From contig DAHXNY010000009.1 of assembly GCA_027365175.1 (NCBI GenBank), forward strand, positions 1-36,199: a stretch of DNA of 36,199 nt, written 5' to 3'. The position numbers were made by a program, and so were the translations under genes. Below, piece by piece: positions 1-36,199 of this stretch (the stretch's first letter is position 1; every line of letters begins with the position of its first letter). The notes under the pieces are model-generated. The model worked only from the letters and a program-made list of their open reading frames with translations, was not told the origin of the DNA and made no database searches. Source of the DNA: Microcaldota archaeon. Lineage in GTDB: Archaea; Micrarchaeota; Micrarchaeia; Micrarchaeales; CABMGC01.

Positions 1-470
1 ACAGCCTGTCAGTCAGTCCGACAACAACAAACTCCTACTGCATAGGAGTGACGGACAGTGCATCAACTCCAGTAACCCAACTGTCTTCAAACGATGTGGT
101 AACGGTAAATGCAGCTCAGGCAACTCCAGTATTAACTTCAAGCCCCACCCTTCCTTCAACCCAGGAGGCAGGAAACACAATAACATTTACAGCTTCCTGG
201 ACAGGAGGAACCCCAGACTACACAGCAAACTACCTGATAACCAATACAATAACAGGAACAATAGTGGCAAATGCCCTATACACAGGAATAACAGGAACAA
301 CAAACTCCTTCGCATGGCAAATACCTTCAAACATGGTGGGAAACACACTACAGGCTAATGTCATTCTCACAGATTCAGCTTCAACTCCAGTAACAACAAA
401 CTCAGTAGAATCAGGGACCCTGACTGTAGTCGCAGCCTTACACCAGTCCAACAATCTCCATATCCAATAA
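1..470 (+). CDS. Surface protein with ~90-aa tandem Ig-like repeats, 5' truncated by the window edge; probably one gene with the next ORF, separated by a frame change
   Basis: Reading frame is open from base 3 (SLSVSPTTTTPTAIGVTDSASTPVTQ...), so the 48 start is probably not the true start. The unit 'TASWTGGTPDYTANYLITNTITGTIVANALYTGITGTTNSFAWQIP' recurs in the downstream ORF. Confidence 0.75.
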   Translation, partial: SLSVSPTTTNSYCIGVTDSASTPVTQLSSNDVVTVNAAQATPVLTSSPTLPSTQEAGNTITFTASWTGGTPDYTANYLITNTITGTIVANALYTGITGTTNSFAWQIPSNMVGNTLQANVILTDSASTPVTTNSVESGTLTVVAALHQSNNLHIQ

Positions 471-513
471 CGCCCTAACCCTAGACCAAGGACAATCCAT
501 AACCTTCAACGGA

Positions 514-1857
514 GTGATAACAGGAGGAACAGCTCCTTATACCGTTAATGTTTTTGTTGCAAACGCAGTGACACTTTCAAACTACATGCTGGTCAACACA
601 ATAATAACAAGCGGAACAACTTGGAGTAACACAATAACGACCAATTCATTATTCACCTCAAACTCACCCTTAGTGGCTAATGTGGTGCTTACAGACTCAC
701 ACCCAACAACCGTGACCAGCGCATATACTACAAACTTCATAGTAAACCCTGCCCTTGGGATTCCAACCTTGTCTGCATCCAACACTCCCACAGTAGATAC
801 GGGCCAGTATGAGTTATTCAGCAGCTCATGGTCAGGAGGTACAACTCCATATACTGCCAACTACCAGGTATTCAACACAATAACTGGAACGGTCCTTGCA
901 AATGCCATTTACACAGGAATAACCGGAACATCGAATACCTTCTCATGGGTAATCCCTGCTGCAGATGCAGGCAACACCATATCTGCAAATGTCTTCATAA
1001 CGGACAGTGCAGCTACGCCTGTGACAGTCAACAGTGTAGATATTGCTACAATAACCATATCGGCACCAATTACAACGACGACTTCTACAACCACCACGAC
1101 CGTGGCAACAACAACTGCAGGAGGCGGCGGGAACTCAGGGGGAATAATACTAAATACGATAATCCCTTCATCTACTACGACCGCAACATCTACATCTTCT
1201 TCAACAAGCACATCTTCAACATCATCTACATCATCTACGACTACCTCAACATCAATCACAACAACTACTACTGGCACAACTTCTACTTCAACTTCTTCAA
1301 CAACGACAATCAAGCCTGTAATAATTGTAGAAAAGGTTAATGTCTCAGAGGGAAACATTACAAAAGTCAATTTCACAAGGTATAATATTACTGTTGCTTT
1401 GAACACGTCTTCTAAAACTCAACAGCATACAACAATCTCGTTCTACAGTCCAACTACAGCAAATGTGACCCTTGACAACTATACAAACGTATTTTCATTC
1501 TACCTTAACGACTCGTCTTCAGCAGTCAGCATGAACGTAACTCTAGTATACAACTGCACATACGGAACAAACATAGCTCCTTTTGTACTGGAGAATAGCA
1601 CGTGGAACCAGATATATACTGCAATTATTCTGCAGAATCCGTGCAGGATAACCTTCCCTGCGCCGAACAGGCATCTGATAGGGCTATTCAAATATCTACC
1701 CGTGCAGACGACACTCAGCACCACTGCCGCATCGACGGCTACCACAACAGTTATTGAAAAACAAGCGGCAATGCCATATGATTACTATTATGCGGCAGCA
1801 GTTCTGATCATTGCAATAGCAGTATACTTTATCTGGAGAGCGGCAAGACGCAGCTAG
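514..1857 (+). CDS. Surface protein, C-terminal portion: Ig-like repeats, Thr/Ser-rich stalk, C-terminal TM helix with basic tail
   Basis: Frame is open from ~439 (TSPTISISNNALTLDQGQSITFNG-VITGGTAPY), continuing the repeat of the upstream ORF. T/S-rich linker at ~1070-1310; C-terminus 'YDYYYAAAVLIIAIAVYFIWRAARRS'. Confidence 0.8.
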   Translation: MITGGTAPYTVNVFVANAVTLSNYMLVNTIITSGTTWSNTITTNSLFTSNSPLVANVVLTDSHPTTVTSAYTTNFIVNPALGIPTLSASNTPTVDTGQYELFSSSWSGGTTPYTANYQVFNTITGTVLANAIYTGITGTSNTFSWVIPAADAGNTISANVFITDSAATPVTVNSVDIATITISAPITTTTSTTTTTVATTTAGGGGNSGGIILNTIIPSSTTTATSTSSSTSTSSTSSTSSTTTSTSITTTTTGTTSTSTSSTTTIKPVIIVEKVNVSEGNITKVNFTRYNITVALNTSSKTQQHTTISFYSPTTANVTLDNYTNVFSFYLNDSSSAVSMNVTLVYNCTYGTNIAPFVLENSTWNQIYTAIILQNPCRITFPAPNRHLIGLFKYLPVQTTLSTTAASTATTTVIEKQAAMPYDYYYAAAVLIIAIAVYFIWRAARRS

Positions 1858-1896
1858 GCAAATCCCAACCCTTCCAGTTAAGCTTAAATATTACCA

Positions 1897-2922
1897 ATGG
1901 ATGTTAGCATGGTGGGTCAAATGCCTTCTCTGAAAAAGCAGTTTACAGTGGCTGCAGTCGCCACCGCATCGGTATCTGCCGGATATGCTGCAGCAGGTGC
2001 AACTATGCAAAGCCCTGAAAACTCCTGCAATCCTAATTCCGGATATATAGTAAGCATGCAGGACAAGAGGACGGACAGGGTAATGGCCGTATACTATATA
2101 AAAAAGCTGCAGGCTCTGTCTATGGACAGCAAGGGGCATGTTGATACTGATAAGGGGAACACTATAGACGCTGCCTCAATGCAGCTCAACATCTACCTCA
2201 GGGGAACGACTAAGAAAGAGGAAAAGTCTGTGTACTGGGTACAGGACACGGTTACATTTGTCTATTCAAAGAAGGGCCCGGAACAGTATCTCTCATCAGA
2301 TGTATACAAGTTCAATCCTGCAGGCTCTGAGGAACTTGCGATGTCAAATGCAAAGGGAAAGGGCTCGATATTCAGCAGCGGCTCATGTTCAAGCTCTTCA
2401 TACAGTCCGGTTAGTGAGGGCATGACCTATCTGTATGAGACAAAAAACCTGTCTGTCAGCATACCTCAGTACGGCTACCTTGAGATGAGCGAGCATCTAG
2501 TCAACGGCAGGATAATTGTAGATGTGCGCTACTGGAACGGCAGCTTAAAGAAGGTAGATACCTACGATACAATTGTCCTTGGGAAGCAGGGCGAATTTAC
2601 AAAGGCGCACTTCGTCTCGAACAGCGTACTCGATGCGGAGATGGGCTTCGGAGGAGACGGCTGCGGCTCTACCGCATACTTCATGAAGATGAAGGCATAC
2701 GTTGGCATGTATTTCTTCGGAAGAGAAGCATACACGAATATAAGGTACATGCATGGCGACCCGTCCACTGCAGAGGCATCGGCAAATCTCGAATGCAGGC
2801 GGACCGGCGGAATGGAGGAGTTCTACAGGAACAGGGCTGTTGACCAGGAGATGCTGAAGAGGGTTGCAAGGGCATACGACAAGAAGGTTCTCCTCGGCAT
2901 AGGTACTAAGAGACAGCACTGA
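1897..2922 (+). CDS. Secreted thermopsin-like (peptidase family A5) protein
   Basis: 341 aa with N-terminal signal-like segment; 'QLNIYLRGTTKKEEKSVYWVQDTVTFVY' resembles the thermopsin YWVQNxxxF motif. Confidence 0.55.
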   Translation: MDVSMVGQMPSLKKQFTVAAVATASVSAGYAAAGATMQSPENSCNPNSGYIVSMQDKRTDRVMAVYYIKKLQALSMDSKGHVDTDKGNTIDAASMQLNIYLRGTTKKEEKSVYWVQDTVTFVYSKKGPEQYLSSDVYKFNPAGSEELAMSNAKGKGSIFSSGSCSSSSYSPVSEGMTYLYETKNLSVSIPQYGYLEMSEHLVNGRIIVDVRYWNGSLKKVDTYDTIVLGKQGEFTKAHFVSNSVLDAEMGFGGDGCGSTAYFMKMKAYVGMYFFGREAYTNIRYMHGDPSTAEASANLECRRTGGMEEFYRNRAVDQEMLKRVARAYDKKVLLGIGTKRQH

Positions 2923-2970
2923 TCGGTATCAGGTACTGTATGTATGTCGGCACAGGCAAATTCAGCTAAT

Positions 2971-2980
2971 CTTTATATAC
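2971..2980 (+). promoter_or_regulatory. TATA-box-like promoter for the 23S rRNA transcript
   Basis: 'ctttatatac' ~200 nt upstream of the mature 23S 5' end, followed by a non-coding leader. Confidence 0.5.
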
Positions 2981-3159
2981 CTTACTATGCTAAGTTATGC
3001 TGTGCATTTATGGCCGGCATGAGCTTGTAGAGGAAGCTTTTGTTTAGAGAGCACAATCTGCTTGATGAAAAATATTCACTGTATAGTGAATGCTATCTCT
3101 GCTGCTGTGAAATGTTGTGTCGTGCACACGTGATATTGCATAAATTGCAATGGATTCGA

Positions 3160-3178
3160 GGAGAAGTGAAAGCTTGTT
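3160..3178 (+). other. 5' strand of the pre-23S processing stem
   Basis: GGAGAAG-(T)-GAAAGCTTGTT pairs with AACAAGCTTTCCTTCTCC at 6024-6041 (18 bp, one bulge). Confidence 0.8.
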
Positions 3179-6023
3179 AATTAAGCCACCTAGGGGATGG
3201 CTTGGCTCTAGCAGCGACGAAAGTCGTGGCAAGCTGCGATAAGCCCAGGGTAGGCGCATGTCAGCCTTTGAACCTGGGATTACTGAATAGTACGCTATGA
3301 ATAATGGCGTATGCAGACGCATGGAATTGAAATGACTTAGTACATGCAGGAAAAGAAAGCAATTGCGATACCGTAAGTAAAACGATTGAAAGCGGCACAG
3401 GGCAAACCGAATTCATGCTTGCGAAAGCATGTAGATGTGGGCAGTTTACTGCTCTATTGCAAAGCCGAAGGCTCTGGAAAGAGCTCTCAGAGAGGGTGAT
3501 AGGCCCGTAGGCGAATGCAATGGAGAGGCGCTGTAGAAGAGTAGCTCAGCTTTAGTATGTTGAGTGAATATGGGGGCATTAAACTCCAACCCTAAACATT
3601 GGCTAGAGACCGATAGAGAATAAGTAGCGTGAGCGAAAGCTGAAAAGAACCCGCACGCGCGGGAGTGAAATAGATCTGAAACTAGGTGGTTACAAGAAGG
3701 TACGGTGTGAAAGGGTAGAAGCATGCGGAAGCGAAGTGGCGGAAGCCATCAGCGACGCGTGTGGACCAATATCGTATCATTCTTCTTGAAGCAAGAGCCA
3801 GGGAGTGTATCGAAGTGGCGAGCTTAATCGCATAGTGAAAGCGAGGGCGCGCAAGCAATGAGGCGCCAGGCATGAAAATGCCCAAGTCACTTCTTTACGA
3901 CCCGAAGCCATTGTGATCTATTCGCGGCCAGGACGAAGCCGGATTTACATCCGGTGGAGGTCCGCTACCTGTCATGGTATATCCTGTTGGGTGAGCTGCG
4001 ATTAGGGGCGATAGACCACTCGAACATGGCAATAGCGGGTCCCCTCCGAAGTATCTTTAGGATAGCCTTTGGCGAGCTTGCATCTGCGGTAGAGCGACCG
4101 ATCAGAGTGCTTTGGGTCGAAAGGCCCTACACTCTTGTCAAACTCCGAATGCAGATGCTGCGTAGACCCAAGGAGTCGGGGATGTTGGGTAAGCTAGCAT
4201 CCCGTTGCTGAAATGACAGTTTCTAAGGTTAAGGTCCCTAAATCTTGGTTGAGTGCATCAAAGGAAGGCGTTGTCGTAGACAGTCGGGAGGTAGGCTCAG
4301 AAGCAGCCATCCTTCAAAAAACGCGTAATAGCGTACCGATTGAGACAATGCAGTCTGAAGATGGACGGGGCTAAACCAAGTACCGAAACCCTAGCGCCGA
4401 GAGGCGGGTAGGAGGGCGTGCTGTGCGGGCAGAAGTATGCTTTTGAGAGCATATGGACTGCGCAGCAGTGAAAATCCTGGTATAAGTAACAGCATATAGG
4501 GGTGAGAATCCCCTACGCCGAAAGCACAAGGTTTTCCTTGCAATGATCGTCAGCTGGGAGTTAGCCGATCCTAAGCCTGGAGCTAATCACTACCAGGCGA
4601 AAGGGAAGCATGTTAATATTCATGTGCCTAGAACGTAGGCGTGGCAACACAAGGCGTATTTCTGACGCTTGAGGATAGGTCTGTAAACAGGTCCAAATGG
4701 CTATGGAGTCTTATTATGAGGAGAAATAGCTAAATGAACTGACAATGGCCAAGTTCTTGAGCCAGTGAAAAGGGAATACGCAACAATCGTTCTAGATCGT
4801 ACCAAGAACCAGTACAGGTGCTGCTGGCTGAAAAAGCCAAGGCGTGTCAGGAGAACTCAGGTCAGGGAAATCGGCAAAATGGTGGTGTATGTTTTCTACA
4901 AACCATGTCTGCGCTTGGTAAGCGCAGATAGCATTAACAAGGGAAGAGCGACTGTTTATCAAAAACACAACTCGCCGCAAAGCCGTAAGGCCTAGTACAG
5001 CGGGTGACGCCTGCTCACCGCTAGTCCGCGAAACCCCAATTCAACGGGACTAAGCGCTAGCAAAGAGCGGGAGTAACTCTGACTCTCTTAAGGTAGCGTA
5101 ATACCTCGTCACTTAATAGGTGACTTGCATGAATGGCGTAACGACTCTTCTACTGTCCCGACCTGGGACCTGGTGAAATTACTACGTGGTGTACATGCCA
5201 CGTTCTCTCAGTGGGTAGCGAAGTCTCTATGAAACTTGACTATAGCCTGTTGCTGCTGAGTGAGAAGTGCTGCAAAGTGTAAGTGGGAGCGTCGAAGCCC
5301 TGATTCCGGTCAGGGTGGAGCGACAATGTAACACCACTCTGCGCTTTTTACTCGGCTAACCCAACAAGGGACAACAGCAGGTGGATAGTTGGACTGGGCG
5401 GTTGCTTTCGATAAAGAAACGAAAGTGATCAATGCTCTGCTTAGCTGGGTTGGAAACCCAGCGTTAAGCATAAAGGCAAATGCAGGGCTGACTGTATCTC
5501 GAAAAGCGGGAGATGCAGACTGGAAACAGTGACTTAACGAACGTTGGATGCTCTTTTAATGGGGCACCAAGCTGTCAAACAAGTTACTCTAGAGGTAACC
5601 GGTTCGTGGCGGGTGAGAGTTCACATCGACCCCGCCGTTTGATACACCGATATGGGCTCATCTCATCCTGGCGGTGCAGGAGCCGCCAAGGGTTGGACTG
5701 CTCGTCCATTAAAGAGATACGCGAGCTGAGTTCAGTACGTCGCGAGACAGTACGGTAGCAACTACTGGGAGTGTAAGTGTCAGAGGATAAGAACTTTTTA
5801 ATACGAGAGGAACGAAAGTTCGGCGCCTCTAGTGTACCGGTTGTCATTATGGCATTGCCGGGTAGCCACGCGCTAAGCGGATAAGTCCTGAAAGCATATA
5901 AGGACGAAGCCGCATCCGAAACGAGACACTCAGTGCGGCCATAGTACATGGCCTTGATAGGGCGGGCGTGTAAGCAGGGAGCTAACGCGACCTGTGAGCG
6001 CACCGCAACTAACGCATTACACA
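3179..6023 (+). rRNA. 23S (LSU) ribosomal RNA, approximate ends
   Basis: 5' 'AAGCCACCTAGGGGATGGCTTGGCT'; GTPase centre 'GGCTCAGAAGCAGCCATC...CGCGTAATAGC'; 'CGAGAGTTCACATCGAC'-like PTC region; sarcin-ricin 'TACGAGAGGA'; enclosed by a processing stem. Confidence 0.97.
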
Positions 6024-6041
6024 AACAAGCTTTCCTTCTCC
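6024..6041 (+). other. 3' strand of the pre-23S processing stem
   Basis: AACAAGCTTTCCTTCTCC, complementary to 3160-3178. Confidence 0.8.
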
Positions 6042-6045
6042 TTTC

Positions 6046-6068
6046 CTATTTTTTATTTTTAAAAATAG
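6046..6068. terminator. T-rich terminator-like hairpin after 23S
   Basis: CTATTTTT...AAAAATAG inverted repeat within a T-rich tract. Confidence 0.5.
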
Positions 6069-6132
6069 CATAGCGCCAGCCATGCGCGCCTTGCAGATTA
6101 AAACAGAAATCAGAAACAGCTTTCTTATCTCA

Positions 6133-6369
6133 TTATTGCAAAGCTTCATTTATCTTTCTTCCAATATCCTCTTTGACTTGATCGAAATCGGGCAGCTTTC
6201 CCGATATGAAGGCAGACAAATCCCGTTTCCAACTGTTTTCTTTCTTACCGACCTCGGCCATGAAAGAGTCTTCAGTCAACCTGATCTTTGCACGGGTTAA
6301 GTTCTTGTCTGCAAGTTTTACGTCCAGTACGGTCCGATACTCAGATGTGTGGGAACTGCCTATTCTCAA
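6133..6369 (-). CDS. Hypothetical small protein (78 aa)
   Basis: Plausible charged protein ORF; the overlapping + ORF 6082-6300 is less protein-like. Confidence 0.5.
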   Translation of the reverse strand: MRIGSSHTSEYRTVLDVKLADKNLTRAKIRLTEDSFMAEVGKKENSWKRDLSAFISGKLPDFDQVKEDIGRKINEALQ

Positions 6370-6438
6370 ATAGGTACTAATTATTGGAATGCAAATTTAC
6401 TAAGGCAGGATGTCAGGTAACTAACTGGTAGCTGCATT

Positions 6439-6879
6439 TCAGATTATGCTCTCTCCGAGCTTCTTGGAAGCTTCGTTGTCGAGGTAATAATTCTTCCTGT
6501 TCCTCTTGTAGTAAAGAATGTCCCCAACTCCGCTTCTCTTCATCTTGATAAGTATCCTGCGTTCGTTAGCTTCCTCTCCCTTTGCCGAGAGTATCTCCGC
6601 AGCGTTCATCGCATGGTCATAGTAGCATCTCTTAAGGCTGATATCACGCTCGTAATCCCCTGCCTTCTCCCATCCCTCTGAGATGTCTCTCAGAAGCTTT
6701 AATCCGAGCCCCTTATTTATTATCTGCCTGCGCTCTGAAGGGTTGATGAGCCTACTCTCATCCCCGAGCGCAAATAACTTGTAGGTCGTTGAGCGCTTAT
6801 CCTCGTCCCTGAGCAGTTTGTCTATGTCGCTGTTGTAGAGCCTTCTATGGTACAAATGCACTATCTGGGCTTCCACCAT
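6439..6879 (-). CDS. Uncharacterised protein, paralogue of the upstream gene (start trimmed from 6972 to 6879)
   Basis: 'EGWEKAGDYERDISLKRCYYDHAMNAAEIL' matches 'SGWEKAGDYADDSAKRAFYYKRALHFAMEL' in the neighbour. Start MVEAQIVHLYHRRLYN aligns with the neighbour's N-terminus; the upstream extension overlaps the neighbour's 3' end. Confidence 0.75.
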   Translation of the reverse strand: MVEAQIVHLYHRRLYNSDIDKLLRDEDKRSTTYKLFALGDESRLINPSERRQIINKGLGLKLLRDISEGWEKAGDYERDISLKRCYYDHAMNAAEILSAKGEEANERRILIKMKRSGVGDILYYKRNRKNYYLDNEASKKLGESII

Positions 6880-6901
6880 GCATATCCCTACATGTAGTAT
6901 A

Positions 6902-7396
6902 TCATGCTCTCTTATGCTCCTCAAGCCGAGGCGGCTTCGGAGATTCCCCGTTCCTGCTCTTCCTATAAGCATTTATGTCAGTAACACTGTCACTCTTCTC
7001 CATCTTTGGCATCGTGCTCCCGTTCTTCCTTAGTTTAAGGCCTATGCGCAGCTCCTTTGCCTCCCTCTCCTCTTTAGGCAGCTCCATTGCAAAGTGCAGC
7101 GCCCTCTTATAGTAAAATGCCCTCTTTGCGCTGTCATCAGCGTAATCCCCTGCCTTCTCCCATCCGCTGGATGCGCTATTGATAAACTCATCGGCGTTGC
7201 TGCTGTTCACAGAGAGAAATTCCTTATACAGCGGATCACTGAGCCTCTCCTCATAGCCGCGTGCAAGCAGTATGTAGGTGGCTGCCTTTTCGTCCTCATC
7301 GCTGCCTAAGGATACCTTCTCATTGTATAGCTTCCTGCTATACAGCCTGACCACACTGCCATTTTTTATCCTATTCTCCTTGTTGCCAATTGCCAT
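6902..7396 (-). CDS. Uncharacterised protein, paralogue of the downstream gene
   Basis: 164 aa; shared VxLYxRxLYN...DEDxxxxTYxLxAxGxExRL...GWEKAGDY architecture. Confidence 0.75.
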   Translation of the reverse strand: MAIGNKENRIKNGSVVRLYSRKLYNEKVSLGSDEDEKAATYILLARGYEERLSDPLYKEFLSVNSSNADEFINSASSGWEKAGDYADDSAKRAFYYKRALHFAMELPKEEREAKELRIGLKLRKNGSTMPKMEKSDSVTDINAYRKSRNGESPKPPRLEEHKRA

Positions 7397-7515
7397 TATC
7401 CCACCTTACTCCTAATGCCTCTCTTCCTATGCCGTCCGTATGTCCTTCCTTAACTATTCAATCTGCAATAAATTATTTATAGCTTTGTATCAAAGCTAGA
7501 GTATAGGCGCTTTAG

Positions 7516-8238
7516 ATGGGAAAGATGGCAGATGCCCTTGCACGGCTTGCGTATATGATAGATGGCTGGCAGGTGCTTGAGCAGAGTGGAAGCATACTCG
7601 TCCTTAGGAAGAAAGGGGTCACTATGATGTGCCATGGGGTAGGCACCATATATTCAATATCAAAAGATGATAATTACTATACCGACAACTATTGGGACCT
7701 ATTCGTGCCTCTGCCAGGGCTATATTCAAGGCCGACTGTACTTCTGATAGGTCTCGGCGGAGGAACCATCGCCAGGCAGATAACTGCATTCTATAAGGAT
7801 GCGAGCATAGATGCTGTTGAGATAGATAAAGACATAGCTGAGTTCGCTGAGAGGCATTTTGACATGGGAAACGCAAGAATCATAGTGGCAGACGGAGCGG
7901 AATTCGTAAAGAAAGCTGATCCGCATTATGACTTAATCATACTGGATGCATTCAGGGGCAGCAAGGTGCCTGGAGCATTTATGAGCAAGGAGTTCTTTGA
8001 CAATACCTATAAACTGCTGTCAAAAGAAGGCATACTTGCCGTAAACTCCATGGACATCATCAATACAGCTGCCATATCGGCATCAAGGTTCAATGTTTAC
8101 AGTCTGAGATCCTCCATCGCACAGGGCAATAACATAACTATATGCTCAAAAGCAAAGGATGCCGCCCAGATAAAGGCATGCATAGCGAATATGCAGGTAA
8201 GCGAGAGCGTAAAGAAGGCATATGCTCTTCTAGGATAA
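7516..8238 (+). CDS. Spermidine synthase-like class I SAM-dependent methyltransferase-fold protein
   Basis: 'VLLIGLGGGTIARQ', 'DAVEIDKDIAEFAERHF', 'DLIILDAF' motifs. Confidence 0.8.
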   Translation: MGKMADALARLAYMIDGWQVLEQSGSILVLRKKGVTMMCHGVGTIYSISKDDNYYTDNYWDLFVPLPGLYSRPTVLLIGLGGGTIARQITAFYKDASIDAVEIDKDIAEFAERHFDMGNARIIVADGAEFVKKADPHYDLIILDAFRGSKVPGAFMSKEFFDNTYKLLSKEGILAVNSMDIINTAAISASRFNVYSLRSSIAQGNNITICSKAKDAAQIKACIANMQVSESVKKAYALLG

Positions 8239-8293
8239 GTTCAAGATATGCCTGCAAATAAGCATGGGCCAGAGCTCCAGTCCATGGCAATTG

Positions 8294-8833
8294 TCATTTG
8301 GCATACACTGTTATGGATAACGGGCCCGTAAAGTTGTACCCCGGAGCCTTTGCAAAGAGGCTCTCCTGTATCTGCGAGTCAACAGGCATAGTATAAGGCA
8401 GCGGCGGCTGCTCGTACAAGAGCTTAAATCCGTTGTTGTCTATTCCTATGTTTGTTATGGTGTAATTGCAGTTTGTCGTAGATATATAGAAGTAGAATGT
8501 GAAATTTGCAAATGCATTCAGGCGCGTCCTCTCATTCAAAGGATATGCCCTCGATGTCCCTGCGCACTGCACTCCGTTTACCACTGCAGGGCCTGTATAC
8601 TGGATCTTTACGTTGATACCGGTTATATTTGTGAAGTTCTTGCTTGCCAATGCATTATATGTAGTTATGTAAGGCGGAATCGTCATGCTTGTGGTGCCAT
8701 TTATCTCCCTGCCTATCACTGTTGTAGTGCTCTTTGAACCGCTTCCATGGCTGGAAAGCAGCACGTACGCCACTATTATTATCACTACAATGATTGCAAT
8801 TATTATTACTGTGCGGGGTTCCATAAAACACAC
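8294..8833 (-). CDS. Membrane-anchored extracellular protein, unknown function
   Basis: N-terminal TM 'TVIIIAIIVVIIIVAYVLLSS', then a domain with several N-x-S/T sequons and two to three Cys. Confidence 0.7.
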   Translation of the reverse strand: MCFMEPRTVIIIAIIVVIIIVAYVLLSSHGSGSKSTTTVIGREINGTTSMTIPPYITTYNALASKNFTNITGINVKIQYTGPAVVNGVQCAGTSRAYPLNERTRLNAFANFTFYFYISTTNCNYTITNIGIDNNGFKLLYEQPPLPYTMPVDSQIQESLFAKAPGYNFTGPLSITVYAK

Positions 8834-8941
8834 TATTACTTAAAACAGATGCTCATGCAGGTATTAAAAACCTGCCATATCTGGCAAATAAGTAAAAATG
8901 GTAAGAAAAAGAAAAAAAGAAAAGAAAACAATCTGAAGAGT

Positions 8942-9184
8942 TTATCTTCTTCTCTTTCTTGCAACTCTTCCCTTTCTGTTCATCTTCGTCCTTGCGACAT
9001 ATCCGCTCTTGTCTATAAAGTAGAGATAGCCTTCCTGTCTCTTTACCTTCTCTTCGCTCACTCGGGCCTTTCTACCTCGCGGATTATTCTTCATAGGGGT
9101 CTTCCAGACTGCGCCATCCTTTCCGAGGAAATATAGATAGCCGTCTTCCCTTCGGATCTTTTCTGATCCTACTCTTTCAGCCAT
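8942..9184 (-). CDS. Small very basic protein with two copies of a GYLYF motif (start trimmed to 9184)
   Basis: MAERVGSEKIRREDGYLYFLGKDGAVWKTPM... / ...SEEKVKRQEGYLYFIDKSGYVARTKM...; internal duplication and Arg/Lys-rich tail. Confidence 0.75.
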   Translation of the reverse strand: MAERVGSEKIRREDGYLYFLGKDGAVWKTPMKNNPRGRKARVSEEKVKRQEGYLYFIDKSGYVARTKMNRKGRVARKRRR

Positions 9185-9327
9185 TTTACCACGATAGTAT
9201 ATCCGTCGAAGGATTTTTATATATATCACAGATAAAGACGACATTTCCATACACGAGGGAAACGAGCGAAAAAGAGGGAAATCCATAAAAGGTTATTAAA
9301 CATTATCGTTGAAAGTCTACTGATATC

Positions 9328-10062
9328 ATGGTTGAGATAAAACTATTCAAGGACTACAATATTTCAGGCTATACTGTCATCGAGGGCTTCCCGAGTGCAG
9401 GTCTCGTAGGCCCGATGGCCGTCAGCTATATGATAGACAAACTAAAGCCAGAGTACATCGGATACATAACAAGCCAGAGGTTCCCTCCGATAGCGGCGAT
9501 ACACAATGCAATACCTATGCATCCTGCAAGGCTCTACAAATACGACAAGCTGAAGATAATACTGGTAATGGCAGAGTTTGTCATACCTGCCGATGCTGTC
9601 AGCGACGTTGCGATGGAGCTCATCTCATTCTGCAAGAAGAACAAGATAAACCAGATCTTCTCGATAAGCGGCATGGCTATGAAGAAGCCAAAGGACAATA
9701 TCTATTTAATAGGGCCGCAAGACATGCTGAAGAAAGCGGTTTCCAACAGCATAAAGCTGATAACCGAAGGGGCAGTGGCCGGAGTGAATGCCATACTGCT
9801 GATAAATGCGCAGCAGTACGGGATAAAGGCGGCAAACGTCCTAGTGGAGGTAGATCCGGCAATTACTGATCCGAAGTACGCCGAACTGGCAATAGAGGGC
9901 CTTCAGAAGCTAATATCCCTGGATATAGATCTGCAGGAGCTTGACAAGGAGGCAAAGATAGTAGAGGCTAAGATACGGGATATGCTGAAGAACGTAAAGG
10001 ACACGCACGAGCAGTATACCAGCACGGCAGAATCGACAAGTGGACCTTCAATGTACGCATGA
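9328..10062 (+). CDS. Proteasome assembly chaperone (PAC2) family protein
   Basis: 'VIEGFPSAGLVGPMAVSYMIDKLKPEYIGYI' and overall length typical of archaeal PAC2 proteins. Confidence 0.9.
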   Translation: MVEIKLFKDYNISGYTVIEGFPSAGLVGPMAVSYMIDKLKPEYIGYITSQRFPPIAAIHNAIPMHPARLYKYDKLKIILVMAEFVIPADAVSDVAMELISFCKKNKINQIFSISGMAMKKPKDNIYLIGPQDMLKKAVSNSIKLITEGAVAGVNAILLINAQQYGIKAANVLVEVDPAITDPKYAELAIEGLQKLISLDIDLQELDKEAKIVEAKIRDMLKNVKDTHEQYTSTAESTSGPSMYA

Positions 10063-10075
10063 TAATGCTTATGCT

Positions 10076-10180
10076 GCAGGGGTTGCAGAGTCTGGTTTGG
10101 CAAAGGAGCCACAGAAAAACGCGCAGGACTTAAGATCCTGTGGCCTAGCGCCTTCGTGAGTTCAAATCTCACCCCCTGCA
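10076..10180 (+). tRNA. tRNA-Leu(UAA) with an enlarged D-arm
   Basis: Acceptor GCAGGGG/CCCCTGC-A, anticodon arm CAGGA-CTTAAGA-TCCTG, long variable arm, T-arm GAGTTCAAATCTC. D-arm region ~20 nt longer than in tRNA-Leu(CAG) at 17743. Confidence 0.85.
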
Positions 10181-10183
10181 CAT
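10129..10183 (+). repeat. 55-bp direct repeat, left copy (att-like), within tRNA-Leu(UAA)
   Basis: CTTAAGATCCTGTGGCCTAGCGCCTTCGTGAGTTCAAATCTCACCCCCTGCACAT, identical to 11655-11709. Confidence 0.97.
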
Positions 10184-10213
10184 GCTTCAGACTCTGTTTC
10201 ATGAAAAGTTTTA

Positions 10214-10232
10214 AATAAACATATTGTTTATT
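10214..10232. promoter_or_regulatory. Palindromic candidate operator of the abiE operon
   Basis: AATAAACA-TAT-TGTTTATT, between/overlapping a TATA-like 'TTTTAAATAA' and the ATG at 10241. Confidence 0.6.
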
Positions 10233-10240
10233 ATTGATAT

Positions 10241-10846
10241 ATGGTAACTCTGACAAAAAAGGTTACAGAAGCCATTCAGAATTCGCCTTCAGGCATAGCT
10301 ACACTGGAAACGCTGGAAAGCCTCAAGCTCTCCGATGACTTTACCATGAAGACGACATTGAGTAGGCTTGCTATATCAAATAGAATCATCCGCCTTAAGC
10401 GCGGAGTATATTCTACAAATCCGATGGCAGATGCCCTTGTAGCGGCACAGTACACATTCAATGGCTATATTGGATTCACCAGCGCATTATATGTGCATAG
10501 GCTAATCTCTGAAATGCCATTCGTTGTGACGGTCGTAACCACTAACAAATCCGACTTGAAGGTTTTTGGGCCATACGAATTCAGAGCCGTAGCCTTGAAC
10601 GGCAAGGCCATAGGCTTCGAGAATATCGGCAACGTAACCGTCTCAACTAAGGCAAAGACCCTATTTGATTGCCTGTATCTCGAAAGATACTCGATAGAAC
10701 GTGACAAGCTCATTGAATCATACAAAAACACTTCATTAGACTCCAAAGAAGTACAAGAGTTTGGTTCATACGTAAAACGCTTTATTCCAAACAAGAAGCG
10801 AAGCAACTTCGATAAGACTATAAGGAAAATAATGGGCAAGATTTAA
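10241..10846 (+). CDS. AbiEi-like antitoxin / winged-helix regulator
   Basis: N-terminal wHTH-like region, 'RLKRGVYSTNP', 'GYIGFTSALYVHRL'; translationally coupled (TAATG) to an AbiEii-like gene. Confidence 0.8.
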   Translation: MVTLTKKVTEAIQNSPSGIATLETLESLKLSDDFTMKTTLSRLAISNRIIRLKRGVYSTNPMADALVAAQYTFNGYIGFTSALYVHRLISEMPFVVTVVTTNKSDLKVFGPYEFRAVALNGKAIGFENIGNVTVSTKAKTLFDCLYLERYSIERDKLIESYKNTSLDSKEVQEFGSYVKRFIPNKKRSNFDKTIRKIMGKI

Positions 10847-11640
10847 TGGAACTGGATTTAGAGATATGTAGGACAATCGCTATCCGCTACGGGCTTCCTC
10901 TGCAATTTGTATTCAAAGAGTTTCATCTGATGAACGTGATAGCGCATACATCCACATTTGTTTCCAAGCATCCTGACTCGCTGGTATTCAAAGGTGGCAC
11001 TGCACTTAACAAAGTGTATTTGCAGAAGACACAAAGGTTCTCTGAGGATGCAGATTTTGACCTGGTCATGGAAAACTCGCGAATGCACCTGTTAAAATTT
11101 AGCAGGGAACTTGCAGACTCATTGGAAGAATACAGGATTGAAGAATTCCGTAAGGTCCATTCAACTCTGCAATTTTATTGCACGTACACTACGCCTCTCG
11201 GAGGTGCAGATCATGTCAGAATAGACATTGCACCCAAAAAACTTCTCACCGCAAAACCACTAGCGCGGCTTCAGATAACCTCTACATTTACCCATTCATC
11301 TGTAACTGGGATCAGCATGTATTCCATAGAAGACCTTACTGCACGCAAGATGAATGCTCTTGCAAGCCGTTCAGAGGGCAAAGACATGTACGACGTGCAT
11401 GCGGCTTTGCCCATGTGCTCTAAAAAGGTTCTTAAGAAAGCCATCATATCGATGCTCGAATCCGAGGGTGCAAAAGAAGGTGCTGATGAATTTGTTTACA
11501 GGGCAATCAATAACGTCAAGAAAAGCGATATTAAAAAACTGCGCAACCTAACAAATCCGTTTATACCTGCGATGTACAGGCCGAAAAGCTGGGAAGAGCT
11601 AAAGAACGATATGCTTATGCAGTTGGATACCTTGAGATAA
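10846..11640 (+). CDS. AbiEii-type nucleotidyltransferase toxin
   Basis: 'LVFKGGTALNKVYL...RFSEDADFDLV' (GGTxLxK / SxDxD nucleotidyltransferase signature), 'GKDMYDVHAAL'. Confidence 0.9.
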   Translation: MELDLEICRTIAIRYGLPLQFVFKEFHLMNVIAHTSTFVSKHPDSLVFKGGTALNKVYLQKTQRFSEDADFDLVMENSRMHLLKFSRELADSLEEYRIEEFRKVHSTLQFYCTYTTPLGGADHVRIDIAPKKLLTAKPLARLQITSTFTHSSVTGISMYSIEDLTARKMNALASRSEGKDMYDVHAALPMCSKKVLKKAIISMLESEGAKEGADEFVYRAINNVKKSDIKKLRNLTNPFIPAMYRPKSWEELKNDMLMQLDTLR

Positions 11641-11654
11641 TCATAGGCAATCGG

Positions 11655-11709
11655 CTTAAGATCCTGTGGCCTAGCGCCTTCGTGAGTTCAAATCTCACCC
11701 CCTGCACAT
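11655..11709 (+). repeat. 55-bp direct repeat, right copy: displaced 3' fragment of tRNA-Leu
   Basis: Identical to 10129-10183; upstream 'caatcgg' cannot form the anticodon stem, so it is a non-functional fragment. Confidence 0.97.
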
Positions 11710-11789
11710 CTAATCTATGGAGACAAATCAGAGTTCGAAAGTCAAGGAAACAAATCTTCAGAAAGAAAGATTTCAGCAGACCATCCGGA

Positions 11790-12710
11790 TCAGTGCATGT
11801 TCTGCAGTCTCTTTATCCTCTCCTCTATGGGCGGGTGCGTCGAAAAGAGACCGGTAACAGACTGCATAGTTATCGGATTTGAGAAGTAGAGATATGTCGT
11901 TACGGGATTTGCATAATTCCCACTTTGCTTCGCAGCAGCTGCTTTCTGCGGATTCTGTGAAAAGTCCTTTATCTTGCCAAGGGCGCTTGCCAGAGAGGCA
12001 GGATCCCTTATCATTCTTGCCCCGTTTGCATCCGCCATATACTCCCTTCTTCTAGATATGGCAAGCCTGAGGAGCATTGCAACCAGCGGGGCCAGTATCG
12101 CCAACGCGAGCTCTATGATCAATACAAGCCCGCCGTTGTTCCTGTTGCCTCCTATGCCTCCAAAGAAGAAAGAGTATCTGAAGAAAGCTGCAATTATTCC
12201 TATCACTCCTCCAAAGACAATCGCAAGCATCATGAACTGTATGTCGTTGTTGTATATGTGCGATATCTCATGGGAGAGAACGCCTTCAAGCTCCTGCCTG
12301 TTCATCATAGAGAGAAGGCCCGTCGTAACTGCTATAGAGGCATTGTTCCTGTTCCTTCCAGTTGCAAAAGCATTAGGGTCCTTTGTGTCTATGACGTACA
12401 CTTTCGGCATCTTTATCTGCCCTGCTGCCGCGAGTCCACCTATTATATCATAAAGCATAGGATAGTCCTTCTGGCTTGCGGGCTTAGCCCTTGATAACTT
12501 AAGCACGGTGCTTGCCCCGTAGAAGTATGAAAAGAGCGCATACGCTACTATTATTATGCCTCCCACAATGAGTCCGAACAAGCCTCCTCCGAGCAGCCAC
12601 ACTACCAAGTATACTACTGCAAAGAAGAAGAGAGAGAAGAGCATCATGAGTATTATCGACTTTAGCCTGTTTCTTGCTATCTCGTCAAAGAAGCTTGCCA
12701 CTCCAATCAC
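11790..12710 (-). CDS. htpX: HtpX family M48 zinc metalloprotease
   Basis: 'LEGVLSHEISHIYNNDI' (HExxH), N-terminal TM helices, 'SRRREYMADANGARM'. Confidence 0.96.
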   Translation of the reverse strand: MIGVASFFDEIARNRLKSIILMMLFSLFFFAVVYLVVWLLGGGLFGLIVGGIIIVAYALFSYFYGASTVLKLSRAKPASQKDYPMLYDIIGGLAAAGQIKMPKVYVIDTKDPNAFATGRNRNNASIAVTTGLLSMMNRQELEGVLSHEISHIYNNDIQFMMLAIVFGGVIGIIAAFFRYSFFFGGIGGNRNNGGLVLIIELALAILAPLVAMLLRLAISRRREYMADANGARMIRDPASLASALGKIKDFSQNPQKAAAAKQSGNYANPVTTYLYFSNPITMQSVTGLFSTHPPIEERIKRLQNMH

Positions 12711-12718
12711 CAGTTAAA

Positions 12719-13363
12719 CTATTTGCTGTCGGGCTTCTTCCCTGCCTTTGGCTGCTGCCCTCCCTGCTGAGGCGGTGCAGCAGGCTGCCGAGGAGCCTGC
12801 TGGTTGAGGTCGCTGAAGTCTACCTTGACGACAGCCTTTTCCTCATCAGGTGCCTGGAAGAAGTCAGCCTTCTTGAAGTTAAATGTAGACGCAATCCATA
12901 CGTTGGGCACGGTCTGCGTTGCATTGTTGTAATCAAGAACATAATCGTTATACGAAGTCCTTACAAATGCTATCCTGTCCTCTGTAGCCGCGAGCTCCTG
13001 CTGCAGCTGCTGGAAGTTCTGCGATGCCTTAAGGTCAGGATAGTTCTCAGCGACAGCGAATATTGATTTCAGAGCCTGGCTCAATTGGTTGTTAGCAGTG
13101 GCTTTGTCCTGCACAGATCCTGACAAAAGTGACGTCCTGAGCTTTGTAACATCTGTCAACACGCCGCGCTCATACTTTGCATAGCCCTTTACAGTGTCTA
13201 TCAGGTTTGGTATCAGGTCATACCTTCTCTTGAGCTGGACGTCTATCTGCGCCCATGCATCTTGTACTCTATTCCTCTTCACTACAAGGCCGTTGTACAT
13301 GGCTCCTATGGCTATAAGGACCAAAAGAACAACTATACCTCCTATTATTTCAAGCAATACCAT
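12719..13363 (-). CDS. lemA: LemA family protein
   Basis: 'YNGLVVKRNRVQDAWAQIDVQLKRRYDLIPNLIDTVKGYAKYE', adjacent to HtpX as commonly seen. Confidence 0.96.
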   Translation of the reverse strand: MVLLEIIGGIVVLLVLIAIGAMYNGLVVKRNRVQDAWAQIDVQLKRRYDLIPNLIDTVKGYAKYERGVLTDVTKLRTSLLSGSVQDKATANNQLSQALKSIFAVAENYPDLKASQNFQQLQQELAATEDRIAFVRTSYNDYVLDYNNATQTVPNVWIASTFNFKKADFFQAPDEEKAVVKVDFSDLNQQAPRQPAAPPQQGGQQPKAGKKPDSK

Positions 13364-13457
13364 GATCTCACAGCAGGAAGCGTCTCTGACCGATTTTTTT
13401 AAATAAGCTTCCGATACTATTATGAATAATAAGTATATATACTTATCTTCACGTTAT

Positions 13458-13529
13458 GCCTCCGTAGCTCAGTGGTAGAGCGTCTGCATGGTAAGCAGAA
13501 GGCCGCGAGTCCAATTCTCGCCGGTGGCT
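13458..13529 (+). tRNA. tRNA-Thr(GGU)
   Basis: GCCTCCG/CGGTGGC acceptor (one T-T mismatch), anticodon arm TCTGC-ATGGTAA-GCAGA, T-arm GCGAG/CTCGC. Confidence 0.9.
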
Positions 13530-13533
13530 TTTC

Positions 13534-13818
13534 TTATTCCTTGTAACCTTCATACACTTCAGAGCGCTTCTGCTCCTTGTCATAAGTGTACACGTACCCA
13601 TTCTCCTCTCCATGGGCCTTCGCATGGCTGCCGTCGCAGAAAGGCTTGTTCCTTGATAATCCGCATGCGCAGATGTGAACCTCATACGTGAGCAGCTTCT
13701 CATCAGTTGTAAGGTTCTTGAATCCTGCAAGATCCCCAAGCTTTACTGCATAAGGATGATCCCTTTCGTGAACAATTATCCTCTTTCCCATGTTACCACA
13801 AAACCCAATGGCAGTCAA
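13534..13818 (-). CDS. CDGSH iron-sulfur domain protein
   Basis: 'CACGLSRNKPFCDGSH' motif. True start may be MGKRIIV (internal). Confidence 0.95.
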   Translation of the reverse strand: MTAIGFCGNMGKRIIVHERDHPYAVKLGDLAGFKNLTTDEKLLTYEVHICACGLSRNKPFCDGSHAKAHGEENGYVYTYDKEQKRSEVYEGYKE

Positions 13819-13869
13819 GATTAATGGGCAACCTGCTGATCGGTTAAATCCCTATCTGCCAGGAAAAAC

Positions 13870-15834
13870 TTACCAAACCCCTATGCGTTCCCTCGTTTCC
13901 TGTACACCGTCCTCCAGAGGAAAGGCCTTGTCAAAGGCAGGGTTGTTCTGTGATGGTATTATCGCCCTGTACTTAGACGGAGAGTGCGGATCGGTCATTA
14001 TGTACATCATGATCAATTCCTTGCTATCGACCGATCTCCATACCTGCGCATACGAGATAAAGAATCTTTGATTCTGATCTAATCCGTCAACTTCGACATC
14101 TCCTTCAGGATCCTTGCCAAGTCTCCTAATCAAAGCATCGTATGCGATGTTAACGCCGCCAAGGTCTGCAAGATTCTCCCCCATGGTGAGCTTGCCGTTT
14201 ATGAAGACTCCGGGCAGAATCTCTTTTGAAGAGTACTCTTTTCCCACAATCTCTGCAAGCTCATTGAATTTCTTCTCATCGTCATCTGTCCACCAGTCAC
14301 TAAGATTTCCATCAGCGTCATGCGACCTGCCATTGTTGTCGAAACCATGCGTAATCTCATGTCCTATCACCGCTCCTATGCCTCCATAATTGACTGCATA
14401 ATCCATATTCTTGTCGAAGAACGGCGGTTGCAGTATGCCTGCAGGGAAGACTACTCTGTTGTCAGAAGGGGAATTGTACGCGTTTACATCCTGGGGATGC
14501 ATCTGCCACTCCTCCTTGTCTACGGGAAGTCCTACGCGCCTAGTCTGCCTCAGGGTCTCATACGCCGATGCACGCATGACATTGCCTACATAATCATTAG
14601 GATCGGTTACAAGCCCGGCGTAGTCGCGGAACCTATCAGGATAACCGACCATTACCTTCATCTTGCTGAGCTTCTCTATCGCCTTAGCTTTTGTCTCGTC
14701 TCCCATCCATCCAAGGGCCATTATCCTCTCCTTGAGGACTTCTATAAGGTCTGAAACCAGCTCCTGGGTCTTCCTCTTAGATTCCTCGTCAAAGTGCTCC
14801 TTTACATATATGCTCCCGAGGGCTTCGCCTACGCATGCATTCGCCATCCTTACCGCACGCTTCCATCTGACACGCTGCTCCTTCTGGCCAAGAAGCTTCC
14901 TTCCGAACATGTCAAAATGCTCCTCATCAGCCTGCTTGTGAAGCATGTAAGCATACTCATTTATCACATTCCAGTACAAGTAAATCTTTATCCTGTCCAG
15001 GTTCTCATCAACTATCATCAAGTTGATAAAGTCGAGGAAGTCAGGCTGCCTGACTATTATGTAAGGGACATCGGGGACCTCCAATCTCTTCATATACTCT
15101 CTAAGCATGAGCTTTCCGTATCTCTTCTCAAGTTCCTCAGCCCTGACCTGATTATAGTTCTTCACATCGTCGATTACATCTTCGCTTGCCCAGCTTGCCT
15201 TCGCAATCTTGGTCTCTATATCAAGGACAGTATCTGCCCACTCTTTGGCTGTGCTCTCCTCCATGCCATAGAGAGTGAGCATTCTCTTCACATGCTCAAC
15301 GTAGTATCTGCGCACCTCAGCCATATCTTCCTTAAAATAGTAATCCCTGTCAGGCAGCGATAAGCCGCCCTGATTGATGTAAAATGCATATACTGAAGAG
15401 TTTTTGTCATCAGGCGCTATGAAGAACCCGAAGAAGGGATAAACCCCAAGCATATTGAGCTCAGGAATCGCACGCACAAGCTCCTCCCGTGAATTTATGT
15501 TGCTGACCAGGCTCCATGCCTTCTCAACAGGCTTGAATTTCAGCTCCTCTATCTTCTCCGTGTTCATGGCAGAAGAATAAATATCTCCAACAAGCTTGCC
15601 ATAAAATCCTGCATTCTTCTTTCCTGATGCACAGTCCTCTGCTATCTCATGAAGGTAATCCAGATTAAGTTCGCTCAACTCCATGAACGCACTTATCGAT
15701 GGCAGATCCGGAGGTATAGGGTGCGCATCTATCCATCTTCCAGCTGCAAACCTGTAAAAATCCTTTCTTGGATCTACAGATTTATCCATATAATCAAGAG
15801 AGAATCCTATATTCCTGTTTGTATTACCACTCAT
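13870..15834 (-). CDS. M13 family (neprilysin/PepO-like) metallopeptidase
   Basis: 'GAVIGHEITHGFDNNGR', 'ENLADLGGVNIAYDAL', 'VNAYNSPSDNRVVFPAGILQPPFF'. Confidence 0.96.
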   Translation of the reverse strand: MSGNTNRNIGFSLDYMDKSVDPRKDFYRFAAGRWIDAHPIPPDLPSISAFMELSELNLDYLHEIAEDCASGKKNAGFYGKLVGDIYSSAMNTEKIEELKFKPVEKAWSLVSNINSREELVRAIPELNMLGVYPFFGFFIAPDDKNSSVYAFYINQGGLSLPDRDYYFKEDMAEVRRYYVEHVKRMLTLYGMEESTAKEWADTVLDIETKIAKASWASEDVIDDVKNYNQVRAEELEKRYGKLMLREYMKRLEVPDVPYIIVRQPDFLDFINLMIVDENLDRIKIYLYWNVINEYAYMLHKQADEEHFDMFGRKLLGQKEQRVRWKRAVRMANACVGEALGSIYVKEHFDEESKRKTQELVSDLIEVLKERIMALGWMGDETKAKAIEKLSKMKVMVGYPDRFRDYAGLVTDPNDYVGNVMRASAYETLRQTRRVGLPVDKEEWQMHPQDVNAYNSPSDNRVVFPAGILQPPFFDKNMDYAVNYGGIGAVIGHEITHGFDNNGRSHDADGNLSDWWTDDDEKKFNELAEIVGKEYSSKEILPGVFINGKLTMGENLADLGGVNIAYDALIRRLGKDPEGDVEVDGLDQNQRFFISYAQVWRSVDSKELIMMYIMTDPHSPSKYRAIIPSQNNPAFDKAFPLEDGVQETRERIGVW

Positions 15835-15932
15835 TGTATCAAAAGATAACTAGCATGCTTAAAAATTATAATTGCATGCACGGTGATTTTTTAGTCCGGT
15901 AGAAGAATATGATGCGTGCAGCTTTGATAATA

Positions 15933-16003
15933 AGCCAGGAAAGGGAGTTGAACCCCTCTACTCCGCTCTGCAGGCGGACGCATAGCCGATCTGCCATCCT
16001 GGC
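15933..16003 (-). tRNA. tRNA-Cys(GCA)
   Basis: Minus strand GCCAGGA...TCCTGGC, anticodon arm TCCGC-CTGCAGA-GCGGA. Confidence 0.93.
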
Positions 16004-16086
16004 AACAGTAGCACAAGACTAAATTGTTAGAACTACATATTATAAAGGTAGATTGCTTAATAAGTTTGCCCTGACAGGGGCAAAGG

Positions 16087-17220
16087 GTGTTTGAAATGGC
16101 AATAGCATTCGAAACGATACCAAAAGAGCTTGTCTCGGAGTCATCCGTTTATGACTACAAGACGCCTCTTGTGAAGTTAATAGAGAAGATAAACGAGGAA
16201 GGAGCGGTTGTTGTAACGAGGAACAAGCGCTATTATGGAATAGTGGACAGGAAGGCGATAGGGAAGAAAAGGAATCTTACGGTGTCAGAGACGCTTCCTG
16301 TAGGGAAGCTTGCCGTCAAGACCGCTGTTGTGAATGCCGGTTCCAGCATAAGCAGCGTGATAAAGGAGTTCAACTCTTCTTCTACGAATGCACTCCCTTA
16401 TATGGAGAACAATAAGGTAAAGGGCATGCTGAAGAGGAATGGCATACTAAAGACAATGCTATCACTGCACATGCTTTCGGACAAGAAGGTATCGGAGGCG
16501 ATGAGCTTCCCAATACTTGTCATAGAGCAGGATGAGGATGTGGAGAGGGCAAAGGAGCTAATGGAGCAGTACAAGGTAAAGAAGCTGCCTGTTGCCTCTG
16601 CAAAAGGGGAGATATACGGCGTGCTAAGGTACAGCGACATACTGAAATTTGGGATGAAAGGGGCAAGCAGGAGCTCCAAGAGCAACAAAGGCACGGTATC
16701 GATGAGCGGCACAAAGGCCGAGGAGATAGCGACCCATGACTTCAGGACCGTAGACTCGGATTCAAATCTGGAAGGTGCAGTAAGGGATTTCATAAACAAC
16801 AAGAGCAGCACAATCATAGCTACAAGGAATGGCAAGCCCGTGGGCATATTGACAATAAGCAATATATTCGAGCTCGCATCAAAGGAGATAAGCACAACAG
16901 ATTACGACATAGTGCTGTCCGGCCTTGACGAATACACAAAGGAGTACGAGAGCGATCTGCTCAATGAGCTTAACAAGATGGCAGAGAAGATAGACAGGTT
17001 CAGCGGCATAAAGGTCAGCTACATACACCTTAATGTAAAAAGGATAAAGTCGAGGAACTACCAGCTCAAGGCGATGGTGGGTCTGACCAACAAGGGAGTG
17101 ACTACAATACATGTAGAGGACTTCAATCTGTACACCACCCTGCAGAAGCTCGAGAAGATAATGTACGACAAGATTAAGAACCAGAAGGAGCTCATAATAA
17201 CAAACAGGGAGAGAGATTGA
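16087..17220 (+). CDS. Multi-CBS-domain protein with C-terminal HPF/RaiA-like domain
   Basis: Repeated CBS signatures ('LPVASAKGEIYGVLRYSDILKF', 'IIATRNGKPVGILTISNIFEL'). C-terminus 'IKVSYIHLNVKRIKSRNYQLKAMVGLTNKGVTTIHVEDFNLYTTLQKLEKIMYDKI' resembles a hibernation-factor fold. Confidence 0.8.
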   Translation: MFEMAIAFETIPKELVSESSVYDYKTPLVKLIEKINEEGAVVVTRNKRYYGIVDRKAIGKKRNLTVSETLPVGKLAVKTAVVNAGSSISSVIKEFNSSSTNALPYMENNKVKGMLKRNGILKTMLSLHMLSDKKVSEAMSFPILVIEQDEDVERAKELMEQYKVKKLPVASAKGEIYGVLRYSDILKFGMKGASRSSKSNKGTVSMSGTKAEEIATHDFRTVDSDSNLEGAVRDFINNKSSTIIATRNGKPVGILTISNIFELASKEISTTDYDIVLSGLDEYTKEYESDLLNELNKMAEKIDRFSGIKVSYIHLNVKRIKSRNYQLKAMVGLTNKGVTTIHVEDFNLYTTLQKLEKIMYDKIKNQKELIITNRERD

Positions 17221-17231
17221 CTGGTGGGAGA

Positions 17232-17702
17232 ATGCGATCAAAGAACAGGAAGGGGCAGTCCAGTTTTGAGCTTCTGCTTACGCTTTCCTTCGGGCTTGCC
17301 ATATTGCTTCCTGTAGTCGTAATCGCATTCATACAGGTCTCAAACGCAAATACCTCTTTCGGTAGCGCAGAGTCGCAGCAGGCAGCCTCGAATCTTGCAA
17401 GCGTAGCCTCGATAGTAGGGAGCGAAGGCCCTCCTGCGAGAGTGATAACCAGCATAAACGTTCCTCCAGGAGTGAGTAACATATATATCGGTAATACTAC
17501 GGGAGGTGCAGGGAACCTGGTAATATTCGTAGTTGACTCGGCTGCAGGTCCAAGCTACATAACCGAATATGTGCCAGTAACAGTGAGCGGCAACCTCCAG
17601 GGAATAACGACTCCAGGCACGTATCTGATCAACGTAACTGCCCTCTCTTCATGCCCTAGCGACCCTACAACCAGATGTGTCTACATGCAGGCAGTAACAT
17701 AA
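17232..17702 (+). CDS. Pilin-like protein with class III (archaeal type IV pilin) signal peptide
   Basis: 'MRSKNRKGQSSFELLLTLSFGLAILLPVVVIAFIQ'; ATG at 17232 preceded by 'ggtgggag'; the TTG start at 17217 is less likely. Confidence 0.75.
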   Translation: MRSKNRKGQSSFELLLTLSFGLAILLPVVVIAFIQVSNANTSFGSAESQQAASNLASVASIVGSEGPPARVITSINVPPGVSNIYIGNTTGGAGNLVIFVVDSAAGPSYITEYVPVTVSGNLQGITTPGTYLINVTALSSCPSDPTTRCVYMQAVT

Positions 17703-17742
17703 CTCTTTTTAGTCTTTCCTTATTGATACTAATCTATCCTAT

Positions 17743-17827
17743 GCAGGGATAGCAAAGCTTGGTCAAATGCGGCAGGTTCAGGGCCTGCTCCCGTAGGGGT
17801 TCGAGAGTTCAAATCTCTCTCCCTGCA
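17743..17827 (+). tRNA. tRNA-Leu(CAG)
   Basis: GCAGGGA...TCCCTGC-A, D-stem GCA/TGC, anticodon arm GCAGG-TTCAGGG-CCTGC, long variable arm, T-stem GAGAG/CTCTC. Confidence 0.94.
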
Positions 17828-17893
17828 AATAAATTCATGGAGTCAAAGCTCTTCATAATTCAAAAACGTAGATAATCAAGACCTGATAATTCC

Positions 17894-18013
17894 CTAAGCC
17901 AGGAAGAAAGAGCAAGGCTGAACATCAAGAAATTATCTTTTTCGGTAGCTGAAGTCTGTCGGAAAACCGCCAGGTACTACCTGCATGCTTCTTCTTTCAG
18001 GATGCGTTTATAA
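17894..18013 (+). pseudogene. Possible transposase/integrase HTH-domain relic
   Basis: Short reading frame LSQEERARLNIKKLSFSVAEVCRKTARYYLHASS resembling N-terminal HTH of IS481/IS3-like transposases; no start, no body; immediately 3' of a tRNA. Confidence 0.3.
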
Positions 18014-18044
18014 ATATTCTTGCAGAATTACCTACGTGTGTTGA

Positions 18045-18704
18045 ATGGCCGATGACAATAATGCTGGCGCTGTAACTTCAAATCCAGCATCTAATTCAGC
18101 TCCGGTATTCAGTCAAAACAACGCATCCTCACCAGCCGGCAGGTCAAACAGAAGCGAGAAACTTATCATAGTATCTGCGTTAATAATAGTGGTGGTAGTC
18201 GCCGCGGTAATTCTCCTAAGTATCTCTAATAATCATACAGCTCCGCAGACAACGGTGGGTATCACACACACTGCATCTACCTCCATATCCACTTCTACAG
18301 CAACTACTACAGCTACAACAGTACCGTCAACAGTCAGCCACGAATATTTAGGGACTATCTATTATTCTGGAAGAAATATTACAATATATCCGGGATCAAG
18401 CGCCAGTGTGAGCTTTACAGTCCCTGCAAACGTTCCCACTGCACTACTTACCGGGGCCTTTTCAGTTAAAGAGGCAAATGTAACTGTCGAAGCGGCAGTA
18501 TTAAACTCAACAGAGTATGTTGCATTTGAAGCAAATCCAAGCAGCATAGTATCAGACAAGGGCTATCTCGGATTCTTTAATAGCAAGAATATATCCGTGA
18601 ATCTTACGCCAGGCACATACTCCTTAACATTCTTCAATACAAATGCCACTTCAGGCGCGAAGTACAACATTGCCGTCACAAATTCAATAGCGCTCTATAC
18701 ATAA
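18045..18704 (+). CDS. Membrane-anchored extracellular protein with Thr/Ser linker
   Basis: TM 'LIIVSALIIVVVVAAVILLSI', T/S-rich linker, N-glycosylation sequons. Confidence 0.75.
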   Translation: MADDNNAGAVTSNPASNSAPVFSQNNASSPAGRSNRSEKLIIVSALIIVVVVAAVILLSISNNHTAPQTTVGITHTASTSISTSTATTTATTVPSTVSHEYLGTIYYSGRNITIYPGSSASVSFTVPANVPTALLTGAFSVKEANVTVEAAVLNSTEYVAFEANPSSIVSDKGYLGFFNSKNISVNLTPGTYSLTFFNTNATSGAKYNIAVTNSIALYT

Positions 18705-18756
18705 TAACGCAATCACAAGGTAACGATCACAATTTCTAACTGATTGCAGCCACTCC

Positions 18757-18792
18757 GGATGCCCACACCGTTTACGGGTGGGAAGATATCAC
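18757..18792 (+). mobile_element. Solitary IS200/IS605-type right-end hairpin (relic)
   Basis: GATGCCCACACCGTTTACGGGTGGGAAGATATCAC, same fold and flank as the element at 36073-36103. Confidence 0.55.
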
Positions 18793-18991
18793 CTCCATCT
18801 TTATCTAACGTATTTCGATTTACTGACAGTCTGTACGTTGACCGTTGCAGATATGCCATGAGAAAGGCTAAATATGTGGCTAGCAGCTAAAAATCATGCA
18901 ACGCTATTTTTCTATGCTCTCTGTTAAATGACGAAAAGGGCCCAGGTTTCTACAATAACTATATAAATGAAAGACAGCAAAATAAAATCAG

Positions 18992-19366
18992 GTGCCAATC
19001 GTGTTAGTAGGAGTCAAACGTATCTACGATAAGGCAAGTATAACGGACGGGAAGAGGATCTTCGTCGACAGGCTATGGCCTCGCGGAGTGAAGAAGAGCA
19101 CGGCCAATGTCGACATGTGGATGAAGGACATAGCTCCAAGCAATGAGCTTCGATTGTGGTTTGACCATGATCCGAAGAAATGGGAGGGCTTCAAGGCAAA
19201 GTACACCAAGGAACTGGAGCGCAACAAGCATGTTGACGACCTTATAAATCTTATAGAAAAGAACGACGTGACGTTGCTTTACGCAGCAAAAGATACGGAG
19301 CATAACAATGCCGTCGTTCTAAGCGAATTCATAAAAACAAACGCCAGTGACGGAGAACCAGCATAG
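18992..19366 (+). CDS. DUF488 family protein
   Basis: 'VGVKRIYDKASITDGKRIFVDRLWPRGVKK', 'LRLWFDHDPKKWEGFKAKY'. GTG start. Confidence 0.92.
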   Translation: MPIVLVGVKRIYDKASITDGKRIFVDRLWPRGVKKSTANVDMWMKDIAPSNELRLWFDHDPKKWEGFKAKYTKELERNKHVDDLINLIEKNDVTLLYAAKDTEHNNAVVLSEFIKTNASDGEPA

Positions 19367-19393
19367 CCGAGTCCTAGCACACAACATGCAGAA

Positions 19394-19957
19394 TTAGAAT
19401 TCAAGCTTCCTTACTTCGAGCTTTGCCATTCTTGTTATGTTCTTCACTGCGTCCCTTGCACCTGACTGCAGAGAGTTGTCCATAATCCCTTTTATTATGT
19501 CATCCTTTGTCCTTTCTGAAACGTACTGCTTGCAGTAATCCTGCAGTTTCTTCCTTATCTCGCTCTTCTTAGGCGTTGTTATCTTTGAGAATGATACTGC
19601 TATCAATTTCACTACCACTGGCTTGCCCTCCTTGTCGGCAAATTTATCCACGGTGTATATGACGCTTGAGTGCCTCCTTACGAGGGAGTGCGTGTAGCTG
19701 AACATCTGCTCCATGAACTCGAGCTCAGTGTGCGCAGCATTGTTCTTAGCATCTGTGACTCTTAATCCTACGGAAAGGAAGGAGTGTTCAGGCTTGTGTG
19801 TAAGCCATGACATATTGACCTCTATAATCCTGCCGAGTGCCTTCTCCTCTTCGTCAGCAGGTATCTCGCCTATGGATGTCTCGCCAAATACCTTCGGTGA
19901 GTAGACCTCAAACCACTTCTTCATCTTCCATTTCTCTGCGCTCTTCTGTGCCATCAT
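19394..19957 (-). CDS. rps3ae: 30S ribosomal protein S3Ae (eS1)
   Basis: 'KKWFEVYSPKVFGETSIGEIPADEEEKALGRIIEVNMSWLT'. Confidence 0.95.
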   Translation of the reverse strand: MMAQKSAEKWKMKKWFEVYSPKVFGETSIGEIPADEEEKALGRIIEVNMSWLTHKPEHSFLSVGLRVTDAKNNAAHTELEFMEQMFSYTHSLVRRHSSVIYTVDKFADKEGKPVVVKLIAVSFSKITTPKKSEIRKKLQDYCKQYVSERTKDDIIKGIMDNSLQSGARDAVKNITRMAKLEVRKLEF

Positions 19958-20430
19958 CAGCTACCTTTTACAATCAATGCTGCCTTCTCAGGGTCGTACT
20001 TCCAGTCTTCCGGAATGGCGCCTGTCCTCTTGTAGTACTTTGTCATGCGCCATATCTTGGATTCAACCCTTCTTAAACTTGTAGTGTTATGCTTGTCATT
20101 CTTGTTCTTTGCAAGATGCCTCCTTATCTTTACTGCGCTCTTCAGAAGGTCCATGAAGTCCTGCGGGTACTCCCCCTCTAGCTTCTCTTCCTGGAGCACC
20201 ACATGGAGTCTCTTGCCGAAATAATGCTTGATGTAAGGTATGCTGTGCTCGTCGCGCAGCTTCTGCCCTATCGCAGCATGGTGCATGCCCTGCTTCGCAT
20301 ACTCTGCTATGAGCTTAGCTGCCTCTTCCTTTGAAGGTGCTCCTTCAGGAATTACCACTTGCTCAGCAACAGGCTTTCGTGACTTTGCCTTTCCATGCTT
20401 TCCAGTGTGCATTCTTGCCATTAAAAACAC
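19957..20430 (-). CDS. rps15: 30S ribosomal protein S15 (uS15)
   Basis: 'MARMHTGKHGKAKSRKP' archaeal N-terminus, 'HLAKNKNDKHNTTSLRRVESKIWRMTKYYKRTGAIPEDWKY'. Start possibly at MARMHTGKHG. Confidence 0.96.
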   Translation of the reverse strand: MFLMARMHTGKHGKAKSRKPVAEQVVIPEGAPSKEEAAKLIAEYAKQGMHHAAIGQKLRDEHSIPYIKHYFGKRLHVVLQEEKLEGEYPQDFMDLLKSAVKIRRHLAKNKNDKHNTTSLRRVESKIWRMTKYYKRTGAIPEDWKYDPEKAALIVKGS

Positions 20431-20565
20431 TTAGAACTGACCAAAGCTAAGCTTTGGCACTTTGTATAATTCCTCGCTAACGTTTATAAGTATTACTATA
20501 AGTCCGCAATCCTGTATAGAAACAGCAGCAATATAATTATTTACTCAAATCATTATAGGAAAACC

Positions 20566-22941
20566 ATGGTAAAATTCGATGATGTAAAGGTATGGTCGGT
20601 CTCTGCCGAGCTGGAGATAACCAAATCCTGGAGAGATTCCGAGCAATACGCGTTCAATGAAAAATCAGGAAAGCCTATATACTCTTTGGATACGCCGCCG
20701 CCTTACATAAATTCCCCGATACACATAGGCCACGCAGTGGGATACTCAATGCTGGACATGTTTGTCAGATACAGGAGGATGAAGGGCTACGAAGTTCTCT
20801 TTCCGCTGGGGCTTGACAGAAACGGCCTGCCTGTAGAGATAGCTGCAGAGAAGAAATTCAATATATCTGCATTCAAGGTAAGCAGGGAGCAGTTCATAGA
20901 CGCATGTGAAAAGCTTCTTGAGGAAACATCATTGACTACAATAGACAGTTTCGAGAAGCTGGGCATATCATTTACCTCTTACAAAACAGGAAGTCATATC
21001 GGTGCGGTGTACCTTACCGATTCTCCGGAATACAGGACGCTGACGCAATCAACATTCATCGAATTGTACAAGCGCAACCTCATTTACGAGGACAACAGGG
21101 TGAGCAACTGGGACTCGAAGCTTCAGACGACAGTAGCGGACAATGAGATAGACTATATTGACCTTCCATCAACATTCAACCATGTGCAGTGGACTGTGAA
21201 GGAGACCGGAGAGAAGATAGTGATAGCTACAACAAGGCCCGAGCTGATAGCCACGTGCAAGATGGTTATATACAATCCTGGTGATGAGCGCTACAAGCAC
21301 CTGGAAGGGAAGACTGCAGTAACCCCGATATTCGACAAGGAGGTAAGGATAGCTCCTCATCCATTCGCACAGGTGGAAAAAGGCACCGGGCTTGTAATGA
21401 TGTGCTCTGCCGGAGACCTTACTGACATAAGATTCTTCAGGGAGATGGGGCTCGAAGTGGTCATAGCCATAGAGAAGGACGGCACGATGAATGATAACGC
21501 AGGCTTTCTAAAAGGGCTTAAGGTAAGGGATGCAAGGGCAAAGATGATAGACACTCTAAAAGAGAAAGGGCTCCTTGTGAAGCAGGAGAGCATAATGCAC
21601 CGAACCCCTATCTCTGAGAGGTCAAAAGTGGAGATAGAGTTCATAGCAATGCCGGAATTCTATCTCAAGCAGATGGAATTCAAGGAGCACCTCCTCAAAC
21701 TGCAGAAGCATATCGCTTTTTATCCTGAAGAGGCGCGCAAGATACTGGAATCGTGGATAGACCAGATATCAATAGACTGGCCGATATCAAGGAGGAGATT
21801 TTATTCCACAGAGATTCCATTGTGGTATTCCGATGACAAAGTTGCAGTGCCGAAACCAGGCGGGTATTACCGGCCTTGGAAGGAGAGCCCTCCGGAAGAT
21901 GCGGAAGTATTCAAAAACGGGAAGAGGATAGGCGCGGTATCGGATTTCAAGGATGCGGAATGGAAGGGCGAAGAGAGGGTGTTTGACACCTGGTTTGATT
22001 CATCAATATCCAATCTCTTCATCACAAAATACGGATCCGACGAAAAACTATTCAAAGCGGCATACCCGGTATCGCTGAGGCCGCAGGGCAAGGAAATCAT
22101 AAGGACATGGCTCTATTATACCATACTCAGGGGCTATCTCCAGACGGACAAGGCATGCTTCAAGGACGTGTGGATACATCAGCACATAGTGGATGAAAAA
22201 GGGGAGAAGATGTCAAAATCCCTGGGCAACGTGATAGATCCGCACGACATACTTAAGGAGTTCGGCGCAGAGCCATTCAGATTATGGGCCGCAAGCGAAG
22301 GAGACCTATCAAAGCAGGATATCTCGTGCACAAAGGACAAGATACGCGGAGAGACCAAGACCATAAACAAGATGTTTAACGTAGCAAGATTCATACTTCA
22401 GTTCAAAAAACCCGAGAAGCCTGCAGCGCTTACCAATCTAGACACGCTGTTCATAGATTACATAGAGGATATAACTGCATACGCGGACAAGGAGTATGGG
22501 AGATATAACTTCTTCCGCCCGGCTCTTGGGTTGAAGCAGTTCCTATGGGAAGAATTTGCATCACATTATCTTGAAATGGTCAAGAACAGGGCCTACAATA
22601 CCGACAACAAATTCACCGAACAGGAAAAGAACTCTGCTATATACTCGCTTTACTACATATTCGAGAGATTCCTTGTGCTGGAGTATCCGATAATACCTCA
22701 GGTATGTACTGTTATAGGTGAGAGGTATGGGATTGACCCGCAAAATGCAAGCTTTCCAAAAGCAGAGAAGGTAAGTTCCGACATATCGATAATACCTCTG
22801 ATAAAGGAGTTCAATTCGATGGTATGGAAGGCAAAGAAGGAGAGGGGCATAGCGCTAAATGCAAAGTTAGAAGGCATGAAAATTCCTGAAGAACTGGCGG
22901 AATTCTCAAAAGACCTGACGTCATGCCATAATCTCGAATAG
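20566..22941 (+). CDS. valS: Valine--tRNA ligase
   Basis: 'DTPPPYINSPIHIGHAVGYSMLDM' (HIGH), 'GEKMSKSLGNVIDP' (KMSKS), 'RPQGKEIIRTWLYYTILR'. Confidence 0.9.
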   Translation: MVKFDDVKVWSVSAELEITKSWRDSEQYAFNEKSGKPIYSLDTPPPYINSPIHIGHAVGYSMLDMFVRYRRMKGYEVLFPLGLDRNGLPVEIAAEKKFNISAFKVSREQFIDACEKLLEETSLTTIDSFEKLGISFTSYKTGSHIGAVYLTDSPEYRTLTQSTFIELYKRNLIYEDNRVSNWDSKLQTTVADNEIDYIDLPSTFNHVQWTVKETGEKIVIATTRPELIATCKMVIYNPGDERYKHLEGKTAVTPIFDKEVRIAPHPFAQVEKGTGLVMMCSAGDLTDIRFFREMGLEVVIAIEKDGTMNDNAGFLKGLKVRDARAKMIDTLKEKGLLVKQESIMHRTPISERSKVEIEFIAMPEFYLKQMEFKEHLLKLQKHIAFYPEEARKILESWIDQISIDWPISRRRFYSTEIPLWYSDDKVAVPKPGGYYRPWKESPPEDAEVFKNGKRIGAVSDFKDAEWKGEERVFDTWFDSSISNLFITKYGSDEKLFKAAYPVSLRPQGKEIIRTWLYYTILRGYLQTDKACFKDVWIHQHIVDEKGEKMSKSLGNVIDPHDILKEFGAEPFRLWAASEGDLSKQDISCTKDKIRGETKTINKMFNVARFILQFKKPEKPAALTNLDTLFIDYIEDITAYADKEYGRYNFFRPALGLKQFLWEEFASHYLEMVKNRAYNTDNKFTEQEKNSAIYSLYYIFERFLVLEYPIIPQVCTVIGERYGIDPQNASFPKAEKVSSDISIIPLIKEFNSMVWKAKKERGIALNAKLEGMKIPEELAEFSKDLTSCHNLE

Positions 22942-22978
22942 ATCACAGCCGGCAGGTGCATCTGCGATTAATTAATAT

Positions 22979-23383
22979 TCAATCATCACGAAGAGTATGC
23001 TTTATCTTATCCATAAGCTCTTTCAGCTCCATTACTTCTTCCTGCTCCTTTTCAGATAGCGCTCGGTCTCCAGACTCGATATGCTTCTCAATGGCTTCTA
23101 CAAGCTCAAGCCACTCCTCGGCCTCCTCCTTTATGAACTCTATTACCTCCTTATTATCTGAAAAGAGGTCCAGCAGCTTAAGTATATTCTGGTTATCTGC
23201 CCTTTCTTCTCCTACGGAAAGCCTGTTCTTTATATGCTCCCTAAGCTCTACTATGGTCCTGTCATCTACGCTCTCATTCCTATTCACCAGCCCTTTGAGA
23301 CCATCTACCATCCTCGCCATAGATTCTGTAAGTATGCTGAATAACCTGCTAAGCGAGATCTTCGAAAGCTCCTCTCTCATCAA
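22979..23383 (-). CDS. Acidic coiled-coil hypothetical protein
   Basis: 134 aa, Glu/Leu-rich heptad-like composition. Confidence 0.6.
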   Translation of the reverse strand: MMREELSKISLSRLFSILTESMARMVDGLKGLVNRNESVDDRTIVELREHIKNRLSVGEERADNQNILKLLDLFSDNKEVIEFIKEEAEEWLELVEAIEKHIESGDRALSEKEQEEVMELKELMDKIKHTLRDD

Positions 23384-23631
23384 ACCATCAATATTAACTA
23401 TGATATAAGGCGTTGTTTTAAAATACGTTCAGTTTAAAAAAGAAAAAAACCAGGTCACTATTCTATCAGGATATTACCTCAGATAACTGCAGATCACAAT
23501 TACACATTACTTGCAGTACTTATCTGATGCATAAAGCTTTTTAAAGCTGCAAAAAGATAACTACTCAAGTGATATTAGATGGAAGGCGGAAGCGGCGAGG
23601 GAATGCACGGATAATGCGCTTATGCATTGTG

Positions 23632-23645
23632 CAAAAAAAACAATA
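23632..23645 (-). terminator. Poly-T terminator downstream of the Lrp/AsnC-like gene
   Basis: Minus-strand TATTGTTTTTTTTG a few nt after the stop at 23649. Confidence 0.5.
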
Positions 23646-23648
23646 CCC

Positions 23649-25049
23649 TTATCTACTCCCATTTATCGTCTCCTTTAGCTTTTCAGGATCATAATTGTAA
23701 CGAGAAACGAGTATCTCGTACTGCCCTGTCCTTATCTTATCCGATAGTCTGCTGTTCACAGAACCTACTATTATATCAGTGACTATAATCTCGTATATCC
23801 TGGCGCCTCCTACATCTCCGATAAGTCTTTCGGCAATGGCCCCTGGATTCTGGTCTTTGAACACATGTGCCATCAGCAAGACCCCCTTAGGAGACATTAT
23901 ATCGCATATGAACGAGTAGGTGTCCACCTGCAACTCATTCTCCTTAATAAGTTCGAGCATAAACCTCTCCCTACCCTTCGACCAATTGTCGATATTTATG
24001 GTATTGAGTATGAAGAGTGTGTCAAACCTTGATGGCAGGTTTCTCATGTTTATCGTGGCCCTCTTTATCATGCCCCTGTTGATAAGTCTGTGGTAAACGT
24101 AATTGGACCTTCCCCTATCTACCCCTATCTCCCTGTCAATCGATGCGAAGTCTGCAGCTGCATTTTTGTTCATTGCCATCAGCACATTGTACTCTATCTC
24201 TGTTATCTGGTCATGCTCCGGTCTCGGACTCTCCCGTGTCCTCTTCCATACCTTTTCCTTCAGCACATTGAAGAACTCCTTTCTAAGTGGTATGAAACCC
24301 AATCCGCTGAAATACGCCGGAGACATTGTCCATTCAATATCGTAAGAGGACATGACGCTGCGCGTGAAGTCATATAGAGTGCCTCTTGCACTGCTGTTAG
24401 ATTCTGCAACAAGAAGAACCACAATGTCATACTCTCCCTTGGTTATCATCGCTGCCTGCACATAAGGGTAACTCTCAAGCTCCCCCTTCATCAGATTAAG
24501 CGCAGGCTTCTTATCTACGAACTTTCCAAAAGCGACATAATCGACATACCCGAATCTCTCTATGTCTATCTCCAGCACATACTCTATGTCGTATCTTCTC
24601 TCAAGGTTCCTAAGATGGTATGCTACGGCGGTATCCTTTATGCCTGTAATCTTCACAAGCTCAGGTATTGTCTTCCGCGCATCCATGCTGAGTGCCCTGA
24701 GTATGTCACGCTCATGCCTCTCAGTCTCCTTCTTCCTTATGCCTTCATCTGCCTTCTTCATTCCGGGCTCATTCTGAGAATCAGGCAAAGCCGAAAGTCT
24801 CTCCTTCTCCTGTTTCTCTATTTCCTTCAGCTCCTTTGTCCGTTCATCCCTGTGCTCAGCAGGTATGAATATTCCATCATCTGTAAACCATCCCAGATAC
24901 TTAGTAACTTTGTCTGACCTTCCCTTCTCCTTATTATACACGCTCGTTGCCTGGAAGAGCCTGTACCTTCCGCGCAGCATCTTCGCTTCAACATAATGGC
25001 CATACTCCTTGCGTATGCGCTCCACGGCCTTTTCTATGTTCTCGGGCAA
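23649..25049 (-). CDS. Lrp/AsnC-like transcriptional regulator with duplicated domains and an extra N-terminal module
   Basis: 'ERDILRALSMDARKTIPELVKITGIKDTAVAYHLRNLE' wHTH plus RAM-like 'YPYVQAAMITKGEYDIVVLL'; a second wHTH 'IEYNVLMAMNKNAAADFASIDREIGV'. Confidence 0.75.
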   Translation of the reverse strand: MPENIEKAVERIRKEYGHYVEAKMLRGRYRLFQATSVYNKEKGRSDKVTKYLGWFTDDGIFIPAEHRDERTKELKEIEKQEKERLSALPDSQNEPGMKKADEGIRKKETERHERDILRALSMDARKTIPELVKITGIKDTAVAYHLRNLERRYDIEYVLEIDIERFGYVDYVAFGKFVDKKPALNLMKGELESYPYVQAAMITKGEYDIVVLLVAESNSSARGTLYDFTRSVMSSYDIEWTMSPAYFSGLGFIPLRKEFFNVLKEKVWKRTRESPRPEHDQITEIEYNVLMAMNKNAAADFASIDREIGVDRGRSNYVYHRLINRGMIKRATINMRNLPSRFDTLFILNTINIDNWSKGRERFMLELIKENELQVDTYSFICDIMSPKGVLLMAHVFKDQNPGAIAERLIGDVGGARIYEIIVTDIIVGSVNSRLSDKIRTGQYEILVSRYNYDPEKLKETINGSR

Positions 25050-25250
25050 TTTTTTAGGCAGATATCCACCATTTAAGCAATAATAGCTTCAGATATTTAA
25101 AAGTAACGTTTTTATTAATATTATACGTATCTTTTGGTTTTAGATGGGTAACTATTACATAAAAATATCGTATATATAGGTTAAAAACATGAAATATGTA
25201 TGTTAATGGCGCATATCCCTATTTATGGACAGGAATGAAGACTCTATTCA

Positions 25251-25259
25251 TATATAATA
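25251..25259 (+). promoter_or_regulatory. TATA box for candidate ncRNA
   Basis: TATATAATA centred ~26 nt upstream of the start of the conserved helix at 25280. Confidence 0.6.
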
Positions 25260-25279
25260 GGTAAGATATAACTATCTCA

Positions 25280-25364
25280 GCTGGATGAGATGGATTAAGC
25301 CCGAAAGGGCCTTGTTCTTGTATCCCCAACCAACCCACCACTCCATCTCATCTGCTTTATTTTT
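25280..25364 (+). ncRNA. Candidate structured small RNA or 5' leader element
   Basis: GGATGAGATGGA (25283-25294) pairs with TCCATCTCATCT (25342-25353), inner hairpin AAGCCC-GAAA-GGGCCTT, C-rich strand CCCCAACCAACCCACCAC, then TTTATTTTT. Confidence 0.65.
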
Positions 25365-25431
25365 AAGCAGGCGACAGCGCTTAAGGAAATCACAGGATTA
25401 CGCTAAAAGATAACGTAGAGGAATTGTTAAA

Positions 25432-26349
25432 ATGACAACAAAGAGACATACCCATGATAATAAAGGCAAGCCTACAGAGCAAGCATCAAGACCCACCAAT
25501 ATGCATGGGGCGCACGTTGATAGGCAGTCAACATCTGTAGATTACCATACGAGAATGTTCTTCAAAGAGAAGATGTCTGGTCTCGAAGAAAGCTTAAGGA
25601 AGAAGGACGAGACAATAAGAGAGCTGATGGAGACTGTTGCACTGGCTGCGCTGAACTCACACAGGTCAGATGTACAAACTGAGCAGCTAGCAAAAGAATG
25701 CGATACGCTAAAGAAGGAAAACGAGCATCTGAAGAAATTCGCATATCTGGACGAGTCCACAGGCTTGGAGAAGGTAGCTGTATTCAACAATATAGGATTT
25801 CCTAGGGCGTTCGGCACAGCGATGAGGCATGACCTTAATCTTGCCCTTATACTGATAGACCTGAATAACCTGAAGCTGATAAACGACACTGACAGCTATG
25901 AGGCAGGAAACAGGCTCCTTGCGAAGACTGCAGATGTAATAAAGGGAACGCTAAGAAATGAGGATTCGAGATACAAGTTTGAAGCAGGATACAGGTGGGG
26001 AGGAGACGAATTCGTAGTTCTCGCAAACATCCCCGCGGGAACCTCAGATGAGGTGGATGCAAAGGCAAAGTCCTTGGTAAGGAGGCTAGAGGATGCGATG
26101 GTTGCAAACGGAGTCGATTGCGCTATAGGCGCATGCATAATGGCTCCGAAGGAATCCTTCCCTGCTCACGAGGAAAAAGGTACAAAGATAGTATACACTG
26201 AAAAACCTAGTGTGGCGCACGAGATTAACCTATCAGGCGGAGACATCGGAATGATAAGGGACGCAATGTTTAAAAGTGCGGAGAAAGAGATGAAAAAGGA
26301 CAAGACCCATAAGAAAGGGAAGCATATCTCAACTCTGAAGCGCGAGTGA
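25432..26349 (+). CDS. GGDEF-domain protein (putative diguanylate cyclase-like) with N-terminal coiled coil
   Basis: 'DESTGLEKVAVFNN', 'LALILIDLNNLKLINDTDSYEAGNRLL', 'YRWGGDEFVVLANI'. Confidence 0.85.
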   Translation: MTTKRHTHDNKGKPTEQASRPTNMHGAHVDRQSTSVDYHTRMFFKEKMSGLEESLRKKDETIRELMETVALAALNSHRSDVQTEQLAKECDTLKKENEHLKKFAYLDESTGLEKVAVFNNIGFPRAFGTAMRHDLNLALILIDLNNLKLINDTDSYEAGNRLLAKTADVIKGTLRNEDSRYKFEAGYRWGGDEFVVLANIPAGTSDEVDAKAKSLVRRLEDAMVANGVDCAIGACIMAPKESFPAHEEKGTKIVYTEKPSVAHEINLSGGDIGMIRDAMFKSAEKEMKKDKTHKKGKHISTLKRE

Positions 26350-26353
26350 ACAA

Positions 26354-26896
26354 ATGTCAATCTATTATACCGGTACCGGAGACAAAGGAGAGACAAACAC
26401 GCTCTCTGACAAAAGAGTGTCAAAGGCAAGCGGTATAATAGAGGCCATAGGCGCTGTCGATGAACTTAACAGCGCGATAGGGGTTGCGTTATGCAAGGTA
26501 AACGACAGCAGCCTCAAGAAGGGTCTCGAGTCAGTCCAGAATAACCTTTTCATAATAGGAGCAAACCTTGCAAGCTTCTCAAACCCTAATATAGAGAAAG
26601 CAAAGATCAACCCGGAATCGGTAAAGCTTCTTGAGGAAGGGATAGAGAGCATGTCAAAGGAGCTTCCTGAATTGAAGGAGTTTGTCCTTCCAGGAGGAAG
26701 CGATGCCGCTGCGAGCCTTCATCTTGCAAGAGCCATAGCAAGAAGGGCAGAGCGCGACGTGATAAGGGCCTCTGATGAGCATAAGATAGACGGCAGTGCA
26801 AAGGCATACATAAACCGCCTCTCATCTTACCTGTTCGTTGCAGCTCTATACACGAATTACAAATCCGGCACGGAAGAAAAACACCCGACATACTGA
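26354..26896 (+). CDS. PduO-type cob(I)alamin adenosyltransferase
   Basis: 'YYTGTGDKGETNTLSDKRVSK', 'VDELNSAIG', 'LPGGSDAAASLHLARAIARRAER'. Confidence 0.95.
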   Translation: MSIYYTGTGDKGETNTLSDKRVSKASGIIEAIGAVDELNSAIGVALCKVNDSSLKKGLESVQNNLFIIGANLASFSNPNIEKAKINPESVKLLEEGIESMSKELPELKEFVLPGGSDAAASLHLARAIARRAERDVIRASDEHKIDGSAKAYINRLSSYLFVAALYTNYKSGTEEKHPTY

Positions 26897-26915
26897 AGCC
26901 GGATGCGCAATGCAT

Positions 26916-27392
26916 TCATGCGCTGAAGTACTCCTTGAACTTGCTTGTAACATTAAGCTTCTTGCTCCTCCCATAATTCTTTCTCTCAACGAATCCTTTC
27001 TCAGAGAGCTCCTTTACATATTCATAAATTCCTGATCCGAAGGATTTGACAAGTGTGCTCTGAAGAACGCCATTGTTCTTGCTTACGTATGCGAGAACGC
27101 GAAGCGCACCCTTGCTTATGTCAGGGGCTGTCGCCATGGAGCTAAGCCTCTTAGAATAAGGCTCCCTGAGGCTGAGCATATACTTGCTGTCAATCTCAAC
27201 TATCTCTATCGCGCTGTCCCTGGAGTTGTAATCGCTCTGCAGCTCCTTGAGTATCTTGTTCATAATGCCAGGAGACGCAATTCCAGTAATGGAGCATATC
27301 TCCTTAGAACCAAGCGCATTAGATGACATGAAGAGCGCAGCCTCGACCAGCTTCTTATACTCGCTATCCTGCTCCATCCAATCACTAGACAA
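26916..27392 (-). CDS. scpB: Segregation and condensation protein B
   Basis: 'KKLVEAALFMSSNALGSKEICSITG', 'GALRVLAYVSKNNGVLQSTLVKSFGSGIYEYVKEL'; overlaps scpA. Confidence 0.9.
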   Translation of the reverse strand: MSSDWMEQDSEYKKLVEAALFMSSNALGSKEICSITGIASPGIMNKILKELQSDYNSRDSAIEIVEIDSKYMLSLREPYSKRLSSMATAPDISKGALRVLAYVSKNNGVLQSTLVKSFGSGIYEYVKELSEKGFVERKNYGRSKKLNVTSKFKEYFSA

Positions 27393-28083
27393 TCTTTACG
27401 AATATCTCATCAAAGAACCTGTCCTGCCTTAGCGCTATCCTCTTCTCGCTTGCAAGATATAACATCGGTATGAACAGGTCAAGCATCACATTCCTCATGC
27501 TTTTGTCCTTTGCAAGCGCGCTGAACAGGGCCACATTCTCAGAATCAACATTCCCCCTGATATAACCGTAAACCTTTTCAGCGTCAGCCTTTATGTCCGT
27601 GCTCCCTACCTGGAATGATATCGGAGGCCTTACAAAGCCAGACGCTGCGCTTCTCTGCTCCTTTATCTTCATAGCCTCGTCGAGTGCGCTTATCAGCTCC
27701 TCAAGGGAGACCCTTCTCTTCGGAGGGAGTCTGGACCTGAAGCTCAGAGGCTCAACAACTATGCTCTCTATCCCGCTGCTCTCATAATACGGCTGCTCAG
27801 GTTCCGGTTCAGGAGCAGCTATCACGAGCAAAGCGCTCTTCATCCTTAGCAATATCGATGCAGCAAGCATTATATTTGCAGGAACTTTAAGGTCAAGGCT
27901 CTTCATCCCCCTTACCGCATCCATGTAATTGTCCACTATCTGCACTATGTCAATGTCCCAGGGGTTGAGCTTGTTCTTATCGACAAGCTCTATGATGAGC
28001 TCTTTCCACGTTGGTTCTTTAGAGACAAGCCCTACAACGTCTATCCCGTTTGCTGTCTCTTCAATGAGTTCCTGCATCGCCAT
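27385..28083 (-). CDS. scpA: Segregation and condensation protein A
   Basis: 'ELIIELVDKNKLNPWDIDIVQIVDNYMDAV...LMIAASILLRMKSALL'-type signature. Confidence 0.92.
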   Translation of the reverse strand: MAMQELIEETANGIDVVGLVSKEPTWKELIIELVDKNKLNPWDIDIVQIVDNYMDAVRGMKSLDLKVPANIMLAASILLRMKSALLVIAAPEPEPEQPYYESSGIESIVVEPLSFRSRLPPKRRVSLEELISALDEAMKIKEQRSAASGFVRPPISFQVGSTDIKADAEKVYGYIRGNVDSENVALFSALAKDKSMRNVMLDLFIPMLYLASEKRIALRQDRFFDEIFVKIV

Positions 28084-28172
28084 GCTTTTTCATCACAATG
28101 ATAAAATAAATACCTTGCTGTTATGCGTAAGCTACCTTTTATATATTTTTTACCAGAATCATATTTGTTTCT

Positions 28173-29789
28173 ATGGCAATTTTCAAGAACGAATCTACTT
28201 TCAAGAAATACTCCGAGTCTGGAAGAGAGGGGGAATTCGACAGGCTTTTCGATGAAGCGGTATCGGAAGCGAAACAGAAGCATATCGGCAAGAAATATCC
28301 GTTATACATAAACGGAGATGAAGAATACTCAAGGGAGGAGATAAGCGAGTACTCCCCTATAGATGGATCATACGTAGGCAAGTTCCAGAAAGCTACCAGG
28401 GAACAGACAGACAGGGCAATAATGGCTGCTGCAGAGGCATTTAAGAGCTGGTCACAGACCGACTACAAAGAACGTGTAAAGATATTCAGGAAGGCGGCTG
28501 AGCTCTTTTCTAAGTACAAATTCAGAGTGGCAGCGATACTGAGCATAGAGAACGGCAAGACAAGATATGAATCGATAGGGGAGGTGGATGAGGCGATAGA
28601 CTTCCTAAACTATTACTCGATTGAGCTGGAGAAGAACAAGGGATATGTGAGGAGGACAAAGCTCGATGAGAGCAAGGTTCATGTAAAGGCAGCGTTCCAG
28701 GGAGCTCCTGGAAAGGCGGAGAAGGTTACGATAGCACTAAAGCCATACGGAGTATTCGGGGTCATAGCTCCTTTCAATTTTCCCATATCGATATCAGTAG
28801 GGATGTCTACGGGCGCGCTTATAACAGGCAACACTGTGGTATTCAAACCTTCTTCAACAGACAACATGACTATGCTGACAGGCCTGGAGATATATCGCAT
28901 ATTTTCAGAAGCTGGCCTTCCAAACGGAGTATTCAATTATGTAACCGGGCCGGGATCAGAGGTCGGGGACGAACTAGTGGTGAGCAAATATGTCAGCGGG
29001 ATAGTCTTTACCGGTTCAAAGAATACCGGCCTGTCAATGATGGCAAAGACACTGCAAGCAGGCATGCAAAAGGCATTCGTAGTGGAGATGGGAGGGAAGA
29101 ATCCTGTAATAGTCTCAAAGAACGCAGACCTTGAAGCCGCTGCGTCAGGCATAGTCAGCGCGGCATACGGATACTGCGGACAGAAGTGCAGTGCTGCATC
29201 AAGGGTATACGTCCACGAGGCTGTAAAGGAGGAGCTCATCTCGAAGATACTCGACCATATGCATTCATTGAAGATAGGCGATCCGCTGAAGAAGGAAAAC
29301 TACATCGGCCCCCTGATAAGCGCGAGCGCTCTAAAACGCTATAACCAAAGCGTCGAAGAGATAAGGAAGACCGGGAGGATAATATACGGTGGCAAAGCTG
29401 TAAGCACCCAGGGCGGCATATATGTGGAGCCTGTGCTTGCAGAGGCAGACCATTCAAATCCTCTCTTCCACAAGGAGCTCTTCCTGCCGTTCCTTCTTGT
29501 AGATACGTACAAGAAGCTTGACGAGGCGATAGCAAAGGCAAACGATACCGAATATGGCCTTACTGCCGGCATGTACAGTATGAAGAAGAGCGAGATACGC
29601 GAATATGCAAAGGCGATACAGTCTGGTGTCGTCTACATAAACAGGGAGACAAGCGCCACTACGGGTGCGATAGTCGGCCTGCATACCTTCGTAGGGTGGA
29701 AAGGCAGCGGACTTACAGGCAAAGGCACAGGCAGCAAATTCTACCTGCAGCAATTCATGAGAGAACAGAGCCTCTCCATAGTGGGCTGA
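28173..29789 (+). CDS. Aldehyde dehydrogenase superfamily, delta-1-pyrroline-5-carboxylate dehydrogenase-like
   Basis: 'FVVEMGGKNPVIV', 'GYCGQKCSAASRVYV', 'YINRETSATTGAIVGLHTFVGWKGSG'. Confidence 0.92.
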   Translation: MAIFKNESTFKKYSESGREGEFDRLFDEAVSEAKQKHIGKKYPLYINGDEEYSREEISEYSPIDGSYVGKFQKATREQTDRAIMAAAEAFKSWSQTDYKERVKIFRKAAELFSKYKFRVAAILSIENGKTRYESIGEVDEAIDFLNYYSIELEKNKGYVRRTKLDESKVHVKAAFQGAPGKAEKVTIALKPYGVFGVIAPFNFPISISVGMSTGALITGNTVVFKPSSTDNMTMLTGLEIYRIFSEAGLPNGVFNYVTGPGSEVGDELVVSKYVSGIVFTGSKNTGLSMMAKTLQAGMQKAFVVEMGGKNPVIVSKNADLEAAASGIVSAAYGYCGQKCSAASRVYVHEAVKEELISKILDHMHSLKIGDPLKKENYIGPLISASALKRYNQSVEEIRKTGRIIYGGKAVSTQGGIYVEPVLAEADHSNPLFHKELFLPFLLVDTYKKLDEAIAKANDTEYGLTAGMYSMKKSEIREYAKAIQSGVVYINRETSATTGAIVGLHTFVGWKGSGLTGKGTGSKFYLQQFMREQSLSIVG

Positions 29790-29793
29790 TCCG

Positions 29794-30219
29794 TTGAAGG
29801 AAGGCTTTTACCTGAGATTGCTGGGAATATTCTCAGATAAGACATACAGGCGCGAGCGTGCAAAGATAGGCAGGCTATGGCTTGACATGGATGTAGCTGA
29901 TGACTCATACAAGAGGGCAAAGGGTCTGATGTACAGGAAAAAGATGCAGAAAGATAGGGGCATGCTGTTCGTATTCGATTCTGAAAGGAGATACTCCTTC
30001 TGGATGCTGAACATGCAATTCAGCATAGACCTGATATGGCTTGATAAGAACATGAGAGTGGTTGACATAACAAAAGACGCAGCACCATCCCTCTCAATAT
30101 TCAGTTCAAAGAGCTATTCTCCACGTGCGCCTGCCATGTATGTGATAGAGGCATGCAGCGGCTTTGCATCTTCTTCAAAGTTAAAACCAGGTAATAGGAT
30201 AAAGCTGGATTTTAAGTGA
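29794..30219 (+). CDS. DUF192 family protein
   Basis: 'RAKGLMYRKKMQKDRGMLFVFDSERRYSFWMLNMQFSIDLIWLDKNMRVVDI'. TTG start. Confidence 0.92.
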   Translation: MKEGFYLRLLGIFSDKTYRRERAKIGRLWLDMDVADDSYKRAKGLMYRKKMQKDRGMLFVFDSERRYSFWMLNMQFSIDLIWLDKNMRVVDITKDAAPSLSIFSSKSYSPRAPAMYVIEACSGFASSSKLKPGNRIKLDFK

Positions 30220-30277
30220 GCACCTCACGGATTATAAAGGAATAACTATATAGTTATAGGAAAAATAAAAAGGTATT

Positions 30278-31123
30278 ATGATGATCCATGTCCCATCAAG
30301 CGTGTCAAGCTGCGTCTCAGCAGTTAAAAGGCGCATACTTGCGCTTGACAAGGATGATTTCATAAACTATCAACTATATCTGCCCTCGTCTCATATTCTA
30401 AACAGCAAGGGCAAATATCTAAGGCCGACCCTCGTACTTCTATCAGCACATTCCCTAGGAGTCAATCCGAGGGGTTATGTGGATCTCGCAGCAGCCGCAG
30501 AGCTTCTTCACACCTCATCGCTTGTGCACGATGATATAATAGACGGTGACAGGACAAGGAGAGGCGTGACCGCGGTGCATGTCAAGTACGGCACAGAAGC
30601 TGCGATACTCGGAGGCGACGCCCTTATATCAAAGGCGATACAGCTTTCATCAGCATACGGCAAGCAGGTAATGGATACGATGGCAAATGCTGCACTTGAG
30701 ATGTGTGCAGGTGAGCTTCTCGATTACTCCTTCTATAAGAACAGGAAGATACCTGATATAAGCGAGTATCTTGAGATAGCAAGACTGAAGAGCGCTTCGC
30801 TTATAGGCGCATCATGCTCCGCGGTGCCGATACACACGAAGGACAGGAGGGCGAAGGAATTCTATTCATTCGGGCTTAATTTCGGGATAGCCTTCCAGAT
30901 AAAGGACGACATATCGGACATAAGGAAGGAAAAGAGATCGAAGCGCAACAAACCAAACATAATCCTGTCGATATCAAGGCATGAAGGCCTTTCAAACAGC
31001 GAAGCTGCGGATAAAGCAGAGATCATAATGGACAAATACATAGGAGAAGGCCTGGCAAGCATAAAGTCTGCAAAGACCCGCGAGACATTGTCAAAATACG
31101 CAGAGCTTCTCTACTCCTACTGA
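30278..31123 (+). CDS. Polyprenyl (geranylgeranyl) diphosphate synthase
   Basis: 'SLVHDDIIDGDRTRRG' (first DDxxD) and 'FQIKDDISDI' (second). Confidence 0.95.
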   Translation: MMIHVPSSVSSCVSAVKRRILALDKDDFINYQLYLPSSHILNSKGKYLRPTLVLLSAHSLGVNPRGYVDLAAAAELLHTSSLVHDDIIDGDRTRRGVTAVHVKYGTEAAILGGDALISKAIQLSSAYGKQVMDTMANAALEMCAGELLDYSFYKNRKIPDISEYLEIARLKSASLIGASCSAVPIHTKDRRAKEFYSFGLNFGIAFQIKDDISDIRKEKRSKRNKPNIILSISRHEGLSNSEAADKAEIIMDKYIGEGLASIKSAKTRETLSKYAELLYSY

Positions 31124-31824
31124 CGCACTCCCTTTATTATGAAGGCGACTCCGGGGAAAACAGTATCTACGCTGACGTTCGTGAAACCGTTCTTCTCAAG
31201 GATAGATGCAGCATTATGCTTGTCATATGCGGCAACGCTGCTTGTAAGCCAATCATAAGCTTCCTTGTCGACTAGCCTGCCTATCAGGCGCATGATCCTG
31301 AAATAAGCTGTGAATAGATGCTTGGAAGGACCGTCAGGAACCGCCATATCCAGTAATATTATTCTTCCACCAGGCCTGATTACCCGCCCAGCCTCTGCGG
31401 CGAATCTGTTAAAATCATCTAGATTCCTCAGGACAAAAGATGACACCATCGTATCGAATGAATCATCCACGTATTGCAGATTCAGCGCATCTCCTTTTGC
31501 AAACCTTATGCTGCTTATCTTTTTAGCAGCAGCCTTGCTCTTGCCCAAGCTCATCATCTCCTCATTCATGTCCACTGCCTCTATGCGTACCTTCCTCTTA
31601 TCTTTCACAGCGCGAAGCGCTATTCCTATGGAGAGATCGCCTGTTCCTGCTCCTATGTCTATTATTTCCGCGCATCCAGGATCAGACAGCACCAATATCT
31701 CTGCACGCCTTCTCCAGAGCTTGTCAGTCCCAAGGCTGAAGAGATGATTCATGAAGTCGTAACGCTTGTATATTCTTGTAAAAAGATTGTTTATTCTCTC
31801 AGACATTGGTGCACCATCTTTCAT
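31117..31824 (-). CDS. UbiE/MenG-family quinone-type methyltransferase
   Basis: 'NLFTRIYKRYDFMNHLFSLGTDKLWRRRA', 'IDIGAGTGDLSIGIA', 'FVLRNLDDFNRFAAEAGRVIRPGGR'. Confidence 0.9.
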   Translation of the reverse strand: MKDGAPMSERINNLFTRIYKRYDFMNHLFSLGTDKLWRRRAEILVLSDPGCAEIIDIGAGTGDLSIGIALRAVKDKRKVRIEAVDMNEEMMSLGKSKAAAKKISSIRFAKGDALNLQYVDDSFDTMVSSFVLRNLDDFNRFAAEAGRVIRPGGRIILLDMAVPDGPSKHLFTAYFRIMRLIGRLVDKEAYDWLTSSVAAYDKHNAASILEKNGFTNVSVDTVFPGVAFIIKGVRQ

Positions 31825-32255
31825 ACGTCTGCAGTTACCTTTATGCTATATTTTCCTGCCTTCTTTGTGAATTTCATCCCATGCGGAGTGACTGCCTTTA
31901 TGCTCAATAGCCTGCAATCGTCCTCAGAGTCCTTGTAATAAAGCCTTCCATGCAGGCTATGCTTCTTCTTCACCTCAAAGAGCCTGTCTATCCTGAATTC
32001 AAATGCATTCAGCGCCTTCTCATCCACCTCCTCAAGCACATGCTCCAGAGTGAACCATGTGAGGTATTCAAGGCTGTCGGCGCTCTCATTCACCATTATG
32101 CTCCTTACAGGGGCCCTTATCTTGCTTACCTTAGGCACATCTAACATAGCATTCAACATAGCCGCGCAAGCGTTCTCCATACACTCTTCGATGCTCCTCC
32201 CGTTGGCTATAAACGCTATATCGGCAGTATGGTCAACGTATCTGAATCCTTTCAT
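31821..32255 (-). CDS. Archease
   Basis: 'MKGFRYVDHTADIAFIANGRSIEECMENACAAMLNAM', 'HGMKFTKK..YSIKVTADV'. Confidence 0.96.
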   Translation of the reverse strand: MKGFRYVDHTADIAFIANGRSIEECMENACAAMLNAMLDVPKVSKIRAPVRSIMVNESADSLEYLTWFTLEHVLEEVDEKALNAFEFRIDRLFEVKKKHSLHGRLYYKDSEDDCRLLSIKAVTPHGMKFTKKAGKYSIKVTADV

Positions 32256-32383
32256 GAAAGAACCTGCAGTGATTAACAGACAGTATATAATATTTCCCTA
32301 CCTTTAAATACTGTCCTGTGAAGACAAGAGTAACTGCTGAAATATGATGAAGTCCATATCGGCTGAGGACAAATGGTGCTTAG

Positions 32384-33892
32384 ATGAGAAGGTCAGAGAT
32401 ACTGTCTACGGCAATAGTCATCATAGCCCTACTGCTCTTCATAACCGCTTACATGAATTCCGTGCAGCCTGGGATAAGCGACACGGATCCTTCGACATAC
32501 GTAATAATACCCATCCTAATGCTTCCTATATTCTTCATATTCAAGCTCAAGGAGAAGATACTTCCTGAAGTAAAGGGAAAGGACATAACCATAGGCATAT
32601 TGCTTTCCATTGCCGGAATAGCGCTTACTGCATACCTGAAATATGCACTCTCATTTGAATTCTCTGCTTTCGGGTTCGGTTTCCTTATTCTTCCTGTATT
32701 TGTTGCAGCATTCACGATACTCGCTTACGGCATAAAGAACCTGAAGAGATTCAGATCAGTAATAATATATTCGATATTCACCTCCCCTATCGTTCTTCTG
32801 CCTGTCCTCATGCAGAACCGGGCATTCACAGCGATAAACAGTGCGATAGTATACTGGATAGAGAAGCTCTTCATCCCTGCGCTGAAATTCTCCCCGCCCA
32901 TAACGATAACGCTCAACAATGTAAGCATAGGGATAGGCCAGGCCTGTGTAGGACTGGGTGCAATATTCGGGCTCCTGTTCATGCTCATCCCGCTGGCTTA
33001 TTTCTACAACGGCACAAACAAGGACAAGGTGAAGTGGGTAATATCTGGAATCGTACTGCTGCTTCTGTTGAACATAGCCCGCATGTCAATAATTACCTCA
33101 CTATGGTTTGCAACTGGCCCTTCGCAGACCCTTCTTACAATACATCTATTCATAGGGGTGCTTCTTTTCTACCTGACGCTTATAGTAATGATACTTGCTG
33201 CGCGCAGGTTCGGCCTTGAGATCCCGCAATTCAACAATGCAAAAGGCAAAAAGGTCAAGGAGTACGGCTATGCTCTTGCAGCAGCAGTTGTAATTGGCAT
33301 AATCTATTACGCAGTATTCAGCTACGGAAATTCATACATATCCCCGATGAATCTTACGATAAACCCAAGCTTTAATTTCACTCAGAATTACACCGTACAG
33401 TACTTCAACAATGCGATAAAGATGAAAAATTATACCAGCGAGATACTGATATACGACAACAACACCGCGGCAACCTTATACCTGTACAACAGGACGACCA
33501 CAGACAGGAACATAACTCTTGTAACGCTTGCGAAGCCATATGAAAACCCTATCCAGAATCTGCTGCACAATTCCTCCTCTACAGAGTCATTCACCTTCAT
33601 GAACATCTCAGGATATCTTACCACTTACTATCAGTTCTCTTCAAACGGGTCGCAGCTCTCTGTATTCGAGGGAAGCGAGGTATTCCAGATAAGCCCTTAT
33701 AATTACACCGTGATAAAGGAATACACCATAATTCCAAACGGATTATTCTCGAAGATAAGCGTCCAAAACTGCCAGCCGGTCGACTGGCACTCGTATATAA
33801 TGAATCTATTCAATCCTTCCGGATACAATTCTACGGAGCTGAGCCAGATGAACAACAGATACTGCGTATACAACTCGCTGGTGTCACGATGA
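32384..33892 (+). CDS. Archaeosortase/exosortase family protein with C-terminal extracellular domain
   Basis: Multi-TM; 'GQACVGLGAIFGLL' (Cys), 'LLLLNIARMSIITSLWFATGPSQTLLTIHLFIGVLLFYLTLIV' (Arg, His) as in the C/R/H triad; N-x-S/T-rich C-terminal domain. Confidence 0.85.
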   Translation: MRRSEILSTAIVIIALLLFITAYMNSVQPGISDTDPSTYVIIPILMLPIFFIFKLKEKILPEVKGKDITIGILLSIAGIALTAYLKYALSFEFSAFGFGFLILPVFVAAFTILAYGIKNLKRFRSVIIYSIFTSPIVLLPVLMQNRAFTAINSAIVYWIEKLFIPALKFSPPITITLNNVSIGIGQACVGLGAIFGLLFMLIPLAYFYNGTNKDKVKWVISGIVLLLLLNIARMSIITSLWFATGPSQTLLTIHLFIGVLLFYLTLIVMILAARRFGLEIPQFNNAKGKKVKEYGYALAAAVVIGIIYYAVFSYGNSYISPMNLTINPSFNFTQNYTVQYFNNAIKMKNYTSEILIYDNNTAATLYLYNRTTTDRNITLVTLAKPYENPIQNLLHNSSSTESFTFMNISGYLTTYYQFSSNGSQLSVFEGSEVFQISPYNYTVIKEYTIIPNGLFSKISVQNCQPVDWHSYIMNLFNPSGYNSTELSQMNNRYCVYNSLVSR

Positions 33893-34896
33893 AGTTCGAG
33901 TATTCTGCCGGTGCATTCGTATACAGGAAAAGAGCTTCCAGCATAGAACTGCTCCTGCTGAAAAGAAAAGGATCGGATGCATACGACCTTCCAAAAGGCC
34001 ATATAGAAAAAGGCGAAAATGCAGTGCAGGCAGCGGTAAGGGAGATAAAGGAGGAAACCGGCCTCGACGCAACATTTCTGCCGTATTTCCAGACATCTAC
34101 GCATTACATATTCACCAGGAAGAAGGTAAGAATATCGAAGAGTGTTAAGTTCTTCATATCAAGAGCACAGAGCAACAAGGTAACTATCTCCAATGAGCAT
34201 AAGGGCTACACCTGGTGCGGTATCGATAAAGCCGCAGCTCTGTTGAAGTATAAGGATCTGCTTGGGATACTCACACCTGTAAAGGATTATATTGGAAGAT
34301 ATGAAGCTATCCAGAAGCTCAATAATGAATATACGCAGCTGCCAAGAGCTGTGGAGACGTGGGAGCTCTCCAAAAACTTTGTTCCGGGAGAAGGCCCGTT
34401 AAATCCTGATATAATGCTGATAGGTCAGGCACCAGGAGCAAATGAGGACATACAGAGAAGACCTTTCGTGGGAAGGAGCGGCCAGCTTCTTGACAGACTT
34501 TTGAAAGAGACCAAGATAAATAGGAAGAACGTATACATAACAAGCGTTGTCCAGTTCTTCCCATTCAAGAACAGGGAGCCTTCAAAAGATGAGGTGACCT
34601 TATGCAAACCGTTTATCGAGCGCCAGATATCAATAATAAAGCCCAGATACATCGTGCTCCTTGGCAGAATAGCTGCCCGGGCAATACTGGAAGAAGATTC
34701 TGTATCAGAAAATAGGGGAAGGATTATCGAGAAAAATGGCATAAGGCATATAATAACGCTTCATCCTTCTGCGGTACTGAGATTTCCTAAGAACGAAAGC
34801 ATATTAAAAAACGACTTAAGCATGCTTGCAGAGGAATTGAAAAAGGATAAAAAGGAGAATGTCAATATTATAAAGGATCATGGGCCCGTAGCTTAG
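33889..34896 (+). CDS. Nudix hydrolase - family 4-like uracil-DNA glycosylase fusion
   Basis: Nudix box 'GHIEKGENAVQAAVREIKEETGLD'; UDG 'LIGQAPGANEDIQRRPFVGRSGQLLDRLL' and 'ITLHPSAVLR'. Confidence 0.92.
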   Translation: MKFEYSAGAFVYRKRASSIELLLLKRKGSDAYDLPKGHIEKGENAVQAAVREIKEETGLDATFLPYFQTSTHYIFTRKKVRISKSVKFFISRAQSNKVTISNEHKGYTWCGIDKAAALLKYKDLLGILTPVKDYIGRYEAIQKLNNEYTQLPRAVETWELSKNFVPGEGPLNPDIMLIGQAPGANEDIQRRPFVGRSGQLLDRLLKETKINRKNVYITSVVQFFPFKNREPSKDEVTLCKPFIERQISIIKPRYIVLLGRIAARAILEEDSVSENRGRIIEKNGIRHIITLHPSAVLRFPKNESILKNDLSMLAEELKKDKKENVNIIKDHGPVA

Positions 34897-34956
34897 CCTG
34901 GTCGGAGCGTTCGACTGATAATCGAAAGGTCATGAGTTCAAATCTCATCGGGCCCA
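34882..34956 (+). tRNA. tRNA-Ile(GAU)
   Basis: GGGCCCG/CGGGCCC-A, anticodon arm TTCGA-CTGATAA-TCGAA, T-arm ATGAG/CTCAT. Confidence 0.94.
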
Positions 34957-35016
34957 TCAAAATATGCTTAACTTGAGATCATCCGGAAGATAAAATTAGC
35001 AAGCCTGTACTGAATT

Positions 35017-36030
35017 CTAGAACGCCTTCTTGTATCCGGTAGAGACGAAATTGCCATAATTCACATAGTTGACATCAAACTGTCCACCACTGCCCATGCC
35101 TGTAATAGTTGTAGCGAGTCTGGAATCGCCTCTCACGAGTTCCATGAACAATGCTCTGATAGACTTATCGGTCCCGCTCAGGGTATTCTCAGCGTAATCT
35201 ATCCCATTTTCTGTAAGCATTGGCATGCACGAGCCGAACTTCACTCTTCCGAAATCAGGCATGCCTCTCAGAGTATATCCTTTCCCATATGCGTTATTCC
35301 AAGGCTTTTCAACTACGCACTCTGCAGAATGTGCTGCTGCCTTATACACCACATTATCGGAAATGCTCTTACCTGTATTGATGTCTGTAAATTTTATCTT
35401 CCAGGAGTTGCTGCTTCCATCAGCACTCAGATTATTTACGCTCATGCTGATAATGTCCCCATGCCTTATCTGCATTCCGGATAAGTACACGCGTGCTTTT
35501 GGCAGCTCCTCGACCCACGGCTTAACAGCATTGCCGTATACTGCAACCCCTGCCTGTACCAGGCCTTCCGAAGGGCTTCCTCCGAGCCCTGTCCATACGT
35601 CTATATCTTTGTTCTTATAGCTGGTTATCCTGGGAACCTTAAAGGTAGCAGACACTCCTTTAAATGCCCTTGGCTTAGTTGCTATCATCTCATATCCTGC
35701 CCAATTGCCAGTAGCTACGAACTCAGAATTAGTAATATTGAGTACATTAAGAAGAGTCCTCTGGTCATCAGCGGAGCCCTGTCTTTTGTATCTCTGCGAA
35801 TAAATAGACGATGCCTGATTATCCTGCATATAGTGCCTGTTTGCATCATATCTGTAATAGCTGTTGACTCCCATAGCAATAGCTGCAGTAATAGACATTC
35901 CTGCTACAAGTCCTATCCACGCTGCCTTATTCTCCAGCTTCCTCTCCTTATCCGTCTTCTCTTCTCTAAGAGTATCTTTAAGTGCGTCAACGCGTTCATG
36001 CTTCTTGAAATCAACCATTATGATGCTCAT
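35017..36030 (-). CDS. Membrane-anchored glutamic endopeptidase (eqolisin, peptidase family G1)-like protein
   Basis: 'NWAGYEM', 'VSATFKVPRI', 'DVWTGLGGSPSEGLVQAGVAV', 'SAECVVEKPW' (candidate catalytic Gln and Glu); N-terminal TM. Confidence 0.85.
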   Translation of the reverse strand: MSIIMVDFKKHERVDALKDTLREEKTDKERKLENKAAWIGLVAGMSITAAIAMGVNSYYRYDANRHYMQDNQASSIYSQRYKRQGSADDQRTLLNVLNITNSEFVATGNWAGYEMIATKPRAFKGVSATFKVPRITSYKNKDIDVWTGLGGSPSEGLVQAGVAVYGNAVKPWVEELPKARVYLSGMQIRHGDIISMSVNNLSADGSSNSWKIKFTDINTGKSISDNVVYKAAAHSAECVVEKPWNNAYGKGYTLRGMPDFGRVKFGSCMPMLTENGIDYAENTLSGTDKSIRALFMELVRGDSRLATTITGMGSGGQFDVNYVNYGNFVSTGYKKAF

Positions 36031-36072
36031 GGCTAGCCCTTCAAACTGATTACATAGCAGCTATAATCATAT

Positions 36073-36103
36073 GTGACATCCTCCCACCCCTGAAGGGTAT
36101 GGG
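36073..36103 (-). mobile_element. IS200/IS605-type right end, with possible omega-RNA 3' scaffold
   Basis: Minus strand CCCATACCCTTCAGGGGTGGGAGGATGTCAC. Confidence 0.7.
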
Positions 36104-36114
36104 CTTCCTCTGCG

Positions 36115-36199
36115 TCATGGATTCCACTCCTTTGATGCAGAGTATGTTTTCAGTTCCTCGACTCCTGCCTCCTGTTGAGGTCTTACAAAATCTCCCTGA
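36115..36199 (-). CDS. Partial 3' end of a TnpB-like (OrfB) gene, continuing beyond the window
   Basis: Minus strand ...QGDFVRPQQEAGVEELKTYSASKEWNP* directly before the right-end hairpin. Confidence 0.55.
   Translation of the reverse strand, partial: QGDFVRPQQEAGVEELKTYSASKEWNP

Follow-up and report, generated by a model that had tools for sequence, protein, structure and literature searches.

An integrase-free AbiE toxin-antitoxin cassette at tRNA-Leu(UAA) of a Candidatus Micrarchaeota genome

The AbiE segment at the PAC2-tRNA-Leu-M48 locus

The window analyzed here (the whole stretch of 36,199 nucleotides) corresponds to contig 29 of a Candidatus Micrarchaeota MAG with a 795-kb genome. The features around the tRNA-Leu(UAA) gene, in order along the forward strand, are the following.

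9328-10062, forward: PAC2-family gene (PF09754), upstream flank conserved in synteny
10076-10180, forward: tRNA-Leu(UAA), complete, the attachment gene; anticodon TAA in loop CTTAAGA
10129-10183, forward: proximal 55-bp direct repeat (attL core), found by repeat search at 100% identity
10214-10232, forward: 19-bp palindrome AATAAACATATTGTTTATT, overlapping a TATA-like AT-rich promoter and exact across type-1 loci
10241-10846, forward: AbiEi-like antitoxin/regulator, 201 aa (PF13338, E 2.6e-4, under Pfam's cut-off)
10846-11640, forward: AbiEii-like nucleotidyltransferase, the predicted toxin, 264 aa (PF08843, E 3e-24)
11655-11709, forward: distal 55-bp direct repeat (attR), the displaced tRNA-Leu 3' half (55/55 match)
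11722-11787, forward: tRNA-Leu integrase gene remnant, 5' end only (76% over 66 nt, E 3e-9)
11790-12710, reverse: M48 peptidase gene (HtpX-like, PF01435), downstream flank conserved in the genus

The initial annotation had described the two 55-bp segments as identical, as spanning the tRNA from anticodon-loop position 32 to just past the discriminator base, and as enclosing only AbiEi-like and AbiEii-like genes, and our results agreed with it on all three points. The repeat is exact, its first base is C32 and its last lies 3 nt beyond the discriminator A; its match score of 55 compares with a best score of 12 for shuffled flanks. The distal copy begins 14 bp past the abiEii stop codon, and the two genes between the copies form an intact pair with matches to PF13338 (sub-threshold) and PF08843. 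A tRNA island is recognized by an intact tRNA gene on one side and a displaced 3' fragment on the other, and both are present here.

ARAGORN placed the tRNA at 10100-10181, i.e., with a late start, because the D-arm has an extra hairpin; the 108 nt at 10076-10183 are 82-100% identical to those of relatives across the order. The tRNA-Leu(UAA) genes of the order share a 20-odd-nt D-loop insertion with a UGGC/GCCA hairpin (10096-10121 in the window; also loci L094, L100, L059 and L040), which is either an enlarged D-arm or a short intron, and the UAG and CAG tRNA-Leu genes do not carry it. Elsewhere in the window, an archaeal 23S rRNA gene lies at 3169-6029 and no 16S rRNA gene was found, reflecting either unlinked rRNA genes or the limits of the contig.

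The start codon of abiEii overlaps the stop codon of abiEi (TAATG). PF13338 was matched by 10 of 13 members of the AbiEi family, which share many invariant residues, with a best E of 3.5e-6; when the window protein was assessed for a winged helix, its match fell below the threshold and its structure model was poor (pLDDT 61). In AbiEii, the motifs KGGTA, RFSEDxDFD and EGKD are invariant, so that the catalytic motifs are intact, and the model (pLDDT 84) had JHP933 and MenT3/TglT as its nearest PDB folds. The toxin MenT3/TglT acts on tRNA 3' ends, to which it adds nucleotides (PMC10435456). The palindrome AATAAACATATTGTTTATT was exact in all type-1 loci of the order that reach the promoter and was present in none of the AbiE loci from other orders; from this conservation, it is probably the AbiEi operator. 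Close protein relatives of this AbiEii are annotated Candidatus Micrarchaeota. None was found on any phage, plasmid or viral contig searched, and therefore no donor element was identified.

In this genus the PAC2, tRNA-Leu and M48 peptidase genes are adjacent, and the AbiE pair was absent from the locus in the same-genus genomes. One of them (G004) represents an empty site, in which the M48 gene directly follows tRNA-Leu across a gap of ~37 bp. Two others (G003 and G005) have different short intergenic DNA, and a fourth (G001) has another module of 1.0 kb, in which a 39-bp tRNA fragment comes after a methyltransferase gene. Therefore, the site accepts various insertions, and the AbiE pair is one of them. 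The insertion into tRNA-Leu(UAA) that had been proposed initially is thus borne out by the empty site of a related genome. As a separate observation, locus L109 (G035:C25) was identical at every base to the G001 locus wherever the two were compared. G035 is assigned to another genus and has a second PAC2 gene (on C9), and C25 is probably a misbinned contig.

Distribution and spread of the cassette family

AbiEii proteins of this type (58-70% identity) were found in 19 of the 164 genomes of the order, with the next tier at 40% or less. In 14 of these 19 genomes, abiEi starts 59-196 bp past a co-oriented tRNA-Leu gene, with the isoacceptor UAA in 3, UAG in 6 and CAG in 5. The other five comprise one locus after a tRNA-Leu fragment (G009), one within an array, 3.5 kb downstream of the tRNA (G151), and a further three with no tRNA-Leu nearby. 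G033 and G070 have an identical locus and were counted as one event. Of 13 loci analyzed, 10 had a distal tRNA-Leu fragment scoring higher than any shuffled sequence; three loci have a tRNA and no distal fragment. The repeat of G134 is identical at 73 of 74 nt and, like that of the window, starts in the anticodon loop. Repeat extent varied among loci from 23 to 83 nt, with one repeat running 46 nt beyond the tRNA, and therefore no single crossover point can be defined. Archaeal att sites may extend to the D-loop or beyond the tRNA end (PMC8371274).

Such integrase-free cassettes occur in tRNA-Leu genes of two archaeal families. Most cassettes of the family contain AbiE alone, with other genes following within a few hundred bases. 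This AbiE-only layout occurs in about a dozen genomes, most of which have a tRNA-to-ATG gap of 59-104 bp. Two genomes (G015 and G149) carry extra cargo of 3-4 kb encoding a heavy-metal P-type ATPase and a MerA-like oxidoreductase; these islands with metal-resistance-like cargo (L093 on G015:C23 and L134 on G149:C9) lie at tRNA-Leu(UAG). Homologous AbiE pairs from other orders (46-57% identity) adjoined tRNA-Leu at none of the 12 loci for which 1 kb or more of upstream sequence was available, as judged with a tRNA library from this order and with ARAGORN as a second detector. The association between AbiE and tRNA-Leu therefore seems to have arisen within this order.

G046 and G018 come from different families and carry the cassette at UAG and CAG tRNAs; their AbiEii proteins are 86% identical and their RpoB proteins 57%. 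The corresponding AbiEii and RpoB values were 83 and 60% for G149 and G030, and 85 and 64% for a third pair, and over all pairs the two identities were weakly correlated (r = 0.18). On the AbiEii tree, the host-family label required 5 changes, compared to 6.0 after shuffling, and at least 3 are forced by well-supported branches. By these sequence comparisons, AbiEii identities of up to 86% between families with an RpoB identity of 57% show that the cassette family moves horizontally among host families and between isoacceptors, as the movement suggested in the initial annotation implies.

A second AbiE subtype provided the most sharply defined boundary. A unit of 1,548 bp is 95.7% identical in G040 and G017, which belong to different families, and both ends of the match fall within tRNA-Leu fragments. 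In these genomes, units of this subtype are part of tandem arrays, one with three modules and one with four. The arrays (L105, G040:C1:201000-212000; L148, G017:C14:72000-86000) are situated at tRNA-Leu(UAG) and bounded by tRNA-Leu 3' fragments, with AbiE, an archaeal ATPase and an integrase among their modules. Further modules at tRNA-Leu without an integrase encode VapBC, AAA_14 and ATPase_2 proteins, or an AbiE subtype in reverse orientation. One VapBC-only cassette of 0.68 kb (L204, positions 1114-1879, on G040:C1) lies directly between tRNA-Leu(CAG) and a tRNA-Leu fragment.

Integrases at tRNA-Leu genes and the origin of the cassette

The initial annotation had reported that the island lacks an integrase and had likened its signature to that left by tyrosine integrases of the SSV/pNOB8 type. 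The cassette indeed contains no integrase gene, and the genome search found no member of the matching clade in the window genome, whose sole PF00589 protein (on C27) falls outside the tRNA-Leu integrase family; the AbiE cassettes likewise lack an integrase. In relatives, a clade of integrases 76-83% identical to the G052 protein directly followed tRNA-Leu at 16 of 16 loci examined (G043, G031, G052, G038, G047 and 11 further genomes). In other genomes, more distantly related integrases of the family follow Glu, Val, Lys and Pro tRNAs (L164-L176), which suggests that the target switched from clade to clade. A tyrosine-integrase origin is thus supported by the presence of this family in relatives, but the SSV type is not: the candidate integrases match PF00589 and not PF16795 (Phage_integr_3), the domain of SSV-type suicidal integrases (PMC8371274). 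The integrase ORFs of relatives read through the tRNA 3' half (L059, L206, L213 and L138). We considered a split SSV-type integrase and do not claim one, as the putative N-terminal piece is common to the elements at the DNA level but out of frame in most of them; an ATG opens it in frame only in G052 and G001. PF00589 ORFs that are open through the tRNA possibly represent a second origin of integrases with the attachment site in their own gene.

The integrase remnant of the window, identified by comparison with the intact integrase start of G043, reads TPCTSNLWRQIRVRKSRKQIFRKKDFSR in frame and lies immediately outside the distal 55-bp repeat. G010 has the order tRNA, AbiE cassette (of another subtype), fragment and broken integrase. 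This order suggests that an integrase element was present first at the site and that AbiE was later inserted beside the tRNA. Within the order, this AbiE and a clade integrase were seen together only in G043, where the integrase gene is intact, and in G151, where it is broken.

These findings bear on how the minimal cassettes arose, for which the initial annotation had offered movement in trans or loss of the integrase. Each could be a separate deletion remnant of an autonomous tRNA-Leu element that carried both an integrase and AbiE, in which case movement without an integrase would never have occurred. Element right-end sequence is retained between AbiEii and the fragment in G032 (E 2e-8) and is present, along with AbiE and 4.3 kb of cargo, in G015, and G134 retains ~100 nt of an integrase start between the tRNA and AbiE, all as expected from deletions. 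However, the recurrence of the AbiE-only layout, with a tRNA-to-ATG spacing of 59-104 bp in most cases, the failure to find any element with an intact integrase and type-1 AbiE, and the 1,548-bp integrase-free unit that ends in tRNA fragments in two families argue against it. We consider independent deletion unlikely, at something over one chance in five; that many genomes share one minimal unit favors, on comparative grounds, an integrase-free mobile cassette.

Less probable still is spread by homologous recombination between tRNA-Leu 3' ends, which share the T-arm and acceptor, with no integrase involved. Repeats of variable length that may pass the tRNA end, and 3' sequence common to all target tRNAs, would be compatible with such a process, to which we assign perhaps a tenth of the probability. 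On the other hand, the perfect or near-perfect short repeats of the window and G134 start in the anticodon loop, as for the SSV1 integrase, whose strand exchange borders this loop (PMC8371274), and the very sites in question are also used by elements with an integrase, of which remnants persist there.

A functional tie, e.g., AbiEii attacking tRNA-Leu, rather than integration specificity, might also have placed AbiE beside this tRNA, and the MenT3-like fold of the AbiEii model, that of a modifier of tRNA 3' ends (PMC10435456), is in keeping with it. We rejected this very improbable explanation because unrelated cargo (VapBC, ATPases, methyltransferase and integrases) uses the same sites; AbiE homologs of other orders, moreover, were not near tRNA-Leu at any of the 12 loci examined. 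Finally, an assembly artifact or local tandem duplication might be suspected in a MAG, and several related contigs stop at the tRNA or inside AbiE, but this is scarcely credible given the empty site and the same architecture in many independent assemblies, including the single-contig G032.

Proposed mechanism and comparison with known systems

Altogether, we favor, with a probability of about 0.65, the reading that the window segment is a non-autonomous tRNA-Leu cassette that was integrated in trans by an integrase of the clade described above and is kept by its toxin-antitoxin pair; it is probably a hitch-hiking mobile unit dependent on the integrases of other elements. Against this reading count the co-occurrence of this AbiE with a clade integrase in only two genomes of the order, the variable repeat limits, the loci that lack a distal fragment or a tRNA, and the pieces of integrase elements kept in G032 and G134. 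The cassette would carry a stretch of the tRNA-Leu 3' half as its attachment site together with one toxin-antitoxin operon. Its circular form would recombine with the chromosomal tRNA-Leu(UAA), restoring the tRNA with the cassette's own 3' half (from 10129) and leaving the displaced 55-bp half downstream. Recombination would be catalyzed in trans, most likely by a tRNA-Leu-specific tyrosine integrase like those of relatives, and, judging from the remnant, an element of this kind was at the site before. Excision of related elements in trans is reported for archaeal integrases (PMC8371274). Once integrated, AbiEi may repress the operon at the conserved palindrome and counteract AbiEii, a predicted MenT/AbiE-type nucleotidyltransferase, and loss of the cassette would therefore be penalized, a form of addiction. 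It is plausible that the pair stabilizes the cassette in this way, as the initial annotation proposed.

More tentatively, and at somewhat less than even odds, the tRNA-Leu genes of the order may serve as integron-like platforms, at which resident or passing integrases capture small integrase-free cassettes that accumulate in tandem and spread between families. Under this reading, many of the captured cassettes are toxin-antitoxin pairs, and tandem integrase-free modules were observed in G040 and G017.

Compared to tRNA islands and archaeal elements of the SSV1, pNOB8, pTN3 and pT26-2 types, the cassette is alike in its insertion into a tRNA gene, the restored tRNA, the displaced 3' fragment, tandem accretion and the tyrosine integrase family at the site. 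It differs in its size of only 1.5 kb, in being an integrase-free unit, and in that the candidate integrases belong to PF00589 and not PF16795. An autonomous integrative element has its integrase within the island, whereas only abiEi and abiEii lie between these repeats. Integron arrays are made up of small units that lack a recombinase of their own and include many toxin-antitoxin pairs, and the tRNA-Leu arrays resemble them in all of these respects. In contrast to integrons, the site of insertion consists of the tRNA-Leu gene and its fragments, insertion beside the tRNA is deduced from module order, and neither IntI nor attC was recognized.

The pair resembles AbiE type IV toxin-antitoxin and MenAT systems in having an AbiEi-like regulator followed by an AbiEii nucleotidyltransferase in one operon; it differs in that its AbiEi-like protein is divergent, and the toxin role is a prediction from sequence. 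Hitcher and satellite elements that need a helper (PMC11389934), such as pSSVi with SSV2, are similar in that the cassette, too, appears to depend on the enzyme of another element; for the cassette, however, no helper replication, packaging or transfer functions were identified. In the literature searched, which covered few subscription papers, we found no report of AbiE type IV systems inside tRNA-Leu or of such cassettes in Micrarchaeota. Each part is of a known kind, and minimal toxin-antitoxin cassettes in tRNA-Leu arrays across archaeal families were not found described in that literature.

Here a mobile toxin-antitoxin pair is pared down to two genes plus a piece of tRNA, and it crosses archaeal families and accumulates in arrays without its own recombinase. 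It also offers a well-bounded mobile unit in Micrarchaeota, which have very small genomes and mobile elements little described in the literature searched. With a named candidate helper integrase and matching empty and filled sites, the question of what keeps tiny islands and toxin-antitoxin pairs moving becomes directly testable.
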